From Nonomuraea thailandensis (GTDB taxonomy: Bacteria > Actinomycetota > Actinomycetes > Streptosporangiales > Streptosporangiaceae): a stretch of DNA of 64,000 nucleotides. This document shows, piece by piece, positions 1 through 64,000 of this stretch. The DNA lies in NCBI RefSeq assembly GCF_024172165.1, contig NZ_JAMZEB010000002.1, positions 9,212,501 through 9,276,500 of the forward strand, written 5' to 3'. The notes under the pieces are model-generated. The model made no database searches. It was not told where the DNA came from and was given only the letters and a program-made list of their open reading frames with translations. The translations under genes and the position numbers were made by a program. Within the stretch, counting starts at the first letter, position 1. Each line of letters begins with the position of its first letter.

Positions 1-1238
1 GTCCCACCGGCACCGGTGTCCGCACCCGCCTTGGGGGTCTGCGACCTTCTGGTGGTGCTGCTGGTGGGGGTGACCGTCACCGTGGAGGTGCGGGTCGTGG
101 TGGGGCGGGGGCTCGTGTTCGTGGGGGTGGGACTCGTCGTGGTGGGGCTCGGGCTGGTCGATCCGTTGCCGACCGTGAACGTGTACGCCTTGAGACCGGT
201 GGTCGGGGCGGTGCACCTGAGCACGGGGCTGGTCGAGCTGGTGCCGAAGGCGAGGTCGCCGGCGGTCAGCGACACGGTGCCCGTGGTCGTCGGCTTGACC
301 TTGATCGTGATGCTGGGGAGGGTCGTGATGTCCGCGCCCGGCTGGATGGTGGTCGTGAACGAGCCTTCACCGGTCGCGGTGGCGGGGGCTCCGGCGCCGG
401 TCGCCTTGATCGTCGCGAAGAGCTTCGCGCCCGTGGCCGGCCAGGCTGCAGGAGCAACTAGTCCGTCGCCCGTGGTCTGGATGGTGCCGGTCCAGGTGAT
501 CGAGGCGTCGGCGTTGGCCGAGGCGCTGGTGGGGGGCGTCATGACGACCTTGATGTCCACGTCCGCCTCGGACGGGTAGTTCGTGTCGGTGGTGCCGGTG
601 GGGACGTCACAGACGTAGGCGACGACGTCGTCATTGGTGCCACCACCGCCACCCGCCTGAACCGTCATGGAGAGGCCGGTCGCGGGCGTCGCTGACTTGT
701 AGGTGCACTCAGTGACACTCTGCTGACCGCCACTAGGCGTTGCGGTGATCTTAAGACCCTTGGTGGTGTTCGCGGTCCCAGGCGTGATGGTGACCGGACC
801 ACCGGTGGCCGGTGCCGTCACCGTGGCCTCCATGGTGGCAGGCGACGGCGTGTAAGCCGTGCCGCCTGCGGTCATCGTGCCAGTGTGGGTCTTCGTCAGC
901 GCAGCGGGCGTGCCACCTCCGCCGACTGTGAGGCTGCCGTCGATCAGGATCTGAGTATTCGCTGCAAGCGATGACGTCGCCGTGAGGGTCGTAGGCAAGG
1001 TCCACTTGATGGAAGCAGTTCCGCTGGGCGCCACGGTGTCGGGCGCCGTGATCGTGACCTTGACGCCAGTGGCCGCGAAGGAACCACCCGTGCAGTCATA
1101 GGTGACTTCCATCGTCTTGTCCACAGCGGCCTGAGCCGGAGATGACCAAGTAAGGACCGCGCACGCAAAGAAGACCAGCGTGCTCGCAAGCCCCATCGCG
1201 GACGTCTTACGGGCGAGGCGGCGCCCCGCCTGGGACAT
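1..1238 (-). CDS. Secreted Ig-like surface protein, candidate sortase substrate (partial at window edge)
   Basis: The reading frame is open from an ATG at 1238 to the window edge (412 codons, stop outside). A GGAGAAGGA ribosome site lies about 10 nt before the start. The N-terminus has a twin-arginine-free Sec signal (basic start, hydrophobic stretch, cleavage near SPAQA-A). Two tandem extracellular modules follow, each starting with a Tyr-x-Cys stretch (TYDCTGG and AYVCDV) and rich in Thr/Val/Gly, like immunoglobulin-type wall proteins. A Ser/Thr/Pro-rich linker then leads to TPKAGADTG at 12-38. The same TPxxGxDTG pattern occurs in the surface protein at 2188-3570, so this is probably anchored by the neighbouring class F sortase. 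The membrane segment expected after it lies outside the window. Its function in the wall is unknown. Confidence 0.75.
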   Translation of the reverse strand, partial: MSQAGRRLARKTSAMGLASTLVFFACAVLTWSSPAQAAVDKTMEVTYDCTGGSFAATGVKVTITAPDTVAPSGTASIKWTLPTTLTATSSLAANTQILIDGSLTVGGGGTPAALTKTHTGTMTAGGTAYTPSPATMEATVTAPATGGPVTITPGTANTTKGLKITATPSGGQQSVTECTYKSATPATGLSMTVQAGGGGGTNDDVVAYVCDVPTGTTDTNYPSEADVDIKVVMTPPTSASANADASITWTGTIQTTGDGLVAPAAWPATGAKLFATIKATGAGAPATATGEGSFTTTIQPGADITTLPSITIKVKPTTTGTVSLTAGDLAFGTSSTSPVLRCTAPTTGLKAYTFTVGNGSTSPSPTTTSPTPTNTSPRPTTTRTSTVTVTPTSSTTRRSQTPKAGADTGAGG

Positions 1239-1378
1239 AAGCACGGGTCCTTCTCCGTTTCAAAGCCAGCTCAACAGTCGTGCCAGAATTCCAGCCGTTG
1301 GTCACGGTTAGGTTGAGATCCTACGAACTGTCCCTGTCAACTTCCCGTAAACCGCCAAATCCGCCCCAACTTTCCCCC

Positions 1379-2188
1379 TCAGCCCTTCTTCTTCGACAAC
1401 GTTGCGTACACAACAATGTTGTCCGTGTAGTGGTGAGTCGCCTTGTTATAGACCCCACCGCAAGTGATGAGCCTGAGCTGGGAGTTGCTGGTGTTGCCAT
1501 ACACCCGCTTGGTCGGGAACGAGTTCTTGCTCGCCTGCTCGATCCCGCTGACCGTGAACCGGGTGACCTTCCCGTCCGACCGATACACGTAGATCTGGTC
1601 ACCCTTGGCCAGCTCCCGCAGCCGATCGAAGACCGCGGCCCCCGACCGGGTGCTCACGTGGCCGTTGATGACGGCCGGGCCGGTCTCCCCGGGCACGGGT
1701 GAGCCCTTGTACCAGCCCGTCTGGTTGGGCTTGCTCAGGGGCGGCGTGCCGAGCACGCCCTTCTTGTTGACCGTGACCGAGCCGATCGGCGAGTTCACCT
1801 TGATCTTGGGGATCTTGATGCGGATCGGCCTGGGCGCGGTCTTGCCGACCTTGGGCTTGGCCTTGGGGATCGCCGGCACGACGGGAACGGCCGCCAGCGG
1901 GGGCGGGGCGTCCAGGCGGGCCGGGGTCAGGGGGACGTTCTTGCCGCCCGGACCGACCGTCGGCGGCAGGATGAACGCGCCCGCGTTCGACATCTCGACC
2001 GTGGACGGCGCGCCCTGGGGCGCAGCGAGCGGCACTCCCGAGCCCGAGCCGTCGTCCACCGGGGGCGCCAGCGAGAGCAGGCTCACCATGACCAGGCCGA
2101 TGCCGCCGAGCGAGCCGGCGATGAGCAGCCCGGGCAACGCCCGGTGCATCGGCGACCTCTGCTGCTCGGCCATCTTCTCCTCGGCCAT
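1379..2188 (-). CDS. Class F sortase
   Basis: A 269-residue membrane-anchored transpeptidase. One N-terminal membrane segment (about 18-40) is followed by a Pro/Ala-rich extracellular linker and a sortase barrel (about 120-265). The catalytic His is in VINGHVST (His177) and the Cys in RLITCGG (Cys243), the pattern of actinobacterial class F sortases. The basic residue that normally completes the triad could not be placed with confidence. The ATG at 2188 overlaps the TGA of the upstream substrate gene by one base (TGATG), so the pair is translationally coupled. A GTG at 2191 is an alternative start. Known sortases cleave a C-terminal sorting motif and join the protein to cell wall. Here the likely clients are the two flanking secreted proteins. 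Confidence 0.88.
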   Translation of the reverse strand: MAEEKMAEQQRSPMHRALPGLLIAGSLGGIGLVMVSLLSLAPPVDDGSGSGVPLAAPQGAPSTVEMSNAGAFILPPTVGPGGKNVPLTPARLDAPPPLAAVPVVPAIPKAKPKVGKTAPRPIRIKIPKIKVNSPIGSVTVNKKGVLGTPPLSKPNQTGWYKGSPVPGETGPAVINGHVSTRSGAAVFDRLRELAKGDQIYVYRSDGKVTRFTVSGIEQASKNSFPTKRVYGNTSNSQLRLITCGGVYNKATHHYTDNIVVYATLSKKKG

Positions 2189-3570
2189 CACTGCGCTCCT
2201 CCCGCGTGCGCGGCCTTGCGGCGGCGAAGCAGCAGCCCGCCGCCTGCGGTGCTCATCACCAACGCCATGCCACTGGCCATGAGGCCGAACGGGGGCCTCT
2301 CCTCATCGGGGGCGACGCCGGTGTCCACGCCGCCGCTCGGGGTGTTGGCCACCTGGGCGCGGTAGTACTTGGTCGCGGTGGGGCCGGTGCTCTTCGGAGT
2401 GACCGTTGCGGTCGCGGTGGCGGTGCCGGACGGCGTGACCACCTGGACGAAGTCACCGCCGATGGTGGCGTGGGAGTCGACGTCGTTGTCGTCCGGGTCC
2501 GGGTCGGGATCGTTGGGGTCGGGGTCGTTCGGATCCGGGTCGTTCGGGTCGTCTGTGGGCGGGTCCGTTGGGTCGTCCGTCGGTGTCTGCGTGCCGGTGC
2601 CCGTGGGCGAACTGCCAGGAACGACCACGTCGATGGCGCCCGGGCTCCCGAGCATGGTGCAGGTCGCCTTGTCATACTCCGGCGGCTCGGGGATGTCACC
2701 AGTGATCACCTGGAAGGCGTCCAGGTAGGCGACCTTGCCCTCGGTGTTGACGATCTGGATGGTGTGCGGCCCATAGGACCGCTGTGGCGACGTCCAGAGA
2801 ACCTCTTGGCTCTTGGTGCCCGTCATGTCGTTGCCGCTGGTGTCCTTACCTGGCTCGACAAACTCGGGAGTAGCTGGCTCGCCGTCGATCAACACCTGGA
2901 TTTTGCTGAGGTTCTGCTCACGCCGGCCGATGTAGGCGACCTTCGTGCCTATGAACTCGAACGAGGCCTTCGCGTGCAGTCCGTCGGTCTTCTGAATGTC
3001 GCTGAGGTAGTCGCTGTACGTCGGCGCCGTGTACACCTGGTTCCACGTGCCTTCGTACTGGATCCTGGGGTCGTTACCGTTGATCTTCACGTCACCTTCG
3101 GCAGGCGTGAACTTGAGGTTCAGCCCGCCCGGCCTGAAGCGGATCGTCCCCGCCCGGTCGAGCGCCGCACCGTCGGACAGCCCTTCGGGAAGCTCCAGAT
3201 AATCCCCAGGGACAAGCTGCTGCTGGGTCTTGCCACCCCGCGGCTTGAGCTGGCCGTTCCAGGCGCCGCTGATGTCCACGACACCTTCGAGATGCAGTGA
3301 CGACCCTGCGGGGAAGAAGCCCGGCGAGCCGAAGCGCTGCAAGTCGTCGGTGTAGGAGATGTCCCAGCGGACGTCCATGCGCCCCGCCTGGACCTGGGGC
3401 GTCATCCGCGCTTCCAGCTCCACGCCGCTGCCCGCCACACCACCCGTGCAGCGATAATTGATCACGAGCGAGGTTGCAGCCTGGCTGGGAATCGAGGACG
3501 TCACGACTAAACCAGCAGTTGCCGCCATGCCCAAGGATGCGGCGATGAACGCCTTGTGCCACCGACTCAC
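2188..3570 (-). CDS. Secreted wall-anchored surface protein with acidic D-P repeat
   Basis: About 460 residues. The GTG at 3570 is preferred because GGAG sits 5 nt before it; an in-frame ATG at 3591 is possible but has no such site. A Sec signal peptide (cleavage near PSQAA) leads to a domain starting INYRCTGG that resembles the N-terminal domain of the protein at 1-1238. A middle region follows, then an Asp/Pro/Asn-rich repeat (DNA about 2475-2580). The C-terminus carries TPSGGVDTG (2317-2343), a hydrophobic segment and an RRRK tail, the layout of a sortase sorting signal although it is not LPxTG. The gene is translationally coupled to the sortase downstream. No enzymatic domain was recognised; a wall-linked ligand-binding or structural role is an inference. 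Confidence 0.82.
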   Translation of the reverse strand: MSRWHKAFIAASLGMAATAGLVVTSSIPSQAATSLVINYRCTGGVAGSGVELEARMTPQVQAGRMDVRWDISYTDDLQRFGSPGFFPAGSSLHLEGVVDISGAWNGQLKPRGGKTQQQLVPGDYLELPEGLSDGAALDRAGTIRFRPGGLNLKFTPAEGDVKINGNDPRIQYEGTWNQVYTAPTYSDYLSDIQKTDGLHAKASFEFIGTKVAYIGRREQNLSKIQVLIDGEPATPEFVEPGKDTSGNDMTGTKSQEVLWTSPQRSYGPHTIQIVNTEGKVAYLDAFQVITGDIPEPPEYDKATCTMLGSPGAIDVVVPGSSPTGTGTQTPTDDPTDPPTDDPNDPDPNDPDPNDPDPDPDDNDVDSHATIGGDFVQVVTPSGTATATATVTPKSTGPTATKYYRAQVANTPSGGVDTGVAPDEERPPFGLMASGMALVMSTAGGGLLLRRRKAAHAGGAQ

Positions 3571-3712
3571 GGAGACTCCGATCCCCCACATACCAGACCG
3601 AGGGTAGATCCTAGAGTCGAAACACCCGCAACACATGCCGAAACCCGCTACTTCCGGCACTTGTGATGAACCCGTGTCCCCAGCCGCCCACCACGGGTAT
3701 ACCTTCCGGTAA

Positions 3713-3727
3713 CAGAATCCTATTCTG
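3713..3727. promoter_or_regulatory. Perfect palindrome upstream of acyl-CoA dehydrogenase gene
   Basis: CAGAAT-CCT-ATTCTG, six-base arms and a three-base spacer, ends 16 bases before the acyl-CoA dehydrogenase start codon. Size and place fit a repressor operator (for example TetR type). The cognate regulator is not evident nearby. Confidence 0.4.
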
Positions 3728-3743
3728 CAAGCGGAGGCGACTG

Positions 3744-4889
3744 ATGCAGCGTGACCTCTTCGACGACGAGCACCTCCTCTTCCAGGAGACCGTGCGCGAC
3801 TTCATGGCCCGCGAGGTCGCCCCGTACCACCCCCAGTGGGAGAAGGACGGGATCGTCCCGCGCGAGGCCTGGAAGAAGGCCGGTGAGCTGGGCATGTTCG
3901 GCTTCTCGGTGCCCGAGGAGTACGGCGGCGCGGGCGTCAAGGACTTCCGCTTCAACGCCGTGATCGTCGAGGAGATCATGCGGAACGGCGCCAGCGGCCT
4001 CGGCTTCTCGCTGCACAACGACGTCATGGCCCCGTACGTGGTGGACCTCACCGACGACGAGCAGAAGCAGCGCTGGCTGCCCGGCTTCGCGTCCGGCGAG
4101 CTGATCACCGCGATCGCGATGAGCGAGCCCGGCGCCGGAAGCGACCTGCAGGGCATCAGGACCACCGCGATCCGGGAGGGCGACCACTACGTCCTCAACG
4201 GCCAGAAGACGTTCATCACGAACGGCATCAACGCCGACCTCGTGGTCGTCGTGGCCAAGACGGACCCGGAGGCGGGCGCCAGGGGCACCACGCTGGTCGT
4301 GGTGGAGCGCGGCATGGAGGGCTTCGCCCGCGGGCGCAACCTGGACAAGGTCGGCATGAAGGCGCAGGACACGGCCGAGCTGTTCTTCGACAACGTACGC
4401 GTGCCCGTCGCCAACCGCCTCGGCTCCAAGGACGGCGAGGGCTTCTTCCAGCTCATGCACAACCTGCCGCAGGAGCGCCTGTCGATCGCCGTGGCGGCGG
4501 TGGCCGCGGCCGAGGCGGTGCTGGAGCAGACCGTCGAGTACTGCAAGACCCGCCAGGCCTTCGGCCGCAACATCGGCTCGTTCCAGAACACCCGCTTCGT
4601 CCTGGCGGAGCTGGCCACCGAGACCGACATCGCCCGCCACTACGTCGACAAGTGCATCCTCGCCCTCAACGCCGGCGAGCTCACCGCCGTGGACGCCGCC
4701 AAGGCCAAGTGGTGGACGACCGAGCTGCAGACCAAGGTGATCGACCGCTGCCTGCAGCTCCACGGCGGGTACGGCTACATGACCGAGTACCCCGTGGCCA
4801 AGGCGTGGCTCGACAGCCGCGTCCAGACGATCTACGGCGGCACCACCGAGATCATGAAGGAGATCATCGGCAGGTCCTTCGGCTTCTGA
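3744..4889 (+). CDS. Acyl-CoA dehydrogenase, long-chain (LCAD-like) type
   Basis: A 381-residue FAD flavoenzyme that makes the trans-2 double bond in acyl-CoA, the first step of beta-oxidation. The start at 3744 has GGAGG upstream; an earlier in-frame start at 3663 has none. N-terminal helical domain, central beta domain with MSEPGAGSDLQG (about residues 130-141) and C-terminal helical domain are all present. The C-terminus has IYGGTTEI where short- and medium-chain enzymes have a catalytic Glu (YEGT). This Gly is typical of long-chain and isovaleryl enzymes, which use a Glu on another helix, here probably in LPQERL. The wider C-terminal sequence also reads like mammalian LCAD. The gene stands alone, with an operator-like palindrome upstream. 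Confidence 0.9.
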   Translation: MQRDLFDDEHLLFQETVRDFMAREVAPYHPQWEKDGIVPREAWKKAGELGMFGFSVPEEYGGAGVKDFRFNAVIVEEIMRNGASGLGFSLHNDVMAPYVVDLTDDEQKQRWLPGFASGELITAIAMSEPGAGSDLQGIRTTAIREGDHYVLNGQKTFITNGINADLVVVVAKTDPEAGARGTTLVVVERGMEGFARGRNLDKVGMKAQDTAELFFDNVRVPVANRLGSKDGEGFFQLMHNLPQERLSIAVAAVAAAEAVLEQTVEYCKTRQAFGRNIGSFQNTRFVLAELATETDIARHYVDKCILALNAGELTAVDAAKAKWWTTELQTKVIDRCLQLHGGYGYMTEYPVAKAWLDSRVQTIYGGTTEIMKEIIGRSFGF

Positions 4890-4892
4890 CCT

Positions 4893-4944
4893 GTTCGAAG
4901 TTCTTCTCTGACCGGTTCTGAGCTCGGTCTCTGACCGGTTCTGA
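4893..4944. repeat. Short direct repeats after acyl-CoA dehydrogenase stop
   Basis: A 17-base unit (TCTCTGACCGGTTCTGA) occurs at 4905-4921 and 4928-4944. The gene end itself (TTCTGACCTGTTC) is a degenerate further copy. Each copy holds an in-frame-like TGA. The origin is probably local slippage or duplication. Confidence 0.7.
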
Positions 4945-4989
4945 TTCGTCACCGCGCAGCAGGCGGGATCGGGCCGCATACTGGACAAC

Positions 4990-5151
4990 ATGGACGGCGG
5001 CCTGATCCTCCTGATTTTTCTGGCCTTGCTGTTCGCCTGGCTGCTCAACCGCGTACGCCGGGCGATCCGCCTGGGGCCGATCGGTTATGCCGGCGTGGTG
5101 ATCGTGTTCGTCATCGTCATGCTGCTGCTCTGGGGCCAGACCAAGATCTAG
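4990..5151 (+). CDS. Small two-pass membrane protein (53 aa)
   Basis: A 53-residue frame with two hydrophobic helices, about residues 4-18 and 33-48, separated by a basic loop (NRVRRAIR) that would face the cytoplasm. There is no Shine-Dalgarno site. A -10-like CATACT lies 7 nt before the ATG, the leaderless arrangement used by several other genes in this window. The codon third positions are GC-rich. Function is unknown. It stands between two unrelated genes on the same strand. Confidence 0.55.
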   Translation: MDGGLILLIFLALLFAWLLNRVRRAIRLGPIGYAGVVIVFVIVMLLLWGQTKI

Positions 5152-5317
5152 CGCCAAAGGTCCGCCCTGCACGCCCGCGTCGCGCAGCGACTCCGCGTTC
5201 CGCGCCGCCGACAAGCCGACGGGCGTCCCGACGACGGCCGGTGTTGACGTGCCATGCTCACATGATTACGGTCTGGACCAAAACTAGGCAGCTTTGAACA
5301 TCCTGGAGGTGCGGCCC

Positions 5318-7309
5318 GTGCCGCGAACCTGTCTTGCGCTGCTCATGGTCCTGTCCGCCTTGTCGATACCGGCCTGGTCGACTGCTGCCGCCGCACAGGC
5401 GACGGCCGCGCCGAGCTGCGACACCCCGGCCGTCACCACGTACGGCCCCGCTTCCGTCACAGGCGCGATCGTCGGCGCTGCCGTGCACGAGGGCCACGCG
5501 TACGTCGTCTCGCGCGGGCCGAAGCCTCCAGTCGTGGCCGAGATCGACCTGGCCACCCGCAAGGTGACCCGTACCGCGACCCTGCCGGACGGCCCCAAGG
5601 CGGGCGAGCCGGAAGGCGGCTGGGCCACCGCCGTCGCCGGCGGCAAGCTGTACGTCGGCACCTACCCCGTACCCGACCTGTACAGCTACGACCTGGCCAC
5701 GGGCCAGGTGGCGCACCTGCACTCCTTCGGCGCGAACGGCGGCTTCGTCTGGAGCATGGCCGCCGCACCGGACGGCGCCCTCTACCTCGGCACCTCCTCC
5801 GACGGCCGGCTGTGGGAGTACGTCCCCTCGACGGGCGCGGTCCGCAGGTACGGCGTGCTGGTCCAGGGCGAGCACTACGTCAGGGCGGTCGCCGTCGACG
5901 AGACCACCGCCTACGTCGGCCTGCTGGAGAAGGCCAAGCTGATGGCCGTCGACCGGGTCAGCGGCGCGGTCAGGGAGCTGGCCCAGGGGCCACAGGCCGT
6001 CGGCACGGTCTCCCTCCACGGCGACCGCGTGCTCGCGGCGAGCGGGAGCACGCTGATCGACGTGCGCAAGGACGGCACGGACCGGCGGCAGTTCGAGGCC
6101 GGGGTGGGCGTCATCGACGCGTTCGAGGTGGCCCCCGACGGCACGGTCTACCTCACCTCGCGCCCCGACGGCGCCGTCTACAGCTACCGCACCGGGCAGG
6201 ACGCGGTGACCAAGGTCGCCGACCCGCCTTCGCCGGGCGAGGAGACCCGGGCGCTGAAGCTGGACGGGCAGCGGCTCATCGGCTTCGCCGGCAGCGGCGG
6301 CATGTGGTGGCTGGACCTGCCGAGCAGGACCTCCGAGTTCGTGGACCTCATCGACGCGGGCTTCCCGGCCGGCGCGGAGCGGACCCAGAGCATGCTGCTG
6401 GTGCCGAACCGGGCCCTGTACATCGGCGGCCACTTCGCCGTGGAGGTGCGTGACCTGCGCACCGGCCAGGAACGCAGGATCCGCGTGGTCGGCGAGCCGA
6501 AGGCCATGGTGCGGCGGGGGAACAAGATCTACGCCGCGCTGTATCCGAGCGGCCAGATCGTCTCCATCGACGTCCACACCGACGAGGTACGCGGCCTCGG
6601 CTACATCGGCCACGACCAGTCGCGGCCGTGGGACATCGAGCACGACCCCGTCACCGACACCATCCTGGTGGCCTCCGCCCCGACCGGCGCGAAGCTGCAG
6701 GGCGCCCTGACGGTGCTCGACCCCGACACCGGGAAGATGGACGTCTACCCGAACGTCATCCCCGACCAGAGCCTGATGAGCCTGAGCGTCGACCCCGCGC
6801 GCGGCCTCGTCTACCTCGGCGGCGACGTGCTCGGCGGAGGCGGCACGCCGCCGACCAGGACGACGGCCTCGATCGCCGCCTTCGACCTGGAGCAGCGCAA
6901 GGTGGTCCGGCAGTTCGATCCGCTTCCCGGCCACCGCACCTTCCAGGACCTCAAGGTCCACGAAGGGCTGCTGTACGCGGTGTACAAGCGCGTGCTGGGC
7001 GCCTGGATCGCCCTGGACCCCGCCACCGGAACCATCAGGCATCAGGGCCTGCTGTCGGGACACGGCGAGCTGCAGGTCCACAAGGGCCGGGTGTTCACCT
7101 CCACCTTCTTCGGCGGCGGCAACGCCTACGAGCTCGGATCGGAGGCCAAGCTGCTGGCGACCGGGCTGGGCGACGAGTGGCACACCAATCCGCACCTGCA
7201 GTTCGAGCCGGGCTCCTTCGACGCCTGGACGATCGTCGGCCGGGACCTGGCGAAGGTGCGGCTCGACCCGAGCTGCCCGCCTGTGACGATCCCGGAGGCA
7301 CAAGGCTAG
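5318..7309 (+). CDS. Secreted beta-propeller (PQQ/WD-like repeat) protein
   Basis: A 663-residue exported protein. The GTG at 5318 is preferred because GGAGG lies 8 nt upstream; the in-frame ATG at 5294 has no site. A Sec signal peptide (hydrophobic LALLMVLSALSI, cleavage around TAAAA-QA) is followed by many repeats of about 45-50 residues of the type LYVGTYPVPDLYSYDLATG, GxVYLTSRPDGAVYSY and ALYIGGHFAVEVRDLRTG. These are blades of a propeller. No catalytic motif is visible, so a binding role or a role in extracellular polymer recognition is only inferred. A strong hairpin follows the gene. Confidence 0.8.
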   Translation: MPRTCLALLMVLSALSIPAWSTAAAAQATAAPSCDTPAVTTYGPASVTGAIVGAAVHEGHAYVVSRGPKPPVVAEIDLATRKVTRTATLPDGPKAGEPEGGWATAVAGGKLYVGTYPVPDLYSYDLATGQVAHLHSFGANGGFVWSMAAAPDGALYLGTSSDGRLWEYVPSTGAVRRYGVLVQGEHYVRAVAVDETTAYVGLLEKAKLMAVDRVSGAVRELAQGPQAVGTVSLHGDRVLAASGSTLIDVRKDGTDRRQFEAGVGVIDAFEVAPDGTVYLTSRPDGAVYSYRTGQDAVTKVADPPSPGEETRALKLDGQRLIGFAGSGGMWWLDLPSRTSEFVDLIDAGFPAGAERTQSMLLVPNRALYIGGHFAVEVRDLRTGQERRIRVVGEPKAMVRRGNKIYAALYPSGQIVSIDVHTDEVRGLGYIGHDQSRPWDIEHDPVTDTILVASAPTGAKLQGALTVLDPDTGKMDVYPNVIPDQSLMSLSVDPARGLVYLGGDVLGGGGTPPTRTTASIAAFDLEQRKVVRQFDPLPGHRTFQDLKVHEGLLYAVYKRVLGAWIALDPATGTIRHQGLLSGHGELQVHKGRVFTSTFFGGGNAYELGSEAKLLATGLGDEWHTNPHLQFEPGSFDAWTIVGRDLAKVRLDPSCPPVTIPEAQG

Positions 7310-7345
7310 TTTCGGCCTGCACCGAAAATTCGCCAGCCCGCGCAC

Positions 7346-7379
7346 CGCGCCGGACCGGAACGACCTCCGGCCCGGCGCG
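7346..7379. terminator. Hairpin between convergent genes
   Basis: Two 14-base arms (7346-7359 and 7366-7379) pair with one mismatch around a six-base loop. It lies between the propeller gene and the hydrolase gene, both of which end here, so it probably serves both strands. There is no U-tract, as is common in actinomycetes. Confidence 0.6.
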
Positions 7380-7400
7380 CCGGGGCTCCGCGATCTCGTG

Positions 7401-8129
7401 TCAGCTCAGCTGCCGGGTGAAGAACCTCAGCGAGTCGTCCTCTTCGAACGACGGCACCTCCCCGTGCCTGCCGGGATTGGCGTGCAGCGTCTTGTGCGCC
7501 GAGGCCAGAGCGTCGAACAAGGCCAGGCTCTGGTCCCGCGGCACCAGCTGGTCGTCCCACTGGACCAGGAACCGCACCGGCACGGTGATGCGCGCGGCGT
7601 CCTCGGCCAGCCCGTGCACGCCGAGCAGGCCCAGCACCGCGGCCCGGATCCGGGGCTCCGCGGCGATGAGCGGGATGCCCAGCCCGCAGCCCATCGACAG
7701 GCCGCAGTAGCCCACCGGGCCGGCGCCGACACGGTCGAGGCGCTGGACCGCGCTCAGCACCGCCTGCCAGTCGGCGACGGCCTGACCGGCCAGATGGCCG
7801 TGCATGCCGGCGACCAGCGCGCCGGGATTCCGGCCGGCGGCCATGCCGGCCCGCATCTCGGCCGCGATCCGGCCGAACTCCTCGTCCTGGGGCCGGTCGC
7901 CGTGGCCGGGCGCGTCGATCGCGAGGACCGCGAAACCCTCGGCGGCGTAGCGACGCGCCCGAGACACGTTGGCGGGGGCCGCCTTGTGCTGCCCGCCGCC
8001 GTGACCCAGCAGGATCAGCGGACGGGTACCGCAGGCGCCTTCCGGCGTCCACAGCACGCCGGGGATCTCGTCGAGGGTGAAGAACTGCTCGGTGACGCCG
8101 TCCGACGACGTCTGGGAAGTGAAGCGCAT
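7401..8129 (-). CDS. Alpha/beta hydrolase (dienelactone-hydrolase-like)
   Basis: A 242-residue protein starting MRFTSQTSSDG. It carries the oxyanion segment LLGHGGGQHK, the nucleophile elbow GLSMG and a late Asp/His pair (QWDDQLVP and NPGRHGEV), the full triad of the alpha/beta-hydrolase fold. LAIDAPGHGDRP is typical of the family. The longer frame upstream to 8243 is poorly conserved-looking and has no ribosome site. The substrate is unknown; an ester or lactone hydrolase is most likely. Confidence 0.82.
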   Translation of the reverse strand: MRFTSQTSSDGVTEQFFTLDEIPGVLWTPEGACGTRPLILLGHGGGQHKAAPANVSRARRYAAEGFAVLAIDAPGHGDRPQDEEFGRIAAEMRAGMAAGRNPGALVAGMHGHLAGQAVADWQAVLSAVQRLDRVGAGPVGYCGLSMGCGLGIPLIAAEPRIRAAVLGLLGVHGLAEDAARITVPVRFLVQWDDQLVPRDQSLALFDALASAHKTLHANPGRHGEVPSFEEDDSLRFFTRQLS

Positions 8130-8311
8130 CAGCGTTTCAGGCCTTTCGGGATGCCTTGCGCGGGCGCTCCCTAGGCCATGCAAAGGAGGGAGCCCCGACC
8201 TGTCACAGCGTTGATCGGACTCACCTCCTCGAACTCGCAGCACCGCACGGCGACGCCGAAAGTATCACAAGGGGTTTGCCGACGGTCGGCCCGGTCGGCT
8301 AGGAATCTCGC

Positions 8312-8854
8312 ATGCTAAAGGGCAGCAAGGTCGGGCTCAGGGCCCGGCACGAGGACGACCTCCCGGTCCTGCAGGCCGAGCTCTACGACGACGTGGTCAC
8401 CCACTCACGCGCCCAGGCCAGCCCATGGCGCCCGATCACGCCCGGCTCCCAGGAGTCGCTGGTCATGGTGGACGACAAGGCGCAGGGGCACGTCGTGTTC
8501 TCCGTGGTGGAACTGGACGGCGGCGCGCTGGTCGGCACCGCGACGCTGTGGGGCATCGACACCCACAACCGGTCGGCGCACATCGGGCTGGGGCTGCGGC
8601 CGTCCGCCCGCGGCAAGGGTTACGGCACCGACGTGGTGGCGGTGATGTGCCATTACGGGTTCGTCGTGCGCGGCCTGCACCGGCTGCAGATCGAGACGTT
8701 GGCGGACAACACCGCGATGTTGCGCTCCGCCGAGCGGAACGGGTTCGTGCGCGAGGGGGTGCTGAGGTCCTCGGCGTGGGTGATGGGCGAGTTCCTGGAC
8801 GAGGTGCTGCTCGGGCTCCTCGCCCAGGATTACAAGGCGGACTCGAAGGGCTGA
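8312..8854 (+). CDS. GNAT family N-acetyltransferase (RimJ/RimL-like)
   Basis: A 180-residue acetyltransferase. It begins MLKGSKVGLRARHEDDLPVL, as in RimJ/RimL-type enzymes, and has the acetyl-CoA pyrophosphate-binding segment LRPSARGKGYGTD (Q/RxxGxG/A pattern) with a downstream NTAMLRSAERNGFVREG helix. AGGA lies about 8 nt before the ATG. The substrate could be an amine, a peptide N-terminus or an antibiotic; nothing nearby decides this. Confidence 0.85.
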   Translation: MLKGSKVGLRARHEDDLPVLQAELYDDVVTHSRAQASPWRPITPGSQESLVMVDDKAQGHVVFSVVELDGGALVGTATLWGIDTHNRSAHIGLGLRPSARGKGYGTDVVAVMCHYGFVVRGLHRLQIETLADNTAMLRSAERNGFVREGVLRSSAWVMGEFLDEVLLGLLAQDYKADSKG

Positions 8855-8935
8855 GTCGCCGCCCCGCGATCGGGTGCGCCCAGGTCCCCCGCCGGCGGGC
8901 CCGTGGCCGGGAAGGCAGACCTGCGGGCGCCGTCG

Positions 8936-9346
8936 CTACGGCACGGGGACGGGCTCCAGGCCGGCGTGCTCGAAGGGCGGGTAGCTGTCGCGGCCCGTCT
9001 GCTCGGCCGCCTCGATGTAGCCGGCCAGGGCGCTGCGGGACTGGGCGAGCCGCGTCATCTGGTCGTCGAGCCGCCGCAGCCGGGTCCGCATCGCCGCCAG
9101 CAGCTCGGGACATCCGAACAGCTCCGGGGCCTCCCCCACCGCGCAGGGCAGCAGGTACGCGATGTCCTCCGACGACAGGCCCGCGCCCAGCAGGTGCCGG
9201 ATCTGCTTGACCCGCAGCACCGCGCCCTCGTCGTACTCCCGGTAACCGTTCGAGCCGCGCTCCGCCTCCAGCAGGCCCTGGGCCTCGTAGTAGCGCAACT
9301 GGTGGGCGTGCACGCCCGTCCGACGGCTCAGTTCCCCGATTCGCAT
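8936..9346 (-). CDS. MerR family transcriptional regulator
   Basis: A 136-residue regulator with the N-terminal winged-helix start MRIGELSRRTGVHAHQLRYY, the EAERGSNGYREYD wing and a dimerisation coiled coil (about 75-115). The short C-terminal tail has two cysteines in the region LPCAVGEAPELFGCPE, which could sense metal or redox state, but this is a guess. It is divergent from the imine-reductase-like gene and a MerR-type operator lies in the 49-base gap, so it very likely controls that gene. Confidence 0.9.
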   Translation of the reverse strand: MRIGELSRRTGVHAHQLRYYEAQGLLEAERGSNGYREYDEGAVLRVKQIRHLLGAGLSSEDIAYLLPCAVGEAPELFGCPELLAAMRTRLRRLDDQMTRLAQSRSALAGYIEAAEQTGRDSYPPFEHAGLEPVPVP

Positions 9347-9357
9347 CGAAACCTCAC

Positions 9358-9389
9358 TTGACCTTCAGACCGGTCTCAACGTTGACGAT
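9358..9389 (+). promoter_or_regulatory. MerR-type promoter with long spacer and dyad operator
   Basis: A -35 TTGACC (9358-9363) and a -10-like GACGAT (9384-9389) are 20 bases apart, the over-long spacing that MerR activators correct by distorting DNA. Between them AGACCGGTCT (9367-9376) is a perfect palindrome inside a longer imperfect dyad (ACC..T ... A..GT). The start codon follows the -10 by six bases, so the transcript would be leaderless. Confidence 0.65.
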
Positions 9390-9395
9390 GTTGCC

Positions 9396-10280
9396 ATGAA
9401 CGACAGAACCGCTACACCTGTGACCGTCATCGGGCTCGGGCTGATGGGCCAGGCCCTCGCCGCCGCCTTCCTCAAGGCCGGGCATCCCACGACCGTCTGG
9501 AACCGTACGACGTCCAGGGCCGACCAGCTGGTGGCCGGGGGCGCACGATTGGCGCCGACGGTCGGCGACGCCCTCCAGGCGAGCCCCTTGACGATCATCT
9601 GCGTCACCGACTACGAGGCCGTGCACGAGTTGCTGGGCGCGAGCGACGGCACGCTGGAGGGCACGACGCTGATCAACCTGACCTCGGGCACCTCCGCCCA
9701 GGCCAGGCAGGCCGCCCAGCGGGCCGCCGGGCGCGGCGCGCGTTACCTGGACGGCGCCATCATGGCCATCCCGCAGACCATCGGTACCGACGAGGCGGTG
9801 ATCCTGCACAGCGGGCCGCGGGCCGACCTCGAGCCGTACGAGCAGACCCTCGGCGTGCTCGGCACCATCACCTACCTCGGCGCGGACCCGGGCCTGGCGT
9901 CCCTGTACGACGCGGCCGGCCTGGCCATGATGTGGAGCGTCCTGAACGCCTGGCTCCAGGGCACCGCGCTGCTCAGGACGGCCGGGGTGGACGCGGCGAC
10001 CTTCGCGCCGTTCGCGCGGGAGATCGCCACCGGGGTGGCCGGATGGCTGCCGGGCTATGCCGAGCAGGTCGACGGCGGCTCCTTCCCCGCCGAGGTGTCG
10101 GCCCTGGAGACGGACGCGCGGGCGATGGCGCACCTGGTCGAGGAGAGCGAGGCGGCCGGGGTCAACGCCGAGCTGCCGAAGCTGATCAAGGCGATGGCCG
10201 ACCGGGCGATCGCGGCGGGGCACGGTGGGGAGCAGTATCCCGTCCTGATCGAGGAGTTCGTCACCCCCCGCTCCGGCTGA
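9396..10280 (+). CDS. NAD(P)-binding imine-reductase-like oxidoreductase
   Basis: A 294-residue enzyme of the beta-hydroxyacid dehydrogenase/imine reductase superfamily. The Rossmann motif GLGLMG (about 13-18) and VWNRTTSRAD, the NADPH-selecting stretch usual in imine reductases, are visible. A long connecting helix and C-terminal helical dimer domain follow (LYDAAGLAMMW onward). Imine reductases reduce cyclic imines, and relatives take part in natural product pathways. The native substrate cannot be read from sequence. Transcription is probably controlled by the divergent MerR protein. Confidence 0.83.
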   Translation: MNDRTATPVTVIGLGLMGQALAAAFLKAGHPTTVWNRTTSRADQLVAGGARLAPTVGDALQASPLTIICVTDYEAVHELLGASDGTLEGTTLINLTSGTSAQARQAAQRAAGRGARYLDGAIMAIPQTIGTDEAVILHSGPRADLEPYEQTLGVLGTITYLGADPGLASLYDAAGLAMMWSVLNAWLQGTALLRTAGVDAATFAPFAREIATGVAGWLPGYAEQVDGGSFPAEVSALETDARAMAHLVEESEAAGVNAELPKLIKAMADRAIAAGHGGEQYPVLIEEFVTPRSG

Positions 10281-10286
10281 CCCGCG

Positions 10287-11648
<1,362 letters not shown>

Positions 11649-11700
11649 TCGTGACCCCGCCTAGGTGAGGGTCACAATCCTCTCATTCCCGCCCTTGGCC

Positions 11701-12480
11701 TCACGCCGATTCCAGGATGACGCGGGCCACCAGCTCCGGATCGTCGCTCATCGGCACGTGACCGCACCCCTTCAGCAGCTTGACCCGCTGCCCCGACCAC
11801 CGCGCCGCGCGCACGGCCTGGCGGCGCAGCAGCAGCCGGTCGTGCTCGCCCCACGCGATCGTGATCGGCGACTTCGGCGGCGCGGGCGGCATCAGCCCGC
11901 CGAACGACTCCAGCGTCTCGTCGAAGCCGGGCGCGTTGCTCAGCGCCTGCGTGGCGGCCATCAGGGCGGCCGGGTCGAGCCTGGCGGGATGGGCGACGAG
12001 GAGGCCGGCGGCCACCGCGCGCAGGTGGCGGTTCTCCAGCTGCTCCGGGGTCAGGGCGCGGGCCGAGGTGCGCATGGCGCGCAGCGTCGCCTGGCAGTAG
12101 AGCAGCTCCGCGCGGGACCAGAAGCTGACCGGGGAGAGCGCGACGGCCGAACTCACGACACCGCGCGAGGCCAGCTCCAGCGCGATGTAGCCCCCGAGGG
12201 AGTTGCCCGCCACGGCGGGCTCGCGGATGCCGAGCCGGGCGCAGAACGACTCGACCGCGTCGGCCAGCGCCTCGGCGGTGTACGGGATCCGCGCCGGCAG
12301 CTCGGGCGAGACCCCGAAGCCGGGCAGGTCGACCGCGAACACCGTGCGGGAGGCGGCGAGGCGGTCGAGCACCGGCAGCCAGCCCTGCCAGTGGTGGCCG
12401 ATGCCGTGGACGAGGATCAGCGGCGCGCCGGTGCCCCGGCGCTCGAAGGCCAGCTCCATGGCCGCCAGTGAATCACTCAC
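11701..12480 (-). CDS. Alpha/beta hydrolase
   Basis: A 259-residue lipase/esterase-type hydrolase. It shows the oxyanion stretch LVHGIGHHWQGW, the nucleophile elbow AGNSLGGY, an Asp in WGEHDRL and a His in GCGHVPM, a complete Ser-Asp-His triad. The start codon overlaps the stop of the upstream SpoIIE-type phosphatase by four bases (ATGA), so both are made from one transcript. The substrate is unknown. Confidence 0.87.
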   Translation of the reverse strand: MSDSLAAMELAFERRGTGAPLILVHGIGHHWQGWLPVLDRLAASRTVFAVDLPGFGVSPELPARIPYTAEALADAVESFCARLGIREPAVAGNSLGGYIALELASRGVVSSAVALSPVSFWSRAELLYCQATLRAMRTSARALTPEQLENRHLRAVAAGLLVAHPARLDPAALMAATQALSNAPGFDETLESFGGLMPPAPPKSPITIAWGEHDRLLLRRQAVRAARWSGQRVKLLKGCGHVPMSDDPELVARVILESA

Positions 12481-14699
12481 CTACCACGCGTGGGAATCTC
12501 GAACCAGACCGCTTTGCCTTCCCTGGTGGGTCGCGACCCCCAGCGCCTGGCGAGCTGGTCGACCAGGTAGAGGCCGCGCCCGCCCTCGTCGTTCTCGCCC
12601 GCGCTGCGGATGCGGGGCAGCCGCAGGTCCTGGTCGAACACCTCGACCCAGACCGACTCCTCGCCCCTGCGCAGCCGCAGCGTGAACTCCTTGTCGCCGA
12701 CCACTTCGTCCTCGAAGCCCGGCATGTCCCAGGACTCCTCGAACGGCAGCGGCGGCCCCTCCACGACCAGCTCCCTGCGCGGCACCCCGGCGGTGGCGGC
12801 GTGCAGCACCACGTTGGTGACGACCTCGGAGACGAGCAGGCAGGCGAGCTCGGCGCGCTCCTCGGGCACGTTCCAGCTCGCGAACGCCTCGGCGGCCATC
12901 CGGCGCGCCTCGCCGACCATGATGGGCTGGGCGGGGAACGTGCGGGCCTCCACGTCGAGGTCGACGTCGCTGGAGCGGACCACGAGGATGGCCATGTCGT
13001 CGTCGATCTCGCCGGGCACCGCGACCGTGGCGGCGTCGGCGATGCGCTCGACCTCGGCGTCGGACATCTTGGCCAGCTTCTCGCAGAGCACGCCCAGCGT
13101 CTCGGCCTCGCTCGGCATCCGGCCGTCGCGGCCGGGGCGGCGGTCCACCAGGCCGTCGGTGTAGAGCAGCAGCGCCGCGCCCGGTGGCAGCGTGCGCGTC
13201 TCCTCCTTGTAGACCAGGTCGGCGTGCAGGCCCTTGGCGCGCACCCCGAGCGGCTGGCCGACCTCCTCGATGTCGAGCTCGACGCACTGCCCGTCGACCA
13301 GCAGCAGCGGCGGGGCGTGCCCGGCGTTGGCGAAGGAGAGCTGGCGGGACCAGGCGTCGTAGACGAGGTACTGGCAGGTCACGATGGGCGGGATGCTGAC
13401 GTCGGCGCCGTTGTCGTCCTGCTCGGGGGTGGCGATGATGCGGGTCCACTCGTCGAGCCTGGCCAGGATGTCGGCCGGGGACTTGTCGTCCTGGGCGAAG
13501 GCCCGCAACGCGGCCCTGAGCTGGCCCATGATGGCCGCGGCCTTGGCGCCCCTGCCCTCGACGTCGCCGATCACGATGCCGACGCGGCCCGCGGACAGCG
13601 GGATGACGTCGTACCAGTCGCCGCCGACCTGGGTCTGGATGCCCTGCCCGTGGGAGGCCAGGGGGGCGGCCGGGTAGTAGCGCACGGCGATCTGCAGGCC
13701 GTCGAGCTGCGGCAGCGCCCGGGGCAGCAGGTACTTCTGGAACGACTCAGCCGTGTGGCGCTCCTCCTCGAACAGCAGCGCGTTGTCGATCGCGAGCGCG
13801 ACCCGGGTGGCGATGGCGCCCACGAAGTCGCGGTCGAAGGCGTCGTAGTGGGGGCTGCGGCGGTCGGTGAGGTTGGACAGGCCGAGGTACATCAGCCCCA
13901 GCGTCTCCCCCCGCACCAGCAGCGGCGCCACGATGGCGGAGGTCATGCCGATCTCGCCGCACAGGCGCGCGCTGCCCTCGTGGGGGACGGGGCTGCGGTT
14001 GGTGGCGAAGTCCTCGACCAGGATGGTCTCCTGGCGGCGGAGCGCGGTGTCGGCGTAGTGGCCGGAGGGGTAGCGGATCTCCGCGCCCACCGGCTTCCAT
14101 GTTCCCGACGGTGGAGTCCACCCCTGCACGTGCTGCGAGACCCTGCGGACGAGCCGGTCGCCCTCCATCAGCTCGATGAAGCAGTGGTCGGCGAACTGGG
14201 GGACGAGCATCTCCGCGACCCGCTTGAGCGTCTCCTCGACGTACAGCGAGCCGGCCAGCCGCTCGCCGATGCGCTCCAGCAGCCCGAACCGGTCCTTCTC
14301 CCGCTCGTTGCTGCGCAGCGCCTCGCGGGCCATGATGACGATCCCCGTCACCCCGCCCGACGAGGGACGCAGGGGCACGGCCTGCGCGCGGACGTAGACG
14401 ATCGTCCCGTCGCCGCGCCTGACGTCGAAGGTGCCCTCCCAGACGCCGCCCTTGAGGACGTGCTTGGCGAGCTCGATCGCCATCGGGTGGTCCTTCTCCA
14501 TGATCCCGAGGGACAGGACGGACGAGTCACGCGAAGGCGACTTACCCTGCCGGCCGAAGAGTTTCTCGGCGAACGGATTCCAATAGAGGAGATTGCTGAA
14601 ACGGTCGGTGACGACCACGGCCATTTCGGCGTGGTCGAGCACGGACCCGGCAGCAAGGTGATCAGCCGCTTCTTGTGACAGATCCCCCCATCGCTTCAT
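12477..14699 (-). CDS. SpoIIE-type PP2C phosphatase with PAS, GAF and anti-sigma kinase-like domains
   Basis: About 740 residues. Order: PAS domain (about 15-125, with WNPFAEKLFGR), GAF domain (about 150-305), SpoIIE phosphatase (about 335-545, with GDWYDV, IGDVEGRGAKAA and LLLYTDGLVDRR) and a HATPase_c domain (about 600-735, ending GGRGLYLVDQL). Such proteins both dephosphorylate anti-sigma antagonists and bind sigma factors or antagonists, tying a sensed signal to stress sigma factor release. An ATG at 14699 with GAGGAG upstream fits best; an earlier in-frame start at 14807 reads through poorly conserved sequence. A STAS antagonist that could be a partner is encoded at 28598-28936. Confidence 0.9.
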   Translation of the reverse strand: MKRWGDLSQEAADHLAAGSVLDHAEMAVVVTDRFSNLLYWNPFAEKLFGRQGKSPSRDSSVLSLGIMEKDHPMAIELAKHVLKGGVWEGTFDVRRGDGTIVYVRAQAVPLRPSSGGVTGIVIMAREALRSNEREKDRFGLLERIGERLAGSLYVEETLKRVAEMLVPQFADHCFIELMEGDRLVRRVSQHVQGWTPPSGTWKPVGAEIRYPSGHYADTALRRQETILVEDFATNRSPVPHEGSARLCGEIGMTSAIVAPLLVRGETLGLMYLGLSNLTDRRSPHYDAFDRDFVGAIATRVALAIDNALLFEEERHTAESFQKYLLPRALPQLDGLQIAVRYYPAAPLASHGQGIQTQVGGDWYDVIPLSAGRVGIVIGDVEGRGAKAAAIMGQLRAALRAFAQDDKSPADILARLDEWTRIIATPEQDDNGADVSIPPIVTCQYLVYDAWSRQLSFANAGHAPPLLLVDGQCVELDIEEVGQPLGVRAKGLHADLVYKEETRTLPPGAALLLYTDGLVDRRPGRDGRMPSEAETLGVLCEKLAKMSDAEVERIADAATVAVPGEIDDDMAILVVRSSDVDLDVEARTFPAQPIMVGEARRMAAEAFASWNVPEERAELACLLVSEVVTNVVLHAATAGVPRRELVVEGPPLPFEESWDMPGFEDEVVGDKEFTLRLRRGEESVWVEVFDQDLRLPRIRSAGENDEGGRGLYLVDQLARRWGSRPTREGKAVWFEIPTRGR

Positions 14700-14822
14700 C
14701 CGGAGACCACTCCTCGGGGTGGCGTGTATGCAAAGCGGACCACGGGCGCTCCTGCAACAGTCTTGGCCAGGGGAGAGTGGAGGGCCTCCCAGGAGGGATT
14801 CAACCAAGTAGCTGGACGCGCG

Positions 14823-15527
14823 TCAGCGCTTGGAGACAAAAACGTGCGCGGCGACATCGCGCGGAAGCTCCGCGGGAGTATCCTTCGCGTCACCGTCACC
14901 TGTCACCCGTACACCGTCGTCGCTCGCCGCGAGCGTCACCTCGCGTCCGGGTTGTATCCCAACTTGCTTGAGTTTAAGCATCACAGCGGGATCGCTTTGC
15001 ACTTGTTCGCTAATTCGACGCACGACTACCGGTGTGTCGCGTGTGCCGGCGAGGTCGCACATCGTCGTCAGCACGTCGTCGCCGCTCTCGACCGGCTCCC
15101 TGGCGCCCAGCTCGGCCAGCCCGGGGATCGGGTTGCCGTGCGGGCACACCGTCGGGTTGTCGAGCAGCGTCACCAGGCGTGACTCGACCGACTCCGACAT
15201 GACGTGCTCCCAGCGGCACGCCTCGATGTGCACTTCTTCCCAGGGAAGGCCGATCACCTGCGTCAACAGGCACTCGGCGAGGCGGTGCTTGCGCATCACC
15301 CGCGTGGCGAGCGTGCGGCCCAGCTCCGTCATCGACAGGTGGCGGTCACCCTCGACGCGGACGAGCCCGTCACGTTCCATGCGTGCGACGGTCTGGCTGA
15401 CGGTGGGGCCGCTCTGCTGAAGACGCTCCGCGATGCGGGCCCGCAGCGGGACGATGCCCTCTTCTTCGAGCTCGTAGATGGTACGGAGATACATCTCCGT
15501 AGTGTCGATCAGGCCGTGTGCGGTCAA
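14823..15527 (-). CDS. DtxR/IdeR family metal-dependent repressor
   Basis: A 234-residue regulator that begins LIDTTEMYLRTIYELEEEG, almost as in mycobacterial IdeR. The TTG at 15527 is chosen as start because GGAGG lies 4 nt upstream; the longer frame to 15890 is antisense to udgX and not credible. Winged HTH (about 8-65) and a dimer/metal domain with the expected ligands (Met in TTEMY, His/Glu in RKHRLAE, and CRWEH) are present, followed by a C-terminal SH3-like domain. It should bind Fe(II) or Mn(II) and repress uptake or siderophore genes. No typical iron box is obvious in this window. Confidence 0.9.
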   Translation of the reverse strand: MTAHGLIDTTEMYLRTIYELEEEGIVPLRARIAERLQQSGPTVSQTVARMERDGLVRVEGDRHLSMTELGRTLATRVMRKHRLAECLLTQVIGLPWEEVHIEACRWEHVMSESVESRLVTLLDNPTVCPHGNPIPGLAELGAREPVESGDDVLTTMCDLAGTRDTPVVVRRISEQVQSDPAVMLKLKQVGIQPGREVTLAASDDGVRVTGDGDAKDTPAELPRDVAAHVFVSKR

Positions 15528-15627
15528 GGCTCCTCCCAAGTGAATGGTACTTCGCCGATCGTGGGACTGAGCCCGTCCGCTGCGGGCACAGGAGTCACAG
15601 GGAACCCTATTGGGAGAACGACCGACG

Positions 15628-16245
15628 ATGGTTAAGGACGGCAACAATGGGGCGGCCGAGTTCCTTCCCGACCGTCTCGATCTCGATGCGCTCCGGAGTG
15701 CCGCGGCCTGCTGCGAGGGCTGTGACCTGTACAGGAACGCCACGCAGACGGTGTTCGGCGAGGGGCCGCGGCAGGCGAGGTTCATGCTGGTCGGCGAGCA
15801 GCCGGGAGACCAGGAGGACCGGCAGGGGCACCCGTTCGTGGGCCCGGCGGGGCGCATTCTGGACAGAGGTCTGCAGGAGGCGGGAATCAAACGGGACGAC
15901 GTCTACCTCACGAACGCCGTCAAACACTTCTCTTTCACGCCACGGGGTAAAAGGCGGATTCATCAGAAACCCACGGCCGCCGAGATCGACGCGTGCCGGC
16001 CGTGGCTCGACGCCGAGCTGGCGGCGGTGCGGCCCGAGGTGGTCGTGGTGCTCGGCGCGACGGCCGCCCGGTCGCTGCTCGGGCGCACGTTCAAGGTGAC
16101 GCAGCACCGTGGCGAGCCGGTGCCGCTCGGCGAGTCGCTGGCGGTGGCGACCATCCACCCGTCGGCCGTGCTTCGCGCGCCCGACCGGGACGCGGCCTAC
16201 GCGGGCTTCCTGTCCGACCTCCAGGCGGCGGCCCGGGTCGCCTGA
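15628..16245 (+). CDS. udgX: UdgX-type uracil-DNA glycosylase
   Basis: A 205-residue family member of uracil-DNA glycosylases. GEQPGDQED (about 56-64) and the special loop KRRIHQKP (His112) identify UdgX, whose His forms a covalent bond with the abasic sugar after uracil removal, shielding the lesion. Cysteines near the N-terminus (CCEGC) fit the iron-sulfur site of the group. The HPSAVLR motif near the end matches the DNA-intercalation loop. The start at 15628 follows GGGAG. It is divergent from the DtxR gene with a 100-base gap. Confidence 0.93.
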   Translation: MVKDGNNGAAEFLPDRLDLDALRSAAACCEGCDLYRNATQTVFGEGPRQARFMLVGEQPGDQEDRQGHPFVGPAGRILDRGLQEAGIKRDDVYLTNAVKHFSFTPRGKRRIHQKPTAAEIDACRPWLDAELAAVRPEVVVVLGATAARSLLGRTFKVTQHRGEPVPLGESLAVATIHPSAVLRAPDRDAAYAGFLSDLQAAARVA

Positions 16246-16257
16246 GCACCAGCCGCC

Positions 16258-16276
16258 CAGGCGCCGCTGGCGCCTG
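16258..16276. terminator. Perfect hairpin between udgX and MFS gene
   Basis: Eight-base arms (CAGGCGCC and GGCGCCTG) flank a three-base loop. Both genes end here, so it likely stops transcription from both sides. It lies within a repeat set that duplicates the sequence around the udgX stop codon (CGCCTGAGC at about 16239, 16272 and 16309). Confidence 0.6.
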
Positions 16277-16317
16277 AGCGTCAGCCCGACCGGGCGCAGG
16301 CGCGGGTCGCCTGAGCG

Positions 16318-17619
16318 TCAATCCGCCGGTTCCTCCTTCAAGGGGCCGGTTCCCTTCGAACGGCGCGGCCGGACCACCGCGGCCGAGCCGGCCCGGTAGT
16401 TGCGGAACCCCGCCACCGACAGCCCCACGACCAGCACGGTGACGACGCAGGCCAGGCCGCCGCCCACCCACGCGCCCGTCAGCCCGAAGGCCGTGGCCGT
16501 GGCGCCGGCCCGCAGGTCGCCCAGGCGCGGCCCGCCCGCCACGACCACCATGAACGCCCCCTGCAGCCGCCCCCGCATCTCGTCGGGCGCGTAGAGCTGC
16601 AGGATCGACTGCCGCCAGACCGAGGAGATCACGTCGGCCACCCCGCCGACGGCCATGAACAGCACCAGCAGCCACAGGTCGTGGACGAGCCCGGCGGCGG
16701 CCACGGCCAGCCCCCAGACGGCGATGACGACCGTCAGCGCCACCCCCTGCCGCTTGACGCGCCCCACCCACCCGGAGAACAGCGCGCCGGCCACGGAGCC
16801 GATGGCCATCGCGGAGTTCATCCAGCCCAGCGCGAGCAGGTCCCCGCCGAAGCGCTCGGCGGTCAGCTCGGGGAAGAGCGCCCGCGGCATGGCGAACACC
16901 ATCGCGATGATGTCCACGACGAACGACATCAGCAGCACCGGGCTCCTGACGATGAAGCTGAGGCCGTCCAGGACGGCCCTGGCCCCCGGACGTTGCACCT
17001 CGCCCAGCGGAGGCAGTGAGGGCAGTCTGAGCGCCGCGTAGAGGTTGGCGGTGAACAGGACGGCGTCCACCGCGTACGCCCACGCGAACCCGCCGTACGA
17101 CATCGCCACCCCGCCGACCATCGGCCCGAGGACCGCGCCCATGCTGTAGACGAGCGAGTTGAGCGCGTTGGCCGCCGGCACCAGCTCCGGTTCGAGGATC
17201 CTGGGGATGATCGCGCCCCGGGTCGGCCCGGTGATGGCGAAGCCGGTGGAGTTCAGCGCGACCACGAGGAAGATCAGGTAGACGTTGTTCAGCCCGAGCA
17301 GCGCCTGGACCAGGATGAACAGCGTGGCGGCCCAGGCGACCACCGAGCCGATGATGAGCAGCTTGCGCCGGTCGACGGCGTCGGCGACGGCCCCGCCCCA
17401 CAGACCGAAGACGATCAGCGGTATCAGGTTGGCGATGCCGATCAGGCCGACGTAGAACGACGAGTGCGTGATCTCGTAGACCTGCTGCCCGACCGCCACG
17501 ACGGTCACGCCGACGCCTACGTGTGACACGGCCTGGCCCAGCCAGATCCGCCGGTACGCGGGAACGCCCAGCGGCCGGGTGTCTACGAGATGACGCTTGA
17601 CCAGCTCCCCGAATGCCAC
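16318..17619 (-). CDS. MFS transporter (EntS/MFS_3-like exporter)
   Basis: A 433-residue permease with about 12 hydrophobic helices and the loop motif GGAVADAVDRRKLL between helices 2 and 3. The RRIWLGQAVSHVGVGVTVVA start is typical of the EntS-like group of drug or siderophore exporters. It begins ten bases after the pdxH stop and is probably cotranscribed with it. The exported compound is not known. Confidence 0.85.
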   Translation of the reverse strand: MAFGELVKRHLVDTRPLGVPAYRRIWLGQAVSHVGVGVTVVAVGQQVYEITHSSFYVGLIGIANLIPLIVFGLWGGAVADAVDRRKLLIIGSVVAWAATLFILVQALLGLNNVYLIFLVVALNSTGFAITGPTRGAIIPRILEPELVPAANALNSLVYSMGAVLGPMVGGVAMSYGGFAWAYAVDAVLFTANLYAALRLPSLPPLGEVQRPGARAVLDGLSFIVRSPVLLMSFVVDIIAMVFAMPRALFPELTAERFGGDLLALGWMNSAMAIGSVAGALFSGWVGRVKRQGVALTVVIAVWGLAVAAAGLVHDLWLLVLFMAVGGVADVISSVWRQSILQLYAPDEMRGRLQGAFMVVVAGGPRLGDLRAGATATAFGLTGAWVGGGLACVVTVLVVGLSVAGFRNYRAGSAAVVRPRRSKGTGPLKEEPAD

Positions 17620-17629
17620 TTAACGAACA

Positions 17630-18283
17630 TTAAGGGGCAAGCCTCTCCAGAACCCATCCGGGTCGTGTCCGCCGGTAGCGCAGCCGATCGTGCATCCGGT
17701 CGAGCTGCCCCTGCCAGAACTCCACCTCGACCGGGGTGACCCGGAAACCGCCCCAGAAGTCGGGCACCGGCGGATCCTCCGGCCAGCGGGCCGCCAGCTC
17801 CTCGTACCGGGCGTCCAGCTCCTCCCGGGAACGCACGACGGCCGACTGCCGCGATGCCCAGGCACCGATGCGCGAGCCGTACGGGCGCGAGTCGTAGTAC
17901 TCCGCCGACTCCGCGTGGGAGATCCTCGTCACAGTGCCCTCGATGCGCACCTGGCGGCGTACCGGGTGCCAGGGGAACAGCAGGGAGGCGCGCGGGTTCT
18001 CGGCCAGGTCGCGGCCCTTGCGCGACTCGTAGTTGGTGTAGAAGACGAATCCGCGTTCGTCGTAGCCCTTGAGCAGGACCGTCCTGGCGCTCGGGCGGCC
18101 GCCGGCGGAGGCGGTGGCCAGGATCATGGCGTTGGGTTCCGGCAGGCCGGCTTCGAGCGCGTCCTGGAACCAGGTGGTGAACTGCGCGATGGGGTCGGAC
18201 GCGAGGTCTGATTCGAGCAACGGCTCGCCCTCGTACGTACGGCGAAGCCCCGCCAGCGTGGGCGGGCGCGGGGTGGCATCCAC
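17630..18283 (-). CDS. pdxH: Pyridoxamine 5'-phosphate oxidase
   Basis: FMN enzyme of vitamin B6 synthesis and salvage that oxidises pyridoxine or pyridoxamine phosphate to pyridoxal phosphate. [21 protein letters not shown] is the FMN-binding core and the C-terminal [16 protein letters not shown] is diagnostic of PdxH. The GTG at 18283 is preferred: a -10-like GAATAT ends six bases before it, the leaderless pattern used elsewhere here. A GTG at 18325 would add 14 residues but has no well-placed ribosome site. The neighbouring citrate synthase on the other strand is a common actinobacterial arrangement. Confidence 0.92.
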
Positions 18284-18465
18284 GAGACGATATTCTTGCG
18301 CGCTTGCGTGGTAGATCCCATGCACCGCTCCCGACCAGCGGGTTTGCCTGAACGGCGGGTCCCGAGACCGAGCATGAGCTGGGAGGGGGTTAAATTGACC
18401 CGCCGGTATCTCGACATCAAGGCATCGCGTTGCCGAAACATGGCAAGAAAGGGAGGCGGCCGAGT

Positions 18466-19572
18466 ATGTCCGACTTCAAACCCGGGCTCGAAGGCGTCGT
18501 AGCTTTCGAGACCGAGATCGCGGAACCGGACAAAGAAGGGGGCGCCCTTCGATACCGGGGCGTCGACATCGAAGAGCTGGTCGGCCGTGTCCCGTTCGGG
18601 CACGTTTGGGGCCTGCTGGTCGACAATCAGTTCCAGCCGGGCCTGCCCCCGGCGGAGCCGTACCCCATTCCTGTCCACTCCGGTGACATCCGTGTAGACG
18701 TGCAGAGCGCGCTGGCGATGCTGGCCCCTGCCTACGGCTTCAAGCCCCTGCTCGACATCAGCGACGAGGAGGCCCGCGACCAGCTCGCCCGCGCCTCCGT
18801 CATGGCCCTGTCGTTCGTGGCGCAGTCCGCGCGCGGCCTCGGCCTGCCGATGGTGCCGCAGAGCAAGGTCGACGAGGCCAAGACCATCGTCGAACGCTTC
18901 ATGATCCGCTGGCGCGGTGAGCCTGATCCCAAGCACGTCAAGGCCATCGACGCCTACTGGACCTCGGCCGCCGAGCACGGCATGAACGCCTCGACGTTCA
19001 CCGCCCGCGTCATCGCCTCCACCGGCGCCGACGTGGCCGCCGCGCTCTCCGGCGCCGTCGGCGCCATGTCCGGCCCGCTGCACGGCGGCGCGCCGGCCCG
19101 GGTGCTGCACATGATCGAGGGCGTCGAGCAGCTCGGCGACGCCAAGAAGTACGTCCAGAGCGAGCTCGACAAGGGCAACCGTCTCATGGGCTTCGGCCAC
19201 CGCGTCTACCGCGCCGAGGACCCGCGCGCCCGCGTGCTCCGCCGTACGGCCAAGGAGCTCGACGCGCCTCGCTACGAGGTCGCGGCGGCGCTGGAGCAGG
19301 CCGCGCTGGAGGAGCTGCACGCCCGCAAGCCCGACCGCGTGCTGGCCACCAACGTGGAGTACTGGGCCGCCGTGGTGCTCGACTTCGCCGAGGTGCCCTC
19401 CCACATGTTCACCTCGATGTTCACCTGCGCCCGCACGGCCGGTTGGGCCGCGCACATCCTGGAGCAGAAGCGCACGGGCAGGCTGGTCCGCCCGAGCGCC
19501 ATCTACACCGGTCCCACCTCGCGCCCACTCAGCGAGCTCGATGGCGCCGACGAGGTCGTCGGCAAGTACTGA
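18466..19572 (+). CDS. Citrate synthase 2 type
   Basis: A 368-residue citrate synthase that condenses oxaloacetate with acetyl-Co[14 protein letters not shown] is the N-terminal signature; the catalytic His residues fall in SGPLHGGAP and GFGHRVYR, and the catalytic Asp in the DFAEVP segment. The start at 18466 has GGGAGG nine bases upstream; an in-frame ATG at 18430 lies before this site. The length suits the short actinobacterial second citrate synthase (or methylcitrate-like) rather than the 430-residue main form. A long hairpin ends the gene. Confidence 0.92.
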
Positions 19573-19582
19573 TTCCGTGTTG

Positions 19583-19632
19583 CGGCTACCGCGCGGCCCC
19601 TTTTTCACCAGGACGGGCCGTGGCGGTAGCCG
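19583..19632 (+). terminator. Long hairpin after citrate synthase
   Basis: Arms 19583-19600 and 19615-19632 begin and end with CGGCTACCGC/GCGGTAGCCG and pair almost throughout around a 14-base loop, followed by TTT. It lies 11 bases after the stop codon. Confidence 0.7.
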
Positions 19633-19797
19633 TTTCGCGTTCCCGGGGACGAAAGACCCTAGGGGAAAGTGGTTCCTTGACCGTCTCCGGTCAGAGGCTC
19701 AGCCTGGCGGCAGGCACCCTCGGCCCTCCCACGAGCAGGTATGACGTTCTGCGCGCGCCTGCCCTCCTCCGGTGTGAGGGTCAGTAAGGAGCACGTC

Positions 19798-21351
19798 ATG
19801 GAGCCCACATCCGGCTTAACCAGGCGCGGCTTCCTCACCGGCGTAGGCGCCGGAGCCGCCGCACTGACGCTCACCCCCGCAGAGGCACTCGCCAAGGTCG
19901 TCACGGCACGCGCGGGAGGCCTGGCGACCTCCCCCGACCGGTTCGGACGGGTCTTCAGCCTGGCCCCGTTCGCCGACTTCAACGCCCCCAGCCTGAGGTC
20001 CGCGCTGATGGAGATGGGCCGCCCCGGCGGCCTGGCCGACGCCAGGGACCCGCTGCAGGAGGGCCCGATCCGGTTGATCACCAACCCCGAGCTCAGCCCG
20101 AACAACCTCGACAACGCCACCCACACGGCGGGCACGACGTTCTTCGGCCAGTTCATCGACCACGACATGACCTTCGACCGGGACTCTCCCCTGGGCGTGC
20201 CGACCGCGCCCGAGCAGTCGCCCAACCTCAGGACGCCCGGCTTCGACCTCGACACCGTCTACGCCCGCGGCCCCGCCTCCGATCCGCAGTTCTACGACCC
20301 CGCGGACACCGCCAAGCTCCGTGTGGAGAGCGGCGGCCGGTTCGAGGACGTGCCCCGCAGGGCCAACCGTACGGCGATCATCCCCGATCCCCGCAACGAC
20401 GAGAACCTCATGATCAGCGGCATGCACGCGGCGTTCCTGCGCTTCCACAACCGGGTCGTGGACCACCTGCGGGCGGCGGGCCAGCAGGGCAACGTGTTCG
20501 AGGCCGCCAGGCAGCAGGTCAGGTGGCACTACCAGTGGCTGGTGCTGCGGGAGTTCCTGCCGCAGATCATCGGCCAGAGCGTGGTCGACGACATCCTCAG
20601 GAACGGGCGGCGCTTCTACCGGCCGGTGGCAGGGCAGCAGTTCATCCCCGTCGAGTTCCAGGGCGCGGCCTACCGGTTCGGGCACAGCATGGTGCGGCCG
20701 TCGTACCGGGCCAACCTCGCGGGCAACCCGGACGGCACGCCGTTCTTCGGCTTCATCTTCGACCCCGCGGGTCAGGGCCAGGCCGACCCGGTGGACCTGC
20801 GCGGCGGGGCCAGGGCGGCCAGGCGGTTCATCGGCTGGCAGACGTTCTTCGACTTCGGCGACGGCGAGGTGCGGCCGAACAAGCGCATCGACACCAAGCT
20901 GTCCACGCCGCTGTTCAACCTGCCGCTGGCCGCGATCCCGTCCGCGGACCCGCCGACCTCGCTGGCGCAGCGCAACCTGCTGCGGCACATCACCTGGTCG
21001 CTGCCGTCCGGGCAGAACATCGCACGGGCCATCGGCGTGCAGTCCCTGGAGGCGCAGCACTTCCCCGAGCTGCAGTCGATCGGGCACGGGCTGCCCTCCA
21101 GCACCCCGCTCTGGTACTACGTGCTCAAGGAGGCCGAGGTCCTGGCCGGCGGCCTCAGGCTGGCCGGCGTGGGCGCGCGGATCGTGGGCGAGGTCTTCGT
21201 CGGGCTGCTGCAGCTCGACCCGTCCTCGTTCCTGAGCACGAACCCGTCCTGGCGGCCCACGCTGCCGCGGCGCTCGGGCCCGGCGGGCGACTTCAGGATG
21301 GTGGACCTGCTCACCTTCGCCCGGGTCGATCCGGCGAGCCGAGGCCAGTGA
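19798..21351 (+). CDS. Tat-exported animal-type haem peroxidase
   Basis: A 517-residue haem peroxidase of the peroxidase-cyclooxygenase superfamily. A TRRGFLTG Tat signal (about 7-14) implies folded export. The distal His is in FIDHD (His122), the conserved middle block RTAIIPDPRNDEN follows, and the proximal His is in AYRFGHSMVRP (His296). This YRFGH form is that of peroxidases rather than dioxygenases, unlike the second haem enzyme at 59819. AAGGAG lies seven bases before the ATG. It probably oxidises halide or aromatic compounds outside the cell. Its last 41 bases overlap the end of the convergent regulator gene. Confidence 0.9.
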   Translation: MEPTSGLTRRGFLTGVGAGAAALTLTPAEALAKVVTARAGGLATSPDRFGRVFSLAPFADFNAPSLRSALMEMGRPGGLADARDPLQEGPIRLITNPELSPNNLDNATHTAGTTFFGQFIDHDMTFDRDSPLGVPTAPEQSPNLRTPGFDLDTVYARGPASDPQFYDPADTAKLRVESGGRFEDVPRRANRTAIIPDPRNDENLMISGMHAAFLRFHNRVVDHLRAAGQQGNVFEAARQQVRWHYQWLVLREFLPQIIGQSVVDDILRNGRRFYRPVAGQQFIPVEFQGAAYRFGHSMVRPSYRANLAGNPDGTPFFGFIFDPAGQGQADPVDLRGGARAARRFIGWQTFFDFGDGEVRPNKRIDTKLSTPLFNLPLAAIPSADPPTSLAQRNLLRHITWSLPSGQNIARAIGVQSLEAQHFPELQSIGHGLPSSTPLWYYVLKEAEVLAGGLRLAGVGARIVGEVFVGLLQLDPSSFLSTNPSWRPTLPRRSGPAGDFRMVDLLTFARVDPASRGQ

Positions 21352-22198
21352 TCCTGCGCCGGGGCCGCCCGCCCGGCGGCCCCGGCGGCAGCAGGCCCAC
21401 GCGGTGGGCAATGGTCAGCGCCTCGGACCGGTTGCGGGCGCCGAGCTTCACGAACAGCCTGGCCCTGGTGCTCTCCACGGTCTTGCCCGCGATGCCGAGC
21501 AGGCGGGCGGTCTGCTTGATGCTGTCGCCGCGCGCGATCGAGGCCAGCACCTCGGCCTCGCGCTCGGTGAGCCGCGGCGCGGGCCCGAGCCGCCGCACCA
21601 TGCCCGCCCCGACCACCAGGTACTCCCGCGCCACCAGGTCCAGCACCGCGCACAGGTGGCCGGGCACGTCCCCCAGCCACAACACCGCGTGCGCGCCACG
21701 CGCCACGGCGTCGGTCACCACGCACGGCCCAGGCGGCGCCGACGGCACGGCGATCGCCCGCGCCCCGAGCCGCCCGGGCAGCGCCCAGTCGGCCTCCACG
21801 GGGTCCACGAGCACCGCCGTGAGCCGGCCGCCCGCCATCTCCTCGTCGTACGGCAGAGGCCCCCGCACGGCCGCCAGCGCCCGCCCCGCCCCGATCATCG
21901 CCCGCGTCACCACCTCGCCCGCGATCGGGCACCTGGCGTGCAGGACGACCAGCTCCCTGCCCCGCTCCCGCTCCACGTACGCCCTGCCGGCGGGCTCCAG
22001 CAGGCCGAGCCCGCGGAAGACGGCCTGCCCCTGGCCCGCCACCCCGAGCTTGCGGTAGATGCGCCGCCTGTGGTTCTCCACGGCGCAGCGCGAGAGCCGC
22101 AGCCGATCCGCGATCTCCTGGGCACTGTGGCCTGAACCGGTCAGGGAGAGGATCTCCAGCTCTCTGGCGGTGAGGACGTCAGCGTCTTCCATGGCCAT
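21311..22198 (-). CDS. Regulator with two LuxR-type HTH domains
   Basis: A 295-residue protein with a GerE/LuxR HTH at each end: LTARELEILSLTGSGHSAQE (about 9-28, helix-turn-helix to about 62) and LTEREAEVLASIARGDSIKQ (about 207-265). The middle (about 70-200) is a Val/Ala/Gly-rich fold without a recognisable sensor. Most LuxR proteins have one C-terminal HTH, so two is unusual and could let a monomer bind a palindrome or bridge two sites. Start ATG at 22198 has GAGG five bases upstream. The 3' end overlaps the haem peroxidase gene by 41 bases. Confidence 0.82.
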   Translation of the reverse strand: MAMEDADVLTARELEILSLTGSGHSAQEIADRLRLSRCAVENHRRRIYRKLGVAGQGQAVFRGLGLLEPAGRAYVERERGRELVVLHARCPIAGEVVTRAMIGAGRALAAVRGPLPYDEEMAGGRLTAVLVDPVEADWALPGRLGARAIAVPSAPPGPCVVTDAVARGAHAVLWLGDVPGHLCAVLDLVAREYLVVGAGMVRRLGPAPRLTEREAEVLASIARGDSIKQTARLLGIAGKTVESTRARLFVKLGARNRSEALTIAHRVGLLPPGPPGGRPRRRITGLGSPDRPGRR

Positions 22199-22239
22199 CA
22201 ACGCCTCATGCGACTTGCCTGGAAAGTGGGATTTCCTGA

Positions 22240-23472
<1,233 letters not shown>

Positions 23473-23491
23473 CCTCGCTCCAGACAAATCC

Positions 23492-23522
23492 GGCCGGCAC
23501 CGGCAGTCCGTCGGTGCCGGCC
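23492..23522 (+). terminator. Hairpin after serC
   Basis: Eleven-base perfect arms, GGCCGGCACCG at 23492-23502 and CGGTGCCGGCC at 23512-23522, lie 20 bases after the serC stop. Confidence 0.7.
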
Positions 23523-23594
23523 GTCGGCGCTTCCGGCATGAGCTCGGGTCGCCCGCCTCGCCATCCCCTCCGGCTCGACGACCAGGAAACATTC

Positions 23595-24182
23595 TTGTCC
23601 GCTAAGCCCTTATTCGGCCAGGGCAGCGCCCGGCCGAAGAGCCTCGGTTACCTGATGTTCGCCAGCCGCTGGCTCCAGGTTCCCCTCTACCTCGGGCTCA
23701 TCGTGGCCCAGGCCGTGTACGTCTACCAGTTCGCGCTGGAGCTGTGGCACCTCATCGAGACCGTGTTCCTGCACGGCGACGCCCCGGCCGCAGCCGGGGC
23801 TCCCTCGCCCGAGGTCGTGGTCATGCTCACGGTGCTGGCCCTCATCGACGTGGTGATGATCTCGAACCTGCTGATCATGGTGATCATCGGGGGCTACGAG
23901 ACGTTCGTCTCGCGCATCGACCTCAACGACCACCCCGACGAGCCCGAGTGGCTCTCCCACGTCAACGCGAACGTGCTCAAGGTCAAGCTGGCCACGGCCA
24001 TCATCGGGATCTCGTCGGTGCACCTGCTGCAGACCTTCATCCGGGCACAGAGCACGCCCAACGACAAGATCATGTGGCAGACGCTGATGCATCTGGCGTT
24101 CGTGGCGTCGGCCGTGGGCCTCGCCTACATCGACCGGTTGTTGTCCACGTCACCGGCCGAGCACACGCGCTCCCACCTCTAA
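23595..24182 (+). CDS. YqhA (UPF0114) family membrane protein
   Basis: A 195-residue integral membrane protein with helices at about 22-48, 68-95, 130-150 and 165-180. [29 protein letters not shown] and [21 protein letters not shown] match E. coli YqhA closely in order. The TTG at 23595 is preceded by AGGAAA; starting at an internal ATG would lose part of the N-terminus. The family has no firmly established function. The stop overlaps the end of the convergent gvpZ-like gene by four bases. Confidence 0.82.
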
Positions 24183-25567
24183 CGGGTCCGAGGGCGGGAA
24201 GCGCCACGCGCGGGGACGGGCTCCTCCTCCTCTTCTTCCTCGTCCTCGTACTCTTCCTCCGGCTCCTCGTCCTCCTCGTACTCGTCCTCTTCCTCCTCGG
24301 GCTCCTCTTCCTCTTCCTCTTCCTCTTCCTCCTCGGGCTCCTCTTCCTCCTCGGGCTCCTCGCCCTCCTCCTCTTCGGGCTCTTCCTCCTCGTAGTCCTC
24401 TTCTTCCTCGGGCTCCTCCTGCTCGGCGGCCGCGCGCTCCTCGTCCATCGCCGTCTCGTGGTCCTTCACGACCTCGCCGTCGCGGATCTCCCCGCGCCAG
24501 CCGTCGCCCACGTCGTCGGGGTGCAGGAGGAGGTGCGCCATCACATGCCGCCTGAAGTGCTTGAGCTCCAGCCGCGCGCGGCGCCCCTGGGCACGCCACA
24601 GGTTGCCGGTGCGCTCGAACAGGCCCTGCGGGTGGTACTCCAGCACCACCAGGACGCGGGTGAGGTCGTCGGTGATCTCGTGGAAGGTCACCGCGCCGTT
24701 CACGAACCCCTTCGGGCCCTCGGACCTCCAGATGATCCGCTGGTCGGGAAGCTGCTCGACGACGTGCGCCTTCCAGTTCCTGTGCGACCAGAAGACCTGG
24801 GCCTTCCACGTGGACTCCTGGTCCGACTCCCGCTTGACGTTCTCGACCTTCTTCATGAACGACGGGAAGTCCTCGAACTGGGTCCACTGGTTGTAGACCA
24901 GGCGCCGCGGAGCACCGATGTCGATCGACTCGATGATGTTGGTGATCTTCCGGTTCCCCTTGTCGCCTCCCTTGCCGGTGAGCTTCTGCATGATGCCCTT
25001 GAGACCGCCCTTCAGGCCGCCGGTGAGGCCGCCCGTGAGGCCGCCCTTGATGGCTCCGCTCACCATGCCCGGCTTGTCGCCACCGGAGCCGGTCACCGCG
25101 CCCAGCAGGCTGGATCCCTTGCCCCCGGCGTAGTCGGACAGACGGCCGGTCAGCCCTTCGAGCTTGTTCTCGGCGCGGGCGAGCGCCCGGCCCGCCGCGG
25201 CGTGCAGCAGGTTCTGCGCCTCCTGCTTGAGCCGGTCCGTGGGCAGGTTCTTGACGATCTCCTGCCCGGCCTCCTTCGCCACGCCGGCCACCGCTCGCGT
25301 GGTCCCCTTCGCGGCGCCGGCCAGCCCTCCGGCCGCTCCCTTCGCCGCGCCGATCGCGCGTCCACCGGCGCCCTTCTGCTCATTGGCCGCCTGTTCGGCC
25401 GCGGTGTTCGCCGCGGTGTTCGCCGCGGAGGCCGCCTGCTCCTCCGTGTTCTTCGCCGCGGCGGCCAGGCCGCTGCCCGCGCCGGCGGCCCTCCTGGCCG
25501 TTCCCGTCCCGGCTCGGCCCGCCGCCTGGGCCAATCTCCTTGCTCGGCCTGCTTCTGCCTCAGCCAT
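24179..25567 (-). CDS. SRPBCC protein with acidic tail, gas-vesicle GvpZ-like
   Basis: A 462-residue protein in three parts. The first 200 residues are Ala/Gly/Lys-rich and repetitive ([17 protein letters not shown]). An SRPBCC/polyketide-cyclase-like domain spans about 207-345 ([20 protein letters not shown]). The end (about 382-450) is nearly all Glu with Asp, Pro and Tyr. Streptomyces gas vesicle clusters carry a similar SRPBCC gene (gvpZ) next to gvpY, and the gene upstream here is gvpY-like with an 8-base overlap. No gvpA, F, G, J, K, L, O or S is in the window. The role is unknown; a hydrophobic-cargo or chaperone-like role is a guess. Confidence 0.78.
24218..24424. repeat. Purine-rich low-complexity tract (Glu codons)
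   Basis: About 207 bases of near-uninterrupted CTC/TTC/CCT triplets on the plus strand (GAG/GAA on the coding strand), encoding the acidic tail of the SRPBCC protein. The strand bias could form unusual structures and be prone to slippage. Confidence 0.85.
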
Positions 25568-26141
25568 GGTCGCTCCCCCTCATCGCCCGGCGGGTCCGCC
25601 GCAGCATGCGGGGTCGCCGCTGGGTCCTCTCGCGCGCTTCCGGCTCCCGAGCCTCCGCTTCCGGCTCCTCGCCGTAGTCCTCGTCCTCGCCCTCGGCGGT
25701 GTCCTCCGTGGTGCCCGCGGCGGTGTCCTCCGCGGTGTCCTCGGGCTCCTCCGCCCCGTCCTGCTCGCCTTGTGGCGCGCCCGCCCGGTCGGAGTCGTCG
25801 CCGGGCTTCTGCCCCGGCGCCCGCATGGCCTCGGCGCGCTCGTGCAGCTTGTCGCTCAGGGAGTCGATCTGCCTGCCGGCCGCGGCTACCGCCGCCGCCT
25901 TGCCGACCTCCAGGAGATCTCCGCGCAGGCGATCGACGATCGGCGCCACGTCCGCGGAGGAGGTGAGGGTCTTGATCCCCTGGGACAGCAGGCCACCGCC
26001 ACTGCCGCCCCCGCCCTTGCCCCCGCGTGCCCGGCCGGCCAGCCCGGCCGCGGCCAGCGCCGCGGCCATGCGCAGCTTACGGCGCCGGCCGAGGAAGTAC
26101 CCGGCGAGCAGGGCAAAGGCAATGCGCAACTTGTTCGACAT
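25560..26141 (-). CDS. GvpY-like protein (often annotated DNA primase)
   Basis: A 193-residue protein starting MSNKLRIAFALLAGYFLGRR, then KLRMAAALAAAGLAG: a short hydrophobic N-terminus with GYxLGRxxK, as in GvpY of Streptomyces gas vesicle clusters. The middle has a helical segment (about 65-105) and the rest is acidic with Asp/Glu/Thr repeats, ending in a basic patch. It overlaps the gvpZ-like gene by eight bases (ATGGCTGA), so the two are coupled. Databases often mislabel this family as DNA primase; no primase motif is visible. Function unproven. Confidence 0.72.
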   Translation of the reverse strand: MSNKLRIAFALLAGYFLGRRRKLRMAAALAAAGLAGRARGGKGGGGSGGGLLSQGIKTLTSSADVAPIVDRLRGDLLEVGKAAAVAAAGRQIDSLSDKLHERAEAMRAPGQKPGDDSDRAGAPQGEQDGAEEPEDTAEDTAAGTTEDTAEGEDEDYGEEPEAEAREPEARERTQRRPRMLRRTRRAMRGSDHG

Positions 26142-26234
26142 GGTCAGCGCTCCCGTTCCTTCAGCAGCTCTGACCGACGCCTGCCCGCGTTCGGGCTAAG
26201 GACCCGATGTAGGGAGAAAGTTGGACATTTCTTA

Positions 26235-26876
26235 TCAGAACGAGTACGGGTTGGCCGGCGCCACCTCGCGCCGCGGCCTGCGGCGCAGCACCCAGGCGGC
26301 CACCACGCCGCCGACGAGCCCGAACAGGTGCCCCTGCCACGAGATGCCCTGCTGGTTCGGCAGCAGGCCCGCCAGGATCCCCCAGTACGCGATGCCCACG
26401 CCGATGCCGATGACGATGTCGAGGAGCCGGCGGTCGAACAGGCCGCGGGCCAGGATGTAGCCGAAGTAGCCGAACACCAGCCCGCTCGCCCCGATCGTCA
26501 GGACCGCGGGGCTGGTCACCCAGGTGCCCAGGCCGCCGATGAAGATGATCAGCACGGTGGCCCAGAGGAACTTGCGCAGGTCACGCAGCCCGGCCAGGAA
26601 GCCCAGCACCAGCAGCGGCACCGAGTTGGCCATCAGATGGCCGAAGCCGCCGTGCAGGAAGGGCGCGAACAGGATGCCCACCAGGCCGTCAGGATCCCAG
26701 CCGACGATGCCGAACTGGTAGTCGAGCGCACCGCCCACGAAGAAGTCGACGCCCTCGACCACCCACATGACGGCGACCATGCCGACCACGATGATCAACG
26801 CGCTGAGCGCGCCGGAGAGGAGCGCTCCGGCACCGCGCTTGGCCGACTCGAACCTGGAACCCGAATAGTCGCTCAT
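26235..26876 (-). CDS. Rhomboid family intramembrane serine protease
   Basis: A 213-residue protein with about six membrane helices. The HGGFGHLMANSVPLLVLG segment, the catalytic Ser in TIGASGLVFGYFG and the His in WQGHLFGLVGG give the Ser-His dyad of rhomboids. It would cleave membrane proteins within the bilayer. It is 93 bases downstream of the gvpY-like gene start on the same strand but is separated by its own leader, so cotranscription is uncertain. Confidence 0.9.
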   Translation of the reverse strand: MSDYSGSRFESAKRGAGALLSGALSALIIVVGMVAVMWVVEGVDFFVGGALDYQFGIVGWDPDGLVGILFAPFLHGGFGHLMANSVPLLVLGFLAGLRDLRKFLWATVLIIFIGGLGTWVTSPAVLTIGASGLVFGYFGYILARGLFDRRLLDIVIGIGVGIAYWGILAGLLPNQQGISWQGHLFGLVGGVVAAWVLRRRPRREVAPANPYSF

Positions 26877-26947
26877 GCGCTCTCCCGGTAACTTGTCTCC
26901 TCTTTCTTTACCGTATCCGTGCGGAGCTATGCGCGCGCTAAAGGAGA

Positions 26948-26979
26948 CCCCTCCCGTTCCTTGGGCAGGACGGGAGGGG
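26948..26979 (-). terminator. Hairpin after enoyl-CoA hydratase gene
   Basis: Ten-base perfect arms (CCCCTCCCGT and ACGGGAGGGG) around a 12-base loop, 23 bases beyond the stop of the enoyl-CoA hydratase gene on the minus strand. Confidence 0.65.
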
Positions 26980-27001
26980 GACGGTCATCCGACCTTCCTG
27001 G

Positions 27002-27766
27002 TCATTCGCCCTTCCACTGGGGCGCGCGCTTCTCGGCGAAAGCGGCGGCGCCCTCCATGGCGTCCTTCGAGCCGAAGACCGGGTTGATGATCGCGCCCTG
27101 CTTCTCGAACATCTCCTCCAGCGACCAGTCCTGCGACTCGATGACCACCTTCTTGGTCGCGGCGAGGGCCAGCGGGGCGTTGGCGGCGATCTTCCTGGCC
27201 AGCTCCAGGGCGCCCTCCAGGGCGCCGCCCGGCTCGGTGATCCGGTTGACCAGGCCGAGCTCGTACAGGCGGGCGGCCTCGTAGTGGTCGCCGGTCAGGG
27301 CCATCTCCATGGCCACGTGGTACGGGATCCGCCGCGGCAGCCGCATGATCCCGCCCGCGCCCGCCACCAGCCCGCGCTTGGGCTCCGGCAGGCCGAACTT
27401 CGACTCCGAGGAGGCCACGATGACGTCGCAGGCCAGCGCCAGCTCGAACCCGCCCGCCAGGGCGTACCCCTCGACGGCGGCCACCAGCGGCTTCTTCGGC
27501 GGCGCCTCGGTCAGCCCGCCGAACCCGCGGCCCTTGACCACCGGGAAGTCCCCGGACAGGAACCCCTTGAGGTCCATGCCCGCGGAGAACGTGCCGCCGG
27601 CGCCGGTCAGGACGTAGGCGGAGATGTCGGGACGGGCGTCCAGCGCGTCCAGCGCCTCGGCGACGCCCCGCGCCACCGCGCCGTTGATGGCGTTGCGGGC
27701 CTTGGGGCGGTTGATGGTGAGGATCGCCACATTGCCGGACTCTTCGACGAGCACTTCGTCAGACAC
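27002..27766 (-). CDS. Enoyl-CoA hydratase (crotonase family)
   Basis: A 254-residue enzyme that adds water to trans-2-enoyl-CoA in beta-oxidation. AFSAGMDLKGF-like oxyanion segment (TFSAGMDLKGF), GGFELALACD, and both catalytic Glu positions (FGLPEPKRG and AMEMALTG) are present, so hydratase activity is likely. It lies ten bases after the SDR gene stop and is cotranscribed with it; together they cover the hydration and oxidation steps. Confidence 0.9.
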   Translation of the reverse strand: MSDEVLVEESGNVAILTINRPKARNAINGAVARGVAEALDALDARPDISAYVLTGAGGTFSAGMDLKGFLSGDFPVVKGRGFGGLTEAPPKKPLVAAVEGYALAGGFELALACDVIVASSESKFGLPEPKRGLVAGAGGIMRLPRRIPYHVAMEMALTGDHYEAARLYELGLVNRITEPGGALEGALELARKIAANAPLALAATKKVVIESQDWSLEEMFEKQGAIINPVFGSKDAMEGAAAFAEKRAPQWKGE

Positions 27767-27776
27767 GGGACCTGCC

Positions 27777-28550
27777 TTACTTGGGCTGGAAGCGGATGCC
27801 GCCGTCGAAGCGGATGACCTCGGCGTTCATGTAGTCGTTCTCGACGAGCGACCTGACCAGGTGGGCGAACTCGTCGGCCCGGCCCATGCGCTTGGGGAAG
27901 ACCACCGGCGCCACCAGCTTCGCCTTGAACTCCTCGGAGTTGGGCGAGAAGCCGTAGATGGGGGTGTCGATGATGCCGGGGCAGATGGTGTTCACCCGTA
28001 CGCCGATGGCGGCCAGGTCACGGGCCGCGGGCACGGTCATGCCCACGATGCCGCCCTTGGAGGCCGAGTAGGCGAGCTGCCCCGTCTGCCCCTCCAGCGC
28101 GGCCACGGACGCGGTGTTGATCACCACGCCGCGCTGCCCGTCGGCGTCGGCCGCCTCGGTCTTGGCGATGGCGGCGGCGCCGATGCGCATGAGGTTGAAC
28201 GTGCCGATCAGGTTGACCTCGATGACCTTGCGGTAGGTGGCCGGGTTGTGCGGGTTGCCGTCACGGTTGACCGTGCGCTCTGCCCAGCCGATGCCGGCGC
28301 TGTTGACCACCACGCGCAGCGGCTTGCCGGTGGCCACGGCGGCGTCCACGGCCGCCTGCACCTGCTCGTCGTCGGAGACGTCCGTCTTGGCGAAGACGCC
28401 GCCGATCTCGTCGGCGACGGCCTTGCCGCGCTCCTCGTTGAGGTCGGCGATGACCACGGTGGCGCCTGCCTGGGCCAGCAGGCGGGCGGTCGCCTCACCG
28501 AGGCCGCTGGCACCGCCGGAGATGATTGCTGCAGATCCGTTCACGTCCAT
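27777..28550 (-). CDS. SDR, 3-hydroxyacyl-CoA dehydrogenase type II-like
   Basis: A 257-residue short-chain dehydrogenase with SGGASGLGEATA (cofactor loop), NSAGIG, a catalytic Ser (INTASVAALEG) and YSASKGG. The C-terminal PIYGFSPNSEEFKAKL and FPKRMGRADEFAHLV resemble HSD17B10-type 3-hydroxyacyl-CoA dehydrogenases. It is the first gene of a two-gene unit with an enoyl-CoA hydratase, so a beta-oxidation role is likely. NAD is the probable cofactor (ADL after the second strand). Confidence 0.88.
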   Translation of the reverse strand: MDVNGSAAIISGGASGLGEATARLLAQAGATVVIADLNEERGKAVADEIGGVFAKTDVSDDEQVQAAVDAAVATGKPLRVVVNSAGIGWAERTVNRDGNPHNPATYRKVIEVNLIGTFNLMRIGAAAIAKTEAADADGQRGVVINTASVAALEGQTGQLAYSASKGGIVGMTVPAARDLAAIGVRVNTICPGIIDTPIYGFSPNSEEFKAKLVAPVVFPKRMGRADEFAHLVRSLVENDYMNAEVIRFDGGIRFQPK

Positions 28551-28597
28551 AGCCGGACCCTAACCCGCAGACCGAATGAAGTTCTACTCGGGGGCGG

Positions 28598-28936
28598 TTA
28601 AATCTCGCCCACGGCGGTGTCCACGTCGGAGTACACCTTGATCCGCCGGTCGAGACCCGTCGTGCGGAGGATGCGCGCCACCGGCGCCTGCGGCGCCGCC
28701 AGGGACACGCCGCCGCCCTCTCCGGTCGCCAGCCGCCAGGCCTCGATCAGCACCGACAGGCCGCTGGAGTCCATGAACGAGAGCTGCTGGAGATCGAGCA
28801 CGAGCCGCGCGCTGTCCTGCTTGATGGCGTCACGCACCTCGTCACGCAGGAACGGCGCGGTGAACAGGTCAAGCTCTCCCTCGACGGCCACCACCACGGC
28901 GTCGCCCAGGGCGTGTCGCGCAAGCCGCAGCTTCAT
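28598..28936 (-). CDS. STAS-domain anti-sigma factor antagonist
   Basis: A 112-residue SpoIIAA-like protein. LVLDLQQLSFMDSSGLSVLI has the conserved phosphorylatable Ser in DSSG. GAGGAGG is placed well before the ATG at 28936; the longer frame to 29023 is not credible. Such proteins release a sigma factor by binding its anti-sigma factor when dephosphorylated. The SpoIIE-type phosphatase at 12477-14699 could be one of many partners. Confidence 0.92.
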   Translation of the reverse strand: MKLRLARHALGDAVVVAVEGELDLFTAPFLRDEVRDAIKQDSARLVLDLQQLSFMDSSGLSVLIEAWRLATGEGGGVSLAAPQAPVARILRTTGLDRRIKVYSDVDTAVGEI

Positions 28937-29120
28937 GGGCCCCTCCTCGATGAGCCACTGTACTTCGACATCCCCGGATACCGGGCATGCACAAACTACG
29001 AAAAGTCGGATGCAGGAGAACAAGGCGGGCCTAAACGCGTACCAAACGCCCCGTCAAGAGCCATGCTCCGGGTTTCTACCCATCTCGCCGCCGATGCCCT
29101 TGCCTGGGAGGCCAGCTTGC

Positions 29121-29855
29121 TCAGACGGCGGGGATCGCGAAGCCGTACGGCAGCTCCAGGCGGTGCCGGGCCAGCAGGTCGGCGTCGCCGAGCAGGTCGC
29201 GGGTGGGACCGTCGGCGGCGATCACGCCACCGGAGAGGATGAGCGAGCGCTCGCACAACTCCAGCGCGTACGGCAGATCGTGCGTGACCATCAGCACCGT
29301 CACGTCGAGGGAGCGCAGGATCTCCGCCAGCTCCCTGCGGGCGGCCGGGTCGAGGTTGGACGAGGGCTCGTCGAGCACCAGGATCTCGGGCGCCATGGCC
29401 AGCACCGTCGCCACCGCCACCCTGCGCCGCTGCCCGAACGACAGGTGGTGCGGCGGCCGGTCGGCGGCCTCCAGCATGCCCACCCGCTCCAGCGCGCCCT
29501 CGACCACCCGGTCCAGCTCCGGGGCGCGCAGGCCCGCGTTGGCGGGGCCGAAGGCCACGTCGTCGCGGACCGTGGGCATGAAGAGCTGGTCGTCGGGGTC
29601 CTGGAAGACCAGGCCGACGCGCTGCCTGACCTCCTTGAGGGTGTCCTTGCGCACCGGCGTGCCTGCCACCGTGACACTGCCGTGCCCTGCGGTGAGAATG
29701 CCGTTGAGATGCATCACCAGCGTGGTCTTGCCGGCGCCGTTCGGGCCGAGCAGGGCCACGCGTTCGCCGCGGGCGATCGTCAGGTCCACGCCGAACAGCG
29801 CCTGGGTGCCGTCCGGATAGGCGTAGGCGAGCTGCCGGACTTCAAGAGAGTTCAC
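29121..29855 (-). CDS. cbiO: Cobalt/nickel ECF transporter ATPase
   Basis: A 244-residue ABC ATPase: Walker A LLGPNGAGKTT, Q-loop VFQDPDDQLF, signature LSFGQRRRV, Walker B ILVLDEPSSNLDP and switch His in VTHD. The DPDDQLF stretch is usual in CbiO/EcfA. GTG at 29855 overlaps the cbiQ stop (GTGA); GTG at 29858 is an alternative. It powers metal uptake with CbiM and CbiQ. Confidence 0.93.
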   Translation of the reverse strand: MNSLEVRQLAYAYPDGTQALFGVDLTIARGERVALLGPNGAGKTTLVMHLNGILTAGHGSVTVAGTPVRKDTLKEVRQRVGLVFQDPDDQLFMPTVRDDVAFGPANAGLRAPELDRVVEGALERVGMLEAADRPPHHLSFGQRRRVAVATVLAMAPEILVLDEPSSNLDPAARRELAEILRSLDVTVLMVTHDLPYALELCERSLILSGGVIAADGPTRDLLGDADLLARHRLELPYGFAIPAV

Positions 29856-30607
29856 CACGTTAGTCCCAAGATGGCGAGGGCGACGGCGGGCAGGGCGAGT
29901 GCGGCCCCCCAGTGGGCCGGCGACGCGGGCAGCTCCTGGATGACGGGCATCTGGCCCGAGTAGCCGCGGCTGAGCATGGCCAGGTGCACGCGTTCGCCCC
30001 GCTCGTACGAGCGGATGAACAGCGCCCCGGCCGACCGCGCGATCACCGGGATGTGCCGGAAGTTGCGGGCCTCGAAGCCGCGCGACTCCCTGGCCACCCG
30101 CATCCGCCGCATCTCGTCCACGATCACGTCCAGGTACCTGAGCATGAACATGGCGATCTGCACCAGCAGGCTCGGCAGCCGCAGCCGCTGCGCCCCCAGC
30201 AGGATCGCCCGGGGCTCCGTGGTGGCCGCCAGCAGGATGGACGCCACCACGCCCAGCGAGGCCTTGGCCAGGATGTTCCAGGCCGCCCAGAGGCCGGGCA
30301 CGCTCAGCGAGAGCCCCAGCACCTCGGTCCGCTCCCCCAGCCCGACCACCGGGATGAGGAAGGCGAACAGCACGAACGGCACCTCGATCACCATGCGCCG
30401 CAGCACGTACGTCCCCGGCACCCTGGCGGCCACCGCGACGCCGCCCAGCAGGACGGCGTACGCGGCGAACGCCCAGAACCGCTCGCGCGGCGTGGCCACG
30501 ACCACGAGCGCGAAGGCGAAGACCGCCAGCAGCTTGCACTGCGGCGGCAGCCGGTGCACGACCGACTCGCCCGGCAGGTAGAGCCGGTGGTGGTGCCCAG
30601 CGCCCAC
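29852..30607 (-). CDS. cbiQ: Cobalt/nickel ECF transporter T component
   Basis: A 251-residue membrane protein with about five helices that couples the ATPase to the CbiM substrate unit. The two coupling motifs ARESRGFEA and LSRGYSGQM are the A-R-G type pair that binds EcfA/CbiO. It starts three bases after cbiM and overlaps cbiO by four bases, so the three form one operon. Confidence 0.93.
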   Translation of the reverse strand: MGAGHHHRLYLPGESVVHRLPPQCKLLAVFAFALVVVATPRERFWAFAAYAVLLGGVAVAARVPGTYVLRRMVIEVPFVLFAFLIPVVGLGERTEVLGLSLSVPGLWAAWNILAKASLGVVASILLAATTEPRAILLGAQRLRLPSLLVQIAMFMLRYLDVIVDEMRRMRVARESRGFEARNFRHIPVIARSAGALFIRSYERGERVHLAMLSRGYSGQMPVIQELPASPAHWGAALALPAVALAILGLTW

Positions 30608-30610
30608 GAA

Positions 30611-31624
30611 TCACACCCTGGTCTTGTCGGCTGTCTTGTCACGGTTGCGCGCGGCCCAGGCCACGGCCCCGGCGATGAGCAACACCAGACCGACGCCGAG
30701 GATCCCGGCCACGCCGACGGGAATCCCGCCCACCTCACCGTAGTCGGCCAGAGCCCACCGGCCGAACAGGTGGTCGGCCTGCTGAGCGAGGAAGCCCTCG
30801 CTCTCGCCCACGGCCTCCAGCCCGTCGGGGTCCCCGGAGGCGAAGAAGGAGACGACCCCGGCCAGTACCAGCGTCAGGCCGACGCCGCCGAGCAGGAACG
30901 GCCTGAGCCCGCCACCGGTGGTCACCGGCCGCTCCTCGGGCACGACGGTGGTGGTGCCTCCGGTGCCGCGCAGCTCCAGCGGCTTGGCCAGGCCGCGGGC
31001 CCCGTACACCAGGTCGGGCCGCACGGCCAGCACGGCGCCGACGGTCACCGCGGTGATCAGGCCCTCGCCGATGCCGATCAGCAGGTGCACGCCGCCCATG
31101 GCGGCCGCCACCGTGCCGACCTCGATCGGCGCGGTGCCGCCGATCCAGAACAGCAGCGTGAACACCAGCGCGGAGGCCGGCACCGAGATCAGCGCGGCCA
31201 GGAACGCCGCCACCACGACCTTCCCCCTGGCCATCGTCGTGACCAGCCGGAAGATCCCCCAGCCGACGAGCACCGTGACGATGCCCATGATCGTTATGTT
31301 GACGCCGAGCGCCGTCAGCCCGCCGTCGGCGAAGAACACGCCCTGCACCAGCAGGACCACGGCCATGCACAGCACTCCTGTGTACGGCCCGACGAGTATC
31401 GCGGCCAGCGCGCCGCCCAGCAGGTGGCCGCTGGTGCCGGCGGCGACGGGGAAGTTGAGCATCTGCACGGCGAAGATGAACGCCGCGACGAGCCCGGCCA
31501 TGGGGGCGGTGCGGTCGTCGAGCTCGCGCCGCGCGCCGCGCAGGCAGACGGCGACGCCGGCGGCCGCGACGACCCCGGCCGATATGGATGTCACCGCGTT
31601 GAAGAAGCCATCGGGTACGTGCAC
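30611..31624 (-). CDS. cbiM: CbiM metal-binding component fused to PDGLE/CbiN-like domain
   Basis: A 337-residue substrate-binding unit. The GTG at 31624 is the true start: GGAGG lies five bases upstream, and the protein then begins MHVPDGFF, giving the N-terminal Met-His metal site of CbiM/NikM. An in-frame start 15 bases earlier would bury that His. Eight or so helices are followed by a C-terminal half with DPDGLEAVGESEGF and a last helix, the PDGLE/CbiN-like part that is separate in many genomes. Cobalt and nickel cannot be told apart here. Confidence 0.92.
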   Translation of the reverse strand: MHVPDGFFNAVTSISAGVVAAAGVAVCLRGARRELDDRTAPMAGLVAAFIFAVQMLNFPVAAGTSGHLLGGALAAILVGPYTGVLCMAVVLLVQGVFFADGGLTALGVNITIMGIVTVLVGWGIFRLVTTMARGKVVVAAFLAALISVPASALVFTLLFWIGGTAPIEVGTVAAAMGGVHLLIGIGEGLITAVTVGAVLAVRPDLVYGARGLAKPLELRGTGGTTTVVPEERPVTTGGGLRPFLLGGVGLTLVLAGVVSFFASGDPDGLEAVGESEGFLAQQADHLFGRWALADYGEVGGIPVGVAGILGVGLVLLIAGAVAWAARNRDKTADKTRV

Positions 31625-31667
31625 GGCTGCCTCCAGCAAGAGGGTCCGAGAAGAGGACGGACAAACG

Positions 31668-31682
31668 GTCCTACTTTAGGAC
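31668..31682. promoter_or_regulatory. Perfect palindrome upstream of cbiMQO
   Basis: GTCCTA-CTT-TAGGAC lies 44 bases before the cbiM start. On the minus strand it holds a -10-like TAAAGT, so a repressor bound here would block the promoter. No cobalamin riboswitch was seen in this short leader. Confidence 0.5.
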
Positions 31683-31711
31683 ATCGTCTTGCACCTGCAC
31701 ATAGATGGCAA

Positions 31712-33520
31712 TTACCGAAGAATTCTTTTGACCACGCTCTCGGCCGTCAGCCGCCGCACCACCGCGCTCAGCCGCCCCTTGCCCGAGGTCGCGTACGGCC
31801 GCACGCTTCTGAACAGGGCCGACGCCCACCATCGGCGTGGCCCGGCCACCGTATCGGTCTCGATCCTGAACAGCGCGGGCGGCCCGCCCAGATCGAGCTC
31901 CAGGTAGGCGTCCCAGGTGCCGGGCGCCAGCTTCCCGACCGCCGGCCTGGCCGCGAACCCGCCTCCGGGCAGCGCCATCACGCGTTCGGCGCGTTCGCGC
32001 CCGGTGCGCCGCTCCCGCCACACGAGCCGCTTGACCGCCGTGGCGGGCGGGGTGGTGCCGGCCACGGTGACCTCGCCGTCCATCAGCAGCCGGTGGCCGA
32101 GCGCCCAGCGCATCCTGATCAGGCGCGCCGTGCCGGGCACCGCGACCACGTGGCCGCCCACGTCGATGCTGAGGTTGCCGTTGTCCCGGGTGAAGTAGGG
32201 CAGGGCCACGACGCCGCCGACCAGCCGGGGCCGCGGCCTGCCGAGGCCGCTGTCACGGTCGGCCCCGAGCCTGCCGAGCCGGATCACCCCCTCGATCTCG
32301 ACCGCGACCCGCAGGTCCCAGATGCCGGAGTCGAGCCTGCCGACGTCCACCCTGGCGGTGAACTCGCCGCCCTTGCGCTCGGCCGTCACCACCAGCTCCC
32401 TGTCCGGGTCGTGCCTGGCGCGCAGCACCACGGCCAGGCCGTCGTCCCTGGTGATCCCGGAGAGCCTGGCGGCGCCCGTCACCACCAGGTGCTCGCCCTC
32501 CCAGCGCAGCCCGGTCAGCCGGCGCCGCACGGTGGCGCTCTCGATGCGGGCCAGGCGCATGAGGCGGTCGATGTCGTCCAGGGCGCCGGCCCGCTGCCGG
32601 TCGATGGTGTTGAGCCGCTCGTGGACGCCGGGGGTGTACCACTCCTCGCACAACGCGGCGACCTCGCGGGCGATGTCCTTGCGCCGCACGTCGTCGCTGT
32701 CCAGGAACACGGCCCCGAGCTGGGTGAAGACGTCGAGCCTGAAGTGCCTGCGCAGCAGGTGGTCGCGCAGCGGGCCGGGCTCGACGTGCCGGGCCATCAG
32801 CCGGATGGGCTCGCGGATCATGGCCAGCCAGGCCAGCGGGTCCCGGCTGCCGGGCTGCTGCATGATGCTGCTGCCGTCGGGCCTGGAGACGAGGTGGTAG
32901 CAGTCGTGGTCGGCCACCACGGAGATCGCCCGGGCGTGGCAGTAGGCGTGCACGGTGAAGAGGATGTCCTCCCCGACCAGCATGCCCTCGCCGAACCTGA
33001 TGCGGTGGCGGACGAGCAGCTCCCTCCTGAACAGCTTGAAGCAGCTCAGGCTGTTGTAGACGTTGCTGTCACCGAGCTCCACCCGGTCGGCGCTGTGCGC
33101 GAACATCGACACGGGCGCCCGCCGGCCGTGGCCGACGATCTTGCCGAGGACGATGTCGGTGTCGTTGCGGTCGGCCACGGCGACCATGCGTTCGAGCGCC
33201 TCGGGGCCGAGGTGGTCGTCGGCGTCGCAGAAGAAGACGTACCGGCCGGTGGCGTGCTCGATGCCGACGTTGCGCGGCCTGCCGGCGCCTCCGCTGGCCT
33301 CGATGTGCACGACCTTGACGCTGTCCGGGTGGTAGGAGGCGTAGAGGTCGAGGAGCTCGCCGCTGCCGTCGGTGGAGCCGTCGTCCACGACGACGATCTC
33401 CTTCTTCACCCGCTGGACGAGCGCGGAGGTGAGACACCGGTCGAGGAAGTCCCGGCAGTTGTGGACGGGGATCACGACGCTGACGTCGACCGTGTCGTCA
33501 CCGTCGCCTGCCCCGCCCAT
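31712..33520 (-). CDS. Glycosyltransferase family 2 (teichoic-acid-type) with beta-rich C-terminal domain
   Basis: About 602 residues. The GT-A domain (about 12-230) has VVIPVHNCRDFLDRCL, VVDDGSTDGS and the metal DxD-like CDADDH, then GEDILF with a catalytic acidic residue. A helical linker (about 240-330) follows, and the last 270 residues are beta-rich without a recognised name (repeated strands such as RLGADRDSGLGR and VGGHVVAVPGTARL). This layout resembles actinobacterial polymerising transferases for wall glycopolymers, where the C-terminal part binds the polymer. The ATG at 33520 is preferred over the GTGs before it. Confidence 0.82.
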   Translation of the reverse strand: MGGAGDGDDTVDVSVVIPVHNCRDFLDRCLTSALVQRVKKEIVVVDDGSTDGSGELLDLYASYHPDSVKVVHIEASGGAGRPRNVGIEHATGRYVFFCDADDHLGPEALERMVAVADRNDTDIVLGKIVGHGRRAPVSMFAHSADRVELGDSNVYNSLSCFKLFRRELLVRHRIRFGEGMLVGEDILFTVHAYCHARAISVVADHDCYHLVSRPDGSSIMQQPGSRDPLAWLAMIREPIRLMARHVEPGPLRDHLLRRHFRLDVFTQLGAVFLDSDDVRRKDIAREVAALCEEWYTPGVHERLNTIDRQRAGALDDIDRLMRLARIESATVRRRLTGLRWEGEHLVVTGAARLSGITRDDGLAVVLRARHDPDRELVVTAERKGGEFTARVDVGRLDSGIWDLRVAVEIEGVIRLGRLGADRDSGLGRPRPRLVGGVVALPYFTRDNGNLSIDVGGHVVAVPGTARLIRMRWALGHRLLMDGEVTVAGTTPPATAVKRLVWRERRTGRERAERVMALPGGGFAARPAVGKLAPGTWDAYLELDLGGPPALFRIETDTVAGPRRWWASALFRSVRPYATSGKGRLSAVVRRLTAESVVKRILR

Positions 33521-33844
33521 CTCCACCACTCCACAGTCACGTAGCGCCGTCGTCCCGTCTCAGTATGTGACGAGTGCGGGTGCCCGTGGGGGCCGATCGC
33601 GGCGTCTTCTTCCCACTGCTTTGCCGGCGTTGGAGATTCGCGGCATTCCGCCGATAAGCAGCGGGATCTCCGCCAAATACCTCATTCAATCGGCACCGAA
33701 TGAGTTTCAGGGAGGAGGATTTCCTCCCCGGGAGAGGATTTATCTCCGCCGGGTTCATTACGTCACCACCGCCCACCTCCGGTGATCCCGGCGCCGGAGT
33801 TGCGCGTCTACAGTTAGGCAACCTTGACCGGGAGGTGGCGGGAA
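33521..33844. promoter_or_regulatory. Divergent intergenic region with two inverted repeats
   Basis: A 324-base gap between the glycosyltransferase gene (minus) and the coiled-coil protein gene (plus). CTCATTC (33681-33687) and GAATGAG (33698-33704) form a perfect inverted repeat with a ten-base spacer; GGGAGGA (33710-33716) and TCCTCCC (33722-33728) form a second one. A TACAGT at 33809-33814 may be the -10 of the plus-strand gene. No coding frame looks real here. Confidence 0.5.
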
Positions 33845-34204
33845 ATGGGATCTGATCTCCGCAGCGGAACGGCCGACGGCTCGGCCGTGCACACTGCTGA
33901 GTTCATCGTCTCCTCGGCGCGCCTGACGGAGCTGCACGAGTGCTCCGCAGTGCTGCGCCGCACGAGGACGCGGGCCGAAGAGATCGTGGACGAGGCTCGC
34001 GCGCTGCTGGCCGAGGCCGAGCGACACGGCGACGGGGAGCGCGTTCTCCTGCTGCGCGACCAGCTTGAACAGGCACGCGAGAGGTACGGGCAGGTGTTGA
34101 GCGCCTACCTGTTGTTGTCCCGCAGGATCAACGAGGAGCGGCAGGAGATTCTGCGGGCGCACATGGACCGGGATCGGCTCCAGGGGTTGTCAGGTGTGGC
34201 CTGA
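33845..34204 (+). CDS. Coiled-coil hypothetical protein
   Basis: A 119-residue soluble protein, mostly helix from about 25 to 115 with Arg/Glu/Leu heptads (ARLTELHECSAVLRRTRTRA, then LLAEAERHGDGERVLLLRDQ). GGGAGG lies well before the ATG at 33845; an earlier in-frame start at 33824 is less likely. It precedes the zinc-finger protein gene by 18 bases on the same strand. Function unknown. Confidence 0.6.
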   Translation: MGSDLRSGTADGSAVHTAEFIVSSARLTELHECSAVLRRTRTRAEEIVDEARALLAEAERHGDGERVLLLRDQLEQARERYGQVLSAYLLLSRRINEERQEILRAHMDRDRLQGLSGVA

Positions 34205-34222
34205 CGAAGCTACCGTCAGGTC

Positions 34223-34588
34223 ATGCCTGACTGGAAAGAGAACCTCCATTGCTCCTTCTGTCACAAGAAGAGCGGGGACGTGAACAAGCTGATTGCCGGG
34301 CCCGGCGTACACATTTGTGACGAATGTGTCGGGCTGTGCGGGGAAATCCTCGAACAGGAACGACTCGCCGCTTCCACCGAACCCCGGCTTCCCGCCTGGG
34401 AAACCATGTCCGTCGAGCAAATCCTCGAACATCTCCCGAAAATCGCCGCCGTACAGGCACAGGTGGACGACAACCTACGCGACTGGGTGGCACAGCTCCG
34501 CTCCCGGGACGTCAGCTGGGAACGGGTCGGCGCCGCCCTCGGCATGACGCGGCAGTCCGCGTGGGAACGTTTCAGGAGCGAAACCTGA
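34223..34588 (+). CDS. Stand-alone ClpX-type zinc-finger protein
   Basis: A 121-residue protein with a treble-clef ClpX zinc-binding domain: [19 protein letters not shown] then HICDEC (Cys10, 13, 32, 35). There is no AAA+ ATPase. The C-terminal half (about 55-121) is helical and ends [20 protein letters not shown], an HTH-like segment. ClpX zinc domains bind adaptors and substrates, so this could be an adaptor or regulator. TACCGT lies six bases before the ATG with no strong ribosome site, suggesting a leaderless mRNA. Confidence 0.82.
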
Positions 34589-34646
34589 GGCGTTGTAAAC
34601 CTCTGTGGCATATGGGGCGTCCTAAACTTTCAGGGAGGCCCGATCA

Positions 34647-34751
34647 TGCACGTCCTGGACGATGTCGCGCCCGATCTCGAACGGCTCCGGCTGGAGCTGG
34701 TCCTGATCCAGGCGCTGCACGAAGAGGCGGAGCGGCTGGCCGCCGACTGAA
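34647..34751 (+). CDS. Small protein with strong ribosome site (34 aa)
   Basis: A 34-residue frame behind a perfect GGGAGG seven bases upstream of the ATG. The product is a single amphipathic, Leu/Glu-rich helix (LERLRLELVLIQALHEEAER). It ends five bases before a strong hairpin. The ribosome site, codon pattern and hairpin together suggest a real small gene, possibly an adaptor-like helix. No family was recognised. Confidence 0.55.
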
Positions 34752-34755
34752 CGGG

Positions 34756-34790
34756 CTCCAGCTCCCCGGGCACACCGGGGAGCTGGAGCA
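34756..34790. terminator. Strong perfect hairpin between convergent genes
   Basis: Fifteen-base perfect arms (34756-34770 and 34776-34790) with a five-base loop (GCACA), between the small plus-strand gene and the minus-strand CHRD gene. Confidence 0.8.
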
Positions 34791-34808
34791 GGGGGTCGGT
34801 CCTGCGCT

Positions 34809-35285
34809 CTACCCGAGCTGGCCCCTGATGGCGCCGGCCGGGAACTTCTTGTTGTGCACGTTGACGTAGTACAGGTGCGGCCACTTCACGATGCCGCGCA
34901 GCTCCCTGAAGGTGAGCGTGGTGGCGGCGTTCCTGGCGTTCTGATGCCTGACCGCCTTGACGCACCCTCGTGCGAAGCCCTTCGACGGCGCCTTGAGCGT
35001 GACGACGACCGGGCCGGCCACGCCCTTCCTGCCCCGGTGGATGTGGGCCATGGTGGCGGGCCTGATCTTGCGGGCGGTGATGACGTAGCACAGCCGCCCG
35101 TGGCTCACCTCGTAGGCGAACACGCCGGAGCCGTTGCGGTCGCCCGGCCCGGGCACCTCCTGCTTGCCGCTCATCGCGACCCGCCGCGCGTTGGAGGCGG
35201 CGGCGTCGGCCGAGGCGGGGAGAGCGACGAGGGTGGTGAGAGCGGCAGCGGTGGCCAGGCCGGCTGCTGCCAGTTGTCTGCGCAT
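34809..35285 (-). CDS. Secreted CHRD-domain protein
   Basis: A 158-residue exported protein. A Sec signal (MRRQLAAAGLATAAALTTLV, cleavage near ADAA) precedes a CHRD domain with GSGVFAYEVSHGRLCYVI, MAHIHRGRKGVAGPVVV and VNVHNKKFPAGAIRGQL. The His-x-His and Asn-x-His motifs are usual in this family. The start at 35285 has a GAGAGGAA site; the longer frame to 35330 has none. Bacterial CHRD proteins are secreted or surface proteins of unclear function. Confidence 0.85.
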   Translation of the reverse strand: MRRQLAAAGLATAAALTTLVALPASADAAASNARRVAMSGKQEVPGPGDRNGSGVFAYEVSHGRLCYVITARKIRPATMAHIHRGRKGVAGPVVVTLKAPSKGFARGCVKAVRHQNARNAATTLTFRELRGIVKWPHLYYVNVHNKKFPAGAIRGQLG

Positions 35286-35430
35286 GGGATGAATTCCTCT
35301 CCCATCGGTCTTCAGGACACCCTTCCGCACGGTTGCGCGGGACGCCCGGTTCGCGGGGGTAAGGGGAAAACCTCCCTTCGGTAAGAGGGCTTACTCGATG
35401 CCCGCGGGGCGGGGCGTAAGATCCGGGGTC

Positions 35431-36378
35431 ATGCTGCGATGTGCCGTGCTGGACGACTACCAGGGCGTGGCCCTCGGCCTGGCCGACTGGTCCCGGGTGC
35501 GGGCGGAGAGCTTCCGCGAGCACTTCGGCCGCCCGGACGACCTCGTGGCCGCGATCCGCGACTGCGAGATCGTCGTCGCCATGCGGGAGCGCACGCCGTT
35601 CCCCGCCGAGCTGTTCGACCGGCTGCCCAACCTGCGCCTGCTCGTCACCACCGGCATGCGCAACGCCTCCATCGACCTCGCGGCGGCGCGGGAGCACGGC
35701 GTCACGGTCTGCGGCACCGGCAGCATCTCCACGCCGCCGGTCGAGCTGACCTGGGCGCTCATCCTCGGCCTGACCCGCCACCTGGTGTCGGAGTCGGCGG
35801 CCATGCGCGCAGGCGGGCCCTGGCAGCACACGATCGGCACGGACCTGCACGGCCGCACGCTCGGGCTGGTCGGCCTGGGCAAGATCGGTGAGCGGGTGGC
35901 GGCGGTCGGGCGGGCGTTCGGCATGGACGTCGTGGCCTGGAGCGCGCACCTCACCGAGGAACGCGCCGCCGCCGCCGGCGCGCGCCTGGCCCCCGACCTC
36001 GACGCGCTGCTGTCCGGCTCCGACGTCGTCTCCGTCCACGTCGTGCTCGGCGACCGGACGCGGGGGCTCATCGGCAAGCGGGAGCTGGCGCTGATGAAGC
36101 CCACCGCCTACCTGATCAACACGGCGCGGGCGGCGATCGTCGACCAGGACGCGCTGGCCGCGGCGCTGCGGGCGGGACGGATCGCGGGGGCGGGGCTGGA
36201 CGTGTTCGACCTGGAGCCGCTGCCCGAGGGGCACGAGCTCCGCACGCTGCCGAACGTGCTGGCCACGCCGCACCTCGGCTACGTGACGGAGCTGAACTAC
36301 GGCACGTACTTCCGCGAGGCCGTCGAGGACATCGACGCCTTCATCGACGGCGCCCCGATCCGCGTCCTGTCACCCTGA
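35431..36378 (+). CDS. D-2-hydroxyacid dehydrogenase
   Basis: A 315-residue NAD-dependent enzyme. The nucleotide loop GLVGLGKIGERV (about 148-159), NTARAAIVDQDAL and ATPHLGYVTEL (catalytic His) are present. It reduces 2-oxoacids or oxidises D-2-hydroxyacids; PSAT and SerA-like partners are not adjacent. A -10-like TAAGAT lies eight bases before the ATG and no strong ribosome site is seen. The end of the gene is repeated downstream. Confidence 0.88.
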   Translation: MLRCAVLDDYQGVALGLADWSRVRAESFREHFGRPDDLVAAIRDCEIVVAMRERTPFPAELFDRLPNLRLLVTTGMRNASIDLAAAREHGVTVCGTGSISTPPVELTWALILGLTRHLVSESAAMRAGGPWQHTIGTDLHGRTLGLVGLGKIGERVAAVGRAFGMDVVAWSAHLTEERAAAAGARLAPDLDALLSGSDVVSVHVVLGDRTRGLIGKRELALMKPTAYLINTARAAIVDQDALAAALRAGRIAGAGLDVFDLEPLPEGHELRTLPNVLATPHLGYVTELNYGTYFREAVEDIDAFIDGAPIRVLSP

Positions 36379-36470
36379 CCTCGTCCCGGCCCCGCGTCCT
36401 GTCGGTCCGGCCTCACCCCGGCGCCTCACCCCGGCGCCTCATCCCGGCGCCGCGTCCTGTCACTCCGGCC
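36361..36470. repeat. Direct repeats spanning the ends of two convergent genes
   Basis: CGCGTCCTGTC occurs at 36361-36371, 36393-36403 and 36451-36461. The first copy encodes the last residues of the hydroxyacid dehydrogenase; the third holds the stop codon of the CGNR gene. Between them CACCCCGGCGCCT-like units repeat three times. Confidence 0.75.
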
Positions 36471-37029
36471 TCGTCCTGGCCCTGAACGCGGCCGTCTTCA
36501 CCCGGCCCTGGCAGGCCGTGGAGCAGAACCGGCGGGTGCCGTTGCGCGAGACGTCCACGTAGACGCGGTCGCAGTGCGGCGCCGTACAGACCCCCAGGCG
36601 GTCGTGGAACTCGCTGCCCAGCACGATCGCCAGCCCCGTGGCGCAGCTCGCCGCCCAGTCGCCCGCCATGGTGCCGCCGCGGCCGTGGAAGTGCAGGTGC
36701 CAGGGCTCGCCGTCGTGCCGTTCGAGCATCGGCCTGGCGTGCGTCTCCTCCAGCAGCGCGTTCACCTCCCCCGCCGCGCTGTCGACGTCGCCGGCGGCGA
36801 CCGCGGCGAAGACCGTACGCAGGCGGGCGGCGACCCGCGCCAGCTCGGTCCCCTCGGACGCGGTGACCTCGCGGTAGGAGGTGTAGACGGCGCGCAGGCC
36901 GGCGGTGGCGGCGGCGCCGGCGTCCACCGGCACGGGGAAGGGCCGCCCGCGCCGCTCGCCGGGGGTCAGCTCGTTGACGAGCGACACCGCCACTCTGACC
37001 ACGATGTCCGTGTGACTGTTGTAGTCCAA
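36460..37029 (-). CDS. CGNR zinc-finger regulator (ABATE domain)
   Basis: About 189 residues. The end has VCTAPHCDRVYVDVSRNGTR, then FCSTACQGRVKTAAFR: the four-Cys finger of CGNR proteins, though the usual CGNR is CQGR here. The N-terminal ABATE domain (RVAVSLVNELTPG onward) binds small ligands in relatives. The TTG at 37029 is preferred because a TAAGAT -10 at 37072-37077 would put the transcript start downstream of the TTG at 37071. It is divergent from a methyltransferase gene and probably regulates it through the inverted repeat between them. Confidence 0.8.
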   Translation of the reverse strand: MDYNSHTDIVVRVAVSLVNELTPGERRGRPFPVPVDAGAAATAGLRAVYTSYREVTASEGTELARVAARLRTVFAAVAAGDVDSAAGEVNALLEETHARPMLERHDGEPWHLHFHGRGGTMAGDWAASCATGLAIVLGSEFHDRLGVCTAPHCDRVYVDVSRNGTRRFCSTACQGRVKTAAFRARTRPE

Positions 37030-37059
37030 TTGACCGGTTACACCTTCATGTTCTACGTT

Positions 37060-37089
37060 GTGACTGTCCAAATCTTAGATGACAGTTAC
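37060..37089. promoter_or_regulatory. Inverted repeat between CGNR regulator and methyltransferase genes
   Basis: GTGACTGTC (37060-37068) and GACAGTTAC (37081-37089) pair at eight of nine positions around a 12-base centre that holds a TAAGAT -10 on the minus strand. Size, place and divergent genes fit an operator for the CGNR protein. Confidence 0.5.
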
Positions 37090-37100
37090 AGGGGGCGTTC

Positions 37101-37859
37101 ATGCTCACCCACGATGCCGCACAGGAATGGATCGCGCGCTGGGACCGCCAGCAGGAGGGCTACCTGCCCGACCGTGAGGCACGCTTCACGGCCCTGATCG
37201 ACGCGGTGGAGGCGCTCGGCCGGCCCGACCCCGTGGTGGTCGACCTGGGGTGCGGCCCCGGCTCGTTGTCCGCCCGGCTGCTGGAGCGGCTGCCCGATGC
37301 CACGGTGGTCGCGGTGGACGCCGACCCGCTGCTGCTCGGGCTGGGGCAGGCGGCCTACCCGCAGCTCACGTTCGTCTCGGCGGACCTGCGCACGAGCGGA
37401 TGGACCGGGCTGCTCGGCCTCGACGGCCGCCAGGTCGACGCGGCCGTCAGCACCACGGCGCTGCACTGGATCTCCGGCCCCGAGCTGAAGGGCGTGTACG
37501 CCGAGCTGGCCACCGTGCTGCGCCCCGGCGGCCTGCTGCTCAACGGCGACCACATGGACACCGAGGACACCACACCCGCGCTCTCGCGGCTGGAGCACGA
37601 GGTGCACCGCCTCGAGACCGAGCGGGTGTTCGGCCAGAACCCGCCGGAGGACTGGCGGTCCTGGTGGGACGCGATCGAGGCCGACCCCGACCTCGCCGCG
37701 CTCAACGCGGCCAGGACGACGGCCGGCTCCGCCCACCGCGGCTCGGAGTCCCACCTGCTGTCGCACCACGTGGAGGCGCTGCGCGAGGCGGGCTTCACCG
37801 AGATCGGCACGCTCTGGCAGCGGGGCAACAACCGCCTGCTGTGCGGCGTACGGGGCTGA
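37101..37859 (+). CDS. Class I SAM-dependent methyltransferase
   Basis: A 252-residue methyltransferase with motif I DLGCGPG (48-54), VVAVDADPLLL and the post-II block STTALHWIS, then VLRPGGLLLNGDH. A GGGGG site lies 7 nt before the ATG. The substrate is unknown. It is divergent from a CGNR-type regulator. Confidence 0.88.
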   Translation: MLTHDAAQEWIARWDRQQEGYLPDREARFTALIDAVEALGRPDPVVVDLGCGPGSLSARLLERLPDATVVAVDADPLLLGLGQAAYPQLTFVSADLRTSGWTGLLGLDGRQVDAAVSTTALHWISGPELKGVYAELATVLRPGGLLLNGDHMDTEDTTPALSRLEHEVHRLETERVFGQNPPEDWRSWWDAIEADPDLAALNAARTTAGSAHRGSESHLLSHHVEALREAGFTEIGTLWQRGNNRLLCGVRG

Positions 37860-37911
37860 GGCCGCACCCCGGGCTCTTCATCTCACCGGCGGCGGGCGAC
37901 AGAATGGCTGC

Positions 37912-38190
37912 ATGCCGAGCTTCGAACGGCTGACGATCGCGGAGGCCAGAACCCTCACCCGCGCCGAGCTCCTGCCCCGCATCGAGCAGGAGCAGAAGTA
38001 CTGGTACGACCGCATCCACGCCTGTGCGATGCAGCCCGGCGACGAGCAGGCGTTCAAGACCTTCAACGACATCGTGCACATCGCCGCCGACCCCCACCGC
38101 GCCATCTCCGACACCGACGCCATCGCGGAGGGCAGGCCCTTCGACCGCGACTACTGGACCAAGCCTCTCGGGGAGCTGGGCGAGCTGTAG
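37912..38190 (+). CDS. Hypothetical protein (92 aa)
   Basis: A 92-residue soluble, mostly helical protein with no domain I can name. It has a Glu/Arg-rich start (FERLTIAEARTLTRAELLPR), QEQKYWYDRIHA and DIVHIAADPHRAI. It begins 52 bases after the methyltransferase gene and ends ten bases before the convergent P450 gene, so it is likely cotranscribed with the methyltransferase. The GC-rich third positions support coding. Confidence 0.65.
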   Translation: MPSFERLTIAEARTLTRAELLPRIEQEQKYWYDRIHACAMQPGDEQAFKTFNDIVHIAADPHRAISDTDAIAEGRPFDRDYWTKPLGELGEL

Positions 38191-38200
38191 GCCCGCCCGC

Positions 38201-39415
38201 TCATCCCGCCTTGACCAGCAGCCGCCGGGGCCGGTAGGCGAACGCGTCGTCGTTCCACCGCACCGCCGCCAGGTCCTCCTGCGGGCGCAGCCCGGGCGCC
38301 CGGGTCACCAGCGCGCGGAACGCCTCCTGCAGCTCCATCCTGGCCAGGTTCGCGCCGATGCAGAAATGCGGCCCGTGGCCGAAGGTCAGATGCGAGTGGG
38401 GCACGTCGCGGGCGAACCTGCGCACGTCGAACCGCATCGGGTCCGCGAACACCGACGGGTCGTGGTTGGCGGCCGACAGGTTGGGCAGCACGACCGTGCC
38501 CGCCGTGACGGCGCCGCCGGAGGTCTCGACGCTCTCGGTGACCCTGCGCAGCATGCCGGGCGCGCCGGGCCCCTCGTGCCGCAGGATCTCCTCGATCGCC
38601 GGCTCCACCAGCTCCGGATGCGCCACGAGCTCGGCGTACTGGCCGGGATGGCACAGCAGCCGGAAGGCCCCTCGTATGATCATCATGGCCGTGGTCTCGT
38701 ACCCGGCGAAGATCAGCGTGGAGACCATGTTGGTCAGCTCGGCCTCGCTGAGCCTGTCGCCCTCGTCCCGCGCCGCGATGAGCAGGTCGATCAGGTCGTC
38801 GCCCGGCTCGGCCCGGTGCCGCGCGATGAGCTCGGCGGCGTAGGCCATGAACGCGGCGTACCCCTCGGCCCTGGCCTCGGCGCTGGTGTCGGCGGTGGAC
38901 AGGAACATGTCGGTCCACTCGCGTACCTGGGCGAAGCGGTCCATCGGCACGCCGAGCAGCTCGCAGATCACCCGCGCGGGCAGCAGTAGCGCGAAGTCGG
39001 CCGCCAGGTCGAACTCCTCGCCCGCCGCGTCGAGCAGCTCGCCGGCGATGGCGGCGACGCGCGGCCGCCAGCGCTCGGCCTGCCTGGGGGTGAACGCGCC
39101 GTGCATGATGCGGCGGTAGCGGGTGTGCTCCGGCGGGTCCTGGTTGTTCAGCGTCGCGGGATCGTCGTCCAGCGCCCTGCCGCTGACCATCCTGGGCAGG
39201 CCGGGCTCGCGCAGGTTCCGGCTGCTCGCCGGGGAGGCCAGCAGGCCGCGTACGTCCGCGTACCGGACGATCATGGGGATGCGGTCGCCGCTCGGCATCG
39301 TGGCCGCCTCCATCGGCGCCTCGGCGAGCCGTCGGGCCAGGTCGGGTGAGGGAGTGCCGTACGGGCCCGGGGGCAGATCGGGCCAGGCTCCCTTGCTGCT
39401 GGGCTGCTCGGTCAT
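38201..39415 (-). CDS. Cytochrome P450 (bacterial class I type)
   Basis: A 404-residue soluble P450 with FAGYETTAMM in the I helix, EEILR (ExxR) and the haem loop FGHGPHFCIGANLARME. The acid-Thr pair for O2 activation is intact, unlike the P450 at 61655. The start at 39415 is chosen because the extra residues to 39481 do not look coding. It is divergent from an SDR gene across a palindrome. The substrate and redox partner are unknown. Confidence 0.92.
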   Translation of the reverse strand: MTEQPSSKGAWPDLPPGPYGTPSPDLARRLAEAPMEAATMPSGDRIPMIVRYADVRGLLASPASSRNLREPGLPRMVSGRALDDDPATLNNQDPPEHTRYRRIMHGAFTPRQAERWRPRVAAIAGELLDAAGEEFDLAADFALLLPARVICELLGVPMDRFAQVREWTDMFLSTADTSAEARAEGYAAFMAYAAELIARHRAEPGDDLIDLLIAARDEGDRLSEAELTNMVSTLIFAGYETTAMMIIRGAFRLLCHPGQYAELVAHPELVEPAIEEILRHEGPGAPGMLRRVTESVETSGGAVTAGTVVLPNLSAANHDPSVFADPMRFDVRRFARDVPHSHLTFGHGPHFCIGANLARMELQEAFRALVTRAPGLRPQEDLAAVRWNDDAFAYRPRRLLVKAG

Positions 39416-39435
39416 GGCCGCCTCCTCGCACGGAA

Positions 39436-39457
39436 CGTACGCAAGGGCCTTCGTACG
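39436..39457. promoter_or_regulatory. Operator-like palindrome between P450 and SDR genes
   Basis: CGTACG-C-AAGG-G-CCTT-CGTACG is symmetric apart from one extra base. It lies 20 bases before the P450 start and 62 before the SDR start. TetR family operators in actinomycetes often look like this; no TetR gene is adjacent. Confidence 0.45.
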
Positions 39458-39519
39458 GTCAAGACGGCTCCGGCAGAACATGACACCACGTGTCGGCTTT
39501 CCGTCCTAGCGTCCTCCGC

Positions 39520-40434
39520 ATGAGTGACGACCTGAAGGGCAAGATCGCCCTGGTGACCGGGAGCACGCGCGGCGCCGGCCGCGGCATCGCCGTCGAGCTG
39601 GGCGCCGCCGGAGCCACCGTGTACGTGACCGGCCGCACCAGCGGCCGGAGCCGATCCGAGTACGACCGTCCCGAGACCATCGAGGAGACGGCGGCGCTGG
39701 TGGACGAGGCGGGCGGCCACGGCATCCCCGTCCAGGTGGACCATCTGGAACGTGACCAGGTCAGGGCCCTGGTGGATCGCATCGAGCGCGACCACGGCCG
39801 GTTGGACGTGCTCGTCAACGACATCTGGGGCGGGGAGCTGCTGGCCCAGTGGGACACCCCGCTGTGGGAGCACGACCTCGACGCCGGGCTGCGCCTGCTC
39901 CGGCTCGCCATCGACACGCACATCATCACCAGCCACTACGCGCTGCCCCTGCTGATCAAACGTCCGGGCGGCCTCGTGGTGGAGATGACCGACGGCACCA
40001 AGGAGTACAACGACGACAACTACCGCGTCTCGTTCTTCTACGACCACGCCAAGAGCGCCGTGCTCAGGCTCGGCTTCGCACAGGCACATGAGCTGCGGGA
40101 ACACGGCTGCGCGGCCGTGACGCTGACGCCCGGCTGGCTCAGGTCCGAGCTGATGCTGGAGCACTTCGGGGTGAGCGAGGCGAACTGGCGCGACGCCACC
40201 GCCCGCGAGCCGCACTTCGTGATCTCCGAGACGCCCCGCTACGTCGGCCGCGCCGTCGCCGCACTGGCCGCGGACGCGGACGTGATGCGCTGGAGCGGGC
40301 AGTCGCTGTCCAGCGGTCAACTCGCCCGCGAGTACGGCTTCACGGACGTGGACGGCTCACAACCCGACTGCTGGCGCTACCTCGTGGAGGTCCAGGACGC
40401 GGGCAGGCCCGCGGACGCGACCGGCTACCGCTGA
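39520..40434 (+). CDS. Short-chain dehydrogenase
   Basis: A 304-residue SDR with TGSTRGAGRGIA (NADPH-type loop with basic residues after strand 2, TGRTSGRS), NDIWGG in place of the usual NNAG, and FYDHAKSAV holding the Tyr-x3-Lys pair. Length is above the usual 250 because of a C-terminal extension. A TAGCGT lies seven bases before the ATG, a leaderless pattern. It is divergent from a P450 and the two may act on the same compound. Confidence 0.87.
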   Translation: MSDDLKGKIALVTGSTRGAGRGIAVELGAAGATVYVTGRTSGRSRSEYDRPETIEETAALVDEAGGHGIPVQVDHLERDQVRALVDRIERDHGRLDVLVNDIWGGELLAQWDTPLWEHDLDAGLRLLRLAIDTHIITSHYALPLLIKRPGGLVVEMTDGTKEYNDDNYRVSFFYDHAKSAVLRLGFAQAHELREHGCAAVTLTPGWLRSELMLEHFGVSEANWRDATAREPHFVISETPRYVGRAVAALAADADVMRWSGQSLSSGQLAREYGFTDVDGSQPDCWRYLVEVQDAGRPADATGYR

Positions 40435-40478
40435 CCGGTCTCCTGCGGGCCCGGGTGCCGCTGACCGGTCTCCTGCGG
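40428..40478. repeat. 21-base direct repeat at SDR stop codon
   Basis: CCGCTGACCGGTCTCCTGCGG occurs at 40428-40448 and 40458-40478. The first copy contains the SDR stop codon TGA. Confidence 0.8.
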
Positions 40479-40641
40479 CATGGCCCGGTGCCGTCCATCT
40501 CGCTGACACCCGCCCGTGAGCGACACGCGAGCTTCGTGGCGGTACGGGATGATGATGTCCGAAATCCGCTGCAGGCCGCGCCCGGCCCGGCGCTATACCT
40601 GTGAGCGAGACGACGTCCACCTGCCGAGGAGAGCCCTTCCC

Positions 40642-41463
40642 ATGACCGCCACCGCCAAGGCCGACCTGCTCCGCTCGCTCCAGAACGATGCGGTGCTGCT
40701 CCTGCCCAACGCCTGGGACGCCGCCAGCGCCGCCGTGATCGCCGCGGCCGGAGCCCCCGCGATCGCCACCACCAGCGCCGGCCTGTCCTGGAGCCTGGGG
40801 CGCCCGGACGGCCAGGCGCTGGGCCGCGCCGAAGCGATCGGCGTCGTCGCCCGGATCGCGGCCGTGGTCGACGTCCCGGTCACCGCCGACGTCGAGGGCG
40901 GCTACGACGACCTGGCGGCCACCGTCACCGAAGTGATCGCCGCCGGCGCGGTCGGCGTCAACCTGGAGGACTCCCGGGCCGCCGGCGGCCCGCTGTACAC
41001 GATCGAGGAGCAGGCGGCCCGCATCCGGGAGGCCCGGGCCGCCGCCGCCGGAGCGGGCCTGCCGGCGCTGGTCCTCAACGCCCGCACCGACGTCATCCTG
41101 TTCGGCCTCGGCGACCTGGACGAGGTCGTCGCCCGCACGCTCGCCTACGCGGAGGCCGGCGCCGACAGCGTCTTCGTGCCCGGCCTGCTCGACCTGACCG
41201 CCCTGCGCACCCTCTGCGACGCCTCCCCGATCCCGGTCAACGCCATGGCGATGCCCGGCGGCCCGGACGTGGCCGCCCTCACCGGGGCCGGGGTCCGCAG
41301 GATCAGCCTCGGCTCGGCCGTCGCCCAGGCCGCCTACGCCACGGCCCGTCAGGTCACCCTCGAACTCCTCGGCGAGGGCACCTTCGACTCCCTGGACGGC
41401 GCCCTCGACTTCGGCGAGCTCAACGGGCTGCTGGCGTCGGGCTCCGATGGGAAGATCGACTGA
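40642..41463 (+). CDS. Isocitrate lyase/PEP mutase family protein
   Basis: A 273-residue TIM-barrel enzyme. LLLPNAWDAASAAVIAAAGA, TADVEGGY (metal-binding Asp) and GVNLEDS mark the ICL/PEP mutase family. The KKCGH loop of isocitrate lyase is absent, so it is more likely a carbon-phosphorus or C-C bond lyase of small 2-oxoacid-type substrates. The start has GAGGAG ten bases upstream; the earlier in-frame start at 40516 is unsupported. Confidence 0.85.
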   Translation: MTATAKADLLRSLQNDAVLLLPNAWDAASAAVIAAAGAPAIATTSAGLSWSLGRPDGQALGRAEAIGVVARIAAVVDVPVTADVEGGYDDLAATVTEVIAAGAVGVNLEDSRAAGGPLYTIEEQAARIREARAAAAGAGLPALVLNARTDVILFGLGDLDEVVARTLAYAEAGADSVFVPGLLDLTALRTLCDASPIPVNAMAMPGGPDVAALTGAGVRRISLGSAVAQAAYATARQVTLELLGEGTFDSLDGALDFGELNGLLASGSDGKID

Positions 41464-41485
41464 CTCGACCCGAACGGGGGCACCC

Positions 41486-42019
41486 TTGATCCGTCGTCCG
41501 GCCCGTGCCGTGCTCGCGTCACTCCTGCTCGCGGCCACGGCCTGTGCCACGCCGCCCGCCGACCCGGTGCTCAAGGACCCGGCCCGGTGGCCGCTGGCCG
41601 AGCTGCGGGGCCTGATCGACCGGCCCGAGGTGCCCGACGAGGCCGAGCGGGCACTGGCGCAGATCAGGGTGGGCTCGTACGACCTGCTCGCGTGGATCCA
41701 CTCCTCGGGCCTGTGCGGGCTGGCCGGCGCCGGCTGGAGCATGCACGTCGACCTGACCGGGTCGCAGGGTCAGCCGAAGCGGGAGGACGGCTTCTCCGGC
41801 CCGGTGGAGCCGGCGGCGGCCGTCTCCCACGAGGGCGAGGTCAGCCTGTTCTGCACCCCGACCCGCATGCTGATCAGGGTCGAGGGACAGACCTCCCAGC
41901 CCTTCGTCTCCGGCGACGCCGCCGGGCAGATCGTCAACGGCGGCCTCAACGCCGTCGTCGGCTCGCCCGAGGCCCTGTACGAATCGCTGCCCCGCGCCAC
42001 CGTGACCCGCGGCGGCTAG
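41486..42019 (+). CDS. Putative lipoprotein, unknown function
   Basis: A 177-residue exported protein. The TTG at 41486 follows GGGGG at five bases; the frame before it overlaps the neighbouring gene. A basic start and hydrophobic helix end in LLLAATAC, a lipobox-like site with the Cys likely lipidated. The mature part has two further Cys (SSGLCGLAG and SLFCTPT) and WSMHVDLTG. No family was recognised. It follows the lyase-like gene by 22 bases on the same strand. Confidence 0.68.
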   Translation: MIRRPARAVLASLLLAATACATPPADPVLKDPARWPLAELRGLIDRPEVPDEAERALAQIRVGSYDLLAWIHSSGLCGLAGAGWSMHVDLTGSQGQPKREDGFSGPVEPAAAVSHEGEVSLFCTPTRMLIRVEGQTSQPFVSGDAAGQIVNGGLNAVVGSPEALYESLPRATVTRGG

Positions 42020-42046
42020 CGAGCCCGCTCATGAGAGGATCGCACC

Positions 42047-42502
42047 GTGTCACGCCTGCTGATCGTGCATCACACCGCCTCCCCGACGCTGCGGGAGCTC
42101 TTCGAGTCGGTACGGCAGGGCGCCACCACGGACGAGGTCGAGGGCGTCGAAGTGGTCACCCGTGCCGCGCTGCGCGCCACCGCCGTGGACGTGTTCGAGG
42201 CCGACGGCGTCATCCTCGGCACACCGGTCAACATCGGCTACATGAGCGGAGCGCTCAAGCACTTCTTCGACACCGTCTACTACCCGTGTCTGGAGGAGAC
42301 GCGGCGCCTGCCGTACGGGCTGTACGTGCACGGCAACAGCGACGCGACCGGCGCGGTCCGGGCGGTGGAGTCGATCACGACCGGGCTGGGCTGGCAGCGC
42401 GCCCATCCGCCGGTGGCGGTGACGGGCGCGCCGGGCAAGGACGACCTGGCGGCCTGCTGGGAGCTGGGCGCCACGCTCGCCGCGACGATCAGCCCTGCCT
42501 GA
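42047..42502 (+). CDS. Flavodoxin-like NAD(P)H-dependent oxidoreductase
   Basis: A 151-residue FMN-binding protein. SRLLIVHHTASPTLRELFES is the first strand and phosphate loop, then VILGTPVNIGYMSGALKHFFDTVYY is the typical flavin loop of WrbA/flavodoxin-like proteins. The GTG at 42047 has an AGAGGAT site. The stop overlaps the end of the convergent receptor gene by 14 bases. Confidence 0.85.
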   Translation: MSRLLIVHHTASPTLRELFESVRQGATTDEVEGVEVVTRAALRATAVDVFEADGVILGTPVNIGYMSGALKHFFDTVYYPCLEETRRLPYGLYVHGNSDATGAVRAVESITTGLGWQRAHPPVAVTGAPGKDDLAACWELGATLAATISPA

Positions 42503-45284
42503 CCGCGGGATCACCCCCGATCGCGGGATCGCCCTCGATCGCGGGATCGCCCTCGATCGCGGGATCGCCCTCGATCGCGGGATCGCCCTCGATCACGGGG
42601 TCGCCCTCGTTCGCATAGGGCGAGACGGACGCGGGCACGCCCTTGCACACCTCGCCCTGACTCTTGCGAGCGTGGTCGGGATCGAGGGTCCCGCAGTAGA
42701 GCACCGGGATGCCCTGGCGGCCAGGTCTCATGACGGCGATCACCTTGTCGTACGGCTCGTGACCGGCGCCGCGGAAGTCGATCAACCCGCTGGTTCCCTC
42801 CCACGCGTCGCGCAGGGTGGTGCCCTCCAGCCGCTGCTTGATCTCACCCCGGCCGGGCAGCTCGTCCTCGCGTGCCTCCTCGGCCGTCTCCGGCTCGAAG
42901 GCGTCGCTGATCGCCTGGTACATCAGGCTGATCGCGTCGTAGGTCAGGATGAGATTGTCCTCGGACATGTCGGTGAGCTGGTTGTCCAGCAGATGATTGG
43001 CGAATCTCGTGCGAGTCGGCCGCTCGCCGGACTTGCCGGGGAGCTCCCACAACCAGCGGCCCGCCAGCCCCAGGTAGTAGACGTCGACCTGCTTCATCGC
43101 GGCTATCGCCTCGCCGTGGTGCGGCATCACCCTGGCCACGTCGTCGGCCGCGATCACCTTCACCTTGCCGCATCTCCGGCCCTCGACGGCCGTGAGGAAG
43201 TCGACGAAGTCCACCGCCCGGCCGGCGTAGAAGATGACGTCGGGTTCCCGGCGGCAGGCCCCGGCGGCGGCAGGAGGCAGCCCCCCGTGCGCGGAGTACG
43301 GCAACTCGTCCACGATCTTGAAGATCGCCTGCTTCTGGAGCACGGCCTTGAAGTCGTCGGCCAGGTTGCCGGTGTAGTGATCCTTGCTCGTCCTGTCCTT
43401 GACGATGACGACCTTGATCCGCTTGCCGGCCGCGAACAACGACCTGGCGAAGCTCACACCCATCCACGCTTCGCGATGGCTGGTCGGCCCCACGTGGAAG
43501 TAGTACTGGGAGTGGTTCCCCGAGGCGATCGTCCCCATCGTGTCCGCCGTCGCCGTGCTCGACACCATCGGGATCTTCGCCTTGTGCAGCACCTCGATCG
43601 CCTCGCGAATGCCGCTCAGACTGCGCGGGAGCCCCACCACCCCCATGAGCTTCCGGTTGCCCTCGGCCATGGCGGCGATCTGTCTCGCCGCTTCGGGCGC
43701 CTTGCTGAAGTCGTCGCCTCCGTTGGCGACCAGGATGCGCAGCCGCGGTGAGCTGTGGACGTTGCTCTGCACGTACTCGGCCGCCGCCAGTTCCGACAGC
43801 CCGCTCACGACCCGGGGGTCGTCCGGATCGACGTTCCACGGCGAGTACTCGCCGAACAGCACCACGTCGACGTAGTTCCCCGACTTCTCGGCCTGCTGGT
43901 TGTTGACGTCGATCTTGCTGAGCCAAGCCCGGACGTCTCGGTTGAAGAGCCGCCCGTAGTTGAGCCGCTCCCAGTTGAGGATGCCGACGCACTCCCCTCC
44001 CTTCATCTCCGCCCAGTCCCGGCCACCGCACCGGTCCCACCACTGGAAACCGCCCCATCCGGGCAGCACCAGCAGGACCGCCAGGACCACCGACCAGTAG
44101 CCCACGGCACGCGAGCGCCGCGGGCGCCGCGGCTGGAACGCGGTGACCTCCGGCGGCCCGGGGGTGTCGATGCGCAGGCGCAGATCGGGCACCCGCCGCG
44201 CGGCCTCCGTCCGCCACCGCCTCACCGCCTCGGAGACCCGGCCGAGGCTCATCGGAGAACGCGGGGACCGGGGAGTGACGTCGGGCACGCTCGCCACCAC
44301 GACCAGGGGAGGCAGCAGACCCGTCTCCTCGGTGGTCCGCTCCATCAGCCGCAGGAACCTGGCGTGCACGCCACCGGGATCGGTGACCTTGAGGACGAGC
44401 AGCGCGTAACATTCGCGCCCCCAGTTCGGCCACGGCAGGACACGCTTCTTGTAGGCCTCGCGCAGATCCCGCAGCAGCGCGTGCACCAGCAACTGCTCGG
44501 CCTCGGCGGCGTCCGCGTTCGCCACGCGCAGCGCGTACTGCGGCAACCGTTCGAACCGCCGCCGTGTGACGTACGGCTGCCTGCGGAAGGAGCGGTAGAA
44601 GAGTGACCCGGTGACCGACATCAGGCCCTGGAACACCGTGCCGACCAGCATCACCGCGAGGCCGACCGCCCACGGCACGAGGGCCACCAGGTTGTCCCAC
44701 GGGATGAGGTCGGTCTTCGTGCCGGCCAGCCAGACCGCCAGCGTGCCGACGGGCACCCACGCCACCGCCGCCCGGAACGCGAAGTCGGCCGAGGTCCTGG
44801 TGCGGTGCTCGCTGCCGTACTTGCTGCGCTGCCAGCCCCTGAACCGGTGCTTGAACTCCCCGTAGCCGTTGTTCGTCCGGAAGCGCGGCGGCCAGTCCCC
44901 TTCGAAGCCCTCCGGCCGCCCGTGGCACTGCTCCCGCGCCCAGATCACGAACTGGGCGAGCGGAAAGCGCGGCGGCGGCAGCAGCGACCCGTTCACCGGC
45001 TTGCCCATCTCCGCGGCCAGCGCCTCGACCAGCTTCAACAGCCTCCGATGCGGGTCGCTCTCCGTGGCCCCGTCGTCTTCGGCACGGGCGAAGGGCACAC
45101 CGTTCTGGAACGCTCCAACCAGCGTCTCGACGGCGACAGAAGCGTGCGAGCCGCCCGTGACGTACAGGATGGGAAGCGGCGGATCGGCACGCCAGAACGC
45201 AGGCCGGCGAATCAGCTGCTCCACAACGCCGCGCAGGTCGCTCACCCGAACCTCACTTCCCGAGGTGCTCTTCCGGCGACTCAT
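42489..45284 (-). CDS. Membrane receptor-like protein with outside periplasmic-binding domain
   Basis: A 931-residue protein. Residues 1-168 resemble the start of a STAND/AAA-type NTPase (PLPILYVTGGSHASVAVETL) but the GKS/T of Walker A is missing. Two close helices (about 169-188 and 197-230) are followed by a cytoplasmic stretch to 390 and a third helix (394-414). The rest (about 470-860) is a type 1 periplasmic-binding fold, as in branched-chain amino acid receptors (VGVVGLPRSLSGIREAIEVL, YYFHVGPTSHREAWMG and AYDAISLMYQA-like ending). A tail of DPAIEG repeats ends it. It may sense an extracellular ligand; enzymatic output is not evident. Confidence 0.75.
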   Translation of the reverse strand: MSRRKSTSGSEVRVSDLRGVVEQLIRRPAFWRADPPLPILYVTGGSHASVAVETLVGAFQNGVPFARAEDDGATESDPHRRLLKLVEALAAEMGKPVNGSLLPPPRFPLAQFVIWAREQCHGRPEGFEGDWPPRFRTNNGYGEFKHRFRGWQRSKYGSEHRTRTSADFAFRAAVAWVPVGTLAVWLAGTKTDLIPWDNLVALVPWAVGLAVMLVGTVFQGLMSVTGSLFYRSFRRQPYVTRRRFERLPQYALRVANADAAEAEQLLVHALLRDLREAYKKRVLPWPNWGRECYALLVLKVTDPGGVHARFLRLMERTTEETGLLPPLVVVASVPDVTPRSPRSPMSLGRVSEAVRRWRTEAARRVPDLRLRIDTPGPPEVTAFQPRRPRRSRAVGYWSVVLAVLLVLPGWGGFQWWDRCGGRDWAEMKGGECVGILNWERLNYGRLFNRDVRAWLSKIDVNNQQAEKSGNYVDVVLFGEYSPWNVDPDDPRVVSGLSELAAAEYVQSNVHSSPRLRILVANGGDDFSKAPEAARQIAAMAEGNRKLMGVVGLPRSLSGIREAIEVLHKAKIPMVSSTATADTMGTIASGNHSQYYFHVGPTSHREAWMGVSFARSLFAAGKRIKVVIVKDRTSKDHYTGNLADDFKAVLQKQAIFKIVDELPYSAHGGLPPAAAGACRREPDVIFYAGRAVDFVDFLTAVEGRRCGKVKVIAADDVARVMPHHGEAIAAMKQVDVYYLGLAGRWLWELPGKSGERPTRTRFANHLLDNQLTDMSEDNLILTYDAISLMYQAISDAFEPETAEEAREDELPGRGEIKQRLEGTTLRDAWEGTSGLIDFRGAGHEPYDKVIAVMRPGRQGIPVLYCGTLDPDHARKSQGEVCKGVPASVSPYANEGDPVIEGDPAIEGDPAIEGDPAIEGDPAIGGDPAVRQG
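42505..42612. repeat. Six 18-base tandem repeats in receptor gene
   Basis: GCGGGATCGCCCTCGATC repeats six times (units start at 42505, 42523, 42541, 42559, 42577 and 42595); the middle four are identical, the outer two diverge. On the minus strand they encode the DP[AV]IEG tail. The near identity of the middle units suggests recent expansion. Confidence 0.92.
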
Positions 45285-45354
45285 CCTTTCCTAAGATCCG
45301 CGCCCGCGTCCGCCGGTTCTCCACGTCCGAGTCAAGACGCTGTCAAGAACCGAA

Positions 45355-45753
45355 TCACTGATCTTCCCCCTCGTCCCGCTCCCTCAAAGCCACGAACCCC
45401 CCGCGCGCCCCGCCGCTCCCGGCCACCGCGCTCCAGTCACGAGCCTGCTCCCGCGAGCCCGCAACCACCACCACAGCGCCCCCGGCCCGATCCACCGCCC
45501 TCAACCAGCCGAACCGCTCTTCCACCTCATCGGGAGAGACCAGCCCATCGACCAGGAACCCGGCATCACCAGGCCCGTCCACGACCGAGAAGGCAAGTGC
45601 CGTCAGAAGCTGCCAGCCGACACACACGGAGGGCTCACCCGAGCGAAGCTCGAGCTCGGGAAGCTGCTCGACCGGCTCGGCCGAGACGAGAGCCAGCGTC
45701 GGCACAGGCCCGGTCAGGTGGATCGCATTCTCGCGGGAGACGTGGGACGGCAT
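45355..45753 (-). CDS. Hypothetical protein (132 aa)
   Basis: A 132-residue soluble protein beginning MPSHVSRENAIHLTGPVPTL; the frame extends further upstream but the ATG at 45753 gives the most natural start. It has a Val/Leu-rich core (CVGWQLLTALAFSVVDGPGD and RFGWLRAVDRAGGAVVVVA) and an acidic end. I cannot name a family. It sits beside putative immunity-type genes. Confidence 0.5.
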   Translation of the reverse strand: MPSHVSRENAIHLTGPVPTLALVSAEPVEQLPELELRSGEPSVCVGWQLLTALAFSVVDGPGDAGFLVDGLVSPDEVEERFGWLRAVDRAGGAVVVVAGSREQARDWSAVAGSGGARGGFVALRERDEGEDQ

Positions 45754-45889
45754 CCGGCGAGTATGCCACCCCGCCGACCCCCTGACCTCTGTTTTCGCCG
45801 GGGCCCGCGGACGCCGTGCCCGCCGCCCTCGCCCTACTACTCCTCCACACCGACCCTGGCGGCTCCCCGACGACGCCGGGCAAGCGCTG

Positions 45890-46339
45890 TCATGCGCGGC
45901 CCACAACGGGGAATCGCTCCTCAACAGCAATTAGCGCGTCCACGATCGGCGGAAGGTCCGTCTGGTCCAAATCCTTGATCATGAAGTGAAGGATGTTCCC
46001 CATCCCAGGATCATCACCCAGAGTCCCTAACACCGACAGAGAACCTGTGGGATGGCATTCGATGGTGAGCTCAATCCAATTCTCCATCGACGACAAGGTG
46101 GCGCTTCCCTGGACCTCTGTGTAGACACGCTCCAACGCCACTCGGAAGTCGCGAAGCTCATCGATCCGGAGCCCCGCGTTGATCCTGGCGGCGAACCCGC
46201 CGACCCGCGCACGAACAGGAGAGGTCAACCAGTTCCCATCCCAGAAATCGGTGGAGCCAGGGTGCATGCGACCGCGAACCTCGATAAGCACACGATCGGA
46301 CTGTCCGCCTCGGCCGACGACAATCTCCACAGGATCCAT
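45890..46339 (-). CDS. WapI family immunity-type protein
   Basis: A 149-residue soluble protein. The features DFWDGNWLTSPVRARVGGFA, ELRDFRVALERVYTEVQGSA and LDQTDLPPIVDALIAVEERF match the WapI immunity family, whose members neutralise WapA-type contact toxins. No toxin gene is in the window, so it may be an orphan immunity gene or a housekeeping relative. The ATG at 46339 is chosen; the longer frame to 46627 is a shadow of other DNA. Confidence 0.72.
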   Translation of the reverse strand: MDPVEIVVGRGGQSDRVLIEVRGRMHPGSTDFWDGNWLTSPVRARVGGFAARINAGLRIDELRDFRVALERVYTEVQGSATLSSMENWIELTIECHPTGSLSVLGTLGDDPGMGNILHFMIKDLDQTDLPPIVDALIAVEERFPVVGRA

Positions 46340-46412
46340 GCGGCCATTCTCTCGGAGGAGTCGCTCGGTGAGCCACGCCGAGGGACGAAGCGCGGTCACG
46401 GCTGACTTGCCA

Positions 46413-46844
46413 TCAATCGCTCGCCAAGCGCAGCATCTCGCGGGTGGCCTCCCGCAGGGGCGGCCAATCGTTGCCGAATGCCAGGCCGACGTGATGATAG
46501 GCGTCGAAACCCATGAGGCGGCTCCCCGGCCCGCGCGCCGCGATGTCGAGACCGATACCGGCCTGCATCTTGAGCCACGCGCAATTCTCCTCCATCGGCA
46601 CGTCTTCATCTTCATCTTCATCTTCATCTTCGTTCAGAGTGCCGTAGTGCTCTCCAGCCGGTGGCACCACGAGCTGTTCCCGAAACTCCACAACTCGTTC
46701 ATTAGCCGAACCTACGCGGTCGACCAACATGAGATGTTCGTCAAATGATCCGTGTCGGCCGGATCCATCACCTGAAACCTCGTGTTCAGTGCCACCACTC
46801 ACAAGCATCCCGACATCTGCATCCGAGACAGCTGTTCGTGTCAT
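46413..46844 (-). CDS. Hypothetical protein with Asp-Glu repeat
   Basis: A 143-residue frame whose first half uses AT-richer codons than the genome norm, including five GAA-GAT pairs (EDEDEDEDED). The second half (AWLKMQAGIGLDIAARGPGS, HHVGLAFGNDWPPLRE) looks more like the genome. The true start may be internal. No family was recognised. Position next to an immunity-type gene hints at a toxin/immunity context. Confidence 0.4.
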   Translation of the reverse strand: MTRTAVSDADVGMLVSGGTEHEVSGDGSGRHGSFDEHLMLVDRVGSANERVVEFREQLVVPPAGEHYGTLNEDEDEDEDEDVPMEENCAWLKMQAGIGLDIAARGPGSRLMGFDAYHHVGLAFGNDWPPLREATREMLRLASD

Positions 46845-47105
46845 GCGGACGACGACAGTCCATCAGGACGCCACCCGCAATCCCGGCCCCTGTTGAAACC
46901 GACGATGGTGGGATGACACCTCGCCCCAGGCTGGCGAACCATCGTCCATGACGTGCCGCTCCCATCACGACCAGTTGAGTAGTGCACTTCGGTTGCGCCC
47001 GCATCTTTCCAGAGCAACGCAAGCATGGATAGATTCCGCGGGTGGCGATGCAGCCCCTGCAATCCTCCACAGACGCCTTCAAGCGAGCCACTATGCTCCG
47101 GCATC

Positions 47106-47624
47106 GTGACAGCGCTCGCCATCATGATTCTCTTCGGTGCAACAGGCGAGATCGGGCCCATACGCTGCGGCGCATCTCTGAACAGCATCGCCAAGACCCT
47201 CGGCCCGCCATGGGACATCGGCCGTGTCAGCCGGCGGAAAAGGTGGCCCCACCTCTTCTCATACGGACACGTCGAACTCTGCGTCTGCCACTGCCGCACC
47301 GTGACGATGGTCAGCGTCCAAGCTCGACACGACCCCGTTGAGCTCCCTGAGCCAGAAACGAACGTACTCACCGCCTATTCCTCTCAGATGACCATGAGGC
47401 AGATCACGGCATCACTGGACAAGGCATGCTGCCGTTGGCGAACAGACCCGAATAGCTCACCCGACAGGCGTGAGCTATACACCGAACCGGCAAGGGTCGG
47501 CTTCGTGTTCCGCAGCACCGGCCACGCCCCCGAACCCCTCCTGGAACAGGCAGGCCTCTGGATCAACGAGCACGAGTGCGCTCCCCTCCCACACGGTCTC
47601 GCCGACGACGGCCTCGGCACATAA
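47106..47624 (+). CDS. Hypothetical protein, possible immunity-type
   Basis: A 172-residue soluble protein. GPIRCGASLNSIAKTLGPPW and FSYGHVELCVCHCRTVTMVS are the most distinctive stretches, and I recall similar proteins in other actinomycetes without a function. GTG at 47106 is preferred; TATGCT lies eight bases upstream and no ribosome site is seen. Codon use is less GC-rich than the neighbours. Confidence 0.55.
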   Translation: MTALAIMILFGATGEIGPIRCGASLNSIAKTLGPPWDIGRVSRRKRWPHLFSYGHVELCVCHCRTVTMVSVQARHDPVELPEPETNVLTAYSSQMTMRQITASLDKACCRWRTDPNSSPDRRELYTEPARVGFVFRSTGHAPEPLLEQAGLWINEHECAPLPHGLADDGLGT

Positions 47625-47719
47625 CGAGCGGGTGGTTCCACGTAGTTCATTGCGGATCCGCGGTTGCGGGAAATTCATGCTGAGCAGCTTCGAATGGCCT
47701 GCCCCAACACCGAAAGCAG

Positions 47720-48478
47720 CTATGTCTGATCCGGATGCTGTCTGTGCCCGTAGGCGTCATGAACCTGGCCGAGAAGCCGCACAAAACGCTCCCGCTCCAC
47801 TGGCGTCAGGGCAGCGAACGGTACAGCGGCGAGTTCATCCGTTCGCCGCTCCGCACTGGCGAGGGCCATGGGGTCAGTCTCCGGCGCCGACGGCCACGGT
47901 CCATCCCATCCATTCGCCCTCGCCTTGTCGACTCCAGGCCCGGCGAGGATGGCTCTGAGCGGCGTAAGGCCATGCTCATGGACGGCGATCAGATGAGAGG
48001 CGCCCCGATATTCGCGCAACCGCAGCAATGCGAGAGCGACCCGGGACGCCGGATCCTCATCGGCCACCACAAGCGATCGCCATGCCGCGAAGAGCGGGCG
48101 GCCGACTGGCTCGGCTGCCTCCGCCACCCGTTCGGCCAGATCGGCCAACTGACCGAGCTCCGGAAGGTCACCGTAAGTGGTGCGTGCCCAGTACGTGCAC
48201 TCCTCCACGTCCACCTCAACGATGCTTCTGAGCGGAACCACGGCCCGTGCGGTGTCCCACGCGTCACGAACCAGGTCCGGCGAGAAGAACCCGCACGCCG
48301 CCGCCACCACCTCGGCGTCCACATCACCGAGCACCCCCGCGCGTCCACCGAAGTAGAACGGCCAGCGCGAAAGCCTTAAGCCTTCCCCACGAGCCCCGAA
48401 GCGCTCAGTCTCGCCGAATGCGGCACCCACCTTGATCACGATCCGCTTCGTACGCCGCACCACATCCTCGGGCGTCAC
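47720..48478 (-). CDS. SCO6745 (SalK-like) family protein
   Basis: A 252-residue helical protein. RLSRWPFYFGGRAGVLGDVD, CGFFSPDLVRDAWDTARAVV and LRLREYRGASHLIAVHEHGL are typical of the actinobacterial SCO6745 family, which is named after a Streptomyces gene and has unknown function. The GTG at 48478 follows GGGAG. Confidence 0.83.
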   Translation of the reverse strand: MTPEDVVRRTKRIVIKVGAAFGETERFGARGEGLRLSRWPFYFGGRAGVLGDVDAEVVAAACGFFSPDLVRDAWDTARAVVPLRSIVEVDVEECTYWARTTYGDLPELGQLADLAERVAEAAEPVGRPLFAAWRSLVVADEDPASRVALALLRLREYRGASHLIAVHEHGLTPLRAILAGPGVDKARANGWDGPWPSAPETDPMALASAERRTDELAAVPFAALTPVERERFVRLLGQVHDAYGHRQHPDQT

Positions 48479-48501
48479 CTTGCGCTCCCTTCTCGGCGAT
48501 C

Positions 48502-49235
48502 GTGCCGGGACGAACGCTCCGCCGATCTTCCACCACCGTCACGGGCGCCTGCTCAGCACCCGCAACCGCCGTCATCTGTGATGGCGCGGAGACTCGCGAG
48601 ATTTCGCTGACAGTTTTCGACCAACGGTTCACCCACATCTACACCCACGGCGACGGCATCGTGCTGGCCGCTGCACGCTGTGCGCGCGTAGACATCGACG
48701 TCGAGCGCTACCAGGAGCCCATCCCGGAGGACGAGCTACACCTCACGAAAAGCGTCCGGGTCATCGATGAAGGCGGCCATACCCTGTCGGCCTTCTACGC
48801 AACAACGGCGGCCACCCCTGGATGGCGCCGCCCCACACCTCGGACGCCTTCTGGTACGACTGCTACGCGCTGAACGTCGGAAACGAAGTGGTCCATGCCT
48901 GCCCCTACCCCGACTTCCCCCTGATCGAGGTCGATGGTCACGGCGTCCGCAGCATCACCCCGAACGCCATCACAAGCAGCGACGGCCTGGCCGTCTCCGG
49001 CGACGAGCTCGCCTTCCTCGATCAACACCGAGCGGCCGGCGGGTTCCGCTGGGAGCTCCGCAGAGGCCGCCGACAGAACGGCACCATCACCGAGTCGCAC
49101 CGGCTGAACCTGCTCCTTCCCCACGACCGACACCCGACCGGCTGGGCCCGAGGAAAGATCGGCAGAGACGGCACGCTGTGGCTGCACGAGCACGGAGACC
49201 CGCGCCACTGGTACCGCTATGAGATGAACTCCTAG
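48502..49235 (+). pseudogene. Frameshifted gene, unknown family
   Basis: One reading frame (48502-48873) runs through ...TKSVRVIDEGGHTLSAFY and then becomes low-quality (PTPRTPSGTTATR). In the next frame, coding resumes at about 48795 (GLLRNNGGHPWMAPPHTSDA and onward) and runs to 49235. The two halves read as one protein after a single-base indel near 48785-48800, where the upstream frame and the downstream frame cross. The gene may be dead, a sequencing error or a programmed frameshift. The N-terminal start is unclear. No family was recognised. Confidence 0.6.
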
Positions 49236-49261
49236 CCCAGGCTCGCCGGCGACGCAAGAAA

Positions 49262-49292
49262 GCCCCTGACGGCGTAACGCCTGTTCAGGGGC
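49262..49292 (-). terminator. Terminator of tRNA-Thr
   Basis: On the minus strand GCCCCTGA ... TCAGGGGC arms (49285-49292 and 49262-49269) with an inner GGCG/CGCC stem precede TTTCTT. It lies 14 bases beyond the tRNA. Confidence 0.8.
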
Positions 49293-49305
49293 CTTCTGGA
49301 TGCAG

Positions 49306-49378
49306 AGCCGACGAGGGGAATCGAACCCCTGACCTTCTGTTTACAAGACAGATGCTCTGCCGATTGAGCTACGTCGGC
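49306..49378 (-). tRNA. tRNA-Thr (TGT anticodon)
   Basis: A complete cloverleaf on the minus strand: acceptor GCCGACG/CGTCGGC, D arm GCTC...GAGC, anticodon stem TCTGT/ACAGA with loop CTTGTAA (anticodon TGT, reading ACA), variable AGGTC and T arm AGGGG-TTCGATT-CCCCT. No encoded CCA is seen. It borders a patch with AT-richer genes and could serve as an integration site. Confidence 0.95.
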
Positions 49379-49398
49379 ACGGCCTACCAGTGTAGACG

Positions 49399-50364
49399 CT
49401 AGAGACGCCTGTGACGAGCGACTTCATACAGCGCCACCCCAGCCGCCACCCCCGCGTTGAGCGACTCCGCAGCCGCCTGCATCGGGATCCGCGTGACGAC
49501 GTCACAGTGCTCCCGCACCAGCCGCGACAGCCCCTTGCCCTCGGAGCCCACGACGACCACCAGCGGCTCGGTCAGCAGGTCGACGTCGCCGATGTCGGTT
49601 TCGCCGGCGCCGTCGAGGCCGATGACGAAGAGGCCGGACTCGCGGTATTCGCGCAGGGCGGCCGTCAGGTTGGCGGCGCGGGCGACGCGGAGGTTGGCGA
49701 GGGTGCCCGCCGAGGTCTTCCAGGCGCCGCCCGTGACGCCGGCCGAGCGGCGGGACGGGATGAGCAGGCCGTGGGCGCCGAAGGCGGTGGCGGAGCGGGC
49801 GATGGCGCCCAGGTTGCGGGGGTCGGTGACCGAGTCGAGGGCGACGATCAGCGGTACCTCGGCGGCGTCCTGGGCGAGCTCGACCAGCTCCGACGGGTGG
49901 GCGTAGTCGTATGCCGGGATCTGCAGGGCGATGCCCTGGTGCACGCCGCCCTCCGTCAGGCGGTCGAGCTTGTCGCGGCTGACCTCCAGGAGGGCGATGC
50001 CGCGCTCAGCCGCGATCTTGATGGAGTCGCGTACGCGGTCGTCGTTGTCGATGCGCTGGGCGACGTAGAGGGCGCTGGCCGGCACGCCTGCCTGCAGGGC
50101 CTCCAGCACCGGGTTGCGGCCGCCGACGTAGTCGGGGGCGTCTTCCGAGCGGCGCTGCTGCCTGGCGGGCGCGGCGCGGCGGGTGCCGTCGCGGTCCTCG
50201 CGGGCGATGCGCTCGGTGCGTGCCTTGTCCTTGTACCAGTGGCGCATCTCGGCGGGCGGGGTCGCGCCCTTGCCCTCGAGCGACCGGCGGCCCTGACCTC
50301 CGGTGCCTTTGGACGGGCCCTTTTTCTTCGCGGGCCTGCCCGAAGCCCTACCGCCTGCTGCCAT
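49399..50364 (-). CDS. rlmB: 23S rRNA (guanosine-2'-O-)-methyltransferase RlmB
   Basis: A 321-residue SPOUT methyltransferase. The basic N-terminal extension (about 1-75) is followed by the RNA-binding part (YVGGRNPVLEALQAGVPASA) and the knot: DSVTDPRNLGAIARSATAFG, VGSEGKGLSRLVREHCD and RIPMQAAAESLNAGVAAGVA. It methylates G2251 of 23S rRNA. It is 54 bases downstream of cysS on the same strand, the usual actinobacterial order. Confidence 0.95.
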   Translation of the reverse strand: MAAGGRASGRPAKKKGPSKGTGGQGRRSLEGKGATPPAEMRHWYKDKARTERIAREDRDGTRRAAPARQQRRSEDAPDYVGGRNPVLEALQAGVPASALYVAQRIDNDDRVRDSIKIAAERGIALLEVSRDKLDRLTEGGVHQGIALQIPAYDYAHPSELVELAQDAAEVPLIVALDSVTDPRNLGAIARSATAFGAHGLLIPSRRSAGVTGGAWKTSAGTLANLRVARAANLTAALREYRESGLFVIGLDGAGETDIGDVDLLTEPLVVVVGSEGKGLSRLVREHCDVVTRIPMQAAAESLNAGVAAGVALYEVARHRRL

Positions 50365-50418
50365 GGAATCAAGGGTACTCGGGCTGTTGGCGAGCCCGAG
50401 CCACCAGACGCCCCCGCC

Positions 50419-51810
<1,392 letters not shown>

Positions 51811-51853
51811 AAAGGCAAGGCTAACGCCTCAGGGCGGTCAGCACGCCGATAAA

Positions 51854-52240
51854 TCAACCCCGCAAGATGACCTTGTCGGCAGAGAGCCGTACGATAAGCC
51901 GCTCGGTGCCCGGTTTGTCCTCCCAGGACGTGCCCTGGTACTTCTGCGACAGCTCCTCGATGAGCGCTCCCTCGGGATCGGGTGTCATGGTCACCCGCCC
52001 GCGGACCTCCACGTACCGGTACGGATCGTCGGGGTCGATGACCAGCAGGCTGGCCCGCGGGTCGCGCTCGAAGTTGCGCGGCTTCCTGCGTCCCTTCACG
52101 GTCGAGAAGAGGATGTCGTCGCCGTCGGTGCGCACCCACACGACCGACGACTGCGGCCCTCCGTCGGGATTGAGGCTCGTCACCGTCGCGTAATTCGGCG
52201 CGTCCAGGAGTATCCGGACATCTTCCGTCAGCACTGCCAT
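51854..52240 (-). CDS. PPOX-class F420-dependent oxidoreductase
   Basis: A 128-residue split-barrel protein: LDAPNYATVTSLNPDGGPQS, DILFSTVKGRRKPRNFERDP and VRGRVTMTPD. This is the pattern of F420-dependent PPOX/FDOR-B proteins, which reduce various substrates with F420H2. It ends 43 bases before the start of cysS and may be cotranscribed with it. Confidence 0.9.
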   Translation of the reverse strand: MAVLTEDVRILLDAPNYATVTSLNPDGGPQSSVVWVRTDGDDILFSTVKGRRKPRNFERDPRASLLVIDPDDPYRYVEVRGRVTMTPDPEGALIEELSQKYQGTSWEDKPGTERLIVRLSADKVILRG

Positions 52241-52297
52241 GCGCGGCTCTCCCTTGATCGGTCTTGACCATCATTGTTCTGTAGGCTCGACACCGCC

Positions 52298-53260
52298 ATG
52301 GACGTGACTCCCCCCTCTACGCTCCGCCGCCTGGGCATCGCCCTGGCCGGGCTCGCGGTCGCCGCCCTCGCCGGGGCCGCGTGCGCGCTGTCCTTCGACG
52401 ACCTGCGCACGCTCGCCGTCACCGGCGAGGCCAGGCCCGACCTCGCCTTCCTCTATCCGGCGGCCTTCGACGCGCTCCTGCTGATCGCGCTGATCGCCGT
52501 GCTGCTGCTGCGCCCCGCCAGGATGCTGGTGCGCGTGCAGGCGGCGTTCGTGCTGGTGCTGCTGATCGTGGCGGCCGCGGCGGTGAACGTGGCCACGGCG
52601 GTGCGGTTCCAGTTCGGCGTGCGGGAGACGGCCGTGGGCGTGGCCCTGGCGCCGTGGATCATGCTGGCGCTGGCGCTGTGGCTGTGGCTGCTGCTGATCA
52701 AGCACGTGCGCGGCCCCGAACGCCACGCGCAGGAGGACCGTACGGCGGAGCGCGACATCGTGCCGTTCCACCGCCCCGAGACGGCTCCCCCGCTGGCCAC
52801 GGACACGCCCCCGCCCGTGCTGGAGCCCACCCCGGTGGTCGGCCCCACCCCCGCCCCCGAGACGCCGCCGGTCTCGGCTCAGGTGTCCGAGTGGCCGATG
52901 CAGGAGAAGGACCTCGCCCCCGAGCCCGCCCCCGGACCTGTCTCCGGGTCCGCGCCCGAGCCCGCCCCCGAGCCGGAATTAGAGCCCGAGCCGGAGACGC
53001 GCCCCGTCCGCTGGGGCGACCGTGTCAAGCCCTCCGACGTCCTGGTCCACCCTCGCCCGGAGGACGACGAGGACGCCGACACCCAGCCGCACCCCGTCTT
53101 CGAGGACGACGCCCCCGACCCCGTGCACGGCCCGGAGAGCGCCGACGAGGGCGAGCGCCCGGACGAGATGGAGGACACCGCCCCGCACCCGGTGGTCCAC
53201 GACGACACGCCGGCCCCGTCGGGGCGCCTGCGCGCCACCCCGCGCCCGCCCGACGACTGA
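52298..53260 (+). CDS. DUF2637 membrane protein with acidic tail
   Basis: A 320-residue protein. Four helices (about 12-38, 55-75, 80-100 and 110-140) with ALSFDDLRTLAVTGEARPDL and FLYPAAFDALLLIALIAVLL match DUF2637, known from plasmid spread proteins and chromosomal relatives. The soluble tail (about 150-320) is rich in Pro, Glu, Asp. The ATG at 52298 is chosen. Its role here is unknown; a chromosomal relative of plasmid proteins is more likely than a plasmid remnant. Confidence 0.83.
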   Translation: MDVTPPSTLRRLGIALAGLAVAALAGAACALSFDDLRTLAVTGEARPDLAFLYPAAFDALLLIALIAVLLLRPARMLVRVQAAFVLVLLIVAAAAVNVATAVRFQFGVRETAVGVALAPWIMLALALWLWLLLIKHVRGPERHAQEDRTAERDIVPFHRPETAPPLATDTPPPVLEPTPVVGPTPAPETPPVSAQVSEWPMQEKDLAPEPAPGPVSGSAPEPAPEPELEPEPETRPVRWGDRVKPSDVLVHPRPEDDEDADTQPHPVFEDDAPDPVHGPESADEGERPDEMEDTAPHPVVHDDTPAPSGRLRATPRPPDD

Positions 53261-53274
53261 TCCGGACATGGGCG

Positions 53275-53304
53275 GGCCCGCCCGGGAGAGATCCCGGGCG
53301 GGCC
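53275..53304. terminator. Perfect hairpin between convergent genes
   Basis: Thirteen-base perfect arms (GGCCCGCCCGGGA and TCCCGGGCGGGCC) around GAGA, between the DUF2637 gene and the GlsB gene. Confidence 0.8.
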
Positions 53305-53328
53305 GATGTATCCCGCTTGGAGCCGGCG

Positions 53329-53598
53329 TCAGACGCGATGACCGCGCTTGAGGCCGGCGACCAGGCCGACACCGACGATCGCGAGCACCACCTGCATCAC
53401 CAGTTCGATCCAGTCGATGCCGGGTGTCGTCTCCACGCCCAGCACCTGGGCGAGCAGCGTACCCACCAGGGCCGCCACGATGCCGACGACGATGGTGAGG
53501 ATCCACCCGATGGCCTGCCTGCCGGGAAGCAGCAGACGACCGATTGCGCCAATCACGGCGCCAATCACGATGGCGCCAAGGATGGATTCGATGGTCAT
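53329..53598 (-). CDS. GlsB/YeaQ/YmgE stress membrane protein (copy 1)
   Basis: An 89-residue three-helix protein: ILGAIVIGAVIGAIGRLLLP, GWILTIVVGIVAALVGTLLA and WIELVMQVVLAIVGVGLVAG. GlsB-type proteins are induced by stress in many bacteria; function unknown. A second copy lies 97 bases upstream. The ATG at 53598 has GGGGAGG upstream, right after a hairpin. Confidence 0.92.
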   Translation of the reverse strand: MTIESILGAIVIGAVIGAIGRLLLPGRQAIGWILTIVVGIVAALVGTLLAQVLGVETTPGIDWIELVMQVVLAIVGVGLVAGLKRGHRV

Positions 53599-53612
53599 GA
53601 CATGAAACCTCC

Positions 53613-53643
53613 CCGTGAGGGTGAGCGGTTCACTCTCACGGGA
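53613..53643 (-). promoter_or_regulatory. Hairpin in the leader of GlsB copy 1
   Basis: Arms CCCGTGAGGGTGA (53613-53625) and TCACTCTCACGGG (53631-53643) pair with one mismatch. On the minus strand the stem ends next to the GGGGAGG ribosome site, so it could modulate translation, or end the upstream transcript. Confidence 0.5.
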
Positions 53644-53649
53644 AGGTCG

Positions 53650-53673
53650 CTACCCGATCTACGGCGATTATGC
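53650..53673 (-). promoter_or_regulatory. Sigma-B-like promoter for GlsB copy 1
   Basis: On the minus strand GCAT, 14 bases, then GGGTAG. This is close to the Streptomyces sigma-B consensus GNNT-N14-16-GGGTAC/T, with one mismatch at the last base. Confidence 0.35.
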
Positions 53674-53694
53674 ATGCCGTAAAGAAGGGCCAGG

Positions 53695-53985
53695 TCAGGT
53701 CATGGTTCTGCCAGTACGGCCACCGCCGCGCCCCATGCCCATGCGGGTCACAAGCAGCACACCGATGACGGCCAGAGCGAGCTGGAGTATGTGCTCGATC
53801 CAGTCGATCCCTTTCGTGTCGGCCCAGCCGAACGCGTGCGCGATCAGTGTGCCGACCAGGGCGGCCACGATGCCGACGATGAGGGTCAGGCCGATGGACA
53901 TGTTCTGCCTGCCGGGCACCAGCAGCCTGGCCAGCGCACCGACGATGGCGCCGATGACTACTGCGGAAACAATCGCGCCGATCAT
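53695..53985 (-). CDS. GlsB/YeaQ/YmgE stress membrane protein (copy 2)
   Basis: A 96-residue paralogue of the protein at 53329-53598, with VVIGAIVGALARLLVPGRQN, LTLIVGIVAALVGTLIAHAF and LALAVIGVLLVTRMGMGRGG. The LPGRQ/VPGRQ turn is shared by both copies, so they arose by tandem duplication. Its own basic tail is longer. A good ribosome site (GGGGGGAG) precedes the ATG. Confidence 0.9.
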   Translation of the reverse strand: MIGAIVSAVVIGAIVGALARLLVPGRQNMSIGLTLIVGIVAALVGTLIAHAFGWADTKGIDWIEHILQLALAVIGVLLVTRMGMGRGGGRTGRTMT

Positions 53986-54027
53986 GTGTAGCTCCCCCCG
54001 AGACGTTCACATGTCTTGACGGGACAC

Positions 54028-54053
54028 ATACCCCCTGAGCAGGCAAACTACCC
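54028..54053 (-). promoter_or_regulatory. Sigma-B-like promoter for GlsB copy 2
   Basis: On the minus strand GGGT, 16 bases, GGGTAT: an exact fit to GNNT-N14-16-GGGTAC/T. The transcript would start about 35 bases before the ATG at 53985. Confidence 0.5.
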
Positions 54054-54169
54054 ATGAGAAGACGGCGGTCCGTACCGCGCCAGTGACGAACCGCCGCCTC
54101 CGAATCAGGCGGGCTAGGCGACGACCCGCCAGGACACCCTCACGCGTCCCTACATATGACGCCGGGCGC

Positions 54170-54640
54170 TCAGGAAAGGTTGACGACCAGCGCCGTCGCG
54201 ATGGCCGCCACGCCCTCTCCACGCCCCGTCAGGCCCAGCCCGTCGGTGGTGGTGGCGGAGACGCTCACAGGGGCCCCTACGGCCGCACTGAGGGCCTTCT
54301 CGGCCTCCTCACGGCGCGGGGCCAGCTTGGGCCGGTTACCGACCACCTGGACCGCCACGTTGCCGATCTCGAAACCGGCGGCGCGTACCTGGCGGGCGGT
54401 CTCCTCCAGCAGGGCGGCACCCGAGGCGCCCGCCCAGCGCGGGTCGGCCGTGCCGAACAGCCGGCCCAGATCGCCCAGCCCGGCCGCCGACAGCAGCGCG
54501 TCGCAGGCGGCGTGGGCGGCGGCGTCGCCGTCGGAGTGGCCTTCGAGGCCGACCTCGCCCGGCCAGCGCAGGCCCGCGAGGTTGAGCTCGCGGGCTGCGT
54601 CATCCGATGAGAACGGGTGGACGTCGACACCGACGCCCAC
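54170..54640 (-). CDS. ispF: 2-C-methyl-D-erythritol 2,4-cyclodiphosphate synthase
   Basis: A 156-residue zinc enzyme of the MEP isoprenoid pathway. DVHPF (metal Asp, His), [17 protein letters not shown] and the end motif [17 protein letters not shown] are diagnostic. GTG at 54640 starts 17 bases after the carD stop. IspD is not found next to it in this window. The order with carD is conserved in actinobacteria. Confidence 0.95.
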
Positions 54641-54657
54641 CCGTGGAAGATTCGTGT

Positions 54658-55140
54658 TCAGGAGTTGAGAACCTCGTCGAGCAGGGCCTCAGCCTTGTCC
54701 TCATTGGTCTTCTCGGCAAGGGCCAACTCGCTGACAAGGATCTGACGAGCCTTGGCGAGCATGCGCTTCTCACCCGCGGACAGGCCGCGCTCGCGGTCCC
54801 TCCGCCACAGGTCCCGAACCACCTCGGCGACCTTGTTCACATCGCCGGAGGCGAGCTTCTCGAGATTGGCCTTGTAGCGACGAGACCAGTTGGTCGGCTC
54901 CTCGGTGTGCGGCATCCGAAGGACATCGAAAACCCGCTCAAGGCCTTCCTGACCGACAACATCGCGCACGCCGACGAGTTCTGCGTTTTCAGCTGGCACC
55001 TGGACGGTAAGGTCGCCCTTGTCGACCTTGAGCACCAGGTAGGTCTTTTCCTCACCCTTGATGGATCGCGTCGTGATTGCTTCGATCCGAGCAGCCCCAT
55101 GGTGGGGGTAGACGACAGTGTCGCCGACCTGGAAAGTCAT
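54658..55140 (-). CDS. carD: CarD family transcription factor
   Basis: A 160-residue RNA polymerase-binding factor. [20 protein letters not shown] is the RNAP-interaction Tudor-like start and the helical half ([31 protein letters not shown]) binds promoter DNA. It stabilises open complexes at rRNA and many other promoters. A clear AAGGGG site precedes the ATG at 55140. Confidence 0.95.
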
Positions 55141-55391
55141 GTGACAAGTACCCCTTCCGCTGTACTCCAGAGTACCACGCATCCACAGCCTCCCGGAACA
55201 GTGAAATCCTCATAACTGCAGGTCAAGGCCGCATATTGGGGCTTGACAAGCGCTCAACTCTATGAATCGCATTTCCGGACATAGCGAATGACCTGCGGGG
55301 GTGTGGATATGACCTTGCATTGGGGTGGATATGGTGGGCGCTGCACATCACGCACGCGCGACACCTGCGCAAGACCAAGGAGTACCCGCCC

Positions 55392-55973
55392 GTGACCAGC
55401 CGTCGCTGGATTGCCGTAGCCGCCGCGTTCTTGGCAGCCCCCGCGCTCGCGGGCTGTGCGGCCGGATTCGACGCCACCACCAACCAGCCCTACGCACCCG
55501 CCGAAGCGCAAGTGCTGATCGATAAGGACGCGTACGGCAAGAGCGGCATTCACATCCCGCAGGCGTTCATCCTCGGGCCCGACTCCGGGGCCCAGATCCC
55601 GTGGCGCGGCTCCGCCCCCATCTACCTCAACATCCTGAACACCGCCGGCGCCCCCGACACCCTCCAGGCGGTCTCGGCCGGCCAGATGGGCTCGGTGAAG
55701 GTCACCGCCCCGATCCAGCTCCCGAGCAACACGCTCGTCAACACCGGCAAGCCCACCCCGCAGATCATGCTGGAGGCGATCCCCAGGAGCCTCAGGGGCG
55801 GCGAGTCCATCAAGCTGGACCTCCAGTTCGCCAACGCCGGGATCGTGTCCATGAACGTGCCTGTGGTGACGCGCAGCCGCGAATACAAGGACTACCCGCC
55901 GGCCCCCGGCGCCACCGCGGCTCCCACGCCCACCCCGACCCCGTCCGCCACCGCGGCCGAAGAGGGTCACTGA
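55392..55973 (+). CDS. Lipoprotein, possible copper-chaperone-like fold
   Basis: A 193-residue lipoprotein. GTG at 55392 has AAGGAG nine bases upstream. The signal ends in LAGC, a good lipobox. The mature fold (GSAPIYLNILNTAGAPDTLQ, LQFANAGIVSMNVPVVTRSR) reads like the PCuAC/DUF461 family, but the His-x-Met copper ligands are not evident. A Pro/Thr/Ala tail ends it. Streptomyces has a similar lipoprotein near phoU and carD. Function unknown. Confidence 0.75.
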   Translation: MTSRRWIAVAAAFLAAPALAGCAAGFDATTNQPYAPAEAQVLIDKDAYGKSGIHIPQAFILGPDSGAQIPWRGSAPIYLNILNTAGAPDTLQAVSAGQMGSVKVTAPIQLPSNTLVNTGKPTPQIMLEAIPRSLRGGESIKLDLQFANAGIVSMNVPVVTRSREYKDYPPAPGATAAPTPTPTPSATAAEEGH

Positions 55974-55980
55974 TCGCACG

Positions 55981-56019
55981 AAGAACCCCGGTACCGCGGC
56001 GCGGTACCGGGGTTCTTCC
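55981..56019. terminator. Strong perfect hairpin between lipoprotein and phoP genes
   Basis: Eighteen-base perfect arms (55981-55998 and 56002-56019) with a three-base loop, between two convergent genes. Confidence 0.85.
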
Positions 56020-56027
56020 GTGTTCGC

Positions 56028-56720
56028 CTACTCCTCGACGGCGTCGAACTTGTAGCCCAGGCCGCGCACGGTCAGGATGCAGCGCGGGTTCGACGGGTCC
56101 GACTCGATCTTCGCGCGCAGGCGCTTGACGTGCACGTCCAGCGTCTTGGTGTCGCCCACGTAGTCGGCGCCCCAGACCCGGTCGATGAGCTGGCCCCTGG
56201 TCAGCACCCGCCCCGCGTTGCGCAGCAGCACCTCCAGCAGCTCGAACTCCTTCAGCGGGAGCTGCACCTGCTCGCCCCGCACGGCCACGACGTGCCGGTC
56301 GACGTCCATGCGCACCGGGCCGACGGCCAGCACGGCCGTCTCCAGCTCCTCCACCACGTCGCCCTGGCGGCGGAGCACCGCGCGGATGCGGGCCACCAGC
56401 TCGCGCGAGGAGAACGGCTTGGTGACGTAGTCGTCGGCGCCCAGCTCCAGGCCCACGACCTTGTCGATCTCGCTGTCCTTGGCCGTCAGCATGATCACCG
56501 GCACCTTGGAGCGCTGCCGCAGCGAGCGGCACACCTCCGTGCCGGGCAGGCCGGGCAGCATCAGGTCGAGCAGCACCAGGTCGGCGCCGTTGCGGTCGAA
56601 GGTCTCCAGCGCCTCGGGCCCGGTCGCCGCGACGGACACCTCGAAGCCCTCCTTGCGCAGCATGTAGGACAGGGCGTCCGAGAAGGACTCCTCGTCCTCC
56701 ACGACGAGTACTCGGGTCAT
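56028..56720 (-). CDS. phoP: PhoP/RegX3-type response regulator
   Basis: A 230-residue OmpR-family regulator. The receiver has the acidic start VVEDEE, phospho-Asp in VLLDLMLPG and Lys in TKPFSSRELVARI; the wHTH includes RVLTRGQLIDRVWG and VDVHVKRLRAKIE-like KTLDVHVKRLRAKIE. It lies beside phoU and a sensor kinase, as S. coelicolor phoP does. It overlaps the kinase by four bases. RegX3 is the mycobacterial name for this place. Controls phosphate starvation genes. Confidence 0.93.
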   Translation of the reverse strand: MTRVLVVEDEESFSDALSYMLRKEGFEVSVAATGPEALETFDRNGADLVLLDLMLPGLPGTEVCRSLRQRSKVPVIMLTAKDSEIDKVVGLELGADDYVTKPFSSRELVARIRAVLRRQGDVVEELETAVLAVGPVRMDVDRHVVAVRGEQVQLPLKEFELLEVLLRNAGRVLTRGQLIDRVWGADYVGDTKTLDVHVKRLRAKIESDPSNPRCILTVRGLGYKFDAVEE

Positions 56721-57889
56721 TTGGCTGCCTCCAGGGGAATCGAGGGTGGTACTGCCACCGCCGTGCCGCCGAAGGCGGGCAGGCGGAGGGTGAAGGTGGA
56801 GCCGGACCCTTCCTTGCTCCAGACGGACACCTCGCCGGCGTGCGCGGCGGCGACGTGCTTGACGATGGCGAGGCCGAGGCCGGTGCCGCCGGTGGCGCGC
56901 GACCTGGCCGCGTCCACGCGGAAGAAGCGCTCGAAGATGCGCTCCAGCGCCTCCTCGGGGATGCCGATGCCCTGGTCGCTGACGCTGATCTCGACGGAGT
57001 CGCCCGCGGGCCGCACGCTGACGACGACCCTCGTGTGGTCGGGGCTGTAGGCGACGGCGTTGTCGATCAGGTTGCGCAGGGCGGTGACGAGCAGGTCGTC
57101 GTCGCCCCAGATGCGCAGGCCCTCGGTGCCGCCGGTGACGAGTGCGATGTCCTTGGCCGAGGCCCTGGTGTTGCAGTACTCGATGGCGCCGTGGATCGCT
57201 TCGTCGATCGAGACCTGACCCGGCGTCGGGATGGGCTCGGCGCCCTGGATCCGGCTGAGCGTGATCAGGTCCTGGATGAGGTAGTTGAGCCGGGCGGCCT
57301 CGTGCTGCATGCGCCCGGCGAAGCGGCTGACCGCCTCGGGGTCGTCGGCGGCGTCCTGGATGGTCTCGGCCAGCAGGCTCATGGCGCCCACCGGGGTCTT
57401 CAGCTCGTGGCTGACGTTGGCGACGAAGTCGCGGCGCACGGCCTCGACCCGGCGCCGCTCGGTCTGGTCCTCCGCCAGCACGAGCACCTGGCCGTAGGAG
57501 CCGAGCGGTGCCACGCGGACGGCGAAGTTGGTGGTCTCCTGGCCGAACTTGTGGCCGGCGACGTCGATCTCGCTCTCGCGGATCTCGCCGTCGCGGCGTA
57601 CCTGCCTCGCCAGGGCGAGCAGCTCCGCGGCCATCAGGCGGTCGCCCTTGACCAGCCCGAACGCCCGTGCGGCCGAGCTGGCGCGCAGGACGCGGTCGTG
57701 GGCGTCAAGGACCACGGCGGACGACGGCAGCACGGCCAGCACCGACGCGACGCCCTGCGGCAGCGCGGCGCCGGTCTCCACGCCGTCCGCCGCGGCGGCA
57801 CGGCTCGGGGCCTCGATCTGATTGCGATAGAACAGGACTGCCAGCGCGCCCACCACGAACCCGGCCAGGGCCGCGAAGCTCATGGCCAT
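56717..57889 (-). CDS. phoR: PhoR/SenX3-type sensor histidine kinase
   Basis: About 390 residues. One N-terminal helix (about 1-25), a PAS-like domain (about 50-150), HisKA with FVANVSHELKTP (phospho-His) and HATPase_c with DNAVAYSP, DQGIGIPEE and GGTGLGLAIV. An ATG at 57889 is ten bases after GGAGG; ATG at 57898 is closer and less likely. In relatives, it works with PhoU and the Pst transporter to sense phosphate. Confidence 0.93.
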   Translation of the reverse strand: MAMSFAALAGFVVGALAVLFYRNQIEAPSRAAAADGVETGAALPQGVASVLAVLPSSAVVLDAHDRVLRASSAARAFGLVKGDRLMAAELLALARQVRRDGEIRESEIDVAGHKFGQETTNFAVRVAPLGSYGQVLVLAEDQTERRRVEAVRRDFVANVSHELKTPVGAMSLLAETIQDAADDPEAVSRFAGRMQHEAARLNYLIQDLITLSRIQGAEPIPTPGQVSIDEAIHGAIEYCNTRASAKDIALVTGGTEGLRIWGDDDLLVTALRNLIDNAVAYSPDHTRVVVSVRPAGDSVEISVSDQGIGIPEEALERIFERFFRVDAARSRATGGTGLGLAIVKHVAAAHAGEVSVWSKEGSGSTFTLRLPAFGGTAVAVPPSIPLEAAK

Positions 57890-57971
57890 CTCACTCATGC
57901 CTCCGATGGTAGGTGGCGTTTTCGCAGGGACAGACCCCCTCATCAGGGGATGAACGGCCCTTTCCTGGAAA

Positions 57972-58004
57972 GTTCATCTTGCTGTAGGGGTTCGTTCATC
58001 GAGC
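57972..58004. promoter_or_regulatory. PHO-box-like direct repeats between phoR and phoU
   Basis: GTTCATC at 57972-57978 and 57994-58000 are 22 bases apart, twice the 11-base pitch of PhoP direct-repeat units (GTTCACC-N4). The unit between them is degenerate. A further GTTCATC faces phoR on the minus strand (57950-57956). The downstream copy ends ten bases before a TACGGT -10, as in PhoP-activated promoters. Confidence 0.65.
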
Positions 58005-58010
58005 GGGTCG

Positions 58011-58016
58011 TACGGT
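58011..58016 (+). promoter_or_regulatory. -10 box for leaderless phoU
   Basis: TACGGT lies six bases before the phoU ATG with no ribosome site between, so transcription would start at or next to the A of ATG. Confidence 0.5.
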
Positions 58017-58022
58017 GACGAC

Positions 58023-58667
58023 ATGCGCGACGCGTACCATGAAGAACTTGATGCACTGACAGACAAGCTGGTCGAAATGACCCGCCTTGTCCGCTCGGCG
58101 ATATCCCGTGCCACCACGGCCCTTCTCGATGCCGACCTCCAGCTCGCTGAGAGCGTCATCTCCCGCGACGAGGAGGTGAACGCGGTCTTCGCCGACATCG
58201 AGACGTCGATCTTCGAGCTGATGGCGCGCCAGCAGCCGGTCGCGGTGGACCTGAGAATGGTCATCACGGCGCTGCGCATGGGCACCGACCTGGAGCGCAT
58301 GGGCGACCTCGCGGTGCACGTCGCCAAGGTGGCCCGCCTGCGGCACCCCGACTCCGCCATCCCGCCGGCGCTGCGCTCCACCATCCTGGAGATGGGCCAG
58401 ATCGCCGAGAACCTGGTCACCAAGGCCGGGAGCTGCGTGGCGTCGCGGGACGTGGACTCGGCGATGGAGCTGGAACAGGACGACGACGCGATGGACCGGC
58501 TGCATCGCAAACTGTTCAAGAACATCCTGGCCAAGGACTGGCAGCACGGGGTGGAGCCGGCGATCGACATCACGTTGGTCGGGCGTTACTACGAGCGGTA
58601 CGCGGATCATGCGGTACGGGTGGCGCAGGACGTGGTCTACCTGGTCACCGGCGCCCGCCCGAGCTGA
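58023..58667 (+). CDS. phoU: PhoU phosphate signalling protein
   Basis: A 214-residue protein of two similar three-helix bundles. Each has the E/DxxxD metal pattern: RMGTDLERMGDLAVHVAKVA in the first and LVGRYYERYADHAVRVAQDV in the second. It links the phosphate sensor to the transporter and represses the Pho response when phosphate is ample. Divergent from phoR with the PHO-box-like site between. Confidence 0.95.
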   Translation: MRDAYHEELDALTDKLVEMTRLVRSAISRATTALLDADLQLAESVISRDEEVNAVFADIETSIFELMARQQPVAVDLRMVITALRMGTDLERMGDLAVHVAKVARLRHPDSAIPPALRSTILEMGQIAENLVTKAGSCVASRDVDSAMELEQDDDAMDRLHRKLFKNILAKDWQHGVEPAIDITLVGRYYERYADHAVRVAQDVVYLVTGARPS

Positions 58668-58688
58668 CGGCCGGTGACCGGGATGTGA

Positions 58689-58717
58689 GCTGGGCGGAAG
58701 GGCACCCTCCGCCCAGC
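58689..58717 (+). terminator. Hairpin after phoU
   Basis: Perfect ten-base arms GCTGGGCGGA and TCCGCCCAGC, with a further pairing inside the loop, begin 22 bases after the phoU stop. Confidence 0.75.
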
Positions 58718-58805
58718 ACTCCAACCGGTCTGCCCGAAGGAGATGCTAGAGCCACGCCCGCGCCCTGCGCGCACACGCGGCGCGGGCATGGGCGTTATGC
58801 GGCGC

Positions 58806-59087
58806 TTAATTCCCGGCTGGCGGCCAGCTTTCCCAGCGGGGCGGCGGCGCGTTCATCGCATCCCTGTACTGCTCCGCCCGGCCCTGACAATCGGGGCAGA
58901 GAGGTTCATCGGTGGACCGGGCCACCGCTTCCGGTCCGGCCGGCCGCATGGTGCCCAGAACGCTGAAGCCCGGCGGAATCCCGGTTTGCGGGTCGATCAG
59001 AAAAGTAATGACCTCTCTCGGGTCGTAGGTGAATTCGCGCTTACAGACGAAACAACGGCCTGTCGCCATCTCGCGTTCTTCTGACAT
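58806..59087 (-). CDS. Small zinc-ribbon-like protein (93 aa)
   Basis: A 93-residue protein with two Cys pairs, CFVC (12-15) and CPDC (64-67), that could bind one zinc. The middle has DPREVITFLIDPQTGIPPGF and PEAVARSTDEP. The ATG at 59087 has GGAGGA six bases upstream; the much longer frame above it is a shadow of the VOC gene. Similar short proteins are common in actinomycetes. Function unknown. Confidence 0.8.
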   Translation of the reverse strand: MSEEREMATGRCFVCKREFTYDPREVITFLIDPQTGIPPGFSVLGTMRPAGPEAVARSTDEPLCPDCQGRAEQYRDAMNAPPPRWESWPPAGN

Positions 59088-59183
59088 GAATTCTCCTCCG
59101 GACGGCGCCTGTGGAGCCCTGACCTCAGTATCGGTCAGGAATCGAGAAGCAGCGGCCCGCGAGCCGCCCCTAGCGTGGCTCCC

Positions 59184-59594
59184 ATGGACATCTCCATCCA
59201 CTCGAGCTTCCTGCCGCACGACGACCCGGACGCCTCCCTGGCCTTCTACCGCGACGTTCTCGGCTTCGAGATCCGCGACGACGTCGGGTACGACGGGATG
59301 CGCTGGATCACCGTCGGCCCGGCGGGTCAGCCCGGCACGTCCATCGTCCTGCAGCCGCCCGCGGCCGACCCCGGCGTCACCGAGGCCGAGCGCCACACCA
59401 TCGCCGAGATGATGGCCAAGGGCACCTACGCCGGCATCCTCCTGGCCACCGCCGACCTCGACGGCCTGTTCGAGCGGCTGCAGGCGGGCGACGCCGAGAT
59501 CGTGCAGGAGCCGATCGAGCAGCCGTTCGGGGTCCGCGACTGCGCCGTGCGCGATCCCGCCGGCAACCTCATCCGCATCCAGGAAGTCCGCTGA
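59184..59594 (+). CDS. VOC family (glyoxalase/bleomycin resistance) protein
   Basis: A 136-residue two-module VOC fold: SSFLPHDDPDASLAFYRDVL, GFEIRDDVGYDGMRWITVG and CAVRDPAGNLIRIQE. One or two metal ligands (His/Glu) may remain, in SSFLPH and IRIQE. It may be a dioxygenase, isomerase or binding protein. A TAGCGT lies seven bases before the ATG, a leaderless pattern. Confidence 0.85.
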   Translation: MDISIHSSFLPHDDPDASLAFYRDVLGFEIRDDVGYDGMRWITVGPAGQPGTSIVLQPPAADPGVTEAERHTIAEMMAKGTYAGILLATADLDGLFERLQAGDAEIVQEPIEQPFGVRDCAVRDPAGNLIRIQEVR

Positions 59595-59607
59595 GGAGGT
59601 CTTTCCC

Positions 59608-59826
59608 ATGAACTCCGGCAAGTGGATCCGGCAGAGTCACCGCTGGCTGTCCATCGCCTTCACCACGACCGTGCTCGTCGCCATCGTCGCCGTCTCGCAG
59701 GAGAATCCCGCCATGTGGGTGTTCTACCTGCCGTTGTTCCCGCTCGTGCTGCAGTTTCTGACCGGGCTGTACCTGTTCGTGCTGCCGTACACCGCCAAGG
59801 GGCGCGGCGGACGGCGGGTCACCTGA
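59608..59826 (+). CDS. Small two-pass membrane protein (72 aa)
   Basis: A 72-residue protein with helices at about 14-32 and 37-58 and a basic end. GGAGG lies eight bases before the ATG. It follows the VOC gene by 13 bases and is likely cotranscribed. Its stop overlaps the end of the haem enzyme gene on the other strand by eight bases. Function unknown. Confidence 0.75.
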   Translation: MNSGKWIRQSHRWLSIAFTTTVLVAIVAVSQENPAMWVFYLPLFPLVLQFLTGLYLFVLPYTAKGRGGRRVT

Positions 59827-61570
59827 GCGCCCGCCACGGCGCGAACGCGTGCGGGACGCCGCTGAGAGCGGGGGCGAGCTCGGGGTGGTGGCGCAGCAGG
59901 ACCTCGGTCATGCCGGTCCTGTCGATCCAGTCCAGCCCCTCGGGGCTGTAGACCCCGGGCGTGTACAGGTCGGTGAAGAACGGGTCGCTCTTGAGCCGGC
60001 GGGACGCCATGAGCACGAACACCCGGAACGCGGTGTCGGACATCGCGAACCCGGGCGGCTTGGGCTCGGCGAGCAGCCCCACGGTGACGTCGACCCGTTC
60101 GGGGTCGCCCTCGTAGACCTCCTCGAGCTCCCGTGACCACCCGGGGTCGCCGGTCATCCGCGCGAACTCGGTCACCGGCGCCTTGCGCAGCATGCGGCGG
60201 AAGTCGTTGTAACGGGGCACCCCGCGTTCGCGGTCGCGCAGGATGTCGAGGGTGCCCACGTCGATGCGCTCGCCGCTGACGCGCACCAGGTCGCGCAGGG
60301 CGTCGGGATGGTTGTGCAGGCTCAGCGCCCCGGGGTGCATGACGCCGAAGGAGTAGAGCCAGTCGGACATGCCGTGCCTGTCGACGGCGGCGCGGGTGTG
60401 CTGCCCCTGGATCGGGAGCAGCTCCTCGGTGGTGATCAGGCTGCCGTCGCGGTGGGAGCGGACCGGGTAGTCGTCGCGGATCAGCGGATGGAACCGGTAG
60501 GAGGCGACGAACTCCTCCGTCATCGAGTACGGCGCGGCGTGGTGCTCCATGGGCGAGCCGAGGATGCCGGAGATCATCTCGCCCCGCCCCACGCGGCCGT
60601 GACGGCGGCGGAAGCCGGGCCCCAGCAGCCCTGCCCAGTTGGTGTTCATGCCCAGGCTCACGGCCCGGTTGTCGAGGATGCCGGGCGTCCACTCCACGGT
60701 GTGGATCTTGGCCATGACGGCGACGTTGACCAGGCGGGCGGTCTGGAAGAGCCGCTCGTCGTCCCACGACGGGTACGCCTCGCGCAGCATGCCGCAGATG
60801 GCGTTGTGCTCCTTGACGAACAGGGTGTGCATCAGCGCCAGGCCGACCCAGTAGTTGTCGTTGAACCCGGTCAGGTCGATCCCGGCCAGCCCCGGGGCGG
60901 TCTCATCCGGCAGCCGCCCGCCCTGGAGGGTCATCGTGCCGTCCTCGCCGGTGCGCAGCGAGCGGCAGCGGCTTTCGGAGCTGCCGTAGAGCTGCGAGCC
61001 GTCCCACCAGTGGGTCACCGTGTTCGCGTAGGTGGGCGGGGTGCCGGGCACGGTGCGCGGCGTGGGGTCGGGGCGGCTGCGGCGTACGCGCATCACCCGC
61101 TCGTACCACTGGTCGCCGTCGGCGATCGGCACCTCGATGGGGTCGGCCAGGCGGTTGTCGCCGTGGCTGAACCAGTCGTGGTTCTGGAACTGGATCCAGG
61201 CGGCGGCCAGCATGTTTAGCGAAGTGGCGGGGATGAGCTCGCGCCTGGTCAGCAGCCGGTTGCTCACCTCGCGGGGGCTGGGCGACAGCAGCCTTTCCCG
61301 CGGGCCCGGATGGGTGAGGCCGAGGGGCGCGTTGCGGTCGAAGCGGGTGCCGGCCCGGCCCATGTCCGCGTCGGCGGGGTCGTAGCCGGAGCCGTCGTAG
61401 CTGCGGTGGCGCGGCCTTGGCCGGGACGGGGTGGGGGCCCGCTCGCCGCCGACCGGGCGGGTGTCGTGCAGGTTGTGCCGGCGCAGGGCGGCCCGCATCC
61501 TGGCCAGCGCCAGGAGTTGCAGCAGGAACGGTCGTTCGTACCACTCTTTGACGATCTTCGTCCAGAACAT
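59819..61570 (-). CDS. Alpha-dioxygenase-like haem enzyme
   Basis: A 583-residue member of the peroxidase-cyclooxygenase superfamily. It reads like plant alpha-dioxygenases: SYDGSGYDPADADMGRAGTR at the start, WIQFQNHDW with distal His131, AKIHTVEWTP, and YRFHPLI with Tyr358-x-x-His361. In cyclooxygenase and alpha-dioxygenase the Tyr three residues before the proximal His makes the radical that attacks the fatty acid; it is present here, unlike in the peroxidase at 19798. Plant enzymes turn fatty acids into 2-hydroperoxides. No signal peptide is seen. The partner P450 is divergent across 84 bases. Confidence 0.85.
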   Translation of the reverse strand: MFWTKIVKEWYERPFLLQLLALARMRAALRRHNLHDTRPVGGERAPTPSRPRPRHRSYDGSGYDPADADMGRAGTRFDRNAPLGLTHPGPRERLLSPSPREVSNRLLTRRELIPATSLNMLAAAWIQFQNHDWFSHGDNRLADPIEVPIADGDQWYERVMRVRRSRPDPTPRTVPGTPPTYANTVTHWWDGSQLYGSSESRCRSLRTGEDGTMTLQGGRLPDETAPGLAGIDLTGFNDNYWVGLALMHTLFVKEHNAICGMLREAYPSWDDERLFQTARLVNVAVMAKIHTVEWTPGILDNRAVSLGMNTNWAGLLGPGFRRRHGRVGRGEMISGILGSPMEHHAAPYSMTEEFVASYRFHPLIRDDYPVRSHRDGSLITTEELLPIQGQHTRAAVDRHGMSDWLYSFGVMHPGALSLHNHPDALRDLVRVSGERIDVGTLDILRDRERGVPRYNDFRRMLRKAPVTEFARMTGDPGWSRELEEVYEGDPERVDVTVGLLAEPKPPGFAMSDTAFRVFVLMASRRLKSDPFFTDLYTPGVYSPEGLDWIDRTGMTEVLLRHHPELAPALSGVPHAFAPWRALR

Positions 61571-61654
61571 GGCCGGTCACCGCCTTTCAGCTCTTCACTT
61601 ATAGTAATCATTTAACTACTACTTGTGGTATCCCCAAGGTGTGGAGGGCTTGTG
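61571..61654. promoter_or_regulatory. AT-rich divergent promoter region
   Basis: The 84-base gap between the alpha-dioxygenase-like and P450 genes contains a stretch much richer in AT than its surroundings (about 61596-61626). TATAGT on the plus strand and TACTAT on the minus strand could both be -10 boxes, so the genes may be fired from overlapping promoters. The stretch also has partial two-fold symmetry that could bind a shared regulator. Confidence 0.45.
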
Positions 61655-62983
61655 ATGGGACGACAGACCTCCGAGACGCCGCGCGCGACCGGGCTGGAGA
61701 GCCTGGCGTTCGCCTTGCTCTACTCCCTGCCGGAGTTCGCCCGCGGCATCGTCGTCCCCCGGCCCTCGATGACCCGGCTGCTCGCCCGGCTCGACACGCA
61801 GGCCGCGGCGCAGCGCTTCTGCCTGCGGCTGCGCGTGCGCTACGGCGGCCGCTCGCTCTACGTGCGGGGCCCGCGCGGCAAGGTGCTGCTGCTCCTGTCG
61901 CAGGGCGACGTCGAACGGGTGCTGGCCGGCAGCGACTCGGTCTTCTCCCTGCGCACGGAGGAGAAGTGGCACGGGTTCTCGCCCTTCCAGCCGGACAGCC
62001 TGCTGCTGTCCCAGGGGGAGCAGCGTGGCGACCGGCGCCGGTTCAACGAGGCCGTGCTGGGCGGGGCGGCGCACGTGCTGGCCCGGCGGATCGACCAGGT
62101 GATGACGGAGGAGCTCGACGGGATCCTCGGCCGCCGCCAGGCCCCGGTGGACTGGGAGCGGCTGCGCGGCGGCTACGACCGGGCGACGCTGAGGCTGGTG
62201 CTCGGCGACGCGGCCCGCGACGACGTACAGGTCCTGTCGACCCTGAACGCGCTGCGCCACCAGGGCAACTGGCTGGGTCTGGGGCCCCGGCGCCGCGGCC
62301 GGGCGCGCAGGTTGCGGCTGGCCATGACGGCGGGGATCGAGCGGCACCTGGAGGCGCCGGCCGGCGACAGCCTGGCGGGCCTGGCGGCGGCCGCGCCCCA
62401 GAGCGCTCGCACCTGTCCCGCGGGGCAGGTGCCGCACTGGCTGCTGGCGTTGACGGGGCTCGGCAGTACGGTGATCGGCCCCACCCTGGCACTCCTGGCC
62501 GGCCATCCCGAGCACTGCGAAAGGGCGCGGGCCGAGGCGTGCGCGACCGGCGGCGAGCGGCGGCACCTGCGCGCCTGCCTGCACGAGTCCCTGCGCCTGT
62601 GGCCGCTGGTGGCCACGCTGCCCCGGGTCGTCACCGAGCCCACCGGCTGGCACGGAGCCACGCTCCCCGCCGGGACCGACCTCATGATCCCGGTCGCCGT
62701 GCACAACCGGAACCCGCAGATCGGCTACGCCGACGCCTTCACCCCGCAAGCGTGGCTGGACGGGCGGGCCGCGGCCGACTGGTGGATCATCCCGTTCTCG
62801 GCCGGGCCCGGCCGCTGCCCGGGAAGCGATCTCGGAGGCACGGTCGGCACCGCGGTGCTGGCCGCGCTGCTGCGCCAGTACGACTTCTTCCCGGACGGCC
62901 CGGCCCTCGGCCCGGACCGCCCGCTGCCCAAGACCCTGGACCCCTTCTCCCTGCGCCTGAACGTCGTTCCGCGCATCTTGTGA
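61655..62983 (+). CDS. Atypical cytochrome P450
   Basis: A 442-residue P450. The ExxR is in HESLRLWP (Glu311-Arg314) and the haem loop is FSAGPGRCPGSDLG with Cys388. The I-helix position that normally reads AGx(D/E)T is ALTGLG (265-270), so both acid and alcohol are missing. P450s that lack this pair, such as CYP74 and CYP152, use fatty acid hydroperoxides instead of O2. GGAGGG lies six bases before the ATG at 61655. It is divergent from the alpha-dioxygenase-like gene, which fits a hydroperoxide supply. The reaction is an inference. Confidence 0.83.
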   Translation: MGRQTSETPRATGLESLAFALLYSLPEFARGIVVPRPSMTRLLARLDTQAAAQRFCLRLRVRYGGRSLYVRGPRGKVLLLLSQGDVERVLAGSDSVFSLRTEEKWHGFSPFQPDSLLLSQGEQRGDRRRFNEAVLGGAAHVLARRIDQVMTEELDGILGRRQAPVDWERLRGGYDRATLRLVLGDAARDDVQVLSTLNALRHQGNWLGLGPRRRGRARRLRLAMTAGIERHLEAPAGDSLAGLAAAAPQSARTCPAGQVPHWLLALTGLGSTVIGPTLALLAGHPEHCERARAEACATGGERRHLRACLHESLRLWPLVATLPRVVTEPTGWHGATLPAGTDLMIPVAVHNRNPQIGYADAFTPQAWLDGRAAADWWIIPFSAGPGRCPGSDLGGTVGTAVLAALLRQYDFFPDGPALGPDRPLPKTLDPFSLRLNVVPRIL

Positions 62984-63052
62984 TCGGGGCCGGTGACGCG
63001 GTAGAAACATCCGGAACCCCATTCTTCAGGCCTCGATATAAGCCAGGTCGCG

Positions 63053-63070
63053 CGAGAGAGCGCTCTCTCG
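63053..63070. promoter_or_regulatory. Perfect LacI-type palindrome
   Basis: CGAGAGAGC|GCTCTCTCG, an 18-base perfect palindrome with a central CG, about 58 bases before the start of the secreted protein gene. LacI family operators have this form. The binding regulator is not in the window. Confidence 0.6.
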
Positions 63071-63128
63071 ACCCGAGCTGGCGATGTCCAGAGCACTGCG
63101 CGACCCCGCAGTGGAAGGGACGGACCGT

Positions 63129-64000
63129 ATGACGACGACCCAGCCTCCCCGCGGCCGGGCGCCGCGATTCGGCCTCGTGCTGACGACCGCCCTCTTGACC
63201 GCCGCCGCCACGACCGCCGTCTTGTCGGCGACCCCCGCAGCCGCCTCTCCAGCCGCCCCCGACTTCGGGCCGAACGTCACCGTCTTCGACCCCGGCATGC
63301 CGGTCGGCGACATCCAGGCCACCCTCGACGCCGCCCACGCCGCCCAGGTGGACGCCGAGATGGGCACCACCCGCCACGCGTACCTCTTCAAGCCCGGCAC
63401 GTACGGCACCGCCGAACAGCCGCTCCAGATCAAGGTCGGCTACTACACGGAGATCGCCGGCCTCGGCGCCTCCCCCACCGACGTCGTCATCAACGGCAAG
63501 GTCGAGGTCTACAACCGCTGCCTGGCGGACGGCGGCACGAGCAACTGCCTGGCACTCGTCAACTTCTGGCGCACCCTGTCGAACCTGTCGATCAACATCA
63601 ACGCCGCAGGCCAGGACGGCTGCCGGTCGTCGGCGAACTTCTGGGCCGTCTCCCAGGCGGTGTCCCTGCGCCGGCTCGACGTCACCGGCGGCACCCTGTC
63701 GCTGATGGACTACTGCACCGCCGGCCCGCAGTACGCCAGCGGCGGCTTCATCGCCGACTCCAGGCTGCCGTCCGTCACCAACGGCTCCCAGCAGCAGTGG
63801 CTGACCCGCAACAGCGAGGTCGCCGGCTGGTCGAACGGCGTGTGGAACCAGGTCTTCTCCGGCGTCACCGGCGCCCCGGCCGAGACGGGCTTCCCGAACC
63901 CGCCGTACACCACGCTCGACACCACTCCCCTCAGCCGCGAGAAGCCCTACCTGTACGCCGACGCGAAGGGCAGGTACAACGTCCGCGTGCCCGCCGCCAG
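63129..64000 (+). CDS. Secreted beta-helix-type protein (partial)
   Basis: Open from ATG 63129 (AAGGGA upstream) to the window edge, 290 codons. A Sec signal (LVLTTALLTAAATTAVLSAT, cleavage near AAA-SPAA) is followed by NVTVFDPGMPVGDIQATLDA, LFKPGTYGTAEQPLQIKVGY and VINGKVEVYNRCLADGG. I recall similar Streptomyces proteins, often labelled coagulation factor 5/8-type or adenylyl cyclase, that act on glycans. The LacI-type operator upstream suits a carbohydrate role. A C-terminal binding domain may lie beyond the window. Confidence 0.82.
   Translation, partial: MTTTQPPRGRAPRFGLVLTTALLTAAATTAVLSATPAAASPAAPDFGPNVTVFDPGMPVGDIQATLDAAHAAQVDAEMGTTRHAYLFKPGTYGTAEQPLQIKVGYYTEIAGLGASPTDVVINGKVEVYNRCLADGGTSNCLALVNFWRTLSNLSININAAGQDGCRSSANFWAVSQAVSLRRLDVTGGTLSLMDYCTAGPQYASGGFIADSRLPSVTNGSQQQWLTRNSEVAGWSNGVWNQVFSGVTGAPAETGFPNPPYTTLDTTPLSREKPYLYADAKGRYNVRVPAA

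What the first reader, a model, noticed from the sequence alone, without database searches (positions are those of the whole stretch)
59819..62983. Divergent alpha-dioxygenase-like enzyme and P450: possible bacterial oxylipin module
Seen: an alpha-dioxygenase-like protein with distal His131 and the Tyr358-x-x-His361 motif lies 84 bases from a divergent P450. Known: plant alpha-dioxygenases make 2-hydroperoxy fatty acids, and fungal Ppo proteins fuse a dioxygenase to a hydroperoxide-isomerising P450. Inference: these two genes are the split bacterial counterpart and make a fatty-acid oxylipin.
Basis: partly seen in the sequence, partly recalled or inferred. Interest (0 to 1): 0.78.

Follow-up and report, generated by a model that had tools for sequence, protein, structure and literature searches.

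The report
Fatty-acid dioxygenase paired with P450
A soil actinobacterium carries, back to back, a plant-type enzyme that adds oxygen to fatty acids and a P450 enzyme, and relatives in many actinobacteria keep the same two genes together, often with enzymes that could finish shortening the fatty acid by one carbon.

Summary
Confirmed. A full-length alpha-dioxygenase (alpha-DOX) gene (59819-61570, minus) lies 84 bases from a divergent P450 gene (61655-62983, plus); every alpha-DOX active-site residue tested is present. Strand and order vary, so this is not just inherited synteny. Context points to fatty-acid alpha-oxidation more than to a signalling oxylipin: 19 of 47 loci carry a GlcD-type oxidase and a benzoylformate-decarboxylase-type enzyme, and three Solirubrobacterales fuse the DOX to a fatty-acyl-reductase-like domain. 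Some other alpha-DOXs have a catalase-like partner, never with the P450 here. I infer that the P450 consumes the 2-hydroperoxide; this is not shown. Its O2-activating acid-Thr pair is lost in the window but kept in many relatives, so an ordinary monooxygenase stays open. In the window's genus the module is reduced and sometimes broken. New variant of a known kind.

The parts
59819..61570 (-). alpha-dioxygenase (PF03098), 583 aa, haem enzyme expected to make 2-hydroperoxy fatty acids
61178..61180 (-). codon of distal His131 (H in 47 of 47 of the P450-linked clade; H in 52 of 64 rows outside it)
   Evidence: equivalence to rice His157 is recalled numbering placed on the alignment
60701..60703 (-). 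codon of His290, carboxylate-side residue of alpha-DOX (rice His311, recalled)
   Evidence: 110 of 110 rows
60497..60499 (-). codon of catalytic Tyr358
   Evidence: 109 of 110 rows
60488..60490 (-). codon of proximal His361
   Evidence: 110 of 110 rows
59996..59998 (-). codon of Arg525, carboxylate-binding Arg of alpha-DOX (rice Arg559, recalled)
   Evidence: 110 of 110 rows
61571..61654 (.). 84-base divergent intergenic region, presumed shared promoter region (no promoter scan was run)
61655..62983 (+). cytochrome P450, 442 aa from ATG (GTG 61625 also possible), partner of the alpha-DOX
62453..62458 (+). I-helix codons Thr267-Gly268 where ordinary P450s have the acid-Thr (D/E-T) pair
62816..62818 (+). 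haem-thiolate Cys388 in FSAGPGRCPG
   Evidence: 37 of 37 rows of A2

Best explanation
The two genes are the core of an actinobacterial fatty-acid alpha-oxidation module. Step 1 (shown only by homology and active-site residues): the alpha-DOX oxygenates a free fatty acid at C2 to a 2-hydroperoxide. Step 2 (inferred): the P450 takes that hydroperoxide as its oxidant or substrate, without O2 and redox partner, and turns it into a 2-hydroxy or 2-oxo acid or a rearranged product, instead of letting it decarboxylate spontaneously. Step 3 (inferred from neighbours in relatives, absent beside the window pair): a GlcD-type FAD oxidase makes the 2-oxo acid and a benzoylformate-decarboxylase-type enzyme releases CO2 to give the Cn-1 aldehyde. 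In Nonomuraea the module is mostly reduced to the divergent DOX-P450 pair. I hold about 0.85 that the pair is a functional unit in the wider clade, and about 0.45 that the P450 step consumes the hydroperoxide.
For: Linkage: DOX tree of 111 rows, one clade (SH-aLRT 99) of 47, 44 with the P450 in the fetched flank, plus L167, whose P450 shows in the wider stretch L211; L106 is cut by the contig end; L114 is a true absence within 8 kb: 45 of 46. Arrangements among the 44: 15 same strand with a gap of 200 bases or less, 5 divergent with 200 or less, 22 same strand at 201-4000, 2 opposite strands at 201-4000. A mycobacterial partner P450 finds the window P450 as its best match in the window's genome (E 3.5e-51 against 4e-34 for the next). 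Pathway: GlcD-type and ThDP genes in 19 of 47 (20 with L211); the two ThDP enzymes scanned pass the benzoylformate decarboxylase cut-off (682 and 622 bits against 493); annotated mdlC - FAD-linked oxidase - P450 - alpha/beta hydrolase - peroxidase on a 39-kb Streptomyces plasmid; fatty-acyl-reductase-like domain (NAD_binding_4) fused to the DOX in L109, L111 and L113, P450 next to it. Hydroperoxide logic: catalase-like protein fused to or near the DOX in 19 of 111 rows, 0 of them with the P450, with fusions at either end of the DOX. In a scan with one ferredoxin pattern over 45 loci (44 DOX-P450 loci, one of them Moorena, and the window's) 12 stretches matched; by eye two are ferredoxins, both about 9 kb from the P450.
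Against: The P450 step is untested. The acid-Thr pair is present in 18 of 53 P450 rows, including most Mycobacteriales, Nocardioidaceae and Solirubrobacterales partners. 21 of 64 P450 rows are not seen next to a DOX (two of them one gene, many with only about 1.5 kb of flank). In an even sample of 396 genomes of the phylum I found the P450 near the DOX in 3 of 19 DOX-bearing genomes (some DOX hits there are contig fragments, and only four P450 candidates per genome were scored). GlcD and ThDP genes are not beside the window pair; that genome has only 46% and 39% homologues elsewhere. The P450 evolves fast in this genus (dN/dS 0.50-0.69 against 0.20-0.43 for the DOX, simple counting), its frame is broken in G015, and both genes are broken in G039 (sequencing error not excluded).
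Confidence: 0.48

Rival explanations
1. The P450 is an ordinary O2/NAD(P)H monooxygenase that hydroxylates the DOX product or the shortened acid, fed by ferredoxins encoded elsewhere.
For: Acid-Thr pair present in 18 of 53 rows, including most DOX-linked P450s of Mycobacteriales, Nocardioidaceae and Solirubrobacterales; nearest solved P450 by profile and by Foldseek is CYP184A1, also solved with oleic acid (24% identity); two of 45 loci carry a ferredoxin gene about 9 kb away.
Against: Pair lost in the window clade and in most Streptomyces partners while linkage stays; no ferredoxin close by in the 45 loci scanned with one pattern.
Confidence: 0.28
2. One reading: a split counterpart of fungal DOX-P450 fusions that makes a signalling oxylipin.
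For: Same combination of a COX-superfamily dioxygenase and a P450, consistently linked; fungal fusions and their self-sufficient P450s are described in PMC13049297 (passages read).
Against: DOX is plant-type alpha-DOX by best match; catabolic-type neighbours in 19 of 47 loci and an acyl-CoA oxidase gene next to the pair in Mycobacterium sp. ST-F2.
Confidence: 0.12
3. In Nonomuraea the pair is a decaying remnant of the larger alpha-oxidation cluster with little present function.
For: GlcD and ThDP missing beside the window pair; P450 broken in G015, both genes broken in G039, P450 without a DOX in G040, fast P450 evolution.
Against: Both window genes intact; DOX dN/dS 0.20-0.43; the pair persists in different genomic surroundings in G024 and G045; N. 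soli (G029) keeps all four genes in a row.
Confidence: 0.1
4. The haem enzyme is only a peroxidase.
For: It belongs to the peroxidase-cyclooxygenase superfamily and keeps the distal His.
Against: Full alpha-DOX residue set including catalytic Tyr and carboxylate Arg; best matches are alpha-DOX; characterised cyanobacterial alpha-DOXs make fatty aldehydes (PMC8720084, passages read).
Confidence: 0.02

Closest known systems
Plant and cyanobacterial fatty-acid alpha-dioxygenases
   Same: Full-length match (E 4e-98 to 1e-102 to the solved plant enzymes), all active-site residues tested here; Actinobacteria were already seen in an alpha-DOX tree (PMC8720084, passages)
   Different: Here the gene comes with a dedicated P450, and in relatives with GlcD-type oxidase and benzoylformate-decarboxylase-type genes; the main text of PMC8720084 does not mention P450 (0 occurrences)
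Fungal DOX-CYP fusions (LDS, AOS, EAS; Ppo) and the COX - PGIS/TXS cascade
   Same: COX-superfamily oxygenase followed by a P450, some of those P450s with non-canonical I-helix residues (PMC13049297, passages)
   Different: Separate genes, alpha-DOX-type oxygenase, a bacterial P450 family whose closest solved relative found is CYP184A1 (24% identity), catabolic-type neighbours
Catalase-related hydroperoxidases fused to lipoxygenase or haem dioxygenase (coral AOS-LOX and HPL-LOX; cyanobacterial catalase-haem dioxygenase)
   Same: A catalase-like domain fused or next to a fatty-acid dioxygenase, as in the window genome's second alpha-DOX (the fusions are described in PMC5617202, start of abstract in the listing, and PMC11719350, passage)
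   Different: That is the paralogue, not the window pair, and its dioxygenase is an alpha-DOX
Mandelate-type pathway (2-hydroxyacid dehydrogenase plus benzoylformate decarboxylase)
   Same: ThDP enzyme passes the NCBIfam benzoylformate decarboxylase cut-off and sits beside a GlcD-type FAD oxidase
   Different: Sits with alpha-DOX, P450 and an alpha/beta hydrolase, which suggests fatty 2-hydroxy acids rather than mandelate

Membership tests
alpha-dioxygenase | full-length peroxidase-cyclooxygenase domain with best matches among alpha-DOX | tested here: met
alpha-dioxygenase | distal His, catalytic Tyr, proximal His (rice 157/379/382; numbers recalled, placed on the alignment) | tested here: met
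   His131, Tyr358, His361
alpha-dioxygenase | carboxylate-side residues (rice His311, Arg559, Thr316; recalled) | tested here: met
   His290, Arg525, Thr295
alpha-dioxygenase | makes 2-hydroperoxy fatty acid | not testable with these tools
   needs enzyme assay
fungal DOX-CYP (Ppo/LDS type) | dioxygenase and P450 in one polypeptide | tested here: not met
   two genes, divergent, 84 bases apart
fungal DOX-CYP (Ppo/LDS type) | dioxygenase of the linoleate-DOX branch | tested here: inconclusive
   plant alpha-DOX is the best match in PDB; no fungal sequence was compared
fungal DOX-CYP (Ppo/LDS type) | P450 isomerises the hydroperoxide without redox partner | not testable with these tools
   needs assay
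cytochrome P450 | haem Cys motif and ExxR | tested here: met
   Cys 37 of 37; E 28 and D 9 of 37; R 37 of 37; AlphaFold model mean pLDDT 92.6, P450 fold
conventional P450 monooxygenase | I-helix acid-Thr pair | tested here: not met
   window has Thr-Gly there; met by 18 of 53 family rows
CYP152 fatty-acid peroxygenase | Arg-Pro in place of the acid-Thr pair (recalled) | tested here: not met
   0 of 53 rows
CYP74 clan | CYP74 I-helix and Cys-loop signatures | not tested
   no CYP74 sequence compared

The most novel reading that the evidence does not exclude
Bacteria have their own COX-like cascade: an alpha-DOX that hands its 2-hydroperoxide to a dedicated hydroperoxide-consuming haem partner, a P450 in one actinobacterial clade and a catalase-like protein in others. 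The cassette, once seen on a small plasmid, runs a CoA-independent alpha-oxidation that shortens free fatty acids by one carbon.
Probability: 0.35. Interest if true: 0.75.

Novelty: new variant of a known kind. Interest (0 to 1): 0.52.

Why it matters
Alpha-DOX is studied as a plant stress enzyme and as a biocatalyst for fatty aldehydes; what it does in bacteria is open. A P450 that stays beside it through at least four gene arrangements gives a direct, testable partner for the 2-hydroperoxide, and the neighbouring oxidase and decarboxylase give a candidate complete alpha-oxidation route. A catalase-like partner in the place of the P450 in other lineages offers a natural comparison of two chemistries on the same hydroperoxide.

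Tried and rejected
First impression that the whole P450 family lacks the I-helix Thr (18 rows) was wrong: with 53 rows, 18 keep D-T.

Idea that DOX-free members of the P450 family always sit beside a true catalase: a large catalase flanks it in 2 of 28 loci looked at, many of them with short flanks and two of them one gene; dropped as a rule. A 301-aa protein after a Qingshengfaniella DOX looked like a broken P450 by eye; the profile score is -0.5 bits; dropped. Fold comparison by VIA-align gives many P450s within a few Z units, so it names no clear nearest relative; CYP74, CYP152 and prostacyclin synthase were not in the rows shown, which excludes nothing.

The papers seen do not describe an alpha-DOX/P450 pair in bacteria (searches; open-licence PMC only; passages seen in PMC8720084, PMC9305512, PMC13049297 and PMC11719350; nothing beyond search listings for any other paper).

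Rows dropped before the tree count: L069 (broken), L083, L165, L186, L178, L085, L102, L107, L155 (same genes as other rows), further rows identical in sequence, and DOX pieces under about 1300 bases or with stops. Of the 64 rows outside the clade only 22 have at least 2 kb of flank on both sides (40 on at least one side), so the absence of the P450 outside is less well tested than its presence inside. In the P450 tree L068, L109 and duplicates were left out, and L069 and L163 had fallen out as too short. Both trees are quick searches, and the program warned of long branches that meet.
Full report
Observation. The first is an An_peroxidase protein (PF03098, E 6e-104), the second a P450 (PF00067, E 2e-21). 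In the PDB the first matches plant alpha-dioxygenases over almost its whole length (E 4e-98 to 1e-102), ahead of a lactoperoxidase-like chain (1.7e-26) and COX (1e-17). On the alignment Tyr358, His361, His290, Thr295 and Arg525 fall on the residues that I recall as rice Tyr379, His382, His311, Thr316 and Arg559. In 110 aligned bacterial rows they are invariant or nearly so (His 110, Thr 108, Tyr 109, His 110, Arg 110 of 110), while the distal His is not; PMC8720084 also reports the distal His as only partly conserved (passage).

Where it lies. The genome is 13.77 Mb. The genome has a second alpha-DOX, in a 971-aa protein whose N-terminal part resembles a solved catalase-like protein (3e4w, 320 aa, E 7e-13) and, weakly, catalases.

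Is the pair conserved? In the window's relatives (148 genomes) the P450 lies beside the DOX in G000, G004, G015, G024, G039 and G045, and within about 2-3.3 kb in G029, G056 and G135. The 80 best named loci of the GTDB collection (a capped list) add Streptomyces, Rhizohabitans, Longispora, Nocardioides, Marmoricola, Aeromicrobium, Mycobacterium, Antrihabitans and Solirubrobacterales. On a tree of 111 alpha-DOX rows (quick search, LG+G4) one clade of 47 rows (SH-aLRT 99) contains 44 rows with the P450. Of the other three, L167 has it in the wider stretch L211, L106 ends at the contig edge, and L114 lacks it within 8 kb on either side. Outside, 1 of 64 rows has it: a cyanobacterial Moorena locus whose P450 scores 191 bits with the family profile; 42 of those 64 have under 2 kb of flank on at least one side. 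Arrangements differ: divergent in the window and four other Nonomuraea loci; tandem DOX-P450 in most Mycobacteriales, Nocardioidaceae and Solirubrobacterales loci; ThDP-GlcD-P450-hydrolase-DOX in Streptomyces; DOX-ThDP-GlcD-P450 in N. soli; mixed strands in Rhizohabitans, G056 and Longispora. The P450 tree (quick search with long-branch warnings) broadly mirrors the DOX tree, with a partner mismatch for L112 and L115; 21 of its 64 rows are not seen next to a DOX. A mycobacterial partner P450 picks the window P450 as best match in the window's genome.

Unbiased frequency. In 396 genomes drawn evenly from the phylum, 19 have an alpha-DOX (E 1e-80 or better) and 12 a P450 of the family (E 1e-45 or better, only four candidates scored per genome); 4 have both (hypergeometric p 0.0015, or 0.010 without the window's genome), 3 of them within 2 kb of each other. 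So the pair marks one alpha-DOX clade, not all alpha-DOXs.

What the neighbours say. 19 of 47 clade members also carry both a GlcD-type FAD oxidase (FAD_binding_4 plus FAD-oxidase_C; below the glcD equivalog cut-off) and a ThDP enzyme (20 with L211). The two ThDP enzymes scanned are above the NCBIfam cut-off for benzoylformate decarboxylase, and one matches solved benzoylformate decarboxylases best. A Streptomyces plasmid of 39 kb shows the full order with deposited annotation: mdlC, FAD-linked oxidase, P450, alpha/beta hydrolase, peroxidase family protein; that hydrolase passes the cut-offs of three alpha/beta-hydrolase or lipase Pfam models by a small margin, its Streptomyces eurocidicus counterpart stays below. 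In Mycobacterium sp. ST-F2 the gene after the P450 is an acyl-CoA oxidase. In three Solirubrobacterales (L109, L111 = Paraconexibacter antarcticus, L113) the alpha-DOX is fused behind a fatty-acyl-reductase-like domain (NAD_binding_4, E 1e-44, 3e-46, 1e-47) with the P450 immediately downstream. Long N-terminal extensions in three other rows (L077, L114, L145) have no second Pfam domain. Together these fit a route free fatty acid, 2-hydroperoxide, 2-hydroxy acid, 2-oxo acid, Cn-1 aldehyde. The route is inference. PMC9305512 (passages) states that alpha-DOX hydroperoxides go to (R)-2-hydroxy acids or decarboxylate spontaneously to aldehydes.

What the P450 does. It keeps the haem Cys (37 of 37) and ExxR (E 28, D 9; R 37 of 37). 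In the window the acid-Thr pair of the I helix is Thr-Gly; across 53 rows (five of them duplicates, four not DOX-linked) 18 have D-T. The AlphaFold model is confident (mean pLDDT 92.6); the nearest solved P450 by Foldseek and by profile is CYP184A1 of Streptomyces avermitilis, also solved with oleic acid (24% identity). One ferredoxin pattern over 45 loci gave 12 matches, of which two look like ferredoxins, both about 9 kb from the P450. In other alpha-DOXs a catalase-like protein is fused or near: 19 of 111 rows, 10 of them fused at the N-terminus, one with a C-terminal extension that matches the catalase-like domain (L175/L210), eight separate at up to 6 kb, the far ones weak (79-202 bits at 2.4-6 kb); a Rhizobium phaseoli plasmid protein outside that set is also an N-terminal fusion. 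None of these 19 rows has the P450. The simplest reading is that each lineage supplies its alpha-DOX with a haem partner for the 2-hydroperoxide; 44 of 64 outside rows show neither partner in the stretch held. The P450 could also be a monooxygenase of the product; sequence alone does not decide.

State of the module here. Beside the window pair there is no GlcD or ThDP gene; the genome holds only 46% and 39% homologues elsewhere. DOX dN/dS against four congeners is 0.20-0.43, P450 against three is 0.50-0.69 (simple counting, high-GC genes). The P450 frame is broken in G015 and both genes are broken in G039 (sequencing error not excluded). The P450 persists without a DOX beside it in G040. So within Nonomuraea the module is being trimmed in several lineages, although both window genes are intact and N. 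soli keeps four genes in a row.

Verdict. I score interest 0.52: a consistent, untested two-haem module with a clear assay, but built of known enzyme families.

Noticed in passing
   Followed up: partly
L109:3115-5991, L111:6828-9743, L113:515-3445: Solirubrobacterales alpha-DOX fused behind a NAD_binding_4 (fatty-acyl-reductase-like) domain, with the P450 immediately downstream.
   Followed up: partly
L018-L021, L076, L144, L170, L176, L177, L184 (Arg), L074 (Lys), L174 (Asn): Bacterial alpha-DOX relatives in which the distal His is replaced by Arg, Lys or Asn while the catalytic Tyr and proximal His stay (12 of 64 rows outside the P450-linked clade).
   Followed up: no
L219 (NZ_CP108251.1, 39-kb Streptomyces plasmid): The full five-gene set sits on a small circular plasmid, so the module can perhaps move.
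   Followed up: no
window 19741-21351 (+): A second, more distant An_peroxidase protein (536 aa, E 1e-21) lies in the same window.
   Followed up: no
L110:4075-5730 (Streptomyces morookaense): DOX in which the catalytic Tyr aligns to His and Thr295 to Met; may be inactive or misassembled.
   Followed up: no
L215, L216: DOX-free members of the P450 family beside a large catalase gene in Rhodococcus koreensis and Roseinatronobacter.
   Followed up: partly
L137:3742-4887: A divergent member of the P450 family sits 341 bases upstream of an alpha-DOX in a Moorena (cyanobacterium) contig.
   Followed up: partly
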